From the NCBI RefSeq assembly GCF_003268005.1, contig NZ_CP014213.1, positions 2,129,501 through 2,193,500 of the forward strand: a stretch of DNA of 64,000 bases, read 5' to 3'. A program made the position numbers and the translations under genes. Under the pieces are notes generated by a model. The model saw only the letters and a program-made list of their open reading frames with translations, made no database searches and had not been told where the DNA came from. This stretch comes from Methanosphaera sp. BMS. Its GTDB lineage: Archaea; Methanobacteriota; Methanobacteria; Methanobacteriales; Methanobacteriaceae. This document shows positions 1-64,000 of this stretch, one piece after another (position 1 is the first letter of the stretch; every line of letters starts with the position of its first letter).

Positions 1-509
1 AAGACAAACTTCAAAAAAATGAAAAAACAGATGACAATGACAAACAGGAAGAAAAAGAAACAACACCTGATGAAATCATAGAACAACTTGAAAACCAAGT
101 ACAGGAATACAGGGACAAACTTCAAAGATCACAAGCAGACTTCGAAAACTTCAAAAAACGTTCAATAAAAGAAAAGCAGGAATTCGTCAAGTATGCCAAT
201 GAAGGTTTAATACTTAAAGTACTGGAGGCTTATGAAGACTTAGGACGAGCATTAGAGGTAAAAGAAGATAAAGATCTGCGTGAAGGAGTAGAATTAATCT
301 ATAAGAAAATGGATAAAATACTCAAGGATGAAGGAGTAGAGGAAATCGAAACAGAACATCAAAAATTCGATCCATACAAGCACGAAGCTCTAATGACACA
401 GAAAAATGATGATTATGAAAACAATGAAATCATCCAAGACTTACAAAAAGGATATACATTAAACTCAAAAGTTATAAGATATTCAAAAGTAATAGTATGT
501 AAAAAATAG
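1..509 (+). CDS. grpE: GrpE nucleotide exchange factor (5' truncated by window edge)
   Basis: GrpE releases ADP from DnaK so that the chaperone can let go of its substrate; it acts in the cytoplasm as a dimer. The reading frame is open from base 3, so the true start lies outside the window. The visible part has a charged Glu/Lys/Gln-rich coiled coil, then the family segment around [12 protein letters not shown] and a C-terminal beta domain containing [10 protein letters not shown]. The gene lies 74 bases upstream of dnaK in the same direction, which fits one stress operon. This chaperone set is generally considered to have reached archaea from bacteria. Confidence 0.93.
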
Positions 510-583
510 ATATAACAAAACAAAAATTTTTAAGCTAACAACATAATTCAAAAATAAAAATAAAAAAAATATAAGGTGATAAT

Positions 584-2443
584 ATGGCACAAGAAAAAGT
601 AATAGGAATAGACCTTGGAACAAGTAACTCAGCAGCAGCTGCATTAATCAGTGGAAAACCAACAATCATACCAAGTGCAGAGGGAGCAACCCAATACGGT
701 AAATCATTCCCAAGTTACGTGGCATTTACCGATGAAGGTGAAGTACTTGTAGGGGAACCAGCTAGAAGACAGGCAGTAACAAACCCTGAAAAAACAATAA
801 GTGCAATAAAAAGACACATGGGTTCAGACTACAAAGTAAACATCAACGGTAAAGATTACACACCACAGGAAATCTCAGCATTAATCCTACAGAAAATCAA
901 AAAAGATGCAGAAGCATTCCTCGGAGAACCAGTTAAAAAAGCAGTAATTACCGTACCTGCATACTTCGATGACAACCAAAGGACAGCAACAAAAGATGCA
1001 GGTAAAATTGCAGGACTCGAAGTGTTAAGACTCGTAAACGAACCTACCGCAGCAAGCTTAGCATACGGATTAGACAAAACAGATGAAGAAGATGTAAACA
1101 TATTAGTATTCGACCTCGGTGGAGGAACACTCGATGTTACAATCATGGAATTCGGAGAAGGAATCTTCGAAGTAAAATCCACAAGCGGAGACACAAACCT
1201 CGGTGGAACAGACATGGATACAGCATTGATGAAATACATAGCCGACGAGTTCAAAAAAGAAAACGGTGTAGACCTACTCAACGATGACCAGGCAGCACAA
1301 AGATTAAGAGAAGCTGCAGAAAAAGCAAAAATTGAGTTGTCAACAACACTCACAACAGACATAAACCTTCCATTCATCACAGCAACACAAGCAGGACCAT
1401 TACACTTAAACATGAACCTGTCACGTGCAAAACTTGAAGAAATCGTAGATCCAATCATCAAAAAATGTGGAGGACCAATCCAACAGGCAATATCCGATGC
1501 AAAAATGCAAAACAGTGACATAGACAAAATAATCCTCGTAGGTGGACCAACAAGAATGCCATCAATACAAAAATATGTTGAAGGGGTAGTAGGTCAAAAA
1601 GTAGAACGTGGAATAGACCCAATGGAATGTGTAGCAAGCGGAGCATCCATCCAAGGTGGAGTACTTGCAGGTGAAATAGATGACCTTGTACTTTTAGATG
1701 TAACACCATTATCATTAGGTATCGAAACAATGGGTGGAGTAGCAACAAAACTCATAGACAGAAACACAACCATACCTACCAAGAAAAGTCAAATCTTCAC
1801 AACAGCAGCAGACAACCAGCCAAGCGTAGACATTCACGTAATTCAAGGTGAAAGACCAATGGCAAACGACAACACCACACTTGGAAGATTCCAACTTGTT
1901 GGTATCCCACCAGCACCAAGAGGAACACCACAAATTGAGGTAACATTCGACATAGACGCCAACGGTATAATAAACGTAACAGCAACAGATAAAGGTACAG
2001 GAAAAGAACAGCAAATAACAATCACTTCAAGCAACAAACTCTCAGATGAAGAAATTGAACAAAAAGTAAAAGAAGCAGAAGCACACGCTGAAGAAGATAA
2101 AAAACGTCAGGAAGAAATCGAAATCAGAAACAACGCTGACAGCCTAGTATACACTGTCGATAAAACAATTGAAGAATTAGGAGATCAACTGGCAGAAGAC
2201 AAAAAAGAAGACCTTAAAAACAAACAGAAAGAAGTGCAGGATGCAATAGAAGCAGACAACATAGAACAAATCAAAGAAAAAACAGAAGTTCTTGAAAAAA
2301 CCATTCATGAAATAAGTGCAGAAATTTATCAACAAGCAGCACAGGCTCAACAGGCACAACAGCAGGCTCAAGCTCAACAGGACGCAGGAAACACTCAATC
2401 AAATGATGATGACACAATAGATGCTGACTTTGAAAAACAATAA
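584..2443 (+). CDS. dnaK: Molecular chaperone DnaK (Hsp70)
   Basis: ATP-dependent Hsp70 that binds exposed hydrophobic stretches of unfolded proteins, working with GrpE and DnaJ. The 619 residues match the usual length. The ATPase domain (about 1-380) starts with GIDLGTSNS and contains the phosphate-binding [10 protein letters not shown]. The substrate-binding beta domain and helical lid follow, then a Gln/Ala-rich linker and the acidic tail [12 protein letters not shown] typical of bacterial DnaK. The start is well placed behind AAGGTGATAAT. The gene is flanked by grpE and two J-domain genes. Long antisense ORFs inside it are by-products of its codon use. Confidence 0.98.
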
Positions 2444-2522
2444 GTACACGCCATGTTTAAAGCCTAAACACTGTTTGGTTAAACAATAACATTATCACAT
2501 TATAAGTTTAAAAAAAACTAGA

Positions 2523-2549
2523 AATATTGAAGTTAACACCTTCAATATT
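2523..2549. promoter_or_regulatory. Perfect inverted repeat upstream of the short J-domain gene
   Basis: Arms AATATTGAAG and CTTCAATATT (10 bp, perfect) are separated by 7 bases and sit about 8 bases upstream of a TATA-like TTATATATA at 2556-2564. Placement against the promoter suggests an operator for a repressor or activator. It could instead be the dnaK transcription terminator, since it lies 80 bases past the dnaK stop, but no long T run follows. Confidence 0.5.
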
Positions 2550-2584
2550 ACATCCTTATATATACTAATCTGAAGTGGGCACAT

Positions 2585-3055
2585 ATGGATTATAATAAAG
2601 ATTATTATCAAATACTGGAAATTAATAGGGATGCTGATAAGGATACTATTAAAAAATCATATAAACGACTGGCCCTTAAATATCATCCAGACGTAAACGA
2701 TCACCCGGATGCTGAAGAAAAGTTCAAGGAATTAACAGAGGCATACGCAGTATTGTCTGATGATGAGAAAAAAGCCCAATATGATCTCTACGGATACAAG
2801 GCTATAAGTAAATTTACCCAGGAGGACTTAATAAAAAGTGTAAACTTGGACAACGTCTTCAAGGGAGTCAAATTCATAGCAGAGCTGGAAAGAGATTATG
2901 GCTTAATAACGGGGCTTGTAGGAATGCGTTTGGGAAAACGGAAAACATCCAAGGTTATAGGATATGCAAGTAAAATATTGCTTGGTAAAAGTGTATTAAG
3001 TACGGTACTTAGTCATACAAGAAAAGATAATGATACGGGATATAAAAAATTTTAA
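2585..3055 (+). CDS. Short J-domain co-chaperone
   Basis: J-domain proteins stimulate the ATPase of DnaK. Residues 1-70 form a complete J domain with the HPD triplet in [16 protein letters not shown]. It is very similar to the J domain of the dnaJ gene just downstream, which points to a local duplication. The remaining 85 residues lack the Gly/Phe-rich region and the four Cys motifs of full DnaJ. They include a FTQEDL segment shared with DnaJ and then a basic, moderately hydrophobic tail of unknown role. At 156 residues it is much shorter than DnaJ. It has its own TATA-like element and upstream dyad, so it may be regulated separately and recruit DnaK to a particular client. Confidence 0.85.
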
Positions 3056-3176
3056 CTCCAAATAAATCGTAGAATTGAAGACATAAATTATACTTTGACA
3101 CTCTATTAAAATTGTATAGCTATAAAAACAACATTAAATAAAAATATATTCAAGAATTATAATAGGGTAAAAAGGT

Positions 3177-3204
3177 AAATTCTATTATCAGTTTAATAGA
3201 ATTT
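3177..3204. promoter_or_regulatory. Perfect 11-bp inverted repeat upstream of dnaJ
   Basis: Arms AAATTCTATTA and TAATAGAATTT are separated by 6 bases and centred about 58 bases upstream of the dnaJ start. A T-rich run follows at 3213-3220, so it may terminate the short J-domain transcript. Alternatively it is an operator or 5' UTR hairpin of dnaJ. The sequence differs from the dyad at 2523-2549. Confidence 0.5.
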
Positions 3205-3248
3205 AATTAACTATTTTTTTTAAAAAAATTATAAAAGAGGTAAATTTA

Positions 3249-4403
3249 ATGGCAGAAAAAAGAGATTATTATGAGGTTTTGGGCGTTGACAAGAACGCTG
3301 ATCAAAAAACCATAAAGAAAGCATATAGAAAGCTTGCAATGAAATATCATCCTGACGTGAATGATGCACCTGAGGCTGAAGAAAAATTCAAGGAATTAAG
3401 TGAAGCATACGGAGTATTATCCGATGATGAAAAAAGACAGAGATATGATCAATTTGGACATGCAGGAATGGACGGATTTACTCAAGAGGACATATTCAAC
3501 AATATAAACTTTGAAGACATCTTCCGTGGCTTTGGATTTGGAGGTCAATCTCAGGGTGGATTTGGAAGCATATTTGACCTATTCGGTTTTGGCTCAGAAA
3601 CAGGTCGCGGACCGTCACGGGGGTCAGATATACAGAAAAATATAGACCTTACGCTTGAGGAAGTGGCAACGGGACTGTCAAAGGATTTTGACATAACCCA
3701 CAAGAAGGAGTGTCCACATTGTCATGGATCCAAGGCAGAACCCGGCAGTGATGTAAAAACATGTACTCAGTGTAGCGGTACGGGACAGGTAAAACAGGTA
3801 CAAAACACACCGCTTGGACAATTTGCCACAGTTTCGCCATGTCCGCAATGTCGTGGTGAAGGACAAATCGTTGAAACACCATGTAGCGAGTGTCATGGAG
3901 TGGGACTTAAAACCACTACCAACAAGATATCCATAAACATACCTGCTGGAGTAGAGACAGGTACAAGACTACGTGTGGCAGGTGAAGGGGATGATGGATT
4001 GAATGGAGCTCCGGCAGGAGATCTATATGTTACAATAAGAGTCTTGAAGCATGACATATTCGAAAGAAGCGGACAGGATTTATACTATGACCTGCCAATA
4101 AGCTATGTGCAGGCATGTCTTGGTGACAAGGTAGACGTACCGACCATAGACGGCGTTGCAAAACTCACAATACCTCCGGGTACACAGTCTGAAAGCACAT
4201 TCAAGCTAAGAAATGAAGGATTGAAACATATCCGATGGGATAACAAGGGAAATCTCTACGTCACCGTTAAGGTGGTTGTACCTAAGAAACTTAGTGAAAA
4301 ACAGAAGGATATCCTTGAAGAGTTCGCTAAGGAAAGTGGAGAGGAAATATCCCAAGTTAAACAGGGATTCTTTGACAAGGTTAAAGAATCATTGAACAAA
4401 TAA
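3249..4403 (+). CDS. dnaJ: Chaperone DnaJ
   Basis: Hsp40 that delivers unfolded proteins to DnaK and triggers its ATPase. All domains are in the usual order in 384 residues. The J domain (1-70) carries HPD. A Gly/Phe-rich linker follows (about 75-130), then a zinc-binding domain with four CxxCxGxG-type repeats ([32 protein letters not shown]). The C-terminal peptide-binding domain runs to the end. The first repeat has S where the usual second glycine is. The start is set by AGAGGT 7 bases upstream. It completes the grpE-dnaK-dnaJ cluster. Confidence 0.97.
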
Positions 4404-4672
4404 TCTCCCTCCATTTGCCTCTTTTTATAATAACTATTTTTTTAAATTGAACTACTTGATTTTTACTTTCATAACAGTGTTGTCTATGAATATCCATTTC
4501 TTGGACTATGAATTGACTTTAAGGTATTGACTTTAATTATTCCAATCTGTAGCACTTAACTGATTTTAACAGAAACAATAATATTTAATAATTCTAGATA
4601 TAATATAATTGATTATAGATATGATAATTTTTCTATGAATGGGGTATAGTATTAAAATTAATGAGGGATATT

Positions 4673-5077
4673 ATGATAATTGATGAGGCCGATGTGAAAA
4701 TCAATTTAATGTGTAAGGATAATCTACATAGTAATCTAAAATTATGTGAAGTTGAAGAGTTTCTTTCAGGGTATAAACAAATTCATACGAATATGAAGGC
4801 ACGTCAAATGATAAAAATAGATGAAACATCAATCTCATTCAGCGGTGATGCAAATCAGAACGTCTTCTATCCATACGTATATAAGACCAGTGAGGGCAAT
4901 GACAAGTGGATACTTTTCATGAAGGATGATGTCGAGGGATACGCTTTATACAAAAATCCACAAACAGAAAAGATGCAGCTGGCATGGTATCATAGAAAGC
5001 TTGATAAACCATTAACGCCTGAAGAGGAGGAAAAAATAATCACATGTTATGTCCCTAAAAAAAATAGCAAAAGATAA
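4673..5077 (+). CDS. Hypothetical protein, 134 aa
   Basis: I do not recognise this family. The product is soluble, mildly charged, and has no signal peptide or membrane segment. It contains two cysteines in the first third (around MCKDNL and KLCEVEE) and one near the end (ITCYVPKK). A tryptophan-containing middle (KWILFMKDD) suggests a compact beta-rich fold. An in-frame ATG lies 12 bases upstream at 4661. However, the GAGGGA that would serve as ribosome binding site falls between the two ATGs, so 4673 is the better start. The gene stands alone, with 250 bases before it and 90 after. Confidence 0.7.
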   Translation: MIIDEADVKINLMCKDNLHSNLKLCEVEEFLSGYKQIHTNMKARQMIKIDETSISFSGDANQNVFYPYVYKTSEGNDKWILFMKDDVEGYALYKNPQTEKMQLAWYHRKLDKPLTPEEEEKIITCYVPKKNSKR

Positions 5078-5169
5078 TTAATTACTCATTACTAATATAA
5101 TAATAAGAAAAGAAAAGTAAAAAATAAAATAATTATTTTAAATTAACTTAATATATAGGAGATTATAAT

Positions 5170-5634
5170 TTGTACGACGCAGAAGTATTAGTTGTAGGAT
5201 GTGGAAACGTATTATTTAAGGATGATGGATTTGGACCACTAACAGTACAGCAGATAGAAGAAAATGAGAAGAACAGACCTTTGCCAAGTAATGTCATGAC
5301 GATAGATGCGGGAACAAGTGCACCTCATTATCTATTTAGTCTGCCGAATCCAATGTGGAAAAAGATAATCATACTTGACATTGCAGATTTTGAAGGAAAT
5401 GCCGGAGACATTAAAAAATTATCCAAGGAAGACGTGCCTGTAGGCAAATATCAGGATCCCCACTCATTATCAGTAGTAGACCCTCTTGATGACTTGGAAG
5501 AGGTAGAAATAGTTATCATAGCATGTAAACCTGAAAGAATATCATCACCATTTGTCGAGTATGGATTAACCGAAAGTGTTGAAAAGGCAATACCTAAGGC
5601 CATTGACATGGTATATGAAGAAGTAATTATATAA
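5170..5634 (+). CDS. frhD: Hydrogenase maturation protease, FrhD type
   Basis: Endopeptidase that trims the C terminus of the large subunit of a [NiFe] hydrogenase after nickel insertion. The N terminus shows the family nickel-sensing motif as GCGNVLFKDDGFGP (residues 10-23), with the conserved Asp pair. A second conserved region starts at DAGTSA. Length (154 aa) and sequence resemble the delta protein of F420-reducing hydrogenase, so that hydrogenase is the likely client, but client assignment is inference. Translation starts at TTG, placed by TAGGAGA 8-14 bases upstream. No hydrogenase structural genes lie beside it here; the next gene encodes a poly-His protein. Confidence 0.85.
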   Translation: MYDAEVLVVGCGNVLFKDDGFGPLTVQQIEENEKNRPLPSNVMTIDAGTSAPHYLFSLPNPMWKKIIILDIADFEGNAGDIKKLSKEDVPVGKYQDPHSLSVVDPLDDLEEVEIVIIACKPERISSPFVEYGLTESVEKAIPKAIDMVYEEVII

Positions 5635-6050
5635 TCTTCTTCCGAAGCTATTTTTTTAGAATTTTTTGATTATTGTCATATCGTATATTTTTTCAATTAT
5701 TTCTGAGAGTGTGCAACAATTATGGCTATACAACCTATTTTTTTCATGTTTTAAGTTATCTATTCTGGCACTATCGATATTTCATTTCTACTTTTGTATA
5801 GTTTTTAACTATTTCCGACATTTTATCGTATATTTGTTTTAAAAAAGCATTTATTCTCATCAAGCAAGGTCCTATTCGTTATTTTAAGCTTTTTATTGCA
5901 ACTTCTTGATTGATATTGCTGTTATTAAATTCTATATATTTTCCCGTAATCTTTTGTTTATGTTTATTTTTACAGCCGATAGAAAATGCTATCATATATG
6001 AGGGATATACTAATACATAGAACATTAACAAATAATCAAGGTGTAATCAA
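5635..6050. other. Intergenic, no gene seen
   Basis: About 415 bases of AT-rich sequence. A T-rich stretch directly after frhD could terminate it. I see no ORF with a ribosome binding site and no RNA gene. The last 30 bases carry AAGGTG ahead of the next gene. Confidence 0.5.
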
Positions 6051-6614
6051 ATGGATATAAATACAATAACTCCCGTAATAACTCAATTTAATAATTTTAT
6101 CGATTCATTAATTGAAGATTTCAAACAATATAATCTTGATGAAGAAACACTGGCATTTTTAGTGGGAAAGACAAGAAACTTCATCAGTTTTTCCGAGTTA
6201 ACCTTACTTAACGTGATTTTCGGTATTTTGGATAAATTGGAAGCTGCAGGCTTTGACTTCAATGATGAGATTCAGGCGGCAAGAAATATAATTAACCAAA
6301 TATTTGAAAACATAAACAATTCGTTGGACATCATATTGCCTGAAGAAGAAGAACAGGAGGGGCATGTTCACGATCATGGCCATCATCATCACCACCATCA
6401 TCATATAGATGTTGAAGCAATACAGGAAGATGTTGACAAGATAATTGCCAACTTGGAAGTATTGAAGAATCTAATCGGTGATATAGCAAATATGGTGCTG
6501 CTGACATTAAAATATCAGGCTAAAGAAATCGATGAAATATTATTCAAAAAGGAATATGAATGCTTTAAGGATGATATGAAAAACTTCACAGAAGAGTTTG
6601 AAAAAGAGGAATAA
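6051..6614 (+). CDS. Poly-histidine acidic helical protein (candidate metal binder)
   Basis: A 187-residue protein of no family I recognise. Residues 1-95 and 120-187 are predicted mostly helical and are rich in Asp, Glu, Ile and Asn. Between them lies an acidic run followed by eleven His within residues 105-118, including eight in a row (111-118). Such tracts in HypB or SlyD bind and store nickel, so a nickel or zinc buffering role is plausible, but there is no GTPase or PPIase domain here. The gene follows a [NiFe] hydrogenase maturation protease by 416 bases in the same direction. AAGGTG 7 bases ahead supports the start. Confidence 0.7.
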   Translation: MDINTITPVITQFNNFIDSLIEDFKQYNLDEETLAFLVGKTRNFISFSELTLLNVIFGILDKLEAAGFDFNDEIQAARNIINQIFENINNSLDIILPEEEEQEGHVHDHGHHHHHHHHIDVEAIQEDVDKIIANLEVLKNLIGDIANMVLLTLKYQAKEIDEILFKKEYECFKDDMKNFTEEFEKEE

Positions 6615-6665
6615 TCATTAAACCCCTTATCATCTTTTAAAAGTAATAAAACTTATTTTTTTTAA

Positions 6666-7817
6666 TTATTTTTTCTCTACATTTTTTCTTTGAAAGTTAT
6701 TGTATAACTTCGTAAACAAGTCGGGATTAAAAGTGTTTTTTTCATTTTCATAATCATTAATCATACATACCTCCGTTGATTTGATTGTATCGATAGTGCA
6801 TATCCAATGACTTTTAACCTCTTTTCTAAATGAGTTTTGAAGCAAATTTTTATTGTTATATGTTACAATCCATTTTCCGGAGTCTTTCTCGAATTTTATA
6901 AGGTTTTTATAGCTGTGGGTGTGATAAATGTAGTCATCCGAGTATTGGATGCTATATACTTTATAATCTTTTCCCAGGTCCTTTTGAATCATTTGGGTGT
7001 ATCGGTCATTTTTTCTAAAGTCTGCTCTTACAAGGCTTGACTTGGCAAGTATGACGTGGTTTACTCCCTCTTCTGTTATGTTTAACGGAAGTTGTCCCTT
7101 ATTCCATTGAAGAGCTAGTTTTACCAATTCCCGTATCTCTTCAGGATTTTTCTTTTTTTCTTTTATTAGTTTATAACTAAGCTTTCCATACTTACAGAGC
7201 TTGTAATACTTTAGTTTTTCTTTACCGTTTTCACTGGATAGTATTTCCAATTCTTCGTTTGAGTACTCCTTCGTGTTGTCGTTAAATAATTCCCGTATGA
7301 TGGTGGTCGTGAAGCGTTTTTCTTCCAAGTCATCAAATGAGGAGTATCTGATATTAGTCACTATCCTTTCTATTTCATCCCATTCAATATAATAGTTCTT
7401 GTCCTTGGTGGTGGTGACCTTTATGTTGTCTTTGCCTATTCCCGATATCAATCCTCTTTTATAGTACTCCTTATGTTCGATTATCTCGGATTTGACCTTT
7501 GAGAAGTTTTCGTCAAGGTTAAATTTCCGGGGAACATATGAAAGGTTATCCAGTACGATATCTTCAAATAACCATGATAGTAATGAAAGTATTATTCCAT
7601 TGATGATTTTTCCCTGTTTATAATTATTCAAGGCATTCTCTATTTCCTTCCAGGAATAAAAGTTATTTTCTATCTTCACATATTTTTCTCCAATTCCCTT
7701 GATAACAAGACCATCTGATAGGCTTTTTGATTTAAAGTCATTTTTATGTTCAATGACATAGCTTTTAATTTCATTAAAATCATCATCGAGGTTATACTGT
7801 AATCTTTCTACTTCCAT
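6666..7817 (-). CDS. Hypothetical protein with duplicated N-terminal module
   Basis: A 383-residue soluble protein that I cannot assign. The N-terminal 190 residues contain two copies of one module. Copy 1 (about 8-65) runs from YNLDDDFNEIK to YSWKEIENAL; copy 2 (about 97-155) runs from FNLDENFSKVK to IEWDEIERIV. A hydrophobic stretch between them (IINGIILSLLSWLF) may be buried or membrane-touching. The C-terminal 180 residues are a separate charged domain that includes HSYKNLIKFEKDSGKW. There are no recognisable catalytic motifs. It is transcribed away from the neighbouring poly-His gene and toward it, so the two genes converge. Confidence 0.65.
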   Translation of the reverse strand: MEVERLQYNLDDDFNEIKSYVIEHKNDFKSKSLSDGLVIKGIGEKYVKIENNFYSWKEIENALNNYKQGKIINGIILSLLSWLFEDIVLDNLSYVPRKFNLDENFSKVKSEIIEHKEYYKRGLISGIGKDNIKVTTTKDKNYYIEWDEIERIVTNIRYSSFDDLEEKRFTTTIIRELFNDNTKEYSNEELEILSSENGKEKLKYYKLCKYGKLSYKLIKEKKKNPEEIRELVKLALQWNKGQLPLNITEEGVNHVILAKSSLVRADFRKNDRYTQMIQKDLGKDYKVYSIQYSDDYIYHTHSYKNLIKFEKDSGKWIVTYNNKNLLQNSFRKEVKSHWICTIDTIKSTEVCMINDYENEKNTFNPDLFTKLYNNFQRKNVEKK

Positions 7818-7915
7818 GATATCATGTCCTGAATTAATTATGTTATAATTATGATTGGAGTAATATTAAAATCTTTGTAAAAGCAACAATTCGAAAAATA
7901 GGTTTAAAGGGGAGG

Positions 7916-8893
7916 TTATACTGTTGTTACTTGACAACCCTCTTTTTCTATGATGATTGTATGTTCGGTTTGAGCTACCATTCCATCGGTTCTTTCCTTA
8001 AGGGCTGCATACGGATAAATCGCACGACTTGTAATAAGAGGTCTCATTGCCCTGTTAAGGCTTCTTGCATCATATTCATCAAGGAAGCATCTTTTGGAAA
8101 ATGGGAAGTACTTGTTCTGGGTTGATATCCGTTTAAGTAATTTCTTGGCGTCGGGCTGTCTTAAAGGCCTTGGCCTTAGGTATGAATAGATATGATGTTG
8201 TGGCATGTCACCCACTTCACCTATGCCATTTGTAGCAAATGGTTCGATTGCCACGTGATCTCCTTCCTTAAGTTCATGGTCATTGTTTTCAGGATAGTTG
8301 GGGATGGACAGTCCTGCATGTAGGTTGTTTTGTTCAAGGCTATGGCCAGCGAGGTTAACGATTGGATTATATCCCTTTGCATGCATGGTGTCCTGTACGG
8401 TTTTTCCTATCTCTTTAAGGGTTACTCCCTCTTTGAGCATGCTGATGACATTTTCCAATGCACTGCTTGAGGCATCTATAATTTTTCTTCTTTCCTCTAT
8501 TTCATCATCTGACACCTCTTGAAGTCCATCATCCAATCTTCCAGGCATATTAAGGGGTTTTCCATCCTCATCAAAGGGGTCTGCATTGTCTCCTTCAATT
8601 ATAACAGTTACAGCCGTATCGGATATGTAACCATCCACTTCTGCACCCAAGTCAATTTTAACAATATCTCCATTGCACAGTAAAGTGTCATCATTTGGAT
8701 CAGGAGTGTAATGTGCTGCTATCTGATTGATTGAGAGGTTACATGGAAATGACAATCCGGCACCGGTACTTAGTATTTCACTTTCAATCCAGTCAACCAG
8801 ATCATATGCTTTCATTCCAGCTTTAGCTTTTTTTGCAGCCTCTTTACGTACTTTAGCAGCAATTCGTCCTGCTTCTTCATATTTTTCTTGCAT
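7916..8893 (-). CDS. map: Methionine aminopeptidase, type II
   Basis: Removes the initiator methionine from new proteins using two divalent metal ions. Metal ligands are visible in order: Asp in KIDLGAEVDGYISDTAV, His in AGHSLEQ, Glu in AIEPFAT and Glu in AQTEHTI. At 325 residues it is about 30 longer than most archaeal enzymes. The excess is an acidic stretch at about 101-132 (GDNADPF to EVSDDEIEE) inserted right after the second metal Asp. AGTGAT precedes the start. It is divergent from the membrane/coiled-coil pair at 9097. Confidence 0.95.
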   Translation of the reverse strand: MQEKYEEAGRIAAKVRKEAAKKAKAGMKAYDLVDWIESEILSTGAGLSFPCNLSINQIAAHYTPDPNDDTLLCNGDIVKIDLGAEVDGYISDTAVTVIIEGDNADPFDEDGKPLNMPGRLDDGLQEVSDDEIEERRKIIDASSSALENVISMLKEGVTLKEIGKTVQDTMHAKGYNPIVNLAGHSLEQNNLHAGLSIPNYPENNDHELKEGDHVAIEPFATNGIGEVGDMPQHHIYSYLRPRPLRQPDAKKLLKRISTQNKYFPFSKRCFLDEYDARSLNRAMRPLITSRAIYPYAALKERTDGMVAQTEHTIIIEKEGCQVTTV

Positions 8894-9096
8894 CTTATCA
8901 CTATCTAATAATTTTTTTGACTAAAATTTACTTTCGATATTCTATTTTAAGATATATTTTTCATCTTACTTAATATCATGGATTATATTTCAATACTATT
9001 AAGTTGATGTGTTTTTCTAATTAATTACTTAAAAATATATTAACTTGTAAATCAAATAATATATATTATTGTAATTTAATGTATGGAGGTAATCTA

Positions 9097-9504
9097 ATGG
9101 ATATGATATTTACTCAAGATCAATTACTCATATTAATCTTATCAGTTATATTCTTAATTTTAGTCATAGTCATTGTAGTTGAATGGCGTAAAGCAACGGT
9201 ATCTAAAAATAACATAGTTTTACTGGAGAAAAAAGCTGAACTTAAGAAGATTGAACTTGTAGAGAAGGACTTGGAAACCAAACGTATGAAAGATAGTTTA
9301 ACTGAGTTATCCGAGGAAGATCAGCAAAAACTTAAAAACATCCGTTCAAACACATCTGAAATTATGGCTAAGGTTGGACTTTTAAGTACACAAGTTAATG
9401 AGAAAGTAGAACAGTTAGAAGCTAAAAGTGAACTCTTAAAACTACAAAAGTTAGAAAAAGAACTTGAAAAGAAAGAAGCGGAACTAGAAAAATCTCTTAA
9501 TTAA
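9097..9504 (+). CDS. Membrane-anchored coiled-coil protein A
   Basis: A 135-residue protein with one N-terminal membrane helix (about 7-30, LLILILSVIFLILVIVIVV) followed by a long charged region rich in Lys, Glu and Leu. Heptad-like spacing there predicts coiled coil almost to the end. I do not recognise a family. GGAGGT ends 6 bases before the ATG at 9097, so this start is preferred over the in-frame ATG at 9079, which lies upstream of that site. The gene is followed after 9 bases by a second protein with the same architecture, so the two probably form a membrane-tethered pair. Confidence 0.75.
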   Translation: MDMIFTQDQLLILILSVIFLILVIVIVVEWRKATVSKNNIVLLEKKAELKKIELVEKDLETKRMKDSLTELSEEDQQKLKNIRSNTSEIMAKVGLLSTQVNEKVEQLEAKSELLKLQKLEKELEKKEAELEKSLN

Positions 9505-9513
9505 GGTGATTGA

Positions 9514-9984
9514 ATGGAAGCGGCTACCACGCTAGCGGTAATTATACTGATAGTGGCAATATTGATATTGATTTATTATTATCTTCAGGCTACAAATAAT
9601 CCTGTCTATCGGGATATTCATGAACATGCAGAGGGTTTTACGGCCAGAGTATCACAGGAAGAGTATATTGCCAATATATCTGACAAGGTTAATGATATAA
9701 GTGGCAAATTCAAGGATAGAGTTCAGGATGAAGATGATGAGGAGCATGTATCTAAGACGGATTTGATGTCCAAGAAGATATCTCAATTCATTGATGAACA
9801 GAGTGAACAGGTAATTAATGACTGGGATTTAGCCACTAATAAGGATATTGATTCATTGTTGGAAAAATATGAATTGATTGAAAACGATTTAAATGAATAT
9901 AAGGAATCCAATGATAAACGTGTGGATTCGTTAGAAGAAAGAGTTAATAAGATTAATGAAGAATTAAAACAATTAAATGATTAA
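9514..9984 (+). CDS. Membrane-anchored coiled-coil protein B
   Basis: A 156-residue partner of the preceding gene. It has an N-terminal membrane helix at about 6-25 (TLAVIILIVAILILIYYYL), an acidic middle (QDEDDEEH) and a C-terminal coiled coil from about 95 to 156. AAGGTGAT lies just ahead of the ATG, in the 9-base gap after gene A. Gene order, spacing and shared layout suggest the products work together at the membrane, perhaps as a scaffold; this is inference. No enzymatic motif is visible. Confidence 0.75.
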   Translation: MEAATTLAVIILIVAILILIYYYLQATNNPVYRDIHEHAEGFTARVSQEEYIANISDKVNDISGKFKDRVQDEDDEEHVSKTDLMSKKISQFIDEQSEQVINDWDLATNKDIDSLLEKYELIENDLNEYKESNDKRVDSLEERVNKINEELKQLND

Positions 9985-10094
9985 TTCTTTCTAAAAACAC
10001 TATTTTTTTTAATAAAAAATTATGGTAACATTTATATATTACTTAGAACTTAAATAATAATAGCTCTTAATAAGAGTGACTATTTTATTCTAAT

Positions 10095-10169
<75 letters not shown>

Positions 10170-10195
10170 CTATTTTAATTTTAACTTTAACTTTT

Positions 10196-10496
10196 TTGGT
10201 AAGTTGGTGTGCAGTTAACGGTTTAATTTCAAACTGAGGAAACTCCATCCACCATTAATAACCATGATGTTCTTAATTGACATACACTAAGAAGTGTGAC
10301 ACTGATATAGAAACGATACGATAGGACTAAACGAAGGCTATAATGAATGATGCAATTGGGTTGACTAGCTTTAACATAGTTAATCGGTGAGACGATCTAA
10401 TCCATGGGGTGCAAGAGTAAATAGTCATTTGACAAGGTAACTTGCTTAGATTAATACTGCATAGAAACATGAGATGGGTTACTACCAACATGCCAA
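10196..10496 (+). ncRNA. rnpB: RNase P RNA
   Basis: Catalytic RNA that cuts 5' leaders from tRNA precursors. Conserved family blocks are visible: GAGGAAACTCC near the 5' end (10237-10247), AGAAACGATACGATAGG in the middle, GGTGCAAGAG, and the 3' block ATAGAAACATGAGATGGGTTA. The ends pair as helix P1: TTGGTAAGTTGGT (10196-10208) with ACCAACATGCCAA (10484-10496), with small mismatches. A length of about 300 nt is normal for Methanobacteriales. It lies directly behind initiator tRNA-Met and may share its transcript. Confidence 0.9.
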
Positions 10497-11049
10497 AAAT
10501 GTTAGAGTAATATTTTTTTTGATTTTCATTTGACCTTTTTTGGTTGTGTATTTTCAATTAGTTATTTTTAATCTTAGGAATTTATCATCAGTGAATAATT
10601 TCATAATAATAATTTGGATTTTTGCTTGATTTATCTTTGATATTAAAACAAATAACTTTCATGACATAAAATCAGTATTATTGTAAATATAACAATCATA
10701 TCTTCTTTTTTCCTTTGTTATATTATATAATTATTATGTTAGATGTACTATTTATTTTAAACTAGTATTAAAAGTATTTATGTGATATACGGTGGAAATA
10801 AAAAATTATATTATCCTATTAACCTGAATTCAAAAAAATATGCACTTTTTAATATTAGTTAAATGATTAATTTATACTATTAGCCTAACTGCTATTGAAA
10901 AATTTTTAATTCCAATAGTATATACCAATACATTTTTGAATAATAAATTAATCCTTAACTTATTCATAATAATTGAAAAAAAAGGCATATATTTATATAT
11001 TATTACAATAATAATTATAATTATCAATAAAAAAGGAGATATGATACAG
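10497..11049. other. Intergenic region with histone promoter
   Basis: Very AT-rich, about 550 bases. A strong TATA-like run GCATATATTTATATATT at about 10985-11001 is the likely histone promoter. I see no ORF with a ribosome binding site in the rest. Confidence 0.5.
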
Positions 11050-11247
11050 ATGGCAACTTTACCAAAAGCACCTGTAAAAAGAATTATTGAAAGTGCAGGA
11101 GCAGCAAGAGTAAGTGACGAAGCAACAATAGCTTTAGCTAATGTTTTAGAAGACGCTGCAGCAGATATTGCTGAAAGAGCTATCAAATTAGCTAAACATG
11201 CTGGTCGTAAAACTATCAAAGCAGAAGATATTGAATTAGCAGTATAA
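11050..11247 (+). CDS. Archaeal histone
   Basis: DNA-wrapping histone-fold protein of the HMf family; it forms dimers that stack along DNA. The 65 residues cover one histone fold with three helices. It begins LPKAPVKRIIESAGAARVS and ends with the third helix containing KHAGRKTIKAEDIELA, the conserved DNA-contacting loop. ATG at 11050 lies 9 bases after AGGAGA; the ATG at 11041 abuts that site and is too close. A terminator hairpin follows. Confidence 0.96.
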   Translation: MATLPKAPVKRIIESAGAARVSDEATIALANVLEDAAADIAERAIKLAKHAGRKTIKAEDIELAV

Positions 11248-11277
11248 TTTTGCAGGTAGTCAATTGATTTAAATAGG

Positions 11278-11296
11278 GTAGGTTTTTACAACCTAC
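11278..11296 (+). terminator. Hairpin after histone gene
   Basis: GTAGGTT pairs with AACCTAC around a 5-base loop, 30 bases past the histone stop, followed by AT-rich sequence. It probably ends the short histone transcript. Confidence 0.55.
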
Positions 11297-11465
11297 TATT
11301 ATTTATACTTATTATCTCTATTTTTAAAACGTTTACCGTTACTGTTTTTTTATCAAATATATTCCATTATCTGTTTTTCATCATTCAATTTCTGAAAATT
11401 GTCTCATTAGATTGCATTTTAATCCAATGTAACGACAATAGGTATATTAACACAATCCTATGCTA

Positions 11466-13790
11466 TTATTCTGAGTCATTCAACCATCCAACCACCGCAC
11501 ACTGGCCCATGGATACACTACCATCACCACAGCATGTTTTTTCATGCTGAATAAATTCGTAACCCTCTTTTTGCACACATTCCTTAACAATTCTGGATAT
11601 GTACTCATTATAAAATACGCCACCCGTGGCACCGATCTTATCAACATCATAGGTATCTGCCGTTATCAAGGCAACATCACTAATGCTTTCGGCCAATGCC
11701 TTCTGTGAAGCACGTGCTATTTCACAGCTTGGAACGCTACTTCTTATTAGTTCCAATACATCAAGCAAAAGGCTGCTTGTATCTATAACTACACGTTTAT
11801 CAATAACTTCCTTATCAAGTGTTATATTTATCAGGTCACTTGCCTTCTTGGCGGTACTTTCCAGTTTCATGGAGCATTCCCCTTCATATCCGCGTGATTT
11901 ACTTATCCTTAGAAGTACACTGACACTGTCAAGCACACGTCCCATACTGCTTGTGTATGACGTGTTGAATTTATTCTCCAGTTGTTTCAGGGTCATGTCA
12001 ATTTCCTTATCACCATACTTGAAGAAATCCGAATACTCGTTTTTCATAATGCTTCTTAACTCTTCTGCTTCCATTACATCATAGAGTATTCCCATGGCCA
12101 TACGTATGGGATACTTGGTGCTGATATCTCCACCGGGCATGAGTTGCATTTTAAGTCCCCCGGTATTTACGTACTTGCCTGTACTATTGACATAGAGTAC
12201 TTCTCCACCCCATATGGTAGTGTCTTCACCGTAACCTACACCATCGGCAGCTATAACAACCATTTCATCCTCATTGTGTTCAGCCATCAGACTTGCCGCA
12301 TGTGCATGGTGATGCTGTACGCCAACCAATGGTATTTCATGTTCCTTTGACAAATCCTTTGCAAGTTTTGTAGTATTGAAGTCAGGATGCATATCACATG
12401 CAATATAATCCAACCTTGAAGTTTTGGTAAGATGCAAGAGGTGGTCTATGGCATTTTCCATAAATTCAAGCGTTCTGATTTTTGACGTGTTACCTATGTG
12501 TTGTGACGGATAACACTTGCCCTCTTTAAGTATGGAAAATGTAACGTCAAGTTCAGGACCTACTGCCAGTATATTATCCGTTATGTTGATATCCGTAAAG
12601 TCAAACGGCTTCGGAACATATCCTCTGGAACGTCTGATAAAGGCGGGTGAATTGTTTCTAAAACGTACGACACTGTCATCACAGCGATTAAGTATCTTTC
12701 TGTTATGTAAAAGGTAATAATCAGCAATTCCATCTAATTTATTTACAATATCGTTATTGTCAATTAGCATCGGATCACCAGGCATGTTTGCGGATGTCAT
12801 CACATATGCTTCTTCCAAAGTATACTTGAACAGCAGATGGTGAAGTCCAGTATACGGTAGCATTACTCCCTGATTATGAAGTCCCGGCGAAAGGTTATCT
12901 GCCAGGTTGTAATCCTCACTCTTATCAAGCACTACAATCGGTCTTGCAACGGATTCAAGCATCTGTTTTTCATCATCGTTATAATCGACAAATAATGATG
13001 CTGTTTCAATATCGGGACTCATACATGCAAATGGCTGGGTCTTTCTACCAAGACGTTCTCTTAAAGTTTCTATAGCATCCTCCGTGGATGTCTTGCATAC
13101 AAGGTGTGTTCCTCCAATACCCTTAATTGCCAGTATATTGCCCTCATCAATTAACTTGCTTGTCTCTTGAATGGCATCACGTGATTCTATTCTTTCATCC
13201 TTATACAGGTACACTTCAGGTCCACAGTCGGGACAGCATGTGGCCTCGGCATGGTATCGTCTGTTAAGGGGGTTGCTGTATTCCTCATTGCAGAAATCAC
13301 ATAACGGAAATTCATCCATGGTCGTGTTTTTCCGGTCATAGGGTATCTTATCGATTAATGTAAATCTTGGACCACAATCGGTACATGCGGTAAATGGATA
13401 ATAATAATGTTGATCTTTGTCGTTTAATATTTCAGCCAGGCACGTTTCACATATGCTCATGTCCGGTGGTATAACAGCAGATCCGGATATCCTGTCACTG
13501 CTTTTTATTATTGTAAAATCAGCATATTTGTCCTTTTCTGTCACTTTATCCTGTATATCTACCTGGATATTGTTTATCTGGGATTGTACTGGTTTATGTT
13601 CATAAAGTTCATCTACGAATAAGTTGATATCATCATATGGTCCTTGTATAAGTATTTCAACAATGTTGCCCATGTTACGTACGTATCCTGTCAGATTCAT
13701 TAGCTTTGCCAGCCGGTATACTGTTGGCCTAAAACCTACTCCCTGAACGATTCCTTCTACTAGTAAATATCCATTATATTCATCCATCAT
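11466..13790 (-). CDS. hypF: [NiFe]-hydrogenase maturation carbamoyltransferase HypF
   Basis: HypF uses carbamoyl phosphate to carbamoylate the C-terminal Cys of HypE, the first step in making the cyanide ligands of [NiFe] hydrogenases. Domains in order are: acylphosphatase (about 1-90, with GIVQGVGFRPTVYRLA); two zinc fingers (CETC...CTDCGPRF and CDFC...CCPDCGP); YrdC-like domain; and a C-terminal Kae1-like domain with the metal site HHHAHAASLMAEH. The 774 residues match the family. TTG at 13796 is in frame, but AAAGGGG positions the ATG at 13790 better. It is divergent from larB, which builds another nickel cofactor. Confidence 0.96.
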   Translation of the reverse strand: MMDEYNGYLLVEGIVQGVGFRPTVYRLAKLMNLTGYVRNMGNIVEILIQGPYDDINLFVDELYEHKPVQSQINNIQVDIQDKVTEKDKYADFTIIKSSDRISGSAVIPPDMSICETCLAEILNDKDQHYYYPFTACTDCGPRFTLIDKIPYDRKNTTMDEFPLCDFCNEEYSNPLNRRYHAEATCCPDCGPEVYLYKDERIESRDAIQETSKLIDEGNILAIKGIGGTHLVCKTSTEDAIETLRERLGRKTQPFACMSPDIETASLFVDYNDDEKQMLESVARPIVVLDKSEDYNLADNLSPGLHNQGVMLPYTGLHHLLFKYTLEEAYVMTSANMPGDPMLIDNNDIVNKLDGIADYYLLHNRKILNRCDDSVVRFRNNSPAFIRRSRGYVPKPFDFTDINITDNILAVGPELDVTFSILKEGKCYPSQHIGNTSKIRTLEFMENAIDHLLHLTKTSRLDYIACDMHPDFNTTKLAKDLSKEHEIPLVGVQHHHAHAASLMAEHNEDEMVVIAADGVGYGEDTTIWGGEVLYVNSTGKYVNTGGLKMQLMPGGDISTKYPIRMAMGILYDVMEAEELRSIMKNEYSDFFKYGDKEIDMTLKQLENKFNTSYTSSMGRVLDSVSVLLRISKSRGYEGECSMKLESTAKKASDLINITLDKEVIDKRVVIDTSSLLLDVLELIRSSVPSCEIARASQKALAESISDVALITADTYDVDKIGATGGVFYNEYISRIVKECVQKEGYEFIQHEKTCCGDGSVSMGQCAVVGWLNDSE

Positions 13791-13876
13791 ATACAACCCC
13801 TTTATTTCTTGAATATATTTTTATACTTCTAAATTAATAAATAATATTTACTTATTTAATTTTGGTGTTAATTTTT

Positions 13877-14644
13877 ATGAAAGATATATTAAAAAATCTA
13901 CTTGATGGAAAAATCAGTGTCGATGAGGCTGAAAGTCAACTAAGGGTTAACGAATTTCAGGAGTTAGGGGATAACGTTAAATTTGATACACATCGCAAGC
14001 AACGTGTAGGTGTTTGTGAAGCAGTATACTCCAAGGGCAAAACGGATGATGACCTGGTAAACATAATCAATAATGTTGAATTTAAGGATAATCTAATAAT
14101 AACAAGACTCGATGAAAGTAGATTTAATAGAATCAAAAATCAATTTAATGACAATGTGCTAGAAAAATTAACTTTTTACAAGGAAGCATCTATATTAACC
14201 ATCAATAAAAAAGAAATTGAAAAGAAAAATTTGTCCGTAGGAATAATTACGGCAGGAACAGCCGATGTGCCTGTAGCACAGGAGGCACGAATCACAATAG
14301 AACAATCAGGATACAATGCCATAACAACATATGATGTGGGCATAGCCGGAATACACAGGCTTTTGAATAAAATCTCATTTTTGGTTGAAAATGAAGTGGA
14401 TGTAATAATAGCAGTGGCTGGAATGGAGGGGGCATTGCCATCAGTAGTGGCAGGACTAGTTGACATACCCATAATAGCAGTACCGACATCCACAGGTTAC
14501 GGTGTTGGAGAAAAAGGATTTACGGCACTATTTGCAATGCTGCAGTCATGTGCACCTGGAATATCCGTTGTAAATATTGATAACGGATACGGAGCGGCAG
14601 TAAATGCAATAACCATACTCAACCAGATAGATAAGCATAAATGA
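13877..14644 (+). CDS. larB: Nickel-pincer cofactor biosynthesis protein LarB
   Basis: LarB carboxylates and hydrolyses nicotinic acid adenine dinucleotide as the first step to the nickel-pincer nucleotide cofactor. The C-terminal half is PurE-like, as in the family: GIITAGTADVPVAQEA, then GIHRLL, VAGMEGALPSVVAGL and PTSTGYGVGEKG. The N-terminal half (about 1-110) is the LarB-specific region, starting DILKNLLDGKISVDEAE. GGTG 10 bases ahead supports ATG at 13877 over the earlier in-frame TTG. No larC or larE is seen nearby, so the client enzyme is unknown. Confidence 0.9.
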   Translation: MKDILKNLLDGKISVDEAESQLRVNEFQELGDNVKFDTHRKQRVGVCEAVYSKGKTDDDLVNIINNVEFKDNLIITRLDESRFNRIKNQFNDNVLEKLTFYKEASILTINKKEIEKKNLSVGIITAGTADVPVAQEARITIEQSGYNAITTYDVGIAGIHRLLNKISFLVENEVDVIIAVAGMEGALPSVVAGLVDIPIIAVPTSTGYGVGEKGFTALFAMLQSCAPGISVVNIDNGYGAAVNAITILNQIDKHK

Positions 14645-14779
14645 GGGATTTTTTAAATAAAATCAGTAGTAATTTTTTTGCTTTCAGAATTGAAGAGTAA
14701 ATCTTTGACAAAGAGCAAGTAATCTAATCTTGTAATTGTCAATGTAAAAATGTGATAAAAACAGTATTTAAAAGTATAA

Positions 14780-14922
14780 TGGGGTCACAGGGATTTGAAC
14801 CCCGATCCTGGGATTTCTCTTGTCTCAGCACTCCAATTGATCATCATCGGTATGCCTCAGTGTGCGCACTTTCTTCAAAGACAACTGGAGTCCCAGATGA
14901 TGCCAGGTTACACCATAACCCC
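14780..14922 (-). tRNA. tRNA-Trp (CCA) with 70-nt intron
   Basis: Exons fold as acceptor GGGGTTA/TGACCCC with discriminator A, anticodon stem TGGGA/TCCCA and T arm CGGGG-TTCAAAT-CCCTG. The loop C-T-CCA-G gives anticodon CCA (14886-14888), then an intron between positions 37 and 38 (14815-14884), the canonical archaeal site. The intron is itself a box C/D guide RNA (separate entry). CCA is not encoded. A 90-codon ORF crossing this gene is spurious. Confidence 0.94.
14815..14884 (-). ncRNA. Box C/D guide RNA inside the tRNA-Trp intron
   Basis: Read on the minus strand, the intron opens with stem TTGTCT and closes with AGACAA. Inside are C box TGAAGA, D' box CTGA, C' box TGATGA and D box CTGA, in that order. 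The guide before box D (CAATTGGAGT) pairs with ACTCCAGTTG across the anticodon loop and intron start, with one G:U pair. By the rule that the base paired to the fifth guide position is methylated, the target is C34. This matches the known archaeal tRNA-Trp intron guides. The D' guide contains GTGCGCAC and I find no target for it in this tRNA. Confidence 0.85.
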
Positions 14923-15082
14923 ATCGCGTGTATCGTATCGTACCAAGACTTCAACGAGAAACTAGGATTATATATTACTATATTTAAAGTAGTATATAAG
15001 TTTTGTGATGATTTTTTTTGATTTGCATTAACTTGAGTTGTGTAGGATAATTATATTTGATAGTGGTTGTGTTGTATTTTTT

Positions 15083-15110
15083 TGTTCGTTATATTCAATC
15101 TATATGAAGT
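15083..15110. repeat. dif-like dyad site A
   Basis: A 28-bp imperfect dyad with left arm TGTTCGTTATA and right arm TATATGAAGT around about 7 bases. Sites B (16607-16635) and C (17649-17676, inverted) share the TTCG-TAT and GAAGT arms. Each lies 70-120 bases past a decayed or truncated adhesin 3' end. The shape resembles XerC/D-type recombination sites; function is inference. Confidence 0.45.
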
Positions 15111-15147
15111 AAAAAAGTAAAACATGAAAAATAAATTGGGGGATAGG

Positions 15148-15172
15148 ATAAGAGAGGACAATCCTCTCTTAT
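15148..15172 (-). terminator. Terminator hairpin of adhesin remnant A
   Basis: Perfect 11-bp stem ATAAGAGAGGA/TCCTCTCTTAT with a CAA loop, 10 bases past the remnant's stop codon. A similar hairpin follows the other two adhesin 3' ends. Confidence 0.75.
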
Positions 15173-15181
15173 TAAACGTGT

Positions 15182-15316
15182 TTATGCTGTTATGGTTAAG
15201 GTTTTTACATCTTCAAGTTTATCATAATTTGTTGATGTGAAGACTGCTGTGATGTTGTAGTCTTTGGCTTTCATGTTCTCTGGTAGTGTGTATGTTGTGT
15301 TTGCTTGGTTGTTTTC
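15182..15316 (-). pseudogene. Adhesin-like protein, 3' remnant A
   Basis: On the minus strand the last 43 codons of an adhesin-like gene survive, running from NNQANTTYTLPE to KLEDVKTLTITA before the stop. They closely match the C terminus of the truncated adhesin at 17797. Upstream the frame is closed by TAA within two codons, and no further homology is visible. This is a relic of a large surface protein that has lost everything but its final Ig-like strand region. Confidence 0.75.
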
Positions 15317-15355
15317 TTATATACTATAGTTATTTTTCTTGTGGGTTATATTGTG

Positions 15356-15760
15356 TTAAATGGATATGTTGTTTATTTCTTTTATTTTATTAAAATCATC
15401 ATCGAATGAGAGTATGTCGGTTATTCCCTCTTTTTTCATGGATAAAATGATTAGCCAGTCACTATAGTTGATTGTATAATCATATTTTTTATATAATTTG
15501 ATTGCTTTTTTGTAGTCGTTTTCGCTTACAAAAATTATTTTATCCATGGCTAATAGAAATGAGATTATTTGTTCTCTTTTTCCATCATAATATGGTTTTG
15601 TCAATTTATAGAGTACTTCATTTAACACTATGTTGTTTATTGCTTTTGGTATTTTATCAATGTCTGGAATAGTTTTTATAATTTTTTCTGCTGATTTGTT
15701 TCTTTTATACTCTTTTTTATTAAATAGTGCTATGATAAAACTGCTATCTAAAAATACCAT
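15356..15760 (-). CDS. PIN-domain toxin (VapC-like)
   Basis: Likely Mg2+-dependent RNase toxin. The acidic active-site residues are all visible in 134 residues: Asp in FLDSSFI near the start, Glu in NIVLNEVLYKL, Asp in INYSDWLI, and Asp in LSFDDDFNKI. It follows its putative antitoxin by 17 bases, and GGAGGT 9 bases before ATG supports the start. It is clearly related to the PIN gene at 63421. VapC toxins usually cut tRNA or rRNA; the target here is unknown. Adhesin debris on both sides marks an accessory region. Confidence 0.85.
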   Translation of the reverse strand: MVFLDSSFIIALFNKKEYKRNKSAEKIIKTIPDIDKIPKAINNIVLNEVLYKLTKPYYDGKREQIISFLLAMDKIIFVSENDYKKAIKLYKKYDYTINYSDWLIILSMKKEGITDILSFDDDFNKIKEINNISI

Positions 15761-15777
15761 TTAACATTTACCTCCTA

Positions 15778-16167
15778 TCATAGGATCCATTTTTCATTTA
15801 AACAGTCTATTTCATCTGGTGATTCGACTATTCCAAGCATATCACTAAGTTTAACATTGCTTTCTTTATCACTTTTGTTTTTTTCAACAATTTCTTTAAT
15901 TTCATCCATTGTTAGCTTATTTTTATCTGAAACTATTTCAAATGTATCTTCATCCAAATCATCTAATTCTGTATTTGGATCATTTATGTTTATATTTAAT
16001 GTTTTTGCAATGTCATCAATAGTTTTCATATTACCATTATTTTTTTCTTCATTTAATCCATTTAAAATGTATATATTAGCTAGTTCTTTTTGGGTAATTC
16101 CTAATTCTACACTTTTAAGCTTTAGTTGTCTTTGAATATCAAGATCAATTCGTATTGTAGCATCCAT
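15778..16167 (-). CDS. Ribbon-helix-helix antitoxin
   Basis: The first 40 residues, with TIRIDLDIQRQLKLKSVELG and then ELANIYILNGL, fit a ribbon-helix-helix DNA-binding fold. The remaining 90 residues are acidic and Asn-rich, and probably wrap and inhibit the PIN toxin encoded 17 bases downstream. At 129 residues it is longer than the paralogue at 63141 (92 residues). The difference is in the acidic tail, suggesting that each antitoxin is specific for its own toxin. Autoregulation by RHH binding at its promoter is usual for such pairs; I do not see a clear operator. Confidence 0.8.
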   Translation of the reverse strand: MDATIRIDLDIQRQLKLKSVELGITQKELANIYILNGLNEEKNNGNMKTIDDIAKTLNININDPNTELDDLDEDTFEIVSDKNKLTMDEIKEIVEKNKSDKESNVKLSDMLGIVESPDEIDCLNEKWIL

Positions 16168-16606
16168 AATTATATCAACTCTATATCTATTTAGTTTGAT
16201 ATATAGTATATTATTGTAGATTTATATACTTTACCACAATAACACAATGAGTGGGTATTAGACAAAACTCTTAAATTTCTTGTTTTTAACTATAACCTTA
16301 TAGTATGGGGGCTTGTTGAAAACGTGGTTGGAACTTCAAATAATATAACAGGTTATTAATTAATAATATTTGCCAATCATCAATCAATACACCAATATAA
16401 CTGCCTATAAAAAGGTAATATGAATCCCTTTTTTTTCATGATTTGTCATATTCAAAAACAGACCTTACTCTGTGGAATTGTAATGTTAAATGATTATTTT
16501 TTTGCTGTTTAAAAAAAGGATGTGTATGGGGTTGTTGTTGAGTTTGGGGTTGCTTTTTTTTAATATGTTGTGTTAATTTTTTTGATGGTGTTATGTGTTG
16601 TATTTT

Positions 16607-16635
16607 AGTTCGGTATACTAATTAGATAACGAAGT
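16607..16635. repeat. dif-like dyad site B
   Basis: 29 bp: AGTTCGGTATA, a short spacer, then ATAACGAAGT. The right arm is identical to that of site C. It lies about 83 bases past the stop of adhesin remnant B, the same layout as sites A and C. Confidence 0.45.
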
Positions 16636-16690
16636 AAAAATTTGGAATAATAAAAGGGGTATTAGAATCAGAATAGGGAGGGAGTGTAAA

Positions 16691-16704
16691 AGAGTTAATA
16701 CTCT
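16691..16704 (-). terminator. Hairpin after adhesin remnant B
   Basis: AGAGT-TAAT-ACTCT stem-loop, 14 bases past the remnant's stop. Weaker than the hairpin of remnant A but in the same position. Confidence 0.5.
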
Positions 16705-16717
16705 CTTATTTTATCAT

Positions 16718-16870
16718 TTATGCTGTCATGATTAATGTTTTGACATCTTCTAAGGGATTGTAGTCGTAGAAATTAATGGGCTGTTCGGTTGTGTTTTTTA
16801 GCTTTGATAGTTCAGGTTATGTGTAAGTTAGGTTTACTTGGTTGTTAATGATTTTAACATAGCGTACTTT
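16718..16870 (-). pseudogene. Adhesin-like protein, 3' remnant B
   Basis: On the minus strand the sequence reads VRYVKIINNQVNLTYT, then an in-frame TAA, then PEL, and ends LEDVKTLIMTA before the stop. It aligns with the C terminus of the adhesin at 17797 (YAKVSNNQVNFTYTLPSD ... LEDTKTLTVTA) but is more decayed than remnant A. It is the middle of three same-strand adhesin 3' ends within 3.6 kb. Confidence 0.7.
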
Positions 16871-17303
16871 AACATTATGTATTCAATGATCTTATAATTG
16901 TTTGGAATCGTTAGACAACAGGGATATTGTTGATAAAATAAAAAAAATTATTATGGATTTCTAAGTCTAATTTATAGGCAGGGTTGAAGTATTTTCTTAT
17001 AGGTATCTTTAAATACTATCACATTTATAATAATTAGTAGAAGAAGTTTACAAGCAAGATTCTTCATTCACGTAATGTTGTATAAGACCTGTTTTATTTT
17101 CAATAAAATGGGTTTTATTTTTTACAACATTTAATCAAAAGCTATTTCTTATGAATTTTTAATACAATATTTCATTAATTGTAATACTATTTATATTACT
17201 TTATATAAAAATATTTTATGTAAATTTACTCTTAAACCATATCCTCCAAAGGGATTAATTCAACGTGAGAATTATTGCCCGTGACCTCAAGGGAGGTGAG
17301 AAT
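16871..17303. other. Intergenic, leader of the small ORF
   Basis: AT-rich, no gene. The last 80 bases are less AT-rich and contain ATATCCTCC (17239-17247), complementary to the GGGAGGT ribosome binding site of the small ORF at 17304. The block TTCAACGTGAGAAT (about 17261) recurs in similar form at about 17473, past that ORF. Confidence 0.45.
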
Positions 17304-17417
17304 ATGAGGGGTTTTGCTTGTAAACACCAGTTATTAACATTGATAACTCTTGTTATAATATTTTTTCCTGAGATAATGAGTATATTACTCTTATATATCA
17401 TTTTATTGATATGTTAA
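17304..17417 (+). CDS. Candidate 37-aa hydrophobic small protein
   Basis: Starts ATG right after GGGAGGTGAGAAT, an almost ideal ribosome binding site. It encodes a short basic N terminus (MRGFACKHQ) followed by a strongly hydrophobic stretch (LLTLITLVIIFFPEIMSILL...) that would span the membrane. I do not recognise it. The CCTCC upstream could pair with the ribosome binding site and hide it, and CACCTCCC occurs again downstream at about 17511. Small size, hydrophobicity and a maskable ribosome binding site resemble type I toxins, but this is speculative. It lies in adhesin debris. Confidence 0.45.
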   Translation: MRGFACKHQLLTLITLVIIFFPEIMSILLLYIILLIC

Positions 17418-17648
17418 TAAGTCATAGGAAATTGCAGTAACTCGATGATGAATGAAGCCAGTAACAAGACCGTTGAACGTGAGGAATGATTCTGGTAAAT
17501 TTACATTCACCTCCCCTATCTGGAAGACACCTTCGACTTTTTACATACATTGCTTAATATTTGAGTGAATTGAAGTATTCCCTCATGAATAGGTTCAAAA
17601 AGATCATTACATGTCGTATATTGATATAATTAAAGTTACTTATTTTTT

Positions 17649-17676
17649 ACTTCGTTATATCTGCAAATAGCGGAGT
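17649..17676. repeat. dif-like dyad site C (inverted relative to A and B)
   Basis: 28 bp: ACTTCGTTATA, a 6-base spacer, then AATAGCGGAGT. The reverse complement matches site B at ATAACGAAGT. It lies about 120 bases past the stop of the truncated adhesin at 17797. Confidence 0.45.
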
Positions 17677-17768
17677 GGAAAAAATAAAAAAATAACTTTC
17701 TAGAAAAAATCTGCAACAAAAAAAAATAGACACACTATATGCATGTTAAAAAAAGGGAAGGGATTAAA

Positions 17769-17786
17769 AGAGAGAAGAAACTCTCT
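17769..17786 (-). terminator. Hairpin after truncated adhesin
   Basis: AGAGAG and CTCTCT separated by 6 bases, 10 bases past the adhesin stop codon on the minus strand. Confidence 0.6.
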
Positions 17787-17796
17787 CATATATAAT

Positions 17797-18858
17797 TTAT
17801 GCTGTAACGGTTAAAGTTTTCGTATCCTCCAAGCGGTCATAGTCACTTGATATGAAAGTAGCTGTGAGGTTGTACTGTTTAGCCTTCATATCACTTGGTA
17901 ATGTGTATGTAAAGTTTACCTGATTATTGGATACTTTGGCATAGATTACCTTGCCGTTAGAGTCTTTGACTGTTTTGCCGTTGATTTTGAAGACTACCTT
18001 ACCATTGTTGATGACATTGTTACCATCTGTTAGGGTTGCTGTGAGTGTGATTGTTTCTCCAGCACTGGTGGTTATGTCTTCTGTTGTGATTGTTGGCTCT
18101 GTTGTGGTTATTGTTATTTCTGTTTTTTCGCTGGTCATCTTTTCAAGGTCACTTGAACCTGAGTATACGGCTTGTATGGTTGTGCCTTCTTTTGCCCAGC
18201 TTTCAGGTACTTCAAAGTCTTCAATAGTTGCCGTACCGTTTACTATCTTTGCATAGATTACTTTGCCGTTGGTGTTTTTTAGTGTTTTTCCGTTTACTTT
18301 GAATGTGATTTTTCCTTTGGTGATGTTTGTTGCTACTGTTTGTGTGTTTTCTGTTCCGTAGTATATGCTTGCTGTTATTGTGGTGGTTGTGCCTGCTGTG
18401 AATTCGGTTGTGTCTACTTTGAGGAAGTATTGTTTATCCGGTACTGGTTGGTTGTTTTGTACTGTGTTATTCTTTCCGGAGTCACTTACTGATTCGTCTC
18501 CTAGTCGTCCTGGGGTTACGAGGTAGTTGTTTTCTACTGTTGTGTTTTGTGTGGTTTTATCTATGAGTATTGTGTAATTGTAGTTTGTTGTGATGTTGTT
18601 TGTTGTGACATTTAGTGTGTTTTGTTCTTGGGTGTATATTCCGGTGTATGTTGAGTTTATGTTGTTGTTTGTTACTGTTACGTTGTATCCTCTTCCTATG
18701 TATACTCCTGTGGTTCTTGCTCCTAGGTAGTCGACTGTTGATCCGCTGATGCTTGTTCCGTTTACTGTGAGGTTGTTGTTGTTGATTTGTATGTTTAGTC
18801 CGATTACTCCGATTGCCATTGCGGTATCGCCGGTTGCGTTGAAGGTGTTGTTTTCTAA
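17797..18858 (-). pseudogene. Truncated adhesin-like protein (C-terminal part)
   Basis: About 350 codons of a surface protein. The N-terminal 120 residues are Asn/Thr-rich parallel beta-helix repeats (for example NNNLTVNGTS, NVTVTNNNINST). Two Ig-like repeats follow, each containing a GKVIYAK signature. There is no signal peptide and no ribosome binding site at the first ATG (18819). The frame stays adhesin-like for 13 more codons (ENNTFNATGDT) and then homology stops abruptly near 18858, before an in-frame TGA. So it is a 5'-deleted gene rather than a complete short one. Intact relatives exceed 900 residues, as at 53463. Confidence 0.75.
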
Positions 18859-19338
18859 GAGAATTACTAAATGGGTTATGAAATCGAAGAGAATTATTAT
18901 TCAGTGATGGAGGGTATCACAGTTCTTACTGAAAGTAAACGGCTAAGATAATAAGGGGTGATTTAAAAAGCAGCATAAAAGCTGAAGGAATTAAAGTGTC
19001 CGAAAATATCGGACAGTAAAAATTCCTACAAGTGAGGGTAAACTGCGTTGATAATTATTGTATAATACCTTCTTTTATTTTGAGAAGGAGGTATATATTT
19101 CTTATATTTTAATAATCTTAATGAACAATGTGTAATATTATCGGTATATGGAATCACGGTAAAAGATGTTGAAAATCATAAGTCCCCTTAAATTCATTAT
19201 AAATCATTATTATATATGTGATTTGCGAGTAGGATTATCCGATTTAATAACTTAAGTATTGGCAGTGATGTTTTTTACAGATTAACGTATAAATTTAATT
19301 TTTGAGCAATCCTGAGTAACATCACTAAAAAAAGTTTT
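18859..19338. other. Intergenic, breakpoint region with strong compound hairpin
   Basis: Begins where adhesin homology ends. A 26-codon ORF (18871-18951, MGYEIEENYYSV...) lacks a ribosome binding site and is probably the tail of a lost gene. A nested hairpin lies at 18986-19027. GTGATGTT (19266) and AACATCAC form an 8-bp inverted repeat about 40 bases apart. No intact gene is seen. Confidence 0.5.
18986..19027. other. Nested stem-loop of unknown origin
   Basis: Outer stem AGGAATT/AATTCCT encloses inner stem TGTCCGA/TCGGACA with loop AAATA. GC content is above the surroundings. It could be an RNA scaffold or end of a lost mobile element, or a terminator for whatever gene ended at 18951. Confidence 0.4.
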
Positions 19339-19356
19339 AAAGAGTATGAACTCTTT
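19339..19356 (-). terminator. Hairpin at the end of the OB-like gene
   Basis: AAAGAGT-ATGA-ACTCTTT, overlapping the last base of the coding sequence on the minus strand. Confidence 0.55.
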
Positions 19357-19745
19357 TATTTCTTGTTTCTTTTGACAACAACCTTTTCGGCCCTGATTTG
19401 TGGAGGAATGGTGTTTGTAGGATCACCTACCGTGTACACGTCTATCCGTGAGCCGGTCTTTATAGCACTGATGTTAGCCTCTACCTGTTTGTTGTCCTTG
19501 TTTTCTATAAATATCTTAGTATCGTTTCTTACTATAATTGACATATTTGATGTTTTGTTTGTCTCATCTGTTATGTAGAATGTTCCAAGCGTATTGTTTG
19601 TAAGTGTTGGACTTCCAGTAGTGTTTCCAATCACTTTAACATCTGATATGTCTGGCAGCTGGTCCATTGTAGCATAATATGTTCCAATGACAAAGCCTGC
19701 AAGAACAACCAATATTATTATCATTTGCAAAGGCGAAAGTTTCAT
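19356..19745 (-). CDS. Membrane-anchored hypothetical protein, possible beta-barrel domain
   Basis: A 129-residue protein with an N-terminal membrane helix (about 7-24, MIIILVVLAGFVIGTYYA) and an outside domain rich in beta-prone residues. Residues from RNDTKIFIENKD to ISAIKTGSRIDVYTVGD and AEKVVVKR follow the pattern of small OB-like domains found in DUF5666-type proteins, so an OB-like fold is a guess. AAGGGATTAAT precedes the ATG. Function is unknown. Confidence 0.65.
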   Translation of the reverse strand: MKLSPLQMIIILVVLAGFVIGTYYATMDQLPDISDVKVIGNTTGSPTLTNNTLGTFYITDETNKTSNMSIIVRNDTKIFIENKDNKQVEANISAIKTGSRIDVYTVGDPTNTIPPQIRAEKVVVKRNKK

Positions 19746-19839
19746 ATTAATCCCTTAATCTTTATTATTTTAATATATGTATCTTATGATAATTATATTT
19801 ATTTATAAATATTTATAGCCGTTAAAATAATCTCTTTAA

Positions 19840-21633
19840 TCAGTCTATTTTTCCTATATATGTGGCATAAAATCCATCGGTATCAGCATAAACTGGTTTA
19901 AATCCGAATTCCTTTGATTTTTCCATGGCATCCTGAATATATTGTCTTCCCCATGCGGTTATGGCCGCTCCACATTCCTTCTTGTACCACCGGAATCTGG
20001 AATAACCGTATGCTCCATACATCGAGTTGGCCAATCTCTTAAGTCCCTGTTGTTCAAAGTCAAGTGCCTTTTTCTGTTCTGGTTTTGTCTCTGTTTTCAT
20101 CAATCTCTTTATCCGCTGTCTTTCATTCAATATTTCACCGATAAGTGATGGTATAAATCCCTTAGGTTCTTTTTTGAACTTATATCCGTTCTCCGGACAT
20201 TCATAGTATTCGTCTGTTGATAAACCTTCTCCGTCCGTAATTGTATCGGGGGAGATATTCTGTGCTATGATGATGGATGGATACAGGCTTTTGAAGTCAA
20301 GGTACGCAATGTTTTCAAAAAGTCCCTTTTCCGGCTCTTTGACATATCCTCCAGCATTACGCTTGGAATTCATCCTCTGGTTGTATTCACTGCTTGTTGG
20401 CTTGTTGGGTACGATGTTGTTCATATGATATGCCTTTAGCATCAAGTACCATTCAATCATTTGACCGGTCGTCATACGTGCAATGTCGAAGAGTGGTTGG
20501 CCTACAAGTCTGCTCTGGGCAACGGTGAGAGGCGTGATTTTCTCACCAATTTCCATGGTGGTTCTTGCATCATCCATGGAGTAATCAAATAACTCCTCTA
20601 GTTGGTCGCTGTCTGAATCCCAGTACTCAAATATCTTGTCTCCCGGGACGTCTATTTTTTCCTCATCAAATAACTCAAGATATACCCTTTCCAGAGTATA
20701 ATGATCAAGTTGCATGTACTGTCTTGCAAGCAGGTATAAATCCACATGTACTCTTCCTTTAATAATACCTGCATTGTTAAATCCTCTTTTCTGGAATTTA
20801 ACGCTGCTTCCATCCACTCCCAGGTCCAATTCAACGTTCAATACATCTGCACGCTTTTTAATGTAGGGCAAGTCAAAAACGTCCGAGTTATATCCTACAA
20901 GCATGTCGGGGTTTTCTTCCTTTATCAGTTTTACAAATCCCTTAAGCATATCCTCTTCAGTGTCGAATGTTTCAACATATTCATGCCGGGACTTTTTGGT
21001 GGATAACACCTTATTTAATCCATGGTTGCTGCTTAAACTCATCATTATTATAGCGTCATCCTGTGCGTTGGGCATTCCCTGGGCATTATATACCTCAATA
21101 TCAAAACTAAGAATCTTGTTTCTGGTACTGTGTTTATGGGTATCTGCAGGACTTTCTTCCAATTTGAATAATATGACATCATCATCAATGCTCAAATTGT
21201 CATAAGTACCCTTGTCAATAGTTTTTCCATGTAATTCCAATATGTTACTTGGAGTTATCTGTTTGTCTATAAGATATCTTCTATAAAATGGTATGTCATA
21301 TTCCCTTATCTGAATGACACTTGGCAGGTCTCTTATCGTGTCTCTCAGTTTAGGCACTTCTTGCGGGTGGTCAAATATGATTTTTATAAATTCACGTTCC
21401 ACTCCGATATCAATCTTGGATTCTTTAATGCAGTTATTCAAGTCAAGCTCCTTTAATTGGCTAATGCAATTATCATAGTCATCTGACAGCACATACATAT
21501 ATGGTTTAAAGGAATCATCATATGCTATTATGTTTTCTTGGCTATCCGGGTCTATACCGAATAATCTGATGACTGCTTTATCGTTGAATGTTATATAATC
21601 AATATCGTTTAGAACAATTTTCTTAGTTTCCAT
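19840..21633 (-). CDS. polB1: DNA polymerase B, large fragment (split gene)
   Basis: Replicative family-B polymerase, large part of the two-gene enzyme known from Methanobacteriales. Proofreading exonuclease motifs appear as FDIEVYN, YNSDVFDLPYI and YSMDDARTT. Polymerase motif A is DFKSLYPSIIIAQ, and motif B region is KRLANSMYGAYGYSR. The protein ends ten residues after motif C, YADTDG, at residue 597; a single-chain enzyme continues for about 200 more. The small fragment must be encoded elsewhere; it is not in this window. No clear ribosome binding site is seen, so the mRNA may be nearly leaderless. Confidence 0.95.
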   Translation of the reverse strand: METKKIVLNDIDYITFNDKAVIRLFGIDPDSQENIIAYDDSFKPYMYVLSDDYDNCISQLKELDLNNCIKESKIDIGVEREFIKIIFDHPQEVPKLRDTIRDLPSVIQIREYDIPFYRRYLIDKQITPSNILELHGKTIDKGTYDNLSIDDDVILFKLEESPADTHKHSTRNKILSFDIEVYNAQGMPNAQDDAIIMMSLSSNHGLNKVLSTKKSRHEYVETFDTEEDMLKGFVKLIKEENPDMLVGYNSDVFDLPYIKKRADVLNVELDLGVDGSSVKFQKRGFNNAGIIKGRVHVDLYLLARQYMQLDHYTLERVYLELFDEEKIDVPGDKIFEYWDSDSDQLEELFDYSMDDARTTMEIGEKITPLTVAQSRLVGQPLFDIARMTTGQMIEWYLMLKAYHMNNIVPNKPTSSEYNQRMNSKRNAGGYVKEPEKGLFENIAYLDFKSLYPSIIIAQNISPDTITDGEGLSTDEYYECPENGYKFKKEPKGFIPSLIGEILNERQRIKRLMKTETKPEQKKALDFEQQGLKRLANSMYGAYGYSRFRWYKKECGAAITAWGRQYIQDAMEKSKEFGFKPVYADTDGFYATYIGKID

Positions 21634-21699
21634 AGAATTAAATCTATATAACTAAATATTAAAAAGTTTATATAATTATTTATAGGATTAATCAGTTAC

Positions 21700-22320
21700 A
21701 TGTGTGATATGATGACTAAGTTTAGAAAAATTAATGATGAGGACAATATCAAAAAGTTGGCTTATTGGATTTATACCACTGATGTGAAATTATTCAATAA
21801 ACTTTATACAAATAAGGCCAATTCCCTGGAGGCTATAAAAAAGTTGATTATGAGTGATTACATCAATCCATATCATAGAAATTTTATCACATTATTATAT
21901 GTGGATAAGCCTAGTGACGTAAAGGCGATGGCTTTATCGTTTAAAGGTAATAAAATAACCGTTACCCAGATGTACAAGGCGTTTTCTGATACGGGCTTTC
22001 TCAATGTTAAAAGTCCATTTCTTTTTGAGTATGTCAGCATCATATATTCATCATATATAAGCAACAATGATTATTACATGGCTAGTTTATATGTCCATAA
22101 GAATTATCGTAATAATTATATTGGAAGTAAGCTTGTGGAAAATATTAAACAGAAAGCCAGACAATCAAATTCCAACAACATGCTGATTGACGTGGCTGAT
22201 GATAAATCATCATTAATAGACTTTTATAAGAAATTGGGCTTTGAAAAAGCTAAAATGGATTATCATACATTTATCGGAAGAAGAAATGGTTATACTACAA
22301 TGGTTTATAAGATTAAATAG
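21700..22320 (+). CDS. GNAT-family N-acetyltransferase
   Basis: Transfers an acetyl group from acetyl-CoA to an unknown amine. The C-terminal half holds the fold: motif A at about 125-155 with LYVHKNYRNNYIGSKLVENI (the R/Q-x-x-G-x-G/S CoA loop) and motif B near IDFYKKLGFEKAK. The N-terminal 90 residues are helical and not conserved in an obvious way. Several ATGs lie close together (21700, 21709, 21712) with only a weak GTGTGAT, so the start is uncertain. It is 14 bases upstream of an MBL-fold gene and probably co-transcribed. Confidence 0.8.
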   Translation: MCDMMTKFRKINDEDNIKKLAYWIYTTDVKLFNKLYTNKANSLEAIKKLIMSDYINPYHRNFITLLYVDKPSDVKAMALSFKGNKITVTQMYKAFSDTGFLNVKSPFLFEYVSIIYSSYISNNDYYMASLYVHKNYRNNYIGSKLVENIKQKARQSNSNNMLIDVADDKSSLIDFYKKLGFEKAKMDYHTFIGRRNGYTTMVYKIK

Positions 22321-22334
22321 GGGGACTGTAAAGA

Positions 22335-22967
22335 ATGGAAAAAGTTGATGATATAACAATAATATTGGGCAGGGGACGTGATTCAAATTCATATATTATA
22401 GGAGATGTGTTGATTGATCCGGGTTCCGGTTTTGATATTGATTATCTAAAGTCTCAAATCAAGGAAGCCGGACTTGAAATGGACGACATTAAAAAAATTG
22501 TCAATACTCATTGTCACTACGATCATATGGGTGCTGATAAGCAGTTACAGGATGAATATGGATATGAGATATACATGCATCCCTTGGATAAGGAAAGTGT
22601 TGATAAAAAGCTTGATGACACTACGGTTGCCACATCATTTGGAATGACAACGCCGGACTTGGATATCAAACAGTTAAACGAGGGTGATATGGTGGGAGAC
22701 TATGAGGTCATACACACTCCCGGCCATACAATCGGGGGAATCTGCCTATGCAACGGTAAAAGTTTGATAAGTGGGGATACGGTATTTGCCGGTGGAAACT
22801 TTGGAAGAACGGACTTGCCTACAGGTGATTCCAGGCAAATGGCCGAGTCCATATTGAAGATAGCCGACCTTGACGTTGTACAGTTATTCCCTGGTCATGG
22901 ACCATATGCAATATCACAGGTATCCGAACAGATAGCCCTATCTGTTATGATAGCCTCCAGATTATAG
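22335..22967 (+). CDS. MBL-fold metallo-hydrolase
   Basis: A 210-residue metallo-beta-lactamase-fold protein of the glyoxalase II-like group. Zinc ligands are visible: THCHYDHMGAD (about 56-66), His in IHTPGHTIGG, Asp in ISGDTVFAGG and His in FPGHGPYA near the end. The spacing is that of small thiolester hydrolases, so cleavage of a thioester or phosphodiester is likely, but the substrate cannot be read from sequence. GGGGGA sits 8 bases ahead of the ATG, immediately after the GNAT gene. Confidence 0.88.
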   Translation: MEKVDDITIILGRGRDSNSYIIGDVLIDPGSGFDIDYLKSQIKEAGLEMDDIKKIVNTHCHYDHMGADKQLQDEYGYEIYMHPLDKESVDKKLDDTTVATSFGMTTPDLDIKQLNEGDMVGDYEVIHTPGHTIGGICLCNGKSLISGDTVFAGGNFGRTDLPTGDSRQMAESILKIADLDVVQLFPGHGPYAISQVSEQIALSVMIASRL

Positions 22968-23179
22968 GGGCTATGTTCACCTCCATTTTTCCAATTATTT
23001 TTATTTTGCTTTTAAGAACTTTTTTTTGATATTGAATTTAAGATTCATCTCTTCTTCAAATATTTTTAATAAAAATGATTCATGAAATTTGTTAAATGTA
23101 TTAATAATACATTTCACCATCATAATTACAAAAAAGACATATACTAGATTATAGTTAGTATTATATGGAGGTCATTAAT

Positions 23180-23572
23180 ATGGACGAAGAAGTAAAAAAA
23201 ATATTCACAGAACAAACCTGGTTTGTAGCAACTATGGGTGATGAACCAAATGTGGTACCTATTGGATTTAAGATGGTGGAAGATGACGGTACAATGGTTA
23301 TCGCAGATGTTGCAATGAACACAACCAGAAAAAATTTAATGGACAATGGTTTAATCGCAGTTACTGTATGTGATCCTGAAACCAAAAAAGCATATATGGC
23401 TAAAGGTAAAGTAACCTTCTTTGAAGAAGGGGAATTGGTCGATGGATTAAACAAGTTTGCCGAAGAACAGGGATTCCCATTCAGGGCAAAAGGTGCAGCA
23501 ACATTCAAACCAACAGCAGTACTTGCAAAACATCCTGGTCCTGACAACGACAAAGAAATTGAATGGATATAA
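23180..23572 (+). CDS. Pyridoxamine 5'-phosphate oxidase-fold flavoprotein
   Basis: A 130-residue split-barrel protein. TWFVATMGDEPNVVPIGFKM at the N terminus and ARGxV-like KAYMAKGKVTFFEEGE are typical of small FMN-binding PNPOx-fold proteins in methanogens, which may bind FMN or F420 and act as reductases. GGAGGT precedes ATG 23180; the in-frame ATG at 23165 lies before that site. The gene converges with the trkA-like gene, with a shared hairpin between. Confidence 0.85.
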   Translation: MDEEVKKIFTEQTWFVATMGDEPNVVPIGFKMVEDDGTMVIADVAMNTTRKNLMDNGLIAVTVCDPETKKAYMAKGKVTFFEEGELVDGLNKFAEEQGFPFRAKGAATFKPTAVLAKHPGPDNDKEIEWI

Positions 23573-23581
23573 CTCATTTTT

Positions 23582-23597
23582 AGTGTCATTTGACACT
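23582..23597. terminator. Bidirectional terminator
   Basis: AGTGTCA-TT-TGACACT followed by ten or so T on the plus strand, between two convergent genes. It can serve both. Confidence 0.75.
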
Positions 23598-23607
23598 ACT
23601 TTTTTTT

Positions 23608-24297
23608 TTATAATGATGGTAAAATGCTGTTTTTAGTAAAGTACTTTCTTGTTTTCTTAATGGCTTTTCTTTTAACCAGTACCGTGACCGTGTCATCCTC
23701 TTGCAGTATGATGTCATTGTTAGCTATCAGTTCTTCATCGTTTTTCTCACACATTATAACAATATAATCCTTTGTTGGGCTGATTTGTCCTATGGATTTG
23801 CCTATGACTTTTTTAGCTTTAACTTTTATGTCAATTAATTCACAGTCACCCTTACCGGATATTGATAAATCTGCAATGTTGGGTTTAATTATTAACTTTT
23901 CAATATTACTACATGCGGTAAGTTCCGGGCTTATAACCTCATTCAAACCTAATTTTTCAAACATCTTAATGTGCGTAGGATTAGCGGTACGTGCAATAAT
24001 CTTATTTAAGTTATAGTTTTGAGCAACCATGCCTATAAGAAGGTTCACTTCATCATTGCTTGTTGCAGCCACAATAATATCTGCCGTTTCAATACCTGCC
24101 TCTTCTAATACTTTTTTATTTGTAGCATCACCATTTATGATATTTACATCATCAAATTCTTCTTTTACGGCATCTATTACTTCCTCATGATTGTCTATTA
24201 GCGTGATGTCATAGTTTTCCTGTTTTTTAAGCAGTTTGATTAGTCGGATACCAACCTTTCCTCCACCTACTATTATTATATCTACCAACTTCTGCAC
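23608..24297 (-). CDS. trkA: TrkA-type potassium transport regulator
   Basis: Cytoplasmic NAD-binding subunit that gates a Trk/Ktr potassium channel. Residues 1-125 form the RCK_N Rossmann domain with IIIVGGGKVG, an acidic ribose-binding IDNHEE, INGDATNKKVLEEAG and VAATSNDEVN. Residues 140-225 form RCK_C with LIDIKVKAKKVIGKSIGQI. The channel subunit is not adjacent. GTG at 24297 lies only two bases after GGAG; the TTG at 24288 is a reasonable alternative start. Confidence 0.9.
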   Translation of the reverse strand: MQKLVDIIIVGGGKVGIRLIKLLKKQENYDITLIDNHEEVIDAVKEEFDDVNIINGDATNKKVLEEAGIETADIIVAATSNDEVNLLIGMVAQNYNLNKIIARTANPTHIKMFEKLGLNEVISPELTACSNIEKLIIKPNIADLSISGKGDCELIDIKVKAKKVIGKSIGQISPTKDYIVIMCEKNDEELIANNDIILQEDDTVTVLVKRKAIKKTRKYFTKNSILPSL

Positions 24298-24496
24298 GAC
24301 TCCATATGTGATTATTATTATAAAGGTTTTCTCTATTATATTATTTATTATTAGTTAAGGATTATATTTTTTTAGTATAATTTGTCAGGTTATTATAACG
24401 ATTTTTTTTATTTTTGAATTTTGACTAAATTATTAGTATTAGTGTGTATATAAATTATATATATAACCATTTTAATGTTATGTGTTGTGATAAATT

Positions 24497-25513
24497 ATGG
24501 ATTATAAAAAGCTAATAGTACTATTATCCCTCGGTATCATAATATTAATTGCTATGGTACTATTTATTGGGCCGGGTAAGATAATATCTGCATTGAAGAC
24601 AGCTAATCTTTACTATGTAATGTTTGCCATAATAATTCAATTTATTATACTGGTATTATGGAATAAACGTTGGAGTATAATCTGTGATTCATTAGATATT
24701 CCCCATAGTCAACTATCATTGTTTGCAATGACTATTGTTGGTTTGGCAGTCAATGACTTAACACCTAGTGGTCGTAGTGGTGGAGAACCAGTCAGGGCAT
24801 ATCTTTTATCAAAAGATTCCTCCATAAAGTTCAAAGAGACATTTGCAACTGTAATGGGGGATAAGTTATTTGACACGCTTCCATTTATGGTACTTGCAAT
24901 ATTTGCAATATGCTATTTAATGTTATATCTTCACTTGAGTTCTACATTATTTTCACTACTGATGGTTTCATTGATATTATTTATAGTGGTACTGTTGTTT
25001 ATAATATATATCTCAATAAATGAGGAATTTGGATTAAAAACTATCCAATGGACATTTAGGATGGCTAGACGTTTTACTTCCAAAGATCTAATAACACATG
25101 AAAAAAAGGCTGTTTCATCATTAATTGGTTTTCAAAATAGTTTAAAATATCTGATGAAAGATCGTAAATTATTGATTCAGGCTACAGTCATTTCATTTGT
25201 GGTATGGTTTTTAGAACTTTTCAGGGTATATGTGGTATTTCTGGCATTTGGACAAACCGTCTCCATTGGTATGATTGCATCAGTATTTTTAGTCTCATCA
25301 TTAATCGGTATTATTCCGGCTTTACCTGGAGGTTTAGGATCTATTGATGGTGTAATGATATTGTTGTATTCCATGGCGGGAATTTCCGCATCAATAAGTA
25401 CGGCCGCTACATTTGTAGAACGTATGATATCATTATGGATGGTTATTATTATGGGTGTAATACTATTACCATTCTATGGTAAGGATGTATTGGACAAAGT
25501 GGGATTGGATTAA
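24497..25513 (+). CDS. Flippase-like integral membrane protein (UPF0104/AglD-like)
   Basis: A 338-residue protein with about eight hydrophobic segments. The pattern LSLFAMTIVGLAVNDLTPSGRSGGEPVRAYLLSK (about 72-105) is diagnostic for the lysylphosphatidylglycerol synthase transmembrane / UPF0104 family; PALPGGLGSIDG near 272 is a second family block. In archaea such proteins are linked to lipid-bound sugar handling in surface glycosylation, so a role in moving lipid-linked precursors is plausible but not shown. GTGAT precedes the start. It has its own promoter region. Confidence 0.85.
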   Translation: MDYKKLIVLLSLGIIILIAMVLFIGPGKIISALKTANLYYVMFAIIIQFIILVLWNKRWSIICDSLDIPHSQLSLFAMTIVGLAVNDLTPSGRSGGEPVRAYLLSKDSSIKFKETFATVMGDKLFDTLPFMVLAIFAICYLMLYLHLSSTLFSLLMVSLILFIVVLLFIIYISINEEFGLKTIQWTFRMARRFTSKDLITHEKKAVSSLIGFQNSLKYLMKDRKLLIQATVISFVVWFLELFRVYVVFLAFGQTVSIGMIASVFLVSSLIGIIPALPGGLGSIDGVMILLYSMAGISASISTAATFVERMISLWMVIIMGVILLPFYGKDVLDKVGLD

Positions 25514-25595
25514 ATGCAAATCCCCCTTTTAATTATTATTTTTTTATAGGCTTATTTTATTATTTTTAATTTTTATACTGGGAAGTGATTATTTT

Positions 25596-26480
25596 ATGGA
25601 TTCAATTGTTATAGAAGATACATATGCAGAAGCATTCAAGACAAAGGCAGCTTACCTGTTAATAACAGCTGCAACCAAGGAGTTAGCATATACCGCGGCT
25701 GTTGAGGCTACCGGTTTTGCAACATCATTTATAGGTTGTCCTGCAGAGGCGGGCATAGATGAATATGTTGATGTTGATAAAACTCCAGATAACAGGCCGG
25801 GTTATTCAATAATAATCTGTCAAAACTCCACTAAAAAGGTAGAAGAACAATTATTAAACAGGATAGGACAATGCGTATTGACCGCAGCCACAACATCGGT
25901 ATTTAACTTACTGCCAGATAGTGATACTCAAACAAATCTTGGATTTAAGCTATCATTCTTTGGTGATGGATATCAGGAAAAGATTGAAAAATACGATAAA
26001 ACATTGTATAAAATACCGGTGATGAGTGGAGATTTTCTCATAGAGGAAAACTTCGGAATATGCGATGCAGTAGCTGGCGGTAATTTATATATAATGGCAA
26101 AATGTCAACAATCAGCACTTACAGCAGCTATTGCAGCAGTAAATGCAATAAAATCAGTTCCTCATGTCATAACGCCGTTTCCTGGTGGAATAGTGGCATC
26201 AGGTTCTAAGGTAGGTTCACATGAATATTCATTCATGCATGCAACTACAAATGAAGCCTACTGTCCTACATTGAAAGATAAAATAGATAACTCCAAGTTA
26301 TCATCCGACTGTAATGGCGTCTATGAAATAGTATTTGATGGACTTACTCAAGAGGATGTTGATGTTGCAACACAGAAGGCCATAACAGCTATCAAAACCA
26401 TACCTGATGTACAGGTAATATCTGCCGGTAACTTTGGAGGAAAGCTGGGTGAATATAAGATAAAGTTAATAAATGAATAA
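25596..26480 (+). CDS. ftr: Formylmethanofuran:tetrahydromethanopterin formyltransferase
   Basis: Moves the formyl group between formylmethanofuran and tetrahydromethanopterin, the second step of CO2 reduction and, in reverse, of methyl oxidation. The 294 residues match the family throughout: IEDTYAEAFKTKAA at the start, AVEATGFATSFIGCPAEAGI, GNLYIMAKCQQSALTAAIAAV, and the C-terminal FPGGIVASGSKVGS. It is a soluble cytoplasmic enzyme, usually tetrameric. GGAAGTGAT precedes ATG. The nnr gene follows after 21 bases and is probably in the same operon. Confidence 0.97.
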   Translation: MDSIVIEDTYAEAFKTKAAYLLITAATKELAYTAAVEATGFATSFIGCPAEAGIDEYVDVDKTPDNRPGYSIIICQNSTKKVEEQLLNRIGQCVLTAATTSVFNLLPDSDTQTNLGFKLSFFGDGYQEKIEKYDKTLYKIPVMSGDFLIEENFGICDAVAGGNLYIMAKCQQSALTAAIAAVNAIKSVPHVITPFPGGIVASGSKVGSHEYSFMHATTNEAYCPTLKDKIDNSKLSSDCNGVYEIVFDGLTQEDVDVATQKAITAIKTIPDVQVISAGNFGGKLGEYKIKLINE

Positions 26481-26501
26481 AACGATTAAAGAGGTAATCT
26501 G

Positions 26502-27965
26502 ATGAAAGAAGTACTAACGCCCCTTGAAATGAGGTGTGTTGATAAAAATACAGAGTATAATAAATTACCTACTCTTGTATTGATGGAAAATGCCGGCAGC
26601 CAAATAGCATCATATATAATTGAAAATTATCCGGACAAGAAGAAAGTATCATTGTATGCAGGTACTGGTGGAAACGGTGGAGATGCTTTTGTAGCGGCAA
26701 GACACCTATTAAACCATGATTACAGGATACATCTTGTCTTGCTGTCGAGGCCCGAGAACATAAAAAATAAGGATTCAATCCTAAACTGGAATGTAATTGA
26801 GCATATCTCCAAGGCAGATGGGAATATTAGAATCAGCATCATAACTGATTCAACACAACTAAAACCGGACAACAGTGATATAATAGTCGATGCAATATTG
26901 GGTACCGGTATAAACGGTAAACTTAGACAGCCCGTATCAAAGGCAATTGACATAATCAATTACTCTCCTGCCATCAGATTATCGGTAGATGTACCTTCAG
27001 GTTTAAATCCTCTAACTGGGGAAGTATTTGATAAATGTGTGGTGGCACATAAGACATTGACCCTGCATAAGAAGAAAACTGGTTTACTGGATGCTCAAAG
27101 TTCCTATGTAGGGGATGTGGTGGTTCTTGATATTGGAATACCAAGAGTATCGGAAAAATATGTCGGCGAGGGGGACTTGCTTAAAATACCTAAGGTGAAT
27201 GTAAACAGCCATAAGGGACAAAACGGTTCTGTATTGATAGTGGGATCCAATAAGGACTATGTAGGGGCTGTTATATTTGCGGCTGAAAGTGCACTGAAGT
27301 CGGGTATTGATCTGGTCTATATAGTTGCACCAAAGTCCAGTGCTGATATAATTAAATCTTATAATCCTGAATTCATAGTTAGAAAAGTAGACGGGGATGT
27401 TCTAAGCCTTGATTGCTATGATGATGTTTGTGAATTATCTAAAAGGGTGGATTCCATATTGATAGGTTCCGGTGCAGGCTTGGATGATACGACCGCCGAA
27501 TTATATAATAAAATGGTGAATGATATAGATAAGCCTATCATAATAGATGCCGATGCATTGAAACTAGTGGATAAAGAAAAGATTATTAAAGCAAATACTA
27601 TCTTAACGCCACATCATGCGGAATTTGAGAAGTTCTTTTCAATTAAATTACCCTCAGATTTTGATGAGAAAATAGGCATATTGAGGAAGTTGTCAATTGA
27701 ATATAATACAACAATAGTACTTAAAGCAAAAACGGATATCATTGTAAATTCCGATGATTATAAATTAAATGATACGGGTAATGCTGGTATGACAGTTGGA
27801 GGAACCGGTGACATATTGGCGGGTATGATAACAGCCTATTCAACAAAAATGAACCTCTTTGACTCTGCATGTATATCCACATTTATTATCGGGCAGGTGG
27901 CAGATAAACTGCTTGATGAAAAAGGATATAGCTACACTTCAAATGATATATTGGAAAAGATATAG
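26502..27965 (+). CDS. nnr: Bifunctional NAD(P)H-hydrate repair enzyme (epimerase/dehydratase)
   Basis: Repairs hydrated NADH and NADPH. The N-terminal domain (about 1-205) is the YjeF_N epimerase with LMENAGSQIA, YAGTGGNGGDAFVAARHL and VDVPSGLNP. The C-terminal domain (about 220-487) is the ADP/ATP-dependent dehydratase of the ribokinase fold, with LKIPKVNVNSHKGQNGSVL and the nucleotide loop NAGMTVGGTGDILAG near 424-438. The length of 487 is as usual. AGAGGT precedes ATG. Pairing with ftr looks like convenience of transcription rather than a shared pathway. Confidence 0.96.
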   Translation: MKEVLTPLEMRCVDKNTEYNKLPTLVLMENAGSQIASYIIENYPDKKKVSLYAGTGGNGGDAFVAARHLLNHDYRIHLVLLSRPENIKNKDSILNWNVIEHISKADGNIRISIITDSTQLKPDNSDIIVDAILGTGINGKLRQPVSKAIDIINYSPAIRLSVDVPSGLNPLTGEVFDKCVVAHKTLTLHKKKTGLLDAQSSYVGDVVVLDIGIPRVSEKYVGEGDLLKIPKVNVNSHKGQNGSVLIVGSNKDYVGAVIFAAESALKSGIDLVYIVAPKSSADIIKSYNPEFIVRKVDGDVLSLDCYDDVCELSKRVDSILIGSGAGLDDTTAELYNKMVNDIDKPIIIDADALKLVDKEKIIKANTILTPHHAEFEKFFSIKLPSDFDEKIGILRKLSIEYNTTIVLKAKTDIIVNSDDYKLNDTGNAGMTVGGTGDILAGMITAYSTKMNLFDSACISTFIIGQVADKLLDEKGYSYTSNDILEKI

Positions 27966-28049
27966 TTATCAATTAATGTTTAATTGAGAATATTCATTAT
28001 TTAAAAAAGGATTATTTAAAAAAATATTGGAAAAAAATGGTTTAAATAA

Positions 28050-28070
28050 AGTATATACTTAGTATATACT
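28050..28070. terminator. Palindrome between convergent genes
   Basis: AGTATATAC-TTA-GTATATACT, perfect 9-bp arms, then AACTTTTTT. It lies between nnr (+) and the bofA-like gene (-), so a terminator is likely; an operator is less likely at a convergent junction. Confidence 0.5.
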
Positions 28071-28091
28071 AACTTTTTTGTTTAAGTATAA

Positions 28092-28343
28092 TTAAAATAT
28101 TATTGAATATAATACCAGTAAGAATGTCCCCAGAACTCCTCCAAAACCGGATATTGCTACAGTAATAAGGTTTATAGGTACATTAATTCCCGGAATAATA
28201 TTTACAAGTCCAAGGGTTATCCAACCAAATGCCAAATGCATGACTATTTTCAGAATGGTTCCACCATATTCAAGTATCAGTTTAAATGCCAGGATTAATA
28301 TAATAAATAATATAAATAATATTATTATTTCTTCAAGTAGCAT
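28092..28343 (-). CDS. BofA-family membrane protein
   Basis: An 83-residue protein that is almost all hydrophobic, with two to three membrane helices. The C-terminal PINLITVAISGFGGVLGTFLLVLY matches the BofA (pro-sigma-K processing inhibitor) family pattern. In archaea without sigma-K the role is unknown; regulation of an intramembrane protease is a guess from the bacterial namesake. GGAGGA precedes ATG. It is divergent from ogt. Confidence 0.8.
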   Translation of the reverse strand: MLLEEIIILFILFIILILAFKLILEYGGTILKIVMHLAFGWITLGLVNIIPGINVPINLITVAISGFGGVLGTFLLVLYSIIF

Positions 28344-28511
28344 GTGATTCCTCCTTTGAGTGACTTATTATGTATTTATATTTATGATTATAAATCTTTT
28401 GTTGTTTAAACAATCTATTATTTTAGTTATTCCTAAATTTTAATACTTTTATATACTCAAGAAATGATATATAATAATAACTTATAACTATTCAATCATT
28501 AAAATAAGGGG

Positions 28512-29090
28512 GTGCCAAAGGTTAGTATTTTAAAATATATAGTCATAAATACTCTAATTGGTGAAATAACAATTGTCTGGGATGATACCAATATGATTTT
28601 AAAAGAGATTCTTCTTCCGGACAACAATACCAAAAAATGTAATCTTGGAAACATCAGTTATACTGGAGTAATTTTTGAAAATCATCCGGACAGGTATATT
28701 CATACATTGATGTCAAAGATTAAGGATGCTATCATTGGACGTGAAGTTAAATTTGACATAGAAAAACTGGACTTATCGGAGCTAACAGATTTCCAAAGGA
28801 TTGTCTTAGAAAAGCAATTTGAAATTCCGCACGGTAAGGTTACATCCTACAAGGAACTGGCTAAAATGATAGAAAAACCACGCAGTGCAAGACCAACAGC
28901 TAATGTATTGGCATCCAATCCATTTCCGATAATAATTCCATGTCACAGGACAGTTCTTGCTACTTGGGAAGTAGGAGGATATGCGGGAATTAAAAATAAT
29001 TACTATAAGAAGTTTTTACTAACAAACGAAGGAGTAAAAATTTCCGATGATATCGTTGATGAATCATGCAGGTACGTCTACAATAAATAA
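28512..29090 (+). CDS. ogt: Methylated-DNA-protein cysteine methyltransferase
   Basis: Suicide repair protein that takes methyl groups from O6-methylguanine onto its own Cys. The active site is PCHRTVLA (the usual form is PCHRVI/V), preceded by the DNA-binding helix region IPHGKVTSYKELA and SNPFPIII. Length is 192 residues. The start is unclear: GTG at 28512 overlaps the ribosome binding site GGGGGTG, and no ATG occurs in frame nearby. An ATT at 28527 would fit the family's usual N terminus (LKYIVINTLIGE). Confidence 0.92.
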   Translation: MPKVSILKYIVINTLIGEITIVWDDTNMILKEILLPDNNTKKCNLGNISYTGVIFENHPDRYIHTLMSKIKDAIIGREVKFDIEKLDLSELTDFQRIVLEKQFEIPHGKVTSYKELAKMIEKPRSARPTANVLASNPFPIIIPCHRTVLATWEVGGYAGIKNNYYKKFLLTNEGVKISDDIVDESCRYVYNK

Positions 29091-29322
29091 CCTCCCATCG
29101 ATACTTTTTTTTAGAATCTAATTCTTCTTTTTATCCTAATTATACCGAATTCTTCAAGATTGATCTACTATTAATTACCAAAAAATCATTTATTTGATTT
29201 ATGCAATCTTTGAATTGCTAATTCAGTAAATAAAACGAAATCTATTGTAAAAATCTATTTATGAAGGTTATATGTAATATTTTTTAAAAAAAAGTGGATG
29301 GATGAAGTTTTTTCATCTAATT

Positions 29323-30546
29323 CTATTTTTTAGGTGAAATGTCTTCATCTTCATCTAATGCTACTCTCATTGTATCAGAATCTTGAGGTAAGTATCTTAA
29401 GAAGTCATCAGCTGCTCTTCTTACATCACTAGAACCGATGATGTATCTACCGGCAATAATAATGTCAGCACCATTTGTTATAGCTTTATCAACTTTTTCA
29501 GGTGTTACTCCTCCAGCAACAGCTGCAAGTCCTTTATCGCCAAGTTTAGCCTTAATATCTTTGATGTTACCCCATTCGGATGCTTGATCATCATCATTTT
29601 GTTTCATGGTTTCAGTATCAATATTTCTGTGTAACAATACTATGTTAGGTTTGAATTGGAGTTGATCAAGTTTTCCAAGTATGTCATCAACATTCATCAT
29701 GTCTAGTATTGAGTAAATACCCTGTTTGGTACATTCATGTATGGCCTTGTCAATTGAATCGACAGTTCCAAGACCTGATATTGCAACAGCATCGGCTGTC
29801 TCGTCAGCAGCCATTTTAACTTCTACTCTTCCAACATCTAATGTTTTAAGATCTGCTATGATGAATGCTCCAGGTCTTTCTTCTCTTATCTTACTGATGA
29901 TTTCAACACCGAATTTTTTGACAAGAGGAGTACCTGCTTCTATAAGAATTCTTTCACGTTTAGGTAAATCTCTTATAATGCTACGCATTTTCTCTTCATT
30001 ATCTAAGTCAAGTGCTACTTGTAAGTAAGGTGGGTTCCATAATTTCATGGCTTTGAATCCCATTATTGGGTGTGTTCCTCTGTCTTTTTCTGCCAATACT
30101 TTTTCTACATTTGGATATCCTTCAAATGCACGTCTAATTGCAAGTTTTGTTGCACCATAATTGTATTGGTATATTTTACGATAATCTTTTGCGGATGGAT
30201 CAATAAATACATTAACCATTATAACGATATCGTTAACTTTCTCTTTTGGTATAATATCCTCTTCTACAGCATCTGCCACTGCTCTTCCAACAGCAGTCTG
30301 TGCTGGACCAAATATTTTGCTTGCATCCTCCAAGTTCTGTACTGTAACTTTAGGGATGATAAGGGTTGCAGGTTTTGCTGGTAAGTTTGGTCTTATTACT
30401 GATAATAATGGTGTGTGTCCTACGGACATACTGGCCATATTATTAGCAAAAGCATGCCCAACTGGACCATCTTTGTCTCCGATTATCAAATCAATATGTG
30501 CTAATTCAGGACCGTTTCCAATTAAAGCTTCGCCTATTTCATACAT
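29323..30546 (-). CDS. fae-hps: Bifunctional formaldehyde-activating enzyme / 3-hexulose-6-phosphate synthase
   Basis: Residues 1-160 are Fae ([26 protein letters not shown]), which condenses formaldehyde with tetrahydromethanopterin. Residues 165-395 are Hps, a TIM barrel ([31 protein letters not shown]) that splits hexulose 6-phosphate to ribulose 5-phosphate and formaldehyde. In methanogens lacking the oxidative pentose pathway the pair makes ribose phosphate, with Fae capturing the formaldehyde. GGAG lies 9 bases before ATG 30546; the in-frame ATG at 30561 overlaps that site. Two inverted repeats lie upstream. Confidence 0.96.
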
Positions 30547-30583
30547 TAATTTATTCTCCATATAAATTTTAATTTTTCATAAC

Positions 30584-30601
30584 TCCATATAAATATATGG
30601 A
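30584..30601. promoter_or_regulatory. Palindrome just upstream of fae-hps
   Basis: TCCATATA-AA-TATATGGA, perfect 8-bp arms, 38 bases before the chosen start. It overlaps a TATA-like sequence, so a bound protein here could block the promoter. Confidence 0.45.
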
Positions 30602-30621
30602 TTTAAAAAAAGAAACTCATC

Positions 30622-30647
30622 AATATCATAAGTTCCGTTATGATATT
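30622..30647. promoter_or_regulatory. Perfect 10-bp inverted repeat upstream of fae-hps
   Basis: AATATCATAA-GTTCCG-TTATGATATT, 76 bases before the start. Arms are perfect and the spacer is 6 bases, a geometry typical of a dimeric regulator site. Confidence 0.5.
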
Positions 30648-31111
30648 ATATATGTACATACTAGGATAAATATTTGTGCAATCCAAAAAAATATTTCATT
30701 TTTTAACATTTTTCATTATTATCAATTCACTAATTACAGGTCTTTTTTCGCGTTTTAACGTATTTACCATGGGTATTCTCATGTACTATTTTTTTTATTA
30801 TAATATTCTATCTTCTTATAAGTGTATATTTGTGTGTGGATAGTATGGTTAACAAATTGTCTAAATGACACATTAAAAATTGGATTTGACGTTGGATTAA
30901 TGTTGAATGTTTTTTTGATTTTTGGAAAGATGGATTGTCCAATATTTTATTTGAATCTAATCAAATTGAATCAAGCAATCATTTGGGCTAATCTATTTTT
31001 GTACTCGGTTTTATCGTAGCTATTGAAGAATTATTGGGGCCATGATAGTTTACACAAACTATATATTTTTTTAATTAAAAAGATTATTCTATAAGGTTAG
31101 GATGTATTTTT
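30648..31111. other. Intergenic, no supported gene
   Basis: About 460 AT-rich bases upstream of the PHP gene. A 65-codon ORF from 30822 has no ribosome binding site and a Cys/Trp/Asn/Leu composition unlike its neighbours, so it is not called. No RNA gene recognised. Confidence 0.5.
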
Positions 31112-31768
31112 ATGATTATCGACACTCATATTCATAGCAAATATTCAAAGGATTCAATCACTCCATTAGAGGATATAATTAAATATAGTCAAAATATAGG
31201 ACTAAATGCAATAGCAATAACAGATCATGATGAGATAGAAGGAACATGGGCCATAAGGAAGCTGGAACATGAAGGGCTTATACTGATTCCGGGCGAGGAG
31301 GTTAGCAGTAGTGAAGGTCATATAGTGGCATTGGGCATAACAGATTACATCAAACCGCTTCAAAGTCCCCAGGAAACAGTGGATGAGATACATGACAATG
31401 CAGGTATAGCAATAGCGGCACATCCATACTGTTATTATAGAAGTGGGCTGGGAAATATTGTCCAATCACTTGATGTGGATGCAATGGAGACTATGAACTC
31501 AAGATTCATATTCGGCTTTTCAAATTACCTGGCAAAGAAGGTTTCAAAGAAAAACAACGTTCCGGCGATAGGTGCCAGTGACGCTCACTTCGTTAAGGGA
31601 ATAGGCCGATGTCATACGAGAATACCTGACTGCGATAGTGTTGATGAAATACTCAAAAATATCAAAAAGGGAAATACCGAGGCACTTGGTGAACGCACGC
31701 CAATGAATCTTATAATCAAAGAAGTCATACGTAAGAAAGGAAGAAAAACCAAGCCGAAAGGGGAGTGA
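31112..31768 (+). CDS. PHP-domain phosphoesterase
   Basis: A 218-residue metal-dependent hydrolase of the polymerase-and-histidinol-phosphatase superfamily. Metal ligands are visible in DTHIHSKYSKDS (residues 3-14), AITDHDEIEG, IPGEEVSS, IAAHPYCYY and ASDAHFVK. The compact form without extra domains resembles archaeal PHP phosphatases acting on small phosphate esters or nucleotides; the substrate is unknown. AGGATG lies ahead of ATG. It ends one base from a convergent gene, with a shared palindrome. Confidence 0.9.
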   Translation: MIIDTHIHSKYSKDSITPLEDIIKYSQNIGLNAIAITDHDEIEGTWAIRKLEHEGLILIPGEEVSSSEGHIVALGITDYIKPLQSPQETVDEIHDNAGIAIAAHPYCYYRSGLGNIVQSLDVDAMETMNSRFIFGFSNYLAKKVSKKNNVPAIGASDAHFVKGIGRCHTRIPDCDSVDEILKNIKKGNTEALGERTPMNLIIKEVIRKKGRKTKPKGE

Positions 31769-31769
31769 T

Positions 31770-32171
31770 TCAACGATATATCCTCAGGATATATTCATGC
31801 TTATCCACCACCTTTTTTCTACTGTAAGTCTCTTTATAACTGTTTGATGAATGATTTATAATGCTTTTATTCGTGCTTTCATCACTTAACGCGTAGTCAT
31901 CCTTACAACCGGATGATAATATATGTTCTATTTTTTCTTTTGTCCGGTTAATCTGTCGGCTGTCGTTTTTGTCAAGAGCTGTGGATAGTTTTGTAAGCAG
32001 TCCTTCATCTTCAAGTAACTCTAGCATATATCTGGGTTCTTTGTAGTCCTTTGTATTTGAGTTGGCAATGTCGGTTGTCTCCAAAAGATACGTTGTTGAT
32101 ACCAGTACAATCAATATTATTATCATTGCCAGTAACATGTCATATAATAGAAATTGTCCCTTGTTGTTCAT
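31770..32171 (-). CDS. Membrane protein with pilin-like N terminus
   Basis: A 133-residue protein starting MNNKGQFLLYDMLLAMIIILIVLV: a short positive segment, then KGQ and a hydrophobic helix. Archaeal type IV pilin-like (class III) signal sequences have this form, with cleavage before the Q. The outside part is polar, Ser/Lys-rich and Asn-rich with one Cys (SSGCKDD). No family recognised beyond that. It follows the AIR-synthase-like gene by 16 bases and may share its transcript. No good ribosome binding site is visible. Confidence 0.65.
   Translation of the reverse strand: MNNKGQFLLYDMLLAMIIILIVLVSTTYLLETTDIANSNTKDYKEPRYMLELLEDEGLLTKLSTALDKNDSRQINRTKEKIEHILSSGCKDDYALSDESTNKSIINHSSNSYKETYSRKKVVDKHEYILRIYR
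31776..31794. terminator. Palindrome at convergent gene ends
   Basis: ATATATCCT-C-AGGATATAT, 9-bp arms, inside the last codons of the pilin-like gene and directly after the PHP gene. It could slow both converging transcripts. Confidence 0.4.
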
Positions 32172-32187
32172 AATTTACTTTTATTTT

Positions 32188-33528
32188 TTATAATTTTCTT
32201 TCTTTAATGTGTTTTACTACTTTATTTTTCTTATTTATGGCACTCAGCGTTGCTTTATCTATAATTTTTATATTTTCATCATAGTTTTCATCATATAAGT
32301 TATCCACTACCTTTTTTATAGGGGTATATGCGGCTTCACGGAATTTCGGTGTTAACTCTTCACATTTGTCTTCATATTCAATAATGGTTTTCGAAGTATT
32401 GGTAATCTGTCCAATTACATCACATTTAATGTTGTTTTTAGTCAATAACTCCAATATTTCATCTTTGGCTTGGCCGTCTACTATTATCATTAAGGAATCT
32501 ATTGATACACCAAGTGCATCTATATCAAGGGTATCTAACATTTCAAGTACCGACGGATCTATTAAATTTTTAATTTTATCATAATTTAAATGAATGCCCA
32601 GCCCTGTGGTTTTATTTATTTCATTGCAATCTCCGATTAAACCACCATTTGTAATGTCGGTCATTGCATGGATGTTCTCTATTCTTTCATAATCATTTAA
32701 TAGTTGGCTTGCCTTGATAAACTGTACATTCAGGGTCTTGTCGATAACTTCGGGGTAATTGTTGTAGATTGCGGTTGTTGTTATTGTTCCTCCACCACAA
32801 CCTTCGGTCATGAGTATAACGTCGCCTGCTTTGGCATTGCTTCTTGCCTGTGGAATGTTTTTTGATGAGCCTACGGCACCCACTCCACCTACCAGCCTGC
32901 TTCCCAAGACCATGTCTCCACCTATACGTAGAGTACTTCCCGCTACCAGTGGTACACCGGTCAGTTCACTTACGGCACATATTCCGGCCGTAAAGTCAAG
33001 AAGTTTGCTTATGTCTCCATCATCAGCAAGGTGTATATCGCTTATAATCGCCACCGGATTGGCACCCATTACACATACATCACGTAGCGTTGCACGTGCA
33101 GTGTGAAAACCTGCCAGAAATGGATAATCACTAAGTCTTGAATGAATGCCATCTATGGCAGTGGTAATGTAGTATGTATCATCTACCTTTACCACTCCTC
33201 CATCATCCTGTGCTGTTGGATTTACCAGGGACTGACAATCGGTATTTCTGATTATTTCGGCTATTTTGCTGTGTACATAGAAATCACCCTTTCCGCGTGA
33301 ACCTACACCGAATTCACCCATGTGAATATTTGTTTTATAGTAGTCAGTTAAATCATTATCTATCTCCAGTGTTGTTTCGACTTCTTCTATAACCGCCTTG
33401 GCCAGTAATCGTGCTTTTTCGTTGCCGATATCCTTATAATAAAGTATTATATCTGAAAGTTTTTCTATTGTTTCTGTTTTGGGCTTTTTTTCTACAATGC
33501 TTCTTTTGGCGTATTCTTCCATATCCAT
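32188..33528 (-). CDS. AIR synthase-related protein (PurM/HypE superfamily)
   Basis: A 446-residue ATP-binding protein of the PurM/HypE/SelD/ThiL fold. Superfamily blocks are visible: NPTAQDDGGVVKV and TTAIDGIHSRL, then LRDVCVMGANPVAIISDIHLADDGD, VAGSTLRIGGDMVLGSRLVGGVGAVG and AMTDITNGGLIGDCNEI. It is longer than PurM by about 100 residues at the N terminus and lacks HypE's C-terminal Cys, so it is not the cyanide carrier. It is probably the archaeal HypE-related group of unknown function. GTGAT favours ATG 33528 over the in-frame GTG at 33537. Confidence 0.75.
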   Translation of the reverse strand: MDMEEYAKRSIVEKKPKTETIEKLSDIILYYKDIGNEKARLLAKAVIEEVETTLEIDNDLTDYYKTNIHMGEFGVGSRGKGDFYVHSKIAEIIRNTDCQSLVNPTAQDDGGVVKVDDTYYITTAIDGIHSRLSDYPFLAGFHTARATLRDVCVMGANPVAIISDIHLADDGDISKLLDFTAGICAVSELTGVPLVAGSTLRIGGDMVLGSRLVGGVGAVGSSKNIPQARSNAKAGDVILMTEGCGGGTITTTAIYNNYPEVIDKTLNVQFIKASQLLNDYERIENIHAMTDITNGGLIGDCNEINKTTGLGIHLNYDKIKNLIDPSVLEMLDTLDIDALGVSIDSLMIIVDGQAKDEILELLTKNNIKCDVIGQITNTSKTIIEYEDKCEELTPKFREAAYTPIKKVVDNLYDENYDENIKIIDKATLSAINKKNKVVKHIKERKL

Positions 33529-33691
33529 AGTTATCACAGGCTTTTGTATGATTATTCAAAAAGTGGGATTTATTTAATATAACATTTATCAAAAGACATA
33601 TATATTCTTATTAATAATTATGTATTGTATTGTTATTAAGGTTATCTGTTATAAAAAATTTAAAAAAAATATGATAAAAAAAGTAAAATGT

Positions 33692-34309
33692 TTAGATTAT
33701 ATCGACAAAGTTTTTAAGTATTTCAAGTCCCGCCTTTCCACTTTTTTCGGGATGAAATTGAAGTGCATGGACATTGTCTCTGCCGATACTGACTGGTACA
33801 TTCATTCCATAGTCGCATGTGGATGTAATGAGATTCTCATCATCCGGCTCAATATAATATGAATGGACAAAGTACATGTACTCCCCATCAACATTGTCAA
33901 GAAGCGTCGTGTCATTTGTTGGAGTATCATTAACCTTTATCTGATTCCATCCCATGTGTGGAATCTTAAATTCATCAGGCAAGTCAAACCTTTTAACGCT
34001 ACCCTCAAATATGTTTAATCCTTCCACGTCAGGACTTTCCTCACTACTTGTAAAAAGTACCTGAAGACCTAGACATATGCCGAGCAATGGCTTGTCATTG
34101 TCAACATGCTCATATATCAATTTTCTATAATTGTCAAGATTATTCATCACTGCACCATATGCTCCAACACCCGGCAATATGATGGCATCGGATTTGCTGA
34201 TAACATCCTCATCATCAGATACATTAACGTCCACGCCTATCTTCTTAAATCCATTATAGATACTTAGAATATTGCCGCTACCATAATCTAAAATTGTAAT
34301 GTCACTCAA
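33692..34309 (-). CDS. hisH: Imidazole glycerol phosphate synthase, glutaminase subunit
   Basis: HisH releases ammonia from glutamine for HisF in histidine synthesis. The class I glutaminase triad is visible: Cys in LGICLGLQVLF, His and Glu in ALQFHPEKSG. The N terminus ITILDYGSGNILSI is typical. AGGA is placed for a TTG start at 34309; GTG at 34318 is the alternative. hisF is not adjacent, as is common in methanogens with scattered his genes. Confidence 0.95.
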   Translation of the reverse strand: MSDITILDYGSGNILSIYNGFKKIGVDVNVSDDEDVISKSDAIILPGVGAYGAVMNNLDNYRKLIYEHVDNDKPLLGICLGLQVLFTSSEESPDVEGLNIFEGSVKRFDLPDEFKIPHMGWNQIKVNDTPTNDTTLLDNVDGEYMYFVHSYYIEPDDENLITSTCDYGMNVPVSIGRDNVHALQFHPEKSGKAGLEILKNFVDII

Positions 34310-34398
34310 AATATGCACTTCCTAAAAAAGTCGCTTGTTGTCTGAAAATGTAATTTTTACAAAAAAAGAGAATTTGCAGAATAGTTCATAACTCTGAA

Positions 34399-35424
34399 CT
34401 ATCTGTCACCTTCAGGTGTTTCGGAATCGTAGAAGTCCTTGATTCTTATTGTATCATCCAAGTCAGGCGTTGACACTTCATGTAATATGGTGTTTTCTGT
34501 TGCTACAATTGTATGTGGCGTGTTAGGTTCAATTCTGATTGTGTCTTTTTTGTTGAAGTATTCCTTTTTGTCTTCAAATTCAATGTATCCTTTACCGCTA
34601 ACGATATACATTGTTTCATCCTTGTTAGGATGGTAGTGGAAGCTTGTCTGATAACCTTCCTTGAGGAACAATTCCTTTGTAAGGTATTTTTCAGTATAGA
34701 TTAGTATTTTTTCGTATCCCCATGGCTTATCCACCCTGTTTTCATATTCCTGTTGGACCTGTTGTAATTCCTTGGAGGTATCAACTGCCATCCAGAATAA
34801 ACCGTTTTCCTTATAGTATCCTAACTTTTTGTCCTTAGCTAATTCAGGGAATATTGTTTTTTCAATATCTCCTGTTTGGTAGTTGCCGAAGTCAAGTTTA
34901 CCTTTGGAGAAGTATATTCCACCGTTTATGTAGTAGTCAAGAAGTGGTTTTTCCTTGAAGGACACGATCTTATCGCCACTTAAATCCACAATTCCATATG
35001 GGCTTGTCATTTGTGTGACAAATATTGTAAAGTCATATGGGGATTTTTCCCCATCTTCAATCATCTTTTTAATACTTAGATCTGCTACAACATCACCATT
35101 TCTTATAACACACTGTGTATCATCGTCTATATGTTCCATTCCAAGTCTTATGGCATTAAGCGTTCCTAGTGGCTGTTCTTCTCGTACATATTCAATGTCT
35201 ACGCCCATGTAGTTATTGCCGTAACGTTCTTCTATTTTTTCTCCTAAAAATCCTGTAAGAAGAATTACTTTTTTAACGCCTGCACTTTTAAAGTCAAATA
35301 TTTGTTTGTCTAGTATTGTATAGTCTTCTTTTAGTTCTACTAGTGGTTTTGGGACAGTTTCAGTAACCGGTCTTAGTCTTTTACCGAAACCTCCACATAA
35401 AATCATTCCTACTGTGTCGTTCAT
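34399..35424 (-). CDS. Sugar nucleotidyltransferase fused to a cupin (mannose-1-phosphate guanylyltransferase-like)
   Basis: The N-terminal 220 residues are a nucleotidyltransferase with the activator loop [21 protein letters not shown], catalytic NGDVV and PYGIVDL. The C-terminal 110 residues are a cupin like the isomerase part of type II mannose-6-phosphate isomerase/GMP enzymes: [43 protein letters not shown]. This suggests GDP-mannose or a similar activated sugar for surface polymers; the exact sugar is inference. GTGAT supports ATG 35424. Confidence 0.85.
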
Positions 35425-35578
35425 CTGTATCACTCTGGTTTTTTATTTTATAATATTATCTTATTATTATCTATTTAATTCTATTTTTTTAATAATTATT
35501 AAATATTTACATTTAGAATCTTTTCATATAAATAGGCATTAAATCTAAATCTTTAATCCCACAATATATATTTCAGGA

Positions 35579-36622
35579 TTATATGTTATTCAGTATCGTC
35601 ACCATTAATTCTATCGTGTTTTCAATATCCTGACAGCTTGCCACACTAACAGGGGTATGCAGGTATCTTGTAGGCACGCTAATCACGCCAGTTATTATTC
35701 CTTCCCTATTTAAGTGTATTGCCGTTGCATCGGTTGTTCCACCATCGCTTGCCTCTAATTGAATCTCAATGTCCTTTATACTTGCGGCATTTATTATCAT
35801 ATCCTTCATTACTTTAGGTGTAATCACACCATCACCTGAACGGTCGGCCAATATGACTGCCGGTCCTGAACCCATTTTGCATGGTGACTCCTCAAGCTTT
35901 ATTCCAGGATGATCTCCACATATTGTCGTGTCAAGTGCAAATGCATAATCCGGATTTAAGTGGTAACTGGATACCTTGGCACCTTTAAGTCCCACTTCCT
36001 CCTGTACTGTTCCAACACCGTAAATTGTTGCCCTGCTTTCTGTTCGTTTCATGATTTCCATCATAACATAGCATCCGATTCTGTTATCCAAGGCCTTTCC
36101 CATTACCTTATCGTTCGGGTATTCTTCAAACCAGCTTCGAAGCGTGATCATATCTCCAACAGATACCATTTTTTCTGCATCTTCCCTGTCCTCTGCTCCG
36201 ATATCTATGAACATTTCATTGTATGGTATTACCTTGTTTTTCTCTTCTGCCTTGGTTACGTGTGGTGGTTTTGAACCGATTACACCCGGTACTTCTTTGC
36301 CGTCATGATGTATGATAACTGCCTGGTTACTTAGCATCTGGTCATTTATTCCACCGATTTTTATGAACTTGACAAATCCATTCTTATCTATGTATTTTAC
36401 CATTAAACCAATCTCATCCATGTGGGATGCAAGCATTACGGTCGGGGCATCCTCCTCTCCTTTTTTGGTACATACAACATTTCCCATGACATCAGTTTCA
36501 ATCTCATCAACGCTATCCTCAAGTTCTCTAATGATAATTTCACGTATCTTCTCTTCATTACCTGATATTGCAGGTGTCAGGCTTAATTCTTCCAGTAGTT
36601 TCACATTTCTTATAGTCGTCAT
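35579..36622 (-). CDS. M42-family metallo-aminopeptidase
   Basis: Dizinc peptidase of the PepA/FrvX/TET group that forms large tetrahedral complexes and trims peptides. Ligands are visible: ASHMDEIG (residues about 65-72), VMGKALDNRIGCY, TVQEEVGLKG (catalytic Glu and ligand), FALDTTI and the late H in RYLHTPVSVAS. The 347 residues are usual. Often mislabelled endoglucanase. GGAGGA precedes ATG. It is the third gene of a minus-strand run purE-ubiD-M42. Confidence 0.93.
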   Translation of the reverse strand: MTTIRNVKLLEELSLTPAISGNEEKIREIIIRELEDSVDEIETDVMGNVVCTKKGEEDAPTVMLASHMDEIGLMVKYIDKNGFVKFIKIGGINDQMLSNQAVIIHHDGKEVPGVIGSKPPHVTKAEEKNKVIPYNEMFIDIGAEDREDAEKMVSVGDMITLRSWFEEYPNDKVMGKALDNRIGCYVMMEIMKRTESRATIYGVGTVQEEVGLKGAKVSSYHLNPDYAFALDTTICGDHPGIKLEESPCKMGSGPAVILADRSGDGVITPKVMKDMIINAASIKDIEIQLEASDGGTTDATAIHLNREGIITGVISVPTRYLHTPVSVASCQDIENTIELMVTILNNI

Positions 36623-36676
36623 ATTATTCCTCCTTTGATTTATCTATCTTTTTTCTGATATTGTCTTCTAAGAGTA

Positions 36677-37969
36677 TTACATATTGTAGTCATCAAGGGT
36701 ATAGCTTACCCTTTCATAATCCTCTAAATTCTTGAACGATTTGGTCGCATCCACACCTACCTTTGTCGTAGTGCCATCAATTTCCGCTACCGGATCAAGT
36801 GATGAGCCTCTTGCCTTAGGTATGATTATGATGTCATCATCACCTTTGACACGTGTTGCAATGGCATACTCGACATCTACAGGGTCAAATATGTCAATGT
36901 CCTCATCAACTATCACGCAATGCTTTAGTGATGGATGAGCTGATAATGCTGCCATCATAACGTTTTTGGCATCGCCCTCGGTTTGTTTTTTTATGGATAC
37001 AACGGCATGCAGCCAACAACAGCCGCCCTCCGTAAGAACCACATTTTGAACTGTTGGAATGGTATTTTTAACACTGTTGTATATACGTGGCTCCTGTGGA
37101 AGACCTTGCAGGAGTTTATGTTCATTACCCGCAGGCAGTATTGCATGATAATATGGATTTTCTTTATAGTGCATTTTACTAAGTTTTATCACAGGTTCAT
37201 CACGTATCTTATCGTAGGTATCGGTCAAATCTACAAATGGCCCTTCGCTTTCTCGCTTGTTGGCAAGAATCTTACCTTCAAGTAGTATTTCACATTCAAC
37301 AGCTTCAATATCAACATCTTCACATTTAACTAATGTTAATTCTCCATCTTTAAAGGTATTTGCCACTTCCAATTCATTGTCGTTAACTGATATGCTTGTT
37401 GTACTGGCAAGAAGTGTTGAAGGATTAAGTCCTATTGCTATGGCAATATCCAAGTCTTTACCCATGGATTCGGCTTTTTTATAATATGTGTACAACTGTC
37501 TTGGTACAATACGAATACCCAATGTGTCGTCACTGTTTACCAGCATTCTATGAATTGACGCATTTGTTATCCCGTTTTCAGGATCTTTTGCTATAACCAC
37601 ACCCGCCGTTATGTACTTGCCCTTATCCTTCGGGTAATGTTTTAGGATAGGAAGCTTGCTTAAATCTGCCTTTTCGGTGTAATCAAAGACTTCACCAGCT
37701 TCTTTGATATCTTTGATAGGTGTTGGATTGTTTGTTGCATGTATAATGTTTTCGGTAATCTTATCTACACTTGTACCGATTGACTTGGCAATCTTATCTC
37801 TGGTATTGCATATACCGGATATTATGTTCATGTCGCTGTCTTTTATGTTGGTAAATACCAATGTATCGGTTGGATGTTTTTTAAGAATGGATGTTATTTC
37901 ATATTCTGTTGATACTTCCTGTGTAATCTCTATAATTTCATCATTTATTTGATCTATTAATCGTGTCAT
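36677..37969 (-). CDS. UbiD-family decarboxylase
   Basis: Prenylated-FMN-dependent decarboxylase. UbiD blocks include [43 protein letters not shown], and [15 protein letters not shown]; the last third has [18 protein letters not shown]. In archaea that use the modified mevalonate pathway, the UbiD homologue decarboxylates anhydromevalonate 5-phosphate to isopentenyl phosphate, so this is the likely role. The enzyme needs a UbiX flavin prenyltransferase from elsewhere. It follows purE by 21 bases, with TGTGATGAATT before ATG. Confidence 0.9.
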
Positions 37970-37990
37970 AATTCATCACATCTAAATGTT

Positions 37991-38995
37991 TTATTCAAAG
38001 TAGGCATTTTTGTGTATTAGTTTATTATATTCTTCAAGATTTTCCTTAATGTCTTCATGATAATTGGACAGTATGCGTGCAATAAAGAGTGCCGCATTTT
38101 CACCGGCATCAATACCCATGGTAGCTGTAGGTACACCCGGTGGCATCTGTACCATACTAAGCAGGGAGTCTATACCCTTCAAGTCTCCACTGCATGGGAC
38201 TCCAATAACCGGTTTTGTTGTATGGGATACAACCGCTCCTGCAAGAACACTTGATAAATTGCTAACGGCTATAAACAATTCTATTTGTTTATTTGCCTCT
38301 TTCATGTATTTTTCCAGTTTGTCGGGATTTCTTGTTGATGGTACGACCTTATAGTCACATGGAATGTTAAGAATATCCAATGTTTTAATGATTTTCTGAA
38401 CTGTATCAGTATTGGAATAACTTTCCGATAGGATTAACACTTTGCTGTCTTTGTTTAGTTCCAACTCTTCATCTACTTTAGGTCTTTTATGTTCAACACG
38501 TGCTGATGGGGTGTAGTTATCTCCACCAATTTCATTTATCAATTCCTCTTGGGAAGTAATCATCTTTTCAACATATGATGCTCTTTTATTAATTAGCTTG
38601 GCTTTTAGTTCATCATCATCATATGCCAGTATTTGACATGCTATCATTGCAGCATTGTCTGCCCTATCTATTCCTACACAGGCAACAGGTGTACCTACCT
38701 GCATCTGTGCACAGGATAATAATGAGTCAAGACCACCAAGTTTGGCCTTTACGGGAACACCTATGACTGGTTTGGTAGTGTAGGCTGCTACTACTCCGGG
38801 CAGGTGTGCAGCAAGTCCTGCAATTGCAATAAATACGTCAATGTCATCTGTATAATTGGTCATGACATCCTTTACAAGGCCATGTGTTCTATGTGCCGAG
38901 GTTACCTTGATGTCATATGCCACATTCATTTGTTCCAGGACATCCACGGCTTTTTTTGCCACATCAATGTCACTGGCACTTCCTAAAATTAACAT
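37991..38995 (-). CDS. purE: N5-carboxyaminoimidazole ribonucleotide mutase, tandem two-domain PurE
   Basis: Moves CO2 in purine synthesis. Two PurE domains are joined: residues 1-160 with [35 protein letters not shown]; residues 180-334 with [28 protein letters not shown] and [18 protein letters not shown]. The first domain keeps the catalytic SAHRT. The second has PSTRNP at that position, lacking the His, so it is probably structural. Two-domain PurE occurs in Methanobacteriales. No strong ribosome binding site is seen. It leads the run purE-ubiD-M42. Confidence 0.93.
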
Positions 38996-39128
38996 TACTT
39001 TTTTTTGAATAATAATCCCCTTCCACTTAGCTATGTTTTTATACTATATAATAATATAATATATGTTCAATGAAGTATTTTAGTTTTACAAATAATTTTC
39101 AAAAACTGTCTGTTTACTATGGATTGTA

Positions 39129-39467
39129 CTAATTGCCTGAATCAAATACCTTAATATCATTCGATGCATCATATTGGTCGGCGTGATTATTCACTTTCTC
39201 CGTCATTGCATCTTCAAGATTTTCACTTTTTTTCTCATTTGATTTTGTTGCATTGTTGTTTTTATGTGGATTATTGGTGTTGCTTGCCACGTTTGCATTG
39301 TTATTTCCAGTATCATCAGAGTCATTTAGACTGCTGTTGTTTAAGATATCTGACGTATTGTTATCCTGATTTGTATCATTAATCGTTGTTATAACAGCTA
39401 AAATTGCAATTATTAATATAACTACCCCAATTATCAAGATTTGACCTTCTTTTCTTATTTTTATCAC
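39129..39467 (-). CDS. Small Asn-rich membrane-anchored protein
   Basis: A 112-residue protein with a basic start (IKIRKEGQ), one hydrophobic helix (about 10-28) and a low-complexity exterior dominated by Asn, Asp, Ser and Thr. KEGQ before the helix could be a pilin-type processing site. GTG at 39467 overlaps the ribosome binding site AGAGGTGAT and no ATG or TTG lies at normal distance, so the real start may be a rare codon a few bases on. Divergent from the GT2 gene. Function unknown. Confidence 0.6.
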   Translation of the reverse strand: MIKIRKEGQILIIGVVILIIAILAVITTINDTNQDNNTSDILNNSSLNDSDDTGNNNANVASNTNNPHKNNNATKSNEKKSENLEDAMTEKVNNHADQYDASNDIKVFDSGN

Positions 39468-39590
39468 CTCTTTGGCCTTTTTGTGATTGAAAAATTATCT
39501 TTTGAAAATACAATATATTATTAATTAATTATTATATATATTTAATTATTAGGTATTATTTTAAAAAAATTATTAGGAAAAGTAGATAGC

Positions 39591-41390
39591 ATGTTTCAAT
39601 ATTTAATTATGGCTTTACTATTGGTTTTATCGATATTCATGACAACCTCCAATAGTAAAAGTACTCTAAAAATGGTTTCCGTTGTTATTCCAGCATTTAA
39701 TGAGGAAAAAAGTATTGAACATGTTATCAGTGTAGTCAAAGAGGTCAAAGAAATTACGCAGATAATAGTAGTCAATGATGGATCAACCGATAATACCGAA
39801 AAAATAGTATCAAATATTGATGGAATAACTTTAATCAATCATAAAGTCAACAAGGGAAAGGGTTCTGCCATGAAGACAGGACTCAGAGAAGTTACTGGGC
39901 AGATTGTATTGTTTTTGGATGCAGATTTATCAGAAATTAATAAAAGTCAGGTTGAAGCTATAATACGACCAATACTTGACAATAATGCTGACATTACCAA
40001 AACGAAGTTTAAACGAGAAGCGGGACGTGTAACCGAGCTTACAGCAAAACCGTTACTGCAATTTTTCTTCCCTGAACTATCATTTGAACAGCCGTTAAGC
40101 GGACAATTTGCCGCTATAAAATCATTCCTGGATAAAATAGACTTGGAAAAGGATTATGGTGTGGACATAGGTATAGTGCTTGATGCAGAAGCATTGGGTA
40201 TGAGGATACAGGAAGTGGATATCGGGAATATCGTTCATGAAATGTCATCTCTAAAGGAACTTAACCTGATGGCCAACGAAGTAGTAAGAACCATAGTCGA
40301 TAGGGCTATCAGCTATGGTAGATTAACCATGATGGATGAATTGGGTTATGGTATACGTATGGAAATCATGGCATTGTCCATTACCATGTTTGGAATATTT
40401 GCATTGTTCTTCATTAAGTTTATCACAACACCGATAGCAGCCTTAATATTGCTTGTGGGTTTTCTATTGTCAATATTCTACTTAATAAAAATCATACGTA
40501 AGTCAATACGTATGTATAGACAATCCAAAATAGGTTTCTGGCAGATGACCAAATCATTTATTCACATGCATTTTCCAATCATAATATCCGTACTCATCAT
40601 ACTTGCTATTGTAATGGCATTGCTCGGTTCGGTTAAAATAACATCCAATGAAATATCAATAGAGCCCGCAACAAAAAACCTGGTAATATCTAACTCAGGT
40701 ACAAGCGGTAGCAGCGTTGATGTAAGGGGACCATATACCATTGAAAGTGCATTGGAAAATGAGCCCCAATATATAAGATTGTCGAACTCGGCACTGAATA
40801 CTCTTCAAGCACAATATGGTGATTTCATATACATTGGAGGAGATTATTATCAACTGGAGCAGGCGGTAAACAATGAAACGGGAATAATACGCATTCCGGA
40901 AGCCGCACGTAACGAACTCAAGATTGAAACTGGTACTGTTATAAGGGATAGTGATTTAAGGGGAATCTTTGATCAGTGTACGTTGATACGTAACATTGAA
41001 CCCGATGAGGGAAAAACCAGTGATGAAAGATATCTTAGGGAAAACCTCTCCACGATAAACTATACCAACGTCAACTTAAGCGTTGGAAAGCATATCACTA
41101 CAAACCAGTCATCAGGTAAACTATTGAATGTTTATGTTAACGAATCACTTGTGGGTCAAACAACGGGACATTTGAACAATGACACATATAACATCTATGT
41201 AAACAATGAATTGTATGAGTCATTAGAATTAAACGAGTCATCAACCGGTAGAATTGCCAACTTTAGCTATGCGGGCTCGGATATATCGGTCATACTGGAG
41301 GATGCCGGAAATACCACCAACGTATTTTTATCATCAAACGATAAATATAAATTCCTGAATATCGGTATAAGAAACGATTATACCTATTAA
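39591..41390 (+). CDS. Family 2 glycosyltransferase fused to membrane helices and an outside domain
   Basis: Residues 28-235 are a GT-A glycosyltransferase: VSVVIPAFNEEKSIEHV, VVNDGSTDNTEKI, NKGKGSAMKTGL and the metal-binding LFLDADLS. This resembles glucosyl-3-phosphoglycerate synthase-like and dolichol-phosphate transferases. Two membrane helices follow (about 264-305) and another at 335-355. The last 240 residues should then lie outside the cell; they are beta-rich with repeated Asn glycosylation-like motifs and no family I know. An N-terminal hydrophobic segment precedes the enzyme. It may use a lipid-linked sugar. The fusion is unusual. Confidence 0.8.
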   Translation: MFQYLIMALLLVLSIFMTTSNSKSTLKMVSVVIPAFNEEKSIEHVISVVKEVKEITQIIVVNDGSTDNTEKIVSNIDGITLINHKVNKGKGSAMKTGLREVTGQIVLFLDADLSEINKSQVEAIIRPILDNNADITKTKFKREAGRVTELTAKPLLQFFFPELSFEQPLSGQFAAIKSFLDKIDLEKDYGVDIGIVLDAEALGMRIQEVDIGNIVHEMSSLKELNLMANEVVRTIVDRAISYGRLTMMDELGYGIRMEIMALSITMFGIFALFFIKFITTPIAALILLVGFLLSIFYLIKIIRKSIRMYRQSKIGFWQMTKSFIHMHFPIIISVLIILAIVMALLGSVKITSNEISIEPATKNLVISNSGTSGSSVDVRGPYTIESALENEPQYIRLSNSALNTLQAQYGDFIYIGGDYYQLEQAVNNETGIIRIPEAARNELKIETGTVIRDSDLRGIFDQCTLIRNIEPDEGKTSDERYLRENLSTINYTNVNLSVGKHITTNQSSGKLLNVYVNESLVGQTTGHLNNDTYNIYVNNELYESLELNESSTGRIANFSYAGSDISVILEDAGNTTNVFLSSNDKYKFLNIGIRNDYTY

Positions 41391-41750
41391 CCCACTATTT
41401 TTTTCTAGAAAAAGTATATTGCATCGTGAGTTTACTTTCATAGCATGATAATTTGCCATATTGATTTTTCATCCAAGAATTGAATATCTCACCACTAAAC
41501 CAGACATATATTGCAAGTGTAAAATTTCATTTATTTTGAATTTTTTCGATTAATAATATTTCATTTAAACTCACCCAATATAGTTCATAAAATAAGTTTT
41601 CATAGCTTTTTTTAGAGGATATTGTCCTATTTAAAATAATTAATATATTTAATGGAAATAATACAATGAATATTTGGGTGGCAGTAATTTAAAAGCACAT
41701 TTTTTATTTAAAAAAAGTTTAATTGTGGCGGTTATATTTAAGGGTGGTTA
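41391..41750. other. Intergenic, convergent gene ends
   Basis: About 360 AT-rich bases between the GT2 gene and the marker 11 gene. I see only T-rich runs that could terminate either transcript. An ORF from 41674 mostly mirrors the opposite-strand gene and is not called. Confidence 0.5.
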
Positions 41751-42725
41751 TTATGGGGAGGAGTTCAAGTACTTTTCTTCCTCTTGGCAGTATACCTTAC
41801 CGTATTCTTCAGGTAAGTTATACAATCCGATGGCCGCTAGAGCTCCAATCAGCCCGGCCTCTCCTGTTACATTTTCCACACGAATATTATTGTCTTTGGC
41901 AATTTTACATGCTTCATCAATGTATTTCATTGATTTTTTAGCTTCTAATCCGTAATTTTCAACCTCTTTTGGTATGTATAGTTTATCCCATACGGCAATA
42001 GCGGTATTTTCAGATAGTGTGGTTTTTTTGAGTTTATCCACTACAGTCTGAATCAGATCTTCTTTCTGTGATTCCATGACTGCAAAGGTCAATGCTATTG
42101 ATACGCAATTTCTTGTCTTGTTGGGGTTGTTCGGATATAACTGACAGGTTATATGCTCAAGATACCTGTAGCCCTTTTCCTCTTGAATCTCATTTGCAAT
42201 GTTGTTTGCAAGAGTCCAGGTAGCACCCTCCGTAGGTATGTCCGTATCATCTATTCCAATAATGACCTTGTGCAGCTTCGGGGTTATGACACATGCCTGG
42301 CCTACCTTGGATCCTCCACCCTTTTCATAGATTTCCACTCTTTTTACACCTTTGGCCTTTCCCCTGCACATTGCAGCACCTACACCTGCACCGGCTAGTC
42401 CCATGTGATGAATCTTTATTTCATCACCTTCTATTGATACCTCTGCTATGCCTGCTGCCTGAAGGCTAGGTATGAGTTTCAAGTCACATTTGCCCACATC
42501 AAGGTAATATGTGTGTTTGTTGCCGTCGCGTCTGGCACACTTTACTATTGGACTTGTTCTCTGGTATTGGGTTATCATCCAATCAGAGCCTATCGGACAT
42601 GGATGATATTCAATTAGTTCTATTTTTTCTTCATCAGAATCAGTAATTGTAAGAATTTCCTCATATGGTGTAATCCATGGGTCGGTGTATTTCTTTTTTA
42701 ATTCTTCTGGTGTTAATATTTCCAT
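41751..42725 (-). CDS. Methanogenesis marker protein 11
   Basis: A 324-residue protein confined to methanogens. The block VIIGIDDTDIPTEGATWTLAN near residue 160 is shared with the N-terminal region of the tRNA-Ile2 agmatinylcytidine synthetase family, and ITCQLYPNNPNKTRNCVSIAL follows. The N-terminal 150 residues contain Cys in EYHPCPIG, VKCARR and GKCDLK. Its job is unknown; presence tracks methanogenesis. AAAGGA sets ATG 42725, not the TTG at 42743. Last gene of the leuC-leuD-leuB-small ORF-ribH run, though the 46-base gap to ribH leaves that open. Confidence 0.85.
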   Translation of the reverse strand: MEILTPEELKKKYTDPWITPYEEILTITDSDEEKIELIEYHPCPIGSDWMITQYQRTSPIVKCARRDGNKHTYYLDVGKCDLKLIPSLQAAGIAEVSIEGDEIKIHHMGLAGAGVGAAMCRGKAKGVKRVEIYEKGGGSKVGQACVITPKLHKVIIGIDDTDIPTEGATWTLANNIANEIQEEKGYRYLEHITCQLYPNNPNKTRNCVSIALTFAVMESQKEDLIQTVVDKLKKTTLSENTAIAVWDKLYIPKEVENYGLEAKKSMKYIDEACKIAKDNNIRVENVTGEAGLIGALAAIGLYNLPEEYGKVYCQEEEKYLNSSP

Positions 42726-42791
42726 ATTATTATTTCCTTTCAATTTTTGTATATAAAAAAAGAATTAGAAAAATAGTTTTTTATTAAGATT

Positions 42792-43196
42792 CTACTCTAA
42801 TCTTTTAACTAATTTTACTGCAGCTTCCACTGCACGTTTTCCATATTCTACTCTTTTGTGTGCTTCAAGTCTGGTCATACCAGGACCTGATATTCCAAGG
42901 GTAACTGGCTTATTGTATTCCAGGGATAAATCAGTAATTTTACGTGCTGCATGTTGGACTACAATCTCATCATGATGAGTGTCTCCTTCGATAACGGCAC
43001 CTAATGTAATTACAGCATCTACGTTATCGTCTTCCAACAATTTCTTTATAGCCAATGGCATGTCATAAACGCCCGGTACTGGGAACACTTCTGTTATTTC
43101 AGCACCTAAAAATTTTGCATGTTCCTTTGCTAGTTCCAACATCATACTGGTAATATCAAAATTAAATTCTGCTACTACTGCTCCTATCTTAATCAT
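42792..43196 (-). CDS. ribH: 6,7-dimethyl-8-ribityllumazine synthase
   Basis: Condenses the ribityl-uracil amine with dihydroxybutanone phosphate in riboflavin synthesis, and so supports FAD, FMN and F420 supply. Family motifs are visible in 134 residues: [23 protein letters not shown] (about 40-51), [15 protein letters not shown] (His catalytic) and [21 protein letters not shown] precedes ATG. It lies downstream of the leu-type genes and the small membrane ORF. Confidence 0.95.
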
Positions 43197-43271
43197 TTAA
43201 ACAAAACCTCTGATTATATTTTTTTTATATATTAATTATTCGTTATATTCTATACTAGAATTTTTTACTGT

Positions 43272-43358
43272 TTATACTAGGTATAATACAAATGCTGATA
43301 CTGAACTGACTATCATAATAAATATAATGAATAATGCTGCTGCTTTTGCTGTTTCCAT
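43272..43358 (-). CDS. 28-aa membrane small protein
   Basis: An ORF too short for ordinary gene callers: METAKAAALFIIFIMIVS then SVSAFVLYLV. ATG follows CGGAGAGATAAA, a strong ribosome binding site (43362-43369). The product is a single hydrophobic helix after a short polar start, with small residues (Ala, Ser) that could pack against another membrane protein. It sits alone in the 268-base gap between leuB and ribH on the same strand, so transcription is likely. No family recognised; function unknown. Confidence 0.65.
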   Translation of the reverse strand: METAKAAALFIIFIMIVSSVSAFVLYLV

Positions 43359-43464
43359 TTTATCTCTCCGTATACTTAATAATTAATTTTTTTCATGGTA
43401 TCATAAAGAATATTTCTTTGGAGGTAAATCTTCTTTAATATATTATATTGATGTTTTCCTATTA

Positions 43465-44439
43465 TTATAATTTGCTTGCAATATACTCTGCCATTTCATA
43501 AGTTGAAGCATTACCACCTAAGTCAGGTGTTACAACTTTGGCCTCTTGAATCACATCAATAAGTACTTCTTCAACACGTCTTGCTTGTTCGCTTTCACCT
43601 AGGTAGTCAAGCATCATACAGGCAGATAATATCGTGGCTGCAGGATTTGCTATTAGTTTACCTGCAATATCAGGTGCAGAACCATGTACGGGTTCAAACA
43701 ATCCATTATTGTCACCGATATTTGCTGATGGAATCATACCTAATCCACCCACGAGACCTGCTCCCTCATCGGATAATATGTCACCGTAAAGGTTTGATGT
43801 AACGATTACTTCAAAGTCCAATGGATTTGTAATAAGATACATTGCAGTTGCATCCACATAGAAGTCATTGCTTTCAATGTCCGGATAGTTTTCTGCTACT
43901 TCGTAGAATGTCTTCTTGAATAGTCCATCGGATATTTTAAGTACGTTGGCCTTATGTACGGCCGTAACTTTTGATCTGTTTGTATCCACAGCATACTTGA
44001 ATGCATAGTCACAGATTTTCTCGGATGCCTTTTTGGTCACTTTCTTACGTGCAATTGCACCTTCAGGTGTTTTTTCTTCATCACCGATATATAAATCTTC
44101 GGTGTTTTCTCTTACAATCATAAAGTCAATGTTTCCATACTTTTCTGGTTGTACTGATTTAACAGGTCGTAAATTAACGAATGTTTCCAGTTCATGTCTT
44201 AAACGGACAATTACATCAGCCGCTGTTTCACCGGCTGCACCAAAGAGTACTGCATCGGCATCCTTTGCTATCTGGATTGTTTCATCCGGAAGGGCTTCTC
44301 CACAATTTTCTTTACATTCATCCCCAGCTACCGCATGGGTATAGTTAAATTCTATAGGTAGCTTGTCGAGTACCTTGAGTGTAGCTTCCACTACTTCTTT
44401 ACCTATTCCATCTCCTGGAATTACTGCTATATTATACAT
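43465..44439 (-). CDS. leuB: Isopropylmalate / isohomocitrate dehydrogenase family
   Basis: NAD(P)-dependent beta-decarboxylating dehydrogenase. VIPGDGIGKEVVE at the start, FVNLRPVKSV and IVRENTEDLYIGDE (substrate loop), AVHKANVLK, and SNLYGDILSDEGAGLVGGLGM (metal Asp residues) are all present in 324 residues. In methanogens the family splits into LeuB (leucine) and AksF (2-oxosuberate for coenzyme B); sequence alone does not let me choose. AAGGTGT precedes ATG. It directly follows the small dehydratase subunit by 12 bases, so the three genes form one pathway unit. Confidence 0.88.
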   Translation of the reverse strand: MYNIAVIPGDGIGKEVVEATLKVLDKLPIEFNYTHAVAGDECKENCGEALPDETIQIAKDADAVLFGAAGETAADVIVRLRHELETFVNLRPVKSVQPEKYGNIDFMIVRENTEDLYIGDEEKTPEGAIARKKVTKKASEKICDYAFKYAVDTNRSKVTAVHKANVLKISDGLFKKTFYEVAENYPDIESNDFYVDATAMYLITNPLDFEVIVTSNLYGDILSDEGAGLVGGLGMIPSANIGDNNGLFEPVHGSAPDIAGKLIANPAATILSACMMLDYLGESEQARRVEEVLIDVIQEAKVVTPDLGGNASTYEMAEYIASKL

Positions 44440-44451
44440 GTAGTTTACACC

Positions 44452-44955
44452 TTATTCTTTGAATTCTGTGTTGTTTAAGTAATCGATTAGTCCACCGTTT
44501 TCAAGTATTTCAAACATGAATGGCGGTAATTTTGTTGTTTTATATTCTTTGTCTTTGGACATGTTTTTCATACTTCCCTCTTCCAGGTTAAGTTTGACTA
44601 TGTCCTCTTCATCTATTTCATCAGGTCCATTTGGTGCTTCAACCAATGGTAAACCTATGTTTGTAGCATTTCTATAGAATATGCGTGCAAATGATTTGGC
44701 AACTACTGCCTGAATGCCCGCTGCTTTGATTGCTATAGGGGCGTGTTCACGGCTTGATCCACAACCGAAGTTGGAACCTGCTACCAGTACATCACCCTCC
44801 CTGATTTTGTCCTTGTAGTGAAGGTCGTATCCTTCCATTACGTGTTTGCCCAGATCTTCGGCTTTGCTTAGCGTCAGGTATCTTCCAGGTAGTATGCTGT
44901 CTGTATCTATGTCGTCACCGAGTTTAAGTGCTCTTCCTTCAATAATTTTTTGCAT
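44452..44955 (-). CDS. leuD: Isopropylmalate / homoaconitate hydratase, small subunit
   Basis: Swivelling domain of the two-subunit aconitase-type isomerase. The swivel loop is AGSNFGCGSSREHAP, and IAIKAAGIQAVVAKSFARIFYRN follows. The specificity loop reads DTDSILPGRYLTLSKAE: YLTL is neither of the forms I recall for dedicated isopropylmalate (YLV-) or homoaconitate (YLRT) enzymes, so substrate range is open. AAGGAGATG precedes ATG; 15 bases separate it from leuC. Confidence 0.9.
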   Translation of the reverse strand: MQKIIEGRALKLGDDIDTDSILPGRYLTLSKAEDLGKHVMEGYDLHYKDKIREGDVLVAGSNFGCGSSREHAPIAIKAAGIQAVVAKSFARIFYRNATNIGLPLVEAPNGPDEIDEEDIVKLNLEEGSMKNMSKDKEYKTTKLPPFMFEILENGGLIDYLNNTEFKE

Positions 44956-44970
44956 AATTACACATCTCCT

Positions 44971-46227
44971 TTATCTATTTCTTGGTGCAGTTATGTGACC
45001 GGTCAGTGCACTTTCTGCTGCTACTATTGGGGAACTTAGGTATACTTTACCCTCTGGGCTTCCCTGTCTTCCTTTGAAGTTACGGTTTGATGTGGATAGG
45101 CTTACTTCTCCATCACCTATAAGGCCGATATGTCCACCAAGACATGGACCACAACATGGGTTACATACCAATGCTCCGGCATCAACGAAGATGTCCATAA
45201 GTCCTTCATCCAGTGCCTGTTTATAGATGGTTCTGGATGATGGTATGACAAGTGCTCTAACGCCTTTTTTAATCTTGTTTCCTTTAAGTATGCGTGCTGC
45301 CTGTTCTAGGTCCTTAAGTCTTCCATTGGTACATGAACCAATAAATACCTGGTCAATTTCCACGTCTTCGCATTCTGATGCAGGTTTTACATTATCCACA
45401 TAGTTAGGACATGCTACCTGTGGTTCCAGTTGGCTTACATCAATATCCATTACCTCAAGGCTTGCTGCATCACTGTCTGTTGTAAACTTCGTGTATGGCT
45501 TGTTTGTCCTGTTTTTAAGGTATTCATCGGTTACCTTGTCAGGCTCTACAAGTCCTGTTTTACCGCCCATCTCTATTGCCATGTTACTCATGACAAGCCT
45601 ATCGGACATGTCCATGTTTTGCACGGTTTCACCGGCATATTCACATGCCTTGTAGGTAGCACCGTCCTGGCCTACCTGGCCGATGATGTTTAATATTACA
45701 TCCTTACTTGTAACGTTTTCCGGTAGTTTTCCTGTGATGTTGTACTGTATCGTCTCCGGTACTTTAAACCATAACTGTCCGGTGGCAAATACCATGGCCA
45801 TATCGGTTGAACCGATACCTGTTGAAAAAGCACCAAGTGCACCATTGGTACATGTATGTGAGTCACTACCTACAATAACTGTTCCTGGTAGGGCATGTCC
45901 CTTTTCAGGTACTACCTGATGACATACTCCTTCATATACATCATAGAAGTTTTTAATTCCTTGTTCTTTTACAAATTCTCTCATTATCTGATGATTTTTT
46001 GCAGCATCAAGTGAGTCTGCTGGTACCTGATGGTCAAATGGTATGACTATCTTGTCGGGATTCCAGACCTTGTCAGTGTTAATCTGTTCTAGTGACTGTA
46101 GGGTCAGTGGACCTGTCAGGTCATGAACCATGGCAACATCGATATCTGCCATGATTATATCTCCGGCTTCAACCTTCTCGTTGCCTGAAGCCTTTGCGAG
46201 TATCTTTTCACTCATTGTCATTGACAT
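44971..46227 (-). CDS. leuC: Isopropylmalate / homoaconitate hydratase, large subunit
   Basis: [4Fe-4S] subunit that isomerises isopropylmalate or homocitrate. Cluster Cys residues are in [13 protein letters not shown] and [12 protein letters not shown]; the substrate region [25 protein letters not shown] is clear. 418 residues is usual. GGAGGT 9 bases ahead sets the ATG. First gene of leuC-leuD-leuB. Which pathway it serves is tied to the leuB and leuD question. Confidence 0.92.
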
Positions 46228-46634
46228 TTAATTTTTACCTCCAAATTATATTCTAATATAATAATAACAATTAAACATATTCAATACTCTAACTCATTTT
46301 CATGAGTAAAGTATGATTTTTAATATGATGAATTTTTCATAAATTCACTTTATATATATTTATATTTAACTAAGTTAATATTTTTAGTGGTGGATATATT
46401 TTTTTCAACTTCTTAATTTGGAATACTTATGAAGTTGAGGTCAACATTTAAAATTTAAACATTATAGTATGAATACATTCTTATTGTCCGATGCCATAAG
46501 TTTTAATATAATGGATTATTAATAGGATTATGATAAAATATAATATTAACTGTAAAATATATACCACTTATTAAAAAAAATAGTCCTATCACATGATGAA
46601 TTATAAGTCACGATATATTGTTGGATGAATTTCT
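46228..46634. other. Divergent promoter region of leuC and the DUF2112-like gene
   Basis: About 400 AT-rich bases. A TATA-like TTTATATATATTT lies at about 46351. CAACTTC (46406) and GAAGTTG (46431) form a 7-bp inverted repeat, and GTTGAGGTCAAC at 46434 is a short overlapping palindrome; either could be an operator for the leu-type operon. No gene seen. Confidence 0.45.
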
Positions 46635-47252
46635 ATGAAAGTAGCTTTAATACCGGAGGGCGGCGTGTTAATTACAAACCTGATTTTTAAAAATGGACAC
46701 ACTCCCCTACAAATGTATGAAATGACACCTGAAAAGGCAAGAAAAAAAGATCCATATGATGAGGAGTTAATAGATTATGACTCACCGTTGTATAATTTAA
46801 CTGGTAGATTAGTACAGGCAGGAAATAAATATGTCTCCAATGAGGTGCCGTCGGCCATTAAAGGAAGACTTTCATTGGCAGAGCATATCCTTCGGGAAGC
46901 AGAAGCAGTAATAGTATTGGGAAGAGCACCTAAAAATAGGACACGAATGTATGATAGATTAAACAGTACAATACTACTTTATGGTGGAGTCGGTAGAGGT
47001 AACTTTCCCAAATACCTTCTATATCTTCTTAGAAAAAAGAATGTTCCACGATTGGAGATGGCATATCCGACCAATCGTGATGAATTAATAAAACTGTTTG
47101 AAAGGACAAATACATTCCTCCAAAATCTTGAAAATTATCCTAATGATTACGTGTCTAATACGGATAATCTAACTACAGATGCGGTGCCCTATAAAAAAAG
47201 GATTTCAGTTAATGAGTTTGAGAGTATAGTAAAGGAAAATAATGTGAATTAA
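46635..47252 (+). CDS. DUF2112 / methanogenesis marker protein 5-like
   Basis: A 205-residue soluble protein. The start KVALIPEGGVLITNLIFKNGHTPL and the block AEAVIVLGRAPKNRTRMYDRLN resemble my memory of methanogenesis marker protein 5 (DUF2112), which has a Rossmann-like layout. RNDE and GGVGRGNFPKYLLYLL follow. Role unknown; conserved in methanogens. The assignment is from recall of the N-terminal pattern and is not certain. No clear ribosome binding site; divergent from leuC. Confidence 0.6.
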   Translation: MKVALIPEGGVLITNLIFKNGHTPLQMYEMTPEKARKKDPYDEELIDYDSPLYNLTGRLVQAGNKYVSNEVPSAIKGRLSLAEHILREAEAVIVLGRAPKNRTRMYDRLNSTILLYGGVGRGNFPKYLLYLLRKKNVPRLEMAYPTNRDELIKLFERTNTFLQNLENYPNDYVSNTDNLTTDAVPYKKRISVNEFESIVKENNVN

Positions 47253-47726
47253 CTGTTATATATATAGGGGTTTTAAATTAGGGGTATTAACCACCATCAT
47301 TTTTAAATCTTTATTTTTCATTGACTGTTTTGTCATAGATTTGTTAATCCAAAAGAATATGTATTACATAAAATATATTTATTATTATATTATATTGTTT
47401 AGTATAATAGTTGTATAATTAAAAATTATAATAAAATAAAATATATATGCTATAAATTATAAATTATTTAAACATATATAACGTGAAAGTTATATTATAT
47501 AATACTTATCATGAGCTAACATAAAGGTATTTATATTAAAGTTACAAAAAGTTAAACATAAAAATTTACATATATTATATATAATGATTATAATAATTTT
47601 TCACATGAGACAATAAATGTTTCATTTACTAAAATATAACTCATAACTTTTTTACACAAATCACGATTATTAAATAATTTAATAATAAAACCCGAAAGTC
47701 GAACGCAAACATTAAGGAGGGATAAA
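47253..47726. other. Promoter region of rpa
   Basis: About 475 bases of extremely AT-rich DNA. TATA-like stretches at about 47471 and 47567. AAGGAGGG precedes the rpa start. No ORF or RNA gene is supported. Confidence 0.5.
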
Positions 47727-50111
47727 ATGAATCCTGACGATGAAAAATACTTCAAAGAACGATATCAAGAAATCAAAGATAAAGTTGAATATAAGGAGTT
47801 CTTGCAAAGTATTGATGAAATAATAGAAGAAAATGAAGAAGATCCATTCATTACATTGGATCAGGTAGTCTCCATGGCAATAGAAAAATATGCCGGAAGA
47901 CAAAACATACAACAGACACATACAAACCAAGTACAAAACATCTCCTCACTCATAGAGGGAAACGGCAACATCAGTATACAGGGAAGATTGCTTGCAATAT
48001 CAAACATAAAAACATTCACAACCAAAAAAGGACGTGAAGGAAAAGTGGCAAATCTAACCGTAGAAGATGCAACCGGTAAAATAAGAGTAGTAATGTGGAC
48101 AGACAATATGAAATACATGAATCGTATTGAAGAAGGAAACATTATAAAAGTCACAAACCTCGAGGTAAGAAAAGGATATACAGGGGACTTGGAAGTACAG
48201 ATGAGGCCAAACTCCGCAATACAGGTAATGCCCGAAGAGGTAGCACCTGACTTACCTGCATATGAGGAAAAAATCACAAACCTTGAGGACATAACCGAAG
48301 ATGGTGAATATAACGTTATCGTAAGAATAACCAAGATATCAACACTCAGGGAAATACAGAAGGATGATAAAACATTACAGATAATAACATTGGACATCAT
48401 GGATAAGACCGGTTCAATGGAGTTTACCCTATGGAACAATGATACAAAACTGGTTGAAACACTTGAACTTAAGGAAAACGATACCATCAAAATCATTAAG
48501 GCAAGGGCAAACACCCGATATGAACAGGTATCATTATCCAATAGCTGGAACGGTAGAATAGTAAAAGGAGACTATGACCTGCCGGAATTCAAACAGGAAA
48601 TACTCAAACTGGACCAGGCAAAATCCGAACAGGAAAATGTATGCGTCATAGGAGTAATAACAAAAGTATATGACACAATAACATTTGAAAAAAGTGACGG
48701 ATCAACAGGTCAGGTAAGAAGTATAGAAATAACCGATGATACCGATTCAATAAGGGTAACACTCTGGAATAAGGAAACAGAAATACTCATGAACAAAGGC
48801 GACATCATAAAGATAGAGGGAGCAAACGTTGAATTTGACGACTACTCAGGTGACAGACACAGACTAAACACCGGATGGAATGCCGCCATAGTCATCAATC
48901 CTGAAATCGACGATGAGTTACGTCAAAAACTATCTGATGTATCAAATGTAGGCATCGTAAAAATAAGTGATGTTCTTGACATCAATCAGGATGAGGGAAG
49001 AGAAGTTGACGTTCTCGGAAGAATACTTGCAATAGCAGATATAAGACAATTCCAAAGAGTCGATGGAACTGACGGTAAGGTAAGAAGCATTGACCTGGCC
49101 GATGAGACAGGAGTAGTCAGAACATCCCTATGGGATGAAAAATCAGAAATAACCCAAAAACTGGGAGATGCAATTAAAATCGAGAATGCACGTACAAGAC
49201 TTGGACAAAATACCATGGAGTTAAGTGTAGGCAGATCATCACGAATAGCTGTTCCATCAGATGAGGAAATAGAAAATCTTCCATCTTATGAACAACTGGA
49301 GATGGACAGATACAATGACCGGACAATCAGTCAGCTGGAGGAAAACGAGCAGAACGTGAAACTTCGTGTAAGGGTGACAAACATCAATGAAGTAAACACA
49401 TTTACCCGAACTGATGGCCGGGACGGAAGAGTAAGGTCAGTAAACGTTGCAGATGAAACTGGTGAAATACAGGTATCCCTATGGGATGATGACACGGACA
49501 TATCCTTCGTGGAGGGATCCGCCCTAATCATAGAAAATCCATCAATAACATCACAACAGAATCATCTAAGACTATCCATCACAAACAGTTCAACAATCAG
49601 AAAGGCAAGACAGGATGAAGCAGAGGCAATGCTTTCCATGAGGGAAATTGAAGCCAAGTTGTTTGTTGAAAAATACATTGAGGATATTGAAGAAGAGGAT
49701 GCTCATATAAAAGTCAAAGCAACAATCGAGCAGATTAATGGTGACAAGATACTATATGCAATGTGTCCAAACTGTAACAAACGAATAACACAAAGTGAGG
49801 AAGGATACATTTGTGACATATGCGGTGAGAAAATAGAAAATCCTGACTATCTGATGATAATCTCATGCGTACTTCAGGATGAAACCGGAACGGTATCTGC
49901 AACATTCTTCAGAAAACAGGCTGAAGACTTGATAGGTGCAAGTACTCAGGATGTAATTGAGATATTTGAACAAACAGGTGATGAAACTTCAATGGCCTCC
50001 AGAATTGAAGATCTGATTGGTCATGAAGTAACAATAATAGCCGATTCAACATACAATGAATATGAAGAAGACATCAGATTAAACGTAAGAAAAACAATAA
50101 TAGTAACATAA
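47727..50111 (+). CDS. Replication protein A, multi-OB-fold single-strand DNA-binding protein
   Basis: Coats single-stranded DNA in replication and repair. At 794 residues it carries five successive OB folds, each recognisable by a G(R/K)VRSxxxxDxTGxxxxxLW-type strand: VANLTVEDATGKIRVVMW (about 115), LDIMDKTGSMEFTLW, IEITDDTDSIRVTLW, IDLADETGVVRTSLW and VNVADETGEIQVSLW. A sixth, zinc-bearing OB domain follows, with CPNCNKR...CDICGEK near 680-700. The N-terminal 70 residues are helical. AAGGAGGG precedes ATG. radA follows by 31 bases, so RPA and recombinase are co-expressed. Confidence 0.93.
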   Translation: MNPDDEKYFKERYQEIKDKVEYKEFLQSIDEIIEENEEDPFITLDQVVSMAIEKYAGRQNIQQTHTNQVQNISSLIEGNGNISIQGRLLAISNIKTFTTKKGREGKVANLTVEDATGKIRVVMWTDNMKYMNRIEEGNIIKVTNLEVRKGYTGDLEVQMRPNSAIQVMPEEVAPDLPAYEEKITNLEDITEDGEYNVIVRITKISTLREIQKDDKTLQIITLDIMDKTGSMEFTLWNNDTKLVETLELKENDTIKIIKARANTRYEQVSLSNSWNGRIVKGDYDLPEFKQEILKLDQAKSEQENVCVIGVITKVYDTITFEKSDGSTGQVRSIEITDDTDSIRVTLWNKETEILMNKGDIIKIEGANVEFDDYSGDRHRLNTGWNAAIVINPEIDDELRQKLSDVSNVGIVKISDVLDINQDEGREVDVLGRILAIADIRQFQRVDGTDGKVRSIDLADETGVVRTSLWDEKSEITQKLGDAIKIENARTRLGQNTMELSVGRSSRIAVPSDEEIENLPSYEQLEMDRYNDRTISQLEENEQNVKLRVRVTNINEVNTFTRTDGRDGRVRSVNVADETGEIQVSLWDDDTDISFVEGSALIIENPSITSQQNHLRLSITNSSTIRKARQDEAEAMLSMREIEAKLFVEKYIEDIEEEDAHIKVKATIEQINGDKILYAMCPNCNKRITQSEEGYICDICGEKIENPDYLMIISCVLQDETGTVSATFFRKQAEDLIGASTQDVIEIFEQTGDETSMASRIEDLIGHEVTIIADSTYNEYEEDIRLNVRKTIIVT

Positions 50112-50142
50112 AATTTAAAACAAATAATAATGGAGAGATAAT

Positions 50143-51078
50143 ATGGCAGAATTAGAAGATTTACCTAGTGTAGGAGAAAAAACAGCACAAAAATTAAGAG
50201 ATGCAGGTTTCGGAGACATGATGAGATTGGCTACTGCCACACCTAAAGAGCTCAGTGTAAAGGTTGAAATAGGTGAAGGGGTAGCAGCTAAAGTAATTGA
50301 AGCAGCAAGAAAAGCAGAAAAAATAGACTTTGAAACAGCATTTGAGGTAATGGAAAGACGTGAAGATGTTGGAAGAATTACCACAGGAGCTAAAGGATTG
50401 GATGAACTTATTGGTGGTGGAGTGGAAACACAGTCAATCACTGAAGTTTATGGTGAGTTCGGTTCAGGTAAAAGTCAGATATCTCATGAATTAGCCGTAA
50501 CCACACAACTTCCTGTAGAAGAGGGTGGACTTGATGGGGATGTAGTATTCATCGATACAGAAAACACATTCAGGCCGGAAAGAATACAACAAATAGCAGA
50601 AGGATTTGGATTAAATGTTGAAGAGGTACTTAGAAGAATCCATGTGGCCCGGGCTTTCAACAGCAGTCATCAAATGCTGATGGCAGATAAGATTAACGAA
50701 TTAATTCAGAGGGATATACCGGTTAAGCTTATAGTGGTTGATTCACTGATGGCTCACTTCAGGGCAGAATACGTTGGCCGTGAATCACTTGCAACACGTC
50801 AGCAGAAACTTAACCAACACCTGCACACTCTACAGACAATAGCCAACACATATAACGTTGCAGTACTCATAACCAACCAGGTACAGTCAAAACCTGATGC
50901 ATTCTTCGGAACGCCTACCAAGGCAGTTGGTGGTCACGTTTTAGGTCACGCATCAACATACAGGATATTGCTTAAGAAGGGATTGTCCGGTAAAAGAATT
51001 GCACGATTAGTAGACAGTCCTCATCTTCCTGAAGGAGAAGCAGTATTTAAAGTAACCACCGAAGGATTAATAGATTAA
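50143..51078 (+). CDS. radA: DNA repair and recombination protein RadA
   Basis: Archaeal RecA/Rad51 recombinase that forms filaments on single-stranded DNA and carries out strand exchange. The N-terminal helix-hairpin-helix domain (1-60) has [18 protein letters not shown]. The ATPase core has Walker [10 protein letters not shown] (about 103-111), Walker [12 protein letters not shown] and the DNA-binding loop [15 protein letters not shown]. 311 residues is usual, with no intein. GGAGAGAT precedes ATG. Confidence 0.97.
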
Positions 51079-51121
51079 TTTTTATTAATCATTTTTTCAA
51101 TTCTTTTTTCAAGTGATTTTA

Positions 51122-51376
51122 ATGAATTCTGATATAATAAATACTTTATTTTCAAATATTGACAAAATTCACACAACACAAATGGGCATTGGCCGCATTA
51201 AAAGAAACCTGAAGCTTGACTTGGATGATGGGGATGTTGTGGATTATTGTATAAAGAGAATTAGTGAATATGATGAGGTAGTATTAAAGGGTAAAAATTA
51301 TTATATTCACGTGGATGACATGATTTTTACGGTTAACAAGAACTCATTTACAATAATAACCGCCCATCTCAAATAA
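51122..51376 (+). CDS. DUF3781 family protein
   Basis: An 84-residue protein. IHTTQMGIGRIKRNLKL (about 19-35), then VVDYCIKRI and VLKGKNYYIHVDD, match the DUF3781 pattern of small proteins found in many bacteria and some archaea; their function is unknown. GTGAT places ATG 51122 as the start; the GTG at 51113 is part of that site. It lies 44 bases past radA, so co-transcription is possible. Confidence 0.75.
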   Translation: MNSDIINTLFSNIDKIHTTQMGIGRIKRNLKLDLDDGDVVDYCIKRISEYDEVVLKGKNYYIHVDDMIFTVNKNSFTIITAHLK

Positions 51377-51537
51377 CGTTATTTTTTTCAATATAATTTA
51401 ATCTTATAACTTTTATTACAACCATTTTTAACAATATCCTGGAATACCTGCCTATTTCAATAACAAATTCGTTGTCCTAAATATTAATTAAACTAGAAAT
51501 AGATAAATAATAGCAACAAATAAAAAGATAGATTACT

Positions 51538-52437
51538 ATGACAGCTTCATTTGAAATCATATTGGTACCTACAATAATGATAATGGTAGGATTATTTTTA
51601 AAACATTTTAATTTCCTAGATTCAAGTGATAGCCAAGTATTAAATAAGATTGTTGTAAACATCGCACTGCCCTGTCTTATATTTATCAACCTGTCTAAAG
51701 CTACCATCAACCCCGATGTCATGGTCCTACCGGTAACTGCAATATTCTTAGTATTCACGACGGCAGTGATGGCATATATCTATTCCAGATTCAGAAACTA
51801 TTCCAAAAGCACCACATGGACGATAATTCTGGCTTCATCCATGATGAACACTGCATTTATAGGCTACCCTGTAATAATGGGAGTGCTTGGAAATGAGGGT
51901 TTCATATCATCAATATTTTATGACATGGCAATGGCATTGATGTTTGTATTATATGCAATGATACTTGTAGGAGTATTTGGTGGAAACAAACGACAGGTAA
52001 TCCGTGACGGATTAACATTCATGCCATTATGGGCAGTGCTGTTTGCATTGATATTCAATTTCTTTAACATTGAATTGGGCTATGTATTGGAAACATCACT
52101 CGGGTATCTGTCTCAAGCTACCATACCACTTATCATGTTGTCATTGGGGTTAACGTTGGACTTGAATTCAGTAAAGTCCAACATATCCGATACGGCATTC
52201 ATATTGTTCACAAGACTATTGTTTGCACCAATTTTAATATTGATAATTTATAAAGCATTGGATATCCAATCATTAGTATATCATGTTGCAGTCCTTGACT
52301 CAGCCATGCCCATTGCAATGAATTGTCTGGTATTGTCTATCAACTATGATTTGGATAACGAACTGATGGCCAGTGCCATATTTTTATCAACAATACTCTG
52401 TGTTGTAACATTAACATTATTCATAACATTTATGTAA
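51538..52437 (+). CDS. AEC-family transporter, copy 1
   Basis: Auxin-efflux-carrier-family permease with about ten membrane helices in 299 residues. Family patterns: LVPTIMIMVGLFLKHFNFL, VLNKIVVNIALPCLIFINLS near 38-57, and SSMMNTAFIGYPVIMGVLG. Bacterial relatives export malate, malonate or other organic acids. The next gene is a close paralogue, and both share NYSK(S/K)TTWTI, so this is a tandem duplication. Substrate unknown. The ribosome binding site is weak. Confidence 0.88.
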   Translation: MTASFEIILVPTIMIMVGLFLKHFNFLDSSDSQVLNKIVVNIALPCLIFINLSKATINPDVMVLPVTAIFLVFTTAVMAYIYSRFRNYSKSTTWTIILASSMMNTAFIGYPVIMGVLGNEGFISSIFYDMAMALMFVLYAMILVGVFGGNKRQVIRDGLTFMPLWAVLFALIFNFFNIELGYVLETSLGYLSQATIPLIMLSLGLTLDLNSVKSNISDTAFILFTRLLFAPILILIIYKALDIQSLVYHVAVLDSAMPIAMNCLVLSINYDLDNELMASAIFLSTILCVVTLTLFITFM

Positions 52438-52455
52438 AATAGGGAGGTTTAAAAA

Positions 52456-53358
52456 TTGCCAAGTTCATTGGAAGTAATACTTGTCCCCACTTTTATGATC
52501 ATTGTAGGGTTAATGCTTAAGCGATTGTCAATTCTTGAATCATCAGACAGTAAACTTTTAACCAAGATTGTATTGAACATATCCCTTCCGGCATTGATAT
52601 TTGTCAACCTTTCAAAAGCTGACATAACAGGGGACATGCTTATCTTACCTGTAATGGGATTGCTTTTAAGTTTCATGTTGCTATGTACGGCATATTTCTA
52701 TAGCAGATTCAGGAATTATTCAAAGAAGACCACCTGGACTATCATGATTGCATCCTCCATGATGAACACGGGATTTATCGGATTTCCCGTATCATTGGGT
52801 GTTTTTGGCAATGCCGGATTTTTGCACGCAATTTTCTATGATCTGTCTACAACGATACTCTTTATTGTATATGGGATGATTCTGGTTAAGGAGTTTGGCG
52901 GAGATAGACAGGATATATTAAGGCAGTCGGTTAAGTTTGTACCATTATGGGCAGTAATATTTGCATTGATATTCAATGTATTTAACATTCCAATATTTGA
53001 CTTGGCAGGAAGCATACTTGATTATTTTGCCGATTCAACCATTCCCCTTATCATGCTGTCATTGGGTTTAACCATTGACTTCAATGCAATTGGCCGCAGC
53101 ATCGGTGATTCACTGTTTGTATCGTTTGTCAAGTTGGTCTTATCGCCTTGTATTATCTTCGTAATCTTATCTTTATTGCATATAGGAGGCATGACGTTCA
53201 ATGTTGCAATTCTCGAGGCTGGAATGTCTACTGCCATGAATGCACTGGTACTGGCCATTACTTATGACTTGGATGTTAAGCTTATGAGCAGTCTCATATT
53301 CACAAATGTCATTTTAAGCCTGTTTACATTGACGGCCATCATATCTTTTTTACTCTAA
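52456..53358 (+). CDS. AEC-family transporter, copy 2
   Basis: Paralogue of the gene 18 bases upstream, also about ten membrane helices in 300 residues. LVPTFMIIVGLMLKRL, LLTKIVLNISLPALIFVNLS, and SSMMNTGFIGFPVSLGVFG align block by block with copy 1. Starts at TTG, set by GGAGGT 8 bases ahead. Two adjacent carriers may form a heteromer or take different substrates; sequence does not say. Confidence 0.88.
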   Translation: MPSSLEVILVPTFMIIVGLMLKRLSILESSDSKLLTKIVLNISLPALIFVNLSKADITGDMLILPVMGLLLSFMLLCTAYFYSRFRNYSKKTTWTIMIASSMMNTGFIGFPVSLGVFGNAGFLHAIFYDLSTTILFIVYGMILVKEFGGDRQDILRQSVKFVPLWAVIFALIFNVFNIPIFDLAGSILDYFADSTIPLIMLSLGLTIDFNAIGRSIGDSLFVSFVKLVLSPCIIFVILSLLHIGGMTFNVAILEAGMSTAMNALVLAITYDLDVKLMSSLIFTNVILSLFTLTAIISFLL

Positions 53359-53462
53359 TTTTTTTTTAAAAAAAATTATTAATATTACTTTTTTCATAAA
53401 TAACACTTAATTTAATTTGCATCTATTAAACATAATCTTAATTATCCAGGGAGGTTTTTATT

Positions 53463-56201
53463 ATTATTTCAAGAAATAAACTATCAGTAACATTGTTTGT
53501 AATTATTCTATTCTTATTTGCAGGTAGTGTTGCCGCCACAGAATCACAAAACAATGTAACTGCCGGTGATAATGCCGTAAAGTTGGATGTTGAGGATAAT
53601 TCAATCATAACTGCAAAAAACAGTGTGGATATCAGTCATTCAAATATTGAATCTATTGATAAATCATCAAAGAATATCAAAAGTGCAGGTTATTCGGTAA
53701 ACAATTATGAGGACATGTATAATTTAATAGCATCCAATATATCTCAGAAATCCATTGAAATAAACCTTAAGGGAAGCAGTAAATATGCACTGACAAAGCC
53801 GATAGTATTTAATAATAGTATCTATGCAAGCAGTATAACAATCAACGGTAATGGACACACGCTTGATGCAAAAAACAAGAACATATTCATGAACATATCC
53901 TATGCAAAGACAGTAACAATCAACAACTTAACCATTATCAACACTAACTATAAGAAGTCATCAACCTTTTCAAACAATGGTACGTTGACATTAAACAACT
54001 GCAACTTCACGGACAACTCCATTAAGGAGGGTGGATTGATATTCAACAGGGCCACCTTATACATGGATAATTGCCGTATAAGAAATAGCATTGATGATTT
54101 GGAGGAGTTTATAATCTCATATCCTAACGCTAAGGGTACAATCATAAACTATGGTGCTGCATATATCACAAACTCAAACATATCCAACATAGCATCAAGC
54201 AGTGCGTCATTTGTCGATAACTATGCATATCTATACTTGAAATCCAATTATTTGAATAATTCCGCTTCAGACTTTGGAAGCATAGTATCCCACATATATT
54301 CGGTTGCGGTAATGGAGGATAACATCTTCTCCAATTGTACGTCAACCTATGGCGGTGTTATATCAAATCATGCGGTTATAACGGTCAAAAATAACAAATT
54401 CTACTCAAACAGAGCATCCGTCGGAGGGGTATTGTATAATAATGGTAATGTAACATTTACATCCAATCTTTTAAGGGATAATGAGGCATCTCTTGCTGCC
54501 TGCATATATAATGAAGCATTTGCCGATAAGAATACGGGTGATGTTTACGGATTCATTAACTGTACTAAAAACACATTTACCTCCAACAAAGCCAGTATTG
54601 GTGCGGTACTGTCAAATTATGCAAGTGTCAACTTTGAGGATAATACGGTAAACGCTAACCTTGCAAGTGATGAGGCCTTCTTTGAAAACGATGGAAAAAG
54701 TGGGGGAACTGCCATTATAGATAACAATGCCTGGATGAATATACGTAACAATAAATTTAACTCAAATATTGCAAAAAGCTGTGCCGTGTTGTATAACAGG
54801 GGTAATGTGTCATTTGTAAAAAACAATCTGACAAGCAACCGTGTTTTGGATAATGATTCATTTGTCATAGAAAACAGTGGCCGGATAAATATCACGAATT
54901 CCTACTTCAACAACAATACCGACAACCTCAGGGACATGTTGATATATAGCAGTAATAAAAATTACAATATATCCGGAAACACCTACCTTAACAACAGGTT
55001 AAACAATAGCATAAAGACCTCCATTGTAAATAATACAATAAGGGTTCAAGTAAAATTAAGGGACATCTATAACTCAACAGTATACAATGGATCTGTTGTA
55101 TTATATTCAAATGGTCGCCTGAATAATAATGCTAGTCTAACTAATGGTGTGGCAAATGTGGACGTACTTACAAAAAATGTCTATAAAACAAACAACAACA
55201 TGACGCTAAATTATGTGTCCTTGGATAAACACTATCTCAACACGACAACCAACTTCAAATATAACTCCAACTTCACCTCTTATGTAACAGTAAACAATAT
55301 AAATGACGTTACTGCCGGATGCATACTCACAGTCACTGCAAACATCCTTGATAAGAACGGCAAACCGATTAATGAGGGACATGTCATATTTAAGTATAAC
55401 GGATTAACCATCAGGGATAACAGTTCCCAAACAGTAAAGGTGGATGTTAAAAATGGTAAAGTAACGTATAAGTATGCTATAGCAAACAATACCAAAACAT
55501 CTAATGCAACGATGGAAGTGGTATATACGGGAACTGCCCGATATGAGGAGTCCCGAATGATGAAAGACTTCAAGGTGATAAACAAGGCAACAATAGTAGT
55601 TACTACCAATCAGACAACCGTTAAGATGGATGAAAAGATAAAGTTTATAGCAACAGTCAAATGGGACTCTAAGGTGGTCACTAAAGGATTTGTAATATTT
55701 AAGATAAATGGTGTCACGGTAAAGGATGCTAAAAACAATACTGTCAAGGCATATCTTAAAAATGGTGTTGCCAGCTATGACTTTACAATACCTGACGGCT
55801 GGAGTGCAAAGCCAAATAAGCTGACGGCTGTATACTCTGAACTGACATATACCCGACTTGAGAATAAGACGTACTTTTCACTTAATAAAACGCAGTCACA
55901 TTTCAACCTGACAAACATAACCGGTAGACAAAACAAGACAGTTACTATTAAGGGTGGACTGCTTGATGAATATGATCATAGTGTATGTGGAACGTCGACG
56001 GCGATTATTAAAATCGATGGAGTAAGCTACTTAAATGATAATGGAAAGGTCAAGGTTTACGCTATTGTAAATGGTACTGTAAATATAAATTTCAGAGTAC
56101 CTGTTGATTTGAAAAAGGGCAATCATACAATTGAAGTGGTTACAGGTACAAGAAATGCATATATCGGTACGAGGACTAAAATAATCCTCACAGTACAATA
56201 A
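53463..56201 (+). CDS. Adhesin-like surface protein, probable ATT start
   Basis: A 912-residue secreted protein. The first 30 residues form a signal peptide (SRNKLSVTLFVIILFLFAGS, cut near SVAAT). Residues 110-520 are Asn-rich parallel beta-helix repeats; 570-912 hold about three Ig-like repeats with GKVTYKY or GVASYDF strands. There is no C-terminal membrane anchor. The only strong ribosome binding site, GGGAGGT (53449-53455), is followed by ATT codons at 53463 in frame, 7 bases on. The next standard start (TTG 53493) would cut the signal peptide in half. So initiation at ATT, or a start mutated from ATG, is likely. Confidence 0.8.
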   Translation: MISRNKLSVTLFVIILFLFAGSVAATESQNNVTAGDNAVKLDVEDNSIITAKNSVDISHSNIESIDKSSKNIKSAGYSVNNYEDMYNLIASNISQKSIEINLKGSSKYALTKPIVFNNSIYASSITINGNGHTLDAKNKNIFMNISYAKTVTINNLTIINTNYKKSSTFSNNGTLTLNNCNFTDNSIKEGGLIFNRATLYMDNCRIRNSIDDLEEFIISYPNAKGTIINYGAAYITNSNISNIASSSASFVDNYAYLYLKSNYLNNSASDFGSIVSHIYSVAVMEDNIFSNCTSTYGGVISNHAVITVKNNKFYSNRASVGGVLYNNGNVTFTSNLLRDNEASLAACIYNEAFADKNTGDVYGFINCTKNTFTSNKASIGAVLSNYASVNFEDNTVNANLASDEAFFENDGKSGGTAIIDNNAWMNIRNNKFNSNIAKSCAVLYNRGNVSFVKNNLTSNRVLDNDSFVIENSGRINITNSYFNNNTDNLRDMLIYSSNKNYNISGNTYLNNRLNNSIKTSIVNNTIRVQVKLRDIYNSTVYNGSVVLYSNGRLNNNASLTNGVANVDVLTKNVYKTNNNMTLNYVSLDKHYLNTTTNFKYNSNFTSYVTVNNINDVTAGCILTVTANILDKNGKPINEGHVIFKYNGLTIRDNSSQTVKVDVKNGKVTYKYAIANNTKTSNATMEVVYTGTARYEESRMMKDFKVINKATIVVTTNQTTVKMDEKIKFIATVKWDSKVVTKGFVIFKINGVTVKDAKNNTVKAYLKNGVASYDFTIPDGWSAKPNKLTAVYSELTYTRLENKTYFSLNKTQSHFNLTNITGRQNKTVTIKGGLLDEYDHSVCGTSTAIIKIDGVSYLNDNGKVKVYAIVNGTVNINFRVPVDLKKGNHTIEVVTGTRNAYIGTRTKIILTVQ

Positions 56202-56238
56202 TACTTTATTTTTTTTTATAGGTAATATTTGATAATAT

Positions 56239-56256
56239 ACGAACATTATAATTCGT
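56239..56256. promoter_or_regulatory. Dyad upstream of the hdrA TATA box
   Basis: ACGAA-8 bases-TTCGT, with a further TTCGAA at 56262-56267. TATA-like TTTATATATG lies at 56278-56287. Position upstream of TATA suits an activator or BRE-proximal site. Short arms make it uncertain. Confidence 0.35.
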
Positions 56257-56277
56257 TTTTATTCGAACAATAATAAA

Positions 56278-56287
56278 CTTTATATAT
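56278..56287 (+). promoter_or_regulatory. hdrA TATA box
   Basis: TTTATATATG about 120 bases before the hdrA start, implying a leader of roughly 95 nt. Confidence 0.5.
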
Positions 56288-56405
56288 GATAATCTATTAA
56301 CCTTACATTATAGGATATAATTGTTAAATTTTTAACTAATTAACAACAAATTTTTAAACTTAAAATATTAAAAGATAATAATCTTTGTTAAATAGGTGAT
56401 TTAAC

Positions 56406-58358
56406 TTGGCAGAAAATGAAGAAATACGTATGGGAGTATACGTTTGTCACTGTGGAGTAAACATCGGTGGAGTAGTAGACTGTGTAGCAGTAAAAGAATA
56501 CGCAGAAACACTACCTGATGTAGTAGTAGCACGTGAATACAAATACATGTGTTCAGACCCAGGACAAAAACTCATACAAGACGATATTAAAGAATTAAAC
56601 TTAAACAGAGTAGTAGTAGCAGCATGTAGTCCTCGTTTACACGAACCTACATTCAGAAGAGCTGTAAAAGAAGCAGGATTAAACGAATACTTATTCGACT
56701 TCGTAAACTTAAGAGAACAAGACTCATGGGTACACGGAGACGACCCTGCAGGAGCAACCGAAAAAGCTAAAGATTTAGTAAGAATGGGTTGTGCAAAAAC
56801 AAGATTACTCAACGCATTAACTGCTGAAAAAGTAGGCGTAAAAGACACTGCAATGGTTATCGGTGGTGGAGTAGCAGGTATCCAAACAGCACTCGACCTC
56901 GGTGACATGGGATTCAAAACCTACCTCATCGAAAGAAGACCAACCATCAGTGGAAGAATGGGACAATTAGACAAAACATTCCCAACACTCGACTGTTCAA
57001 TGTGTATTCTAGCACCTAAAATGGTAGACGCAGGAAAACACGAAAACATCGAATTACTTTCCTACTCAGAAGTAAAAGATGTAGACGGATACATCGGTAA
57101 CTTCACAGTAACAGTAGAGAAAAAAGCAAGATACGTTGATGAAGCTACCTGTACCGGTTGTGGATTATGTCAAGAAGCTTGTCCAATCGAAATACCAAAC
57201 TACTTCGACGAAGGAACAGGTATGGTAAAAGCAGCTTACATTCCATTCCCACAAGCAGTACCTCTTGTAGCAACAATCGATAAAGACTACTGTATTAACT
57301 GTCACTTATGTGACAAAGCTTGTGAAAAAGGTTGTATTAACCACGACCAAGAACCAGAACTCGTGGAAATCGAAGTTGGTACAATTGTAGTAGCAACAGG
57401 TTACGACACATTCGATCCAACAGAAAAAGAAGAATACATCTTCGATCAAGCAGAAAACGTAATTACCGGTTTACAAATTGAAAGATACATAAACGCATCT
57501 GGACCAACACAAGGTCACGTAATCCAACCATCATCCGGTGAAACACCTAAAAAAGTTGCATTCATCCAATGTGTAGGTTCCCGTGACGAAAAAGTTGGAA
57601 ACCCATACTGTTCCAGAGTATGTTGTATGTACGCAATGAAAAACGCACAATTATGTGTAGACCACGAACCAGATACACAAGTAACAATTTACTACATTGA
57701 TATTCGTGCATTCGGTAAAGGTTACGAAGAATTCTACAGATTATCACAAGAAAAATACGGAATCAAATTTATCAGAGGTAAAGCAGCACAACTTATCGAA
57801 AACGAAGATAAGACCATTACAGTACGTGCAGAAGATACCTTACTCGGTAAAGCAACCGCATTTACTTATGACTTAGTAGTATTATCAGTAGGTCTTGTAC
57901 CTCCTGAAGGACAAGAAACCTTAAGACAAACACTAGGATTATCCAGATCCGCAGACGGATTCTTTATGGAAGCTCACCCTAAACTCAGACCTGTCGACAC
58001 AATGACCGACGGTATCTACCTAGCAGGTGTAGCACAAGGTCCTAAAGATATTCCTGACACAGTATCACAAGCTTCAGGTGCAGCAGCAAGAGCAGCAATT
58101 CCTATGATCCAAGGAGAAGTAGAAATTGAACCTATCATTGCTGAAGTAAATGAAGAAAACTGTGGTGGATGTGAAATCTGTGTTGAATTATGTCCATTCG
58201 GAGCTATTTCAATTGAAGATGGTAAATCCACAATCAACGTAGCTTTATGTAAAGGATGTGGAACATGTGTAGCAGCATGTCCAACCGGTGCATTAGACCA
58301 AGCACACTTCAAAAACGAACAAATCCTTGCTCAAATCGAAGCAGCTTTAGGAAAATAA
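56406..58358 (+). CDS. hdrA: Heterodisulfide reductase subunit HdrA
   Basis: FAD and iron-sulfur subunit that bifurcates electrons from hydrogenase to ferredoxin and to the CoM-S-S-CoB heterodisulfide via HdrBC. In 650 residues: [13 protein letters not shown] at the N terminus; FAD motif [16 protein letters not shown] near 149; [13 protein letters not shown]; and four ferredoxin-type clusters ([51 protein letters not shown]). Starts at TTG behind AGGTGAT. Codon choice is strongly biased to C-ending AAC, TAC, GAC, as for a very highly expressed gene. hdrBC and the hydrogenase are not adjacent. Confidence 0.97.
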
Positions 58359-58376
58359 GATTCGTAAACAGAACTG

Positions 58377-58399
58377 ATAAGGAGCCTATATCTCCTTAT
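58377..58399 (+). terminator. hdrA terminator
   Basis: ATAAGGAG-CCTATAT-CTCCTTAT, an 8-bp perfect stem 19 bases past the stop, followed by CCTCTTCTTTT. Confidence 0.75.
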
Positions 58400-58600
58400 C
58401 CTCTTCTTTTAAAATATAACCTCCGATATATAAACTCATATTTTTAATGTGACAATCCCCTTTAATCAATATCTTATTTTAAATATTTAGAACAGTTATT
58501 TTTAATAATTCAATGGTATATTTCTATATTTGAGATATTAACCTTAATTTAAGGAATAATCTTTTAACATCTAATTAATAAGAAAAAGAAGCCATGACGA

Positions 58601-59202
58601 TTGAAATGTTTAATGATGAATGTAAAAATATATTGGATTTATGTAACAGTAGTGCTAGATAAAGATACTTTATCCCCTGTATCCATACTCATACACTCTG
58701 GAGCATCACACGACATTGTAATATACAAAGAAATATTAAAAGAATTAAAAAGAAGAAGATTATTTACTAAACGAACATTATTATGTCTTGATAGAAGATA
58801 TTACTCATTAGAAAATTATAAAATAGGAATTAACCGTTATAAAATAGTTCCAATAATAGCCTCAAAATATGATAATACCATCCAAAAAATCAAAGACAAT
58901 CTTTCATATCCACTCGAAGTATTTAATTCAAATAATAATGAGGACTCAAAAAAATAATATAAAATATTAAAAACAATATCAATAAAACAAATTGAAAATT
59001 GGGAAGATTTAAAACCAGTAAGAGGATTAATTGAAGATTTCTTTAAAGTGCCTAAGATGCCTTTGGATTGGGAAAATTCCACAAATATGCAATAAAATCA
59101 GTAAAGAAAAGTGTATATTTATGCATATTATTAACAACACTCGGTATACAACAAGGATTTATGACAAAAACAAAATGCAGCAATTATAAGAAGAAAATAT
59201 AG
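58601..59202 (+). pseudogene. Broken DDE transposase (IS4/IS1182-like)
   Basis: A decayed transposase. The first frame reads VTVVLDKDTLSPVSILIHSGASHD and CLDRRYYSLENYKIGINRYKIVP, a pattern of archaeal IS4-like transposases, to a stop at 58957. The same frame resumes with IKQIENWEDLKPVRGLIEDFFKVPK. Near 59065 homology shifts frame to GKFHKYAIKSVKKSVYLCILL and ends at TAG 59202. The N-terminal third is missing. Inactive remnant; no clear terminal repeats seen. Confidence 0.75.
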
Positions 59203-59284
59203 AAGAAAGATCACCAATTAAACATAAAAGAAAAAATAAAACCGAAGAAACTTATACTAGAACTAATTATTCTGTACTTGAAAC

Positions 59285-59335
59285 AACCAATCAAAAAACA
59301 TTCTTAGATTACTAAAAAACCAATCAAAAAACATT
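59285..59335 (+). repeat. 18-bp direct repeat
   Basis: AACCAATCAAAAAACATT occurs at 59285-59302 and 59318-59335, a 33-base period, in the debris between the transposase remnant and the ATPase gene. Confidence 0.7.
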
Positions 59336-59493
59336 ATTTGATGGTCTTAATTCAAGTACCTATGGTATAAAATTTCGGTAAAAATTATAGTTTAAAAATT
59401 TTCATTATGTATTTGAATTATTTCTTCTTTACCATTAAAGCAGTATTACAATCCCTGTCATTAGTTGTTTATAGTGGGATTATGAAGGTAATC

Positions 59494-60675
59494 TCATATT
59501 TCTCTATATGGATATACTTTATTCTCTTCTTTATATTTTTTTAGCCATAACTTGAATATTTCATCATATATGTTATATTCTTTACCATTTTGCTCGATCA
59601 TCATCATATTTTTAAGTTTAACTAGTGGTTTACTTATAGAACCTGTTGTTACTTTTAATTTTTCAGCTATTTCTTTTCGAATCAATGGTTTTTCTAGTAG
59701 TGATGTGATGATTTTTTGTTCTTGTAGAGTTAATCTTGACCAGAGATTGATATTATGTGTAGCCAGTAGTGATACTTTTCGTTTGAATTCATACTTAATA
59801 TTATTTTCATCTAATCTTTCATTTTGTGGTAAAATGTTTGCAAATATGTTTATATATGCTGGAATTCCTCTTGTACATTTGTAAAATTGTTTTAGACCAT
59901 TCTCTGTGAATTTAAGTTCAGGAGCTTTTTCTTGCATGTACTTTTTTGTAGTTTCGTATGAAAATGTTCGGATTTCCAAAGTTAACATTCGTCCACCAAA
60001 TGCCCCTTCATTACCTGCAATCTTTTCTATGAATTCATCTTTTAAACTCATACTACCACTTAAAATATAAGTTACATTCTTATTTTCTTGAATATTACTT
60101 CTTAAAAACCATAAAAAACTATCGATATTTTCTAAATTTCTTAATATTTGAAATTCATCAATGAATATTATTATTCCTTTTATTTCTTTAGCATGTTGTC
60201 TATAAATATTTTGAGGTAATTTCATTACAAAATTTGCAAATTTTGAGTAATTTTTTTCAGTTGTTATAATGGGGAGGGATATGTATTCATAGTTTGCTAT
60301 GTCCGCTATGTGAATATCATTCGTTTTTATCATTTTTTTCAATGTTTTATCAATTGTTTTTAAACCTTTTTCTTTGCAGGAATCAATAATTGAATCATAT
60401 AATACTTGCATGAATGAAATTCTATCTAATCTCTTTTCTTGATATGCATCTGATTTGGAAATATCCATATATATGACTAAGTATTCTTTCATTAATTTAT
60501 TTTTAATATTTTTCATCAATGCGGTTTTTCCCACTCCTCTAATCCCAGTAAGTAATAATGTTGGGGTTGAATTAGGATTGGCTGTTATTAAACTGGTAAT
60601 AATATTAATATCCTCTACTCTGTTATAAAATTCACTTTCACTTAATTCAGAATCATTTCCCCATGCTATGTCCAT
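59494..60675 (-). CDS. Archaeal AAA+ ATPase with winged-helix tail
   Basis: A 393-residue STAND-like ATPase of the archaeal ATPase group. Walker A is LTGIRGVGKTALM (about 43-55), Walker B IIIFIDEFQILRN, sensor ILSGSMSL. A C-terminal winged helix (about 315-393) has IRKEIAEKLKVTTGSISKPLVKL, suited to DNA binding. Such genes are abundant, variable and usually near mobile DNA; functions proposed include defence and element maintenance, none shown here. AAGGATGAT precedes ATG. Direct repeats lie upstream, and transposon debris is on both sides. Confidence 0.85.
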   Translation of the reverse strand: MDIAWGNDSELSESEFYNRVEDINIITSLITANPNSTPTLLLTGIRGVGKTALMKNIKNKLMKEYLVIYMDISKSDAYQEKRLDRISFMQVLYDSIIDSCKEKGLKTIDKTLKKMIKTNDIHIADIANYEYISLPIITTEKNYSKFANFVMKLPQNIYRQHAKEIKGIIIFIDEFQILRNLENIDSFLWFLRSNIQENKNVTYILSGSMSLKDEFIEKIAGNEGAFGGRMLTLEIRTFSYETTKKYMQEKAPELKFTENGLKQFYKCTRGIPAYINIFANILPQNERLDENNIKYEFKRKVSLLATHNINLWSRLTLQEQKIITSLLEKPLIRKEIAEKLKVTTGSISKPLVKLKNMMMIEQNGKEYNIYDEIFKLWLKKYKEENKVYPYREI

Positions 60676-60720
60676 ATTATCATCCTTCTTAGTATAATGT
60701 GTTCTATGTTTCCCTTACTT

Positions 60721-60773
60721 TTTATAGTTATTGTTTTTTACAATAATTTTTATAGTTATTGTTTTTTACAATA
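60721..60773. repeat. Two 25-bp direct repeats upstream of the ATPase gene
   Basis: TTTATAGTTATTGTTTTTTA... occurs at 60721-60745 and 60749-60773, period 28. Each copy holds TTGT-TTTTT-ACAA, a small dyad. They lie 46 bases before the ATPase start, so they may be binding sites for its own winged helix; this is inference. Confidence 0.6.
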
Positions 60774-61439
60774 TAACCATATTTTCTTCCATTTACTATT
60801 ATCCTCTCATTATTAGTTTTTAAGAGATCTAGCTACATATAATAGTTTATTTAAGTTATTATCACATTCCCACCCCCCCCCCCCCCCTTTATATAATTAT
60901 TTTATTTTGTAATTTATTTACTTTGAGGGGTATAACATTCTTTTATAACTTTATATTAGTTATTCCTTTGAATTTATTGAATTCATTGGATTAAACTAGG
61001 TATTTGTTCTTTAAATAATGCCACATAATTATATTAATTAGGTATAATATACATTCTATTAATAATAAAAAAGATATAATGAATTTTCAAGTAATCTTTA
61101 TAGATAAGTTAATGTAGGCTTTATTTATATTATTTTTTGTTTATTCTGTATTTTAGAATTTTTATCATAAAATACGACTCTTTTTTTGGAGTCTCATCTT
61201 TTTTTTATTATTATATGGGATTCTTTTTCATGAAATCTCATATTAAATTATAATATATTAATTGTCGTGATTAATATGAATAAAAATTTCAGTAACATTC
61301 GGTCAAGATTAAAAAAAATTGGAAGAAGAGGTATTTATACAATTTAGGGAGGGTAACAAAAATTCATTAGTACCTTATTTAACTTATGATGCTATTAAGA
61401 TATCCATATGATGGTATGGGAAATATATTAGTTTTTATT
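60774..61439. other. Intergenic with poly-C tract and hairpins
   Basis: Accessory AT-rich DNA. A run of 15 C lies at 60873-60887, striking in this genome. GACTC/GAGTC and ATATGGGATT/AATCTCATAT stem-loops lie at about 61176-61250. A 23-codon ORF at 61276 (MNKNFSNIRSRLKKIGRR...) has GTGAT before it but no support. No real gene is seen. Confidence 0.5.
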
Positions 61440-61447
61440 GTTTTTTG
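61440..61447. repeat. Target-site duplication, left copy
   Basis: GTTTTTTG directly outside the left inverted repeat; identical to 62993-63000. Confidence 0.75.
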
Positions 61448-61545
61448 GGCTCTGTAGAAATCCTATGAAAAAACAATTAAAAGTAATACTTTTATCAAAA
61501 TATTTATATGCTATTTTAAATAAAATTATTAACTATACCATTAGT

Positions 61546-61620
61546 AATATTTTATTATATATATTTAATATTTTATTATATATATTTAATATTTTATTAT
61601 ATATATTTAATATTTTATTA
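61546..61620. repeat. 21-bp tandem repeat, 3.6 copies
   Basis: Units starting AATATTTTATTATATA at 61546, 61567, 61588 and a partial at 61609. Pure AT, inside the element, 24 bases before tnpB. Likely slippage-prone promoter DNA. Confidence 0.8.
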
Positions 61621-61643
61621 TTTTTTGTGTGTAGATAGTTGTT

Positions 61644-62756
61644 ATGTATAAGAGTTTTGTTGTTCGTATTTATCCTGATGAAGTTCAGGAGAGTTTTTTT
61701 ATTAATCAGTTTGGTTGTTGCCGTTTTGTTTTTAACACTTTTCTGGATGCTAAAAAGACTGTATACTCAGATAATGGAGAGTATTTGTCTTTTTATGATT
61801 GTTCGACTATGTTGACTGAGTTGAAGAAGTCTAAGACTTGGTTAAAACGAGTTGATTCACAAGCTTTGATTGAATCGTTGAAAAATTTAGAAAATGCTTT
61901 TGACAGATTTTTTAAACACCTTAGCAAGTATCCACGCTATAAAAGTAAGTATAATCCGGTACAATCTTATAAAACCAATAATATCAATAACAACATCAGA
62001 ATTGAGGGTAAACGTATTCGTCTTCCTAAGGTGGGTTGGATTCGATTTCGTACACATCAAAAGATATCCGGCAAAATACAATCTGTCACTGTTAAACAAA
62101 AAGCATCCGGTAAGTATTTTGTTTCTATTTTATGTAAAGATGTCACAAGGCATGTTTTTAAGAGTAATGATCGTAGTTGTGGTATAGATTTGGGAATATC
62201 ACGTTTTGTCACAATAAACACGGGCGAAATAATACATTTCCCACAACAAAACAAGATCATACAATTAGACAAGAAAATACAAAGATTTCAAAGAAAACTA
62301 TCCAAAAAAGAAATTGGCAGCAAAAACTACAATAAAATCAAAAAGAAGATAGCCTTAGCATATGAAAAAAGACATAACATACTAGACTATCATTTCTATA
62401 AGATAGCACAACGATTAACAGAAAAATATCACGTAATCTCTATGGAAACACTAAACATTAAAGGCATGCTAAAAAACAGCAGACTATCACGAAGTATACA
62501 AGAAAAATCATGGCACATGTTCACCAGAATACTAGAACAAAAAGCATACGAACACGGACGAAAACTAATACACATAGACCAATGGTACCCATCCAGCAAA
62601 ACATGCAACAACTGTAAATACCACAAAGAAGACCTAACACTAAACAACCGAACATGGACATGCCCCCATTGTGGTAATAGACATGATAGGGACATTAATG
62701 CTGCTAAAAATATACATCAGGAAGGATTAAAAATAATTAATCAAATACAATATTGA
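61644..62756 (+). CDS. tnpB: TnpB RNA-guided nuclease (IS200/IS605 family)
   Basis: TnpB uses an omega RNA to cut DNA next to a short motif and helps its element persist. The 370-residue protein looks intact. The N terminus KSFVVRIYPDEVQESFF is the helix-turn-helix region. RuvC residues are Asp in CGIDLGISRF (about 188), Glu in VISMETLNIKGM and Asp in DRDINAAKNIH. The zinc finger is CNNCKYH...CPHCG. No tnpA adjoins it. The 3' flank is a GC-rich structured stretch that may be its guide RNA. Codon usage drifts from T-rich at the 5' end to A/C-rich later. The start has no strong ribosome binding site. Confidence 0.9.
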   Translation: MYKSFVVRIYPDEVQESFFINQFGCCRFVFNTFLDAKKTVYSDNGEYLSFYDCSTMLTELKKSKTWLKRVDSQALIESLKNLENAFDRFFKHLSKYPRYKSKYNPVQSYKTNNINNNIRIEGKRIRLPKVGWIRFRTHQKISGKIQSVTVKQKASGKYFVSILCKDVTRHVFKSNDRSCGIDLGISRFVTINTGEIIHFPQQNKIIQLDKKIQRFQRKLSKKEIGSKNYNKIKKKIALAYEKRHNILDYHFYKIAQRLTEKYHVISMETLNIKGMLKNSRLSRSIQEKSWHMFTRILEQKAYEHGRKLIHIDQWYPSSKTCNNCKYHKEDLTLNNRTWTCPHCGNRHDRDINAAKNIHQEGLKIINQIQY

Positions 62757-62912
62757 TTACTATATTTATTTATATGAACCGAGGGTTTCCCGGGGATCGC
62801 CTGTACCACTTACTATGCTGCGTTGGCGGCAATTAGGCAGGAATCAAATGACAAATACAATTACTCAATATGAGTGAGAATTGTATATTGATGAAGAAAG
62901 GATAATATTGAA
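62757..62912 (+). ncRNA. Candidate omega RNA / right end of the tnpB element
   Basis: Directly after tnpB, GC content jumps. GGGTTTCCC, CGCC/GGCG and GCCT/AGGC can pair within 62782-62850. A closing hairpin ATACAATT-ACTCA-ATA-TGAGT-(GAG)-AATTGTAT lies at 62855-62886. TnpB guide RNAs come from just this position, overlapping the gene end and the element's right end. The exact guide boundary cannot be read. Confidence 0.5.
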
Positions 62913-62926
62913 ATAGAATATATTCC

Positions 62927-62990
62927 CTCTGTAAAAAATTATATTTGAGTTATTACTCATACTTCACTCAAATCAAGGTTTTCTACAGAG
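62927..62990. repeat. Imperfect palindrome at right end of the element
   Basis: CTCTGTAAAAA...ATTTGAGT on the left pairs with ACTCAAAT...TTTTCTACAGAG on the right. The outer part copies the terminal repeat, so the right end carries a small MITE-like hairpin. Confidence 0.6.
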
Positions 62991-62992
62991 CC

Positions 62993-63000
62993 GTTTTTTG
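62993..63000. repeat. Target-site duplication, right copy
   Basis: GTTTTTTG immediately outside the right inverted repeat. Confidence 0.75.
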
Positions 63001-63140
63001 TTTTCAAGTTGTTATTATCCTATTTTTTTATTGAATTCTTTTTTTATTCTTTTTTTCTTGTATGTATTTTTGTATTTTTTGTTACTTTTTCGGTATATTA
63101 ATATACTTGTATTATCAATAGTATATATTAGTGATTTAAA

Positions 63141-63419
63141 ATGGCTACTACAATTAGAATTAATGAAGATGTTAAGCAACAATTAAAGATACAGAGTGCT
63201 AAATTAGGTGTTAAACAAATTGATTTAGTTAATAGGTATGTTATTGAAGGAATTAAGAGAGACATGCCATGTAATATTAAAAGTATTGAGGATATTGAAA
63301 GATTATTGTCACATGATAAACCTGAAGGAAATAATTTAAAATCATTTGTTAATTTAATCGATAATGATGAGTCAATTGATCCTGTTGAAGAGAAAAAATC
63401 AGCTTATAGGGGTTATTAA
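63141..63419 (+). CDS. Ribbon-helix-helix antitoxin, paralogue
   Basis: 92 residues. TTIRINEDVKQQLKIQSAKLG then DLVNRYVIEGI is an RHH DNA-binding fold clearly related to the antitoxin at 15778. The acidic tail is shorter (about 40 residues). AGTGAT precedes ATG. It is followed one base later by a PIN toxin start. It begins 141 bases past the mobile element's right target duplication, so the pair may be an older resident of the same accessory site. Confidence 0.8.
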   Translation: MATTIRINEDVKQQLKIQSAKLGVKQIDLVNRYVIEGIKRDMPCNIKSIEDIERLLSHDKPEGNNLKSFVNLIDNDESIDPVEEKKSAYRGY

Positions 63420-63420
63420 A

Positions 63421-63813
63421 GTGCTTTTTATCGATAGTTGTTATATTATTGCTTTAATGAATGTTAAAGCTAAAAAACATGACGAATCTTTAAAATTATT
63501 GGAGTATATTGATAATGAAAGGACGTTGATAAATTCTACCGTAATTTTGGAAATTTTTAATAATTTGAAGAAGAAACGTTATGAAGCTAAACGTTTGGAT
63601 ATTATCGATTTAATATATTCTATGGATAAAATTCATTATTTGGATGTACTAGAGTATAATAATGCTCTTGATTTGTGTAAATATTATAATTTTAGTGTTA
63701 ATTATGGTGATTGTACTATAATACAGTCAATGGAAAAATATAATGTTAATAATATAGTTTCATTTGATAATGACTTTGATAAGGTAAAAGGAATTAATAG
63801 GGTTTATTTATAA
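63421..63813 (+). CDS. PIN-domain toxin, paralogue (VapC-like)
   Basis: 130 residues from a GTG one base after the antitoxin stop. Acidic PIN residues: Asp in LFIDSCYI, Glu in STVILEIFNNL, Asp in VNYGDCTI and Asp in VSFDNDFDKV. It aligns along its length with the toxin at 15356. GGGG 7 bases ahead supports GTG; a longer frame from 63364 would overlap the antitoxin and is less likely. Predicted RNase; target unknown. Confidence 0.83.
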   Translation: MLFIDSCYIIALMNVKAKKHDESLKLLEYIDNERTLINSTVILEIFNNLKKKRYEAKRLDIIDLIYSMDKIHYLDVLEYNNALDLCKYYNFSVNYGDCTIIQSMEKYNVNNIVSFDNDFDKVKGINRVYL

Positions 63814-63899
63814 TATTTCTCTTATTTTTTTTATTTCAATAGGGGGTCGTGCAACAATTGTTATTTGAGGGTATGTTCTAGGATATACTCCAAGCATAA

Positions 63900-64000
63900 T
63901 TCATAGGTCGTAGCTTTACACAAGAATATTATAGACAAATAGAAAAGTATAAACACTTTAAAATTGTCGAAATAAATAAAAATTATGAAGTAACCACAAT
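63900..64000 (+). pseudogene. Possible transposase 5' fragment, runs off window
   Basis: After a TAA the frame is open as FIGRSFTQEYYRQIEKYKHFKIVEINKNYEVTT to the window end. No standard start is visible. The pattern could be the N terminus of an IS4-like transposase, the part missing from the remnant at 58601, but this is a guess. The GTCGTGCAACAATTG at 63847 might be an element end. Confidence 0.3.

Follow-up and report, generated by a model that had tools for sequence, protein, structure and literature searches.

Dif-like sites beside adhesin remnants

The window, the whole 64,000-nucleotide stretch of Methanosphaera sp. BMS that was analysed, contains three short dyads near the 3′ ends of adhesin sequences. 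This raises the question of whether a tyrosine recombinase swaps or inverts adhesin ends at this locus, as a sequence-only reading had proposed. The sites (S1, S2, and S3) and the features around them are as follows.

15083..15110, no strand: S1, decayed dif-like site with one arm intact (from the sequence; flank and site align to S2)
15150..15171, minus strand: short hairpin between the remnant and S1 (from the sequence)
15176..15313, minus strand: adhesin 3′-end remnant beside S1, without an ORF (repeat families D1/D2)
15356..15760, minus strand: PIN-domain toxin, 134 aa, between S1 and S2 (PF01850, E 1e-14)
15778..16167, minus strand: partner ORF of 129 aa, probably the antitoxin that goes with the PIN toxin (role suggested by adjacency to the PIN gene)
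16607..16635, no strand: S2, decayed dif-like site with a 7-bp spacer (PWM score 24.9)
16690..16705, minus strand: short hairpin between the remnant and S2 (from the sequence)
16712..16846, minus strand: adhesin 3′-end remnant beside S2, without an ORF (repeat families D1/D2)
17649..17676, no strand: S3, canonical 28-bp dif-like site, ACTTCGTTATA-TCTGCA-AATAGCGGAGT, with a 6-bp core and three mismatches to the family consensus (from the sequence)
17770..17786, minus strand: short hairpin between the adhesin stop and S3 (from the sequence)
17797..18819, minus strand: 5′-truncated adhesin ORF, 340 aa, with beta-helix and Big_3_5 matches (Pfam) and its 3′ end 120 bp from S3

The three sequences were found at the positions given by the earlier reading. 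They differed in quality, and its claim of three dif-like dyads stood in full for S3, for S2 as a decayed copy, and not for S1 by itself. A scan of the window with a site pattern, which had been shaped on that reading's own sites, matched S3 alone, with 0.01 matches expected by chance, and the S3 dyad is far beyond chance. S2 (AGTTCGGTATA CTAATTA GATAACGAAGT) has a spacer of 7 bp, three arm changes, and an arm that matches the S3 arm base for base over 15 bp. With a PWM built from the 19 sites of the genome-wide family described below, S2 reached its score of 24.9, while other non-family matches scored at most 17.1, except for one match with a spacer of four (20.5). S1 combines a good arm (TGTTCGTTATA) with a decayed arm carrying five changes (CTATATGAAGT) and was not significant when taken alone; its alignment to S2 runs through the site, with 67% identity over 292 bp.

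The sites had been described as lying past adhesin 3′ ends, with a hairpin between. A hairpin is indeed present at each of them, but only S3 adjoins an adhesin ORF, which is truncated, and the neighbours of S1 and S2 are short, ORF-less 3′ remnants of the same adhesin family (repeat families D1, D2, and D5). A Pfam search of the 129-aa partner ORF of the PIN toxin (15778..16167) gave no match.

The spacer cores of S1 (TTCAAT), S2 (CTAATTA, 7 bp), and S3 (TCTGCA) do not match one another, and the S3 core is one base away from the core of another site in the genome. Sequence analysis of the window and the genome gave no sign of S1, S2, and S3 recombining with each other. Because the cores mismatch and two of the sites are decayed, an active shuffler is less likely here than a fossil stack of module junctions: S3 appears to be live and intact, and S1 and S2 resemble scars that past turnover of adhesin modules left behind. 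The statement that one of the three is inverted has little meaning, since the arms are palindromic and direction resides in the core.

A multi-copy site family and its probable recombinase, XerA

The symmetric consensus ACTTCGTTATA-N6-TATAACGAAGT, scanned with a tolerance of up to 3 mismatches, retrieved 19 sites from the 2.87-Mb Methanosphaera genome and none with a reversed-pattern control. The sites comprise two 11-bp inverted arms and a 6-bp core, giving 28 bp (11-6-11), which bears out the dif-like architecture proposed for the window. The spacer, put at 6–8 bases in that proposal, is 6 bp in 20 of the 22 strong PWM matches genome-wide. All 19 sites are intergenic, and they are spread around the chromosome rather than present as a single copy near the replication terminus.

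An adhesin borders 10 of the 19 sites, compared with 15.8% of the bases in control gaps (intergenic gaps of at least 250 bp in 20 sampled 20-kb stretches; P 2e-4), so the enrichment near adhesins for which a profile scan had been suggested was found. The remaining nine sites border no adhesin, several sites lie at adhesin 5′ sides, and many are located at the 5′ sides of genes. Other neighbours include genes for AAA_14/STAND-like ATPases, HsdS, restriction, PIN toxin–antitoxin, transposase, and glycosyltransferase functions. The site family is not adhesin-specific; adhesins are simply enriched among its neighbours.

Site counts were 0–11 in sister genomes of the genus and 0–5 in other Methanobacteriales. 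A search of 257 Gb for the exact 18-base core pattern returned 52 stretches, of which about 39 belong to Methanobacteriales, and the family is nearly confined to this order.

The Methanosphaera genome encodes one clear XerA (325 aa matched within a 353-codon frame). Its nearest PDB match is the XerA of Pyrococcus abyssi (4A8E, E 1.5e-48), the XerA of T. acidophilum was also matched, and the catalytic R-K-HxxR-H-Y residues are visible in its sequence. The expectation of a tyrosine recombinase was correct to the extent that a XerA-type enzyme is present; it is a single-copy chromosomal enzyme, however, and not an orphan integrase specific to adhesins. Among 49 Methanobacteriales genomes, an intact XerA orthologue (at least 61% identity) was found in all 37 site-bearing genomes, and of the 12 siteless genomes, XerA is missing from five and interrupted by a stop in two others (Fisher P 4e-4; 9e-6 when the stop-carrying genes are included). 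The match between XerA and sites is imperfect because G017 and G034 keep an intact XerA with no site within 3 mismatches, and the siteless G002, G023, and G024 have XerA at 58–64% identity. The chromosomal XerA most likely binds and recombines the sites.

Cores, breakpoints and rival explanations

Site anatomy was examined in 121 sites collected from 25 genomes. Arm variation occurs mostly at positions 1, 2, and 7, on one side at a time, and the arms therefore appear to act as separate half-sites and not as an RNA stem. The core has a GC content of 52%, compared with about 23% in the flanks. No core has A at position 1 and none has T at position 6 (0/121 each), and palindromic cores are absent (0 vs 1.9 expected). 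The 121 sites carry 78 distinct cores, and all 19 cores in the Methanosphaera genome differ.

Orthologous sites usually keep their core across flank identities of 66–99%. Most pairs with homologous flanks from different genomes differ at 0 or 1 of the six core bases, even at 66–80% flank identity; pairs with larger differences include the family G009_L197, in which the core is inverted relative to the flanks. Within genomes, 11 homologous pairs differ at 2–5 of the six core positions at flank identities of 68–89%, six of these pairs coming from one four-site group in the Methanosphaera genome (G000). Avoidance of similar cores was not significant across all within-genome pairs (4 pairs at no more than one difference vs 7.4 expected), and the idea of the core as an address therefore depends on the homologous pairs together with the spacer rule established by experiment for pdif sites of Acinetobacter plasmids, where inversions and deletions need identical or nearly identical spacers (PMC13141974).

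Flank homology between loci often ends at the site edge in comparisons made at stringent alignment settings (low-stringency alignments gave AT-rich noise). G008 and G019 share 99.1% identity across 15.2 kb that run as far as the right arm of a CCCAGC-core site. Beyond it, a broken adhesin and two small genes occupy 4.99 kb present in G008 alone, after which 98.8% identity resumes; at the site itself, the two genomes agree in left arm and core and differ in the right arm. The far end of the 4.99-kb block retains no other intact site with this core. A 2.05-kb AAA ATPase block distinguishing G004 from G007 begins 4 bp past a TAAGGG site, and between G007 and G018, which are 97% identical nearby, a tract of 79% identity stops 4 bp from that same TAAGGG site. 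Draft contig ends lie within 10 bp of a site in 6 of 80 cases (0.14 expected), and two contigs of G015 overlap by exactly 77 bases at a site. Such an overlap points to branching in the assembly graph, and mixtures of strains are another possible source of contig ends at sites.

Several close site pairs exist among the loci compared, and their cores match in one only, a pair of inverted sites in G007 (L074:5789–6224) that encloses 408 bp between divergent glycosyltransferase genes (a 1571-aa GT2/CDP-glycerol glycerophosphotransferase-type enzyme and a 1035-aa GT1/GT2 enzyme). The 408-bp segment is a plausible candidate for an invertible promoter. The locus was sought in relatives of G007, and no close relative holds it; no same-core direct pair within a genome was found among the loci compared. 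The proposed swapping or inversion of adhesin ends thus survives only in part: flanks do switch at sites, but 9 of the 19 sites have no adhesin, and the same-core inverted pair lies at glycosyltransferase genes.

We consider it probable that these XerA/dif-like sites border exchangeable accessory modules as an archaeal counterpart of pdif modules, with XerA acting on the sites and the cores serving as addresses. XerA would join only sites with matching cores, and the coexistence of many sites in one genome would be stable for this reason. Accessory modules would enter or leave beside a retained site and core, probably through same-core sites on circular modules, plasmids, or viruses, with one of the two copies lost afterwards. 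S3 would be an intact site of this kind, and S1 and S2 would be decayed ones that stayed behind next to 3′ remnants of earlier adhesins.

Sites on plasmids and viruses bear both on this mechanism and on an unlikely alternative, in which the sites are attB/attP sites of methanogen viruses or plasmids whose own integrases mimic XerA sites, the chromosomal copies being left-overs and XerA incidental. In its favour, on a 48-kb viral contig a site precedes a tyrosine integrase gene by 126 bp, two viral contigs of about 100 kb each carry the core CAATGG in common with one site of G014, and integrase-like ORFs of the Methanosphaera genome lie within about 11 kb of several of its sites. On the other hand, the sites track XerA across the order, including the loss of both. 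Two plasmids, pMTBMA4 of M. marburgensis (4.4 kb) and pMTB1, carry a site with an identical core, and such 4.4-kb plasmids have no recombinase among their annotated genes. In a third Methanothermobacter plasmid, the left arm and core are kept, and the right arm and flank differ. The retention of cores by orthologous sites across species also argues against left-overs, since it indicates sites that are maintained and not decaying.

The family might instead bind an operator-type or chromosome-organising protein (ParB- or regulator-like), with the flank differences reflecting ordinary gene turnover in long intergenic gaps. The palindromic form and the intergenic position of every one of the 19 sites fit such a role, and a second conserved element, roughly CAAAAATCAACCACNACATATANATNAAA, which in 45 of the 121 cases lies to a single side of the site at a distance of about 73 bp (and passes in no shuffled flank), could be a regulatory partner. 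Such an operator gives no reason, however, for a core that differs between homologous sites within a genome yet is fixed between orthologues, nor does it explain the homology breaks inside or within 7 bp of the site or the co-loss with XerA. We regard it as quite improbable.

Dispersed repeats of the REP/BIME or MITE type, spread by a transposase, would account for the multiple intergenic copies and for the transposase genes adjoining some sites. The flanks outside the 28 bp are mostly unrelated, though, and different families of the order carry the same sites. This very improbable reading was rejected on the loop, which is unique to each locus and conserved there across species. An RNA hairpin (terminator or processing signal) at adhesin 3′ ends, suggested by the perfect inverted repeat near some of these ends, is scarcely credible and was rejected, as the arm changes in the 121 sites are one-sided with no excess of compensatory stem changes, the stem is followed by A and not T in both directions, separate terminator-like hairpins already stand between site and stop, and many sites lie on the other side of genes, at their 5′ ends.

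The XerA/dif-like module reading can be extended, tentatively, to a chromosome-wide Xer address system in Methanobacteriales. One housekeeping recombinase and many dif-like sites with distinct conserved cores might together dock matching plasmids, viruses, and modules, flip at least one surface-glycan promoter, and shuffle adhesin, defence, and toxin–antitoxin genes. If the module reading is true, gene exchange in the style of dif modules would extend from Acinetobacter plasmids to archaeal chromosomes, and the turnover of adhesin and defence genes in gut methanogens would be explained without dedicated mobile-element machinery. A directly testable rule would follow, with core identity marking the places at which a housekeeping recombinase may rearrange a genome. 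On pMTBMA4 of M. marburgensis, the site is a candidate for multimer resolution.

Comparison with known Xer and inversion systems

The closest archaeal relative is the XerA/dif system described in Pyrococcus abyssi (PMC2958812), which shares the 11-6-11 inverted repeat and a XerA orthologous to the present one, with the catalytic residues; the sites here occur mainly in Methanobacteriales, an order with conserved XerA. Using a Thermococcales model, Cortez et al. 2010 reported one dif for M. stadtmanae (PMC2958812), and this may be a different site from the six family sites in that genome; the Thermococcales-type dif pattern occurred at about control level in five genomes. A review of archaeal tyrosine recombinases gives dif as 11-6-11 in passages that make no mention of multi-copy sites (PMC8371274). 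Beyond the single M. stadtmanae dif (PMC2958812), no earlier report was found in the open-licence literature, which is weak evidence of novelty. A 2.9-kb excised circle of M. smithii has its borders inside genes (PMC12134362), and no link is made between it and the present sites. Unlike the archaeal system, which has one site, the Methanosphaera genome has 19, each with its own core and with the arm ACTTCGTTATA, and the family is thus not a plain dif, because it is multi-copy. Its sites are distributed around the chromosome and on plasmids and viral contigs, and they border accessory genes.

Integrative elements of the CTX-phi type use the host Xer. The host-type site on viral and plasmid contigs is similar, whereas the chromosomal targets here are many and have different cores, instead of one dif.

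Bacterial invertons (PMC5903667) are resembled by the G007 locus, where two same-core sites in inverted orientation enclose 408 bp flanked by divergent surface-glycan genes. The G007 sites differ in being dif-like and in having no dedicated invertase gene identified.

The pdif/dif modules of Acinetobacter (PMC13141974) differ in that their XerC and XerD arms are not alike, whereas a single XerA and symmetric arms are found here. They are also plasmid modules with sites at both ends, while the present sites are mainly chromosomal and each locus usually has a single intact one; the blocks compared begin at a site and show none at the far end, and the family is therefore not counted as a full pdif module. 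The likeness lies in the multiple 28-bp sites, the variable 6-bp spacers, and the association with toxin–antitoxin and accessory genes, and it extends to the sequence itself, as pdif arms such as ATTTCGTATAA are close to the ACTTCGTTATA arm of the Methanosphaera sites.

Second element and core orientation

A second conserved element, AACCACNACATATANATNAAA, was found in the flank of 45 of the 121 dif-like sites collected from 25 genomes, on one side only and at an almost constant distance from the site, and it is perhaps the site of an accessory protein. At L024 (L numbers denote loci with their own coordinates), the element lay approximately 73 bp to the right of the site.

When homologous flanks were taken as the reference, the core of the L197 site of the relative genome G009, CAGTAG, was inverted relative to that of its CGGTAG orthologues; the core looks as if it had been flipped. 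In another relative, G007, two inverted sites with an identical core (TTAAGC/GCTTAA) were spaced 408 bp apart between divergent glycosyltransferase genes (L074:5789-6224), and the 408-bp segment is a candidate phase-variable promoter for surface glycan genes.

Sites on plasmids and a viral contig

Dif-like sites were also located outside chromosomes:

L315:3600-3627 (NC_014409) and L313:4026-4053, sites with core TCATTA on the cryptic Methanothermobacter plasmids pMTBMA4 and pMTB1
L256:6772-6799, site on a viral contig
L256:6926-8185, tyrosine integrase gene, 126 bp downstream of that site

The viral site is probably attP. A third Methanothermobacter plasmid (L314:5135) shared the left arm and core of pMTBMA4 and pMTB1 and differed from them in the right arm and flank.

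Introns, repeats and a recombinase-like ORF

Introns and repeats lay near several sites:

L025:9564-11920 and L022:13526-15882, group II introns, mutually 97-98% identical, with a reverse transcriptase ORF (Rfam domain V in L025)
L034:9097-9396 and 11493-11792, perfect 300-bp direct repeat in which a short ArsR-like ORF has its 3' end

Both introns were placed between a site and an adjacent gene; in L025 the stop codon of an adhesin was followed by a T-run and then the intron. The 2.1 kb enclosed by the direct repeats included a site, and 23-bp tandem repeats of the AATTGGTAAAATGTTGGGAATG type directly adjoined another (L021:9339-9469).

At L023:4273-5313, 1.4 kb from a site, a 346-aa ORF without a Pfam hit resembled a tyrosine recombinase by eye and had an hsdS-like gene on either side; HsdS shuffling may take place at this locus. 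In L087, an ORF related to it adjoined a site.

Other features of the window and its genome

Window 14780-14922, minus strand, tRNA gene (Rfam RF00005 match, 143 bp; not detected by ARAGORN)
C1:1989949, 2238467 and 2494108 (own-genome contig), three identical copies of the 26-bp imperfect palindrome ATGGATATAAGTCTGATTATATCAAC

The tRNA gene is probably split by an intron. The genome also contained stop-free adhesin-like frames of 9883, 8458 and 7099 codons, and the palindromes probably belong within a repeated element.
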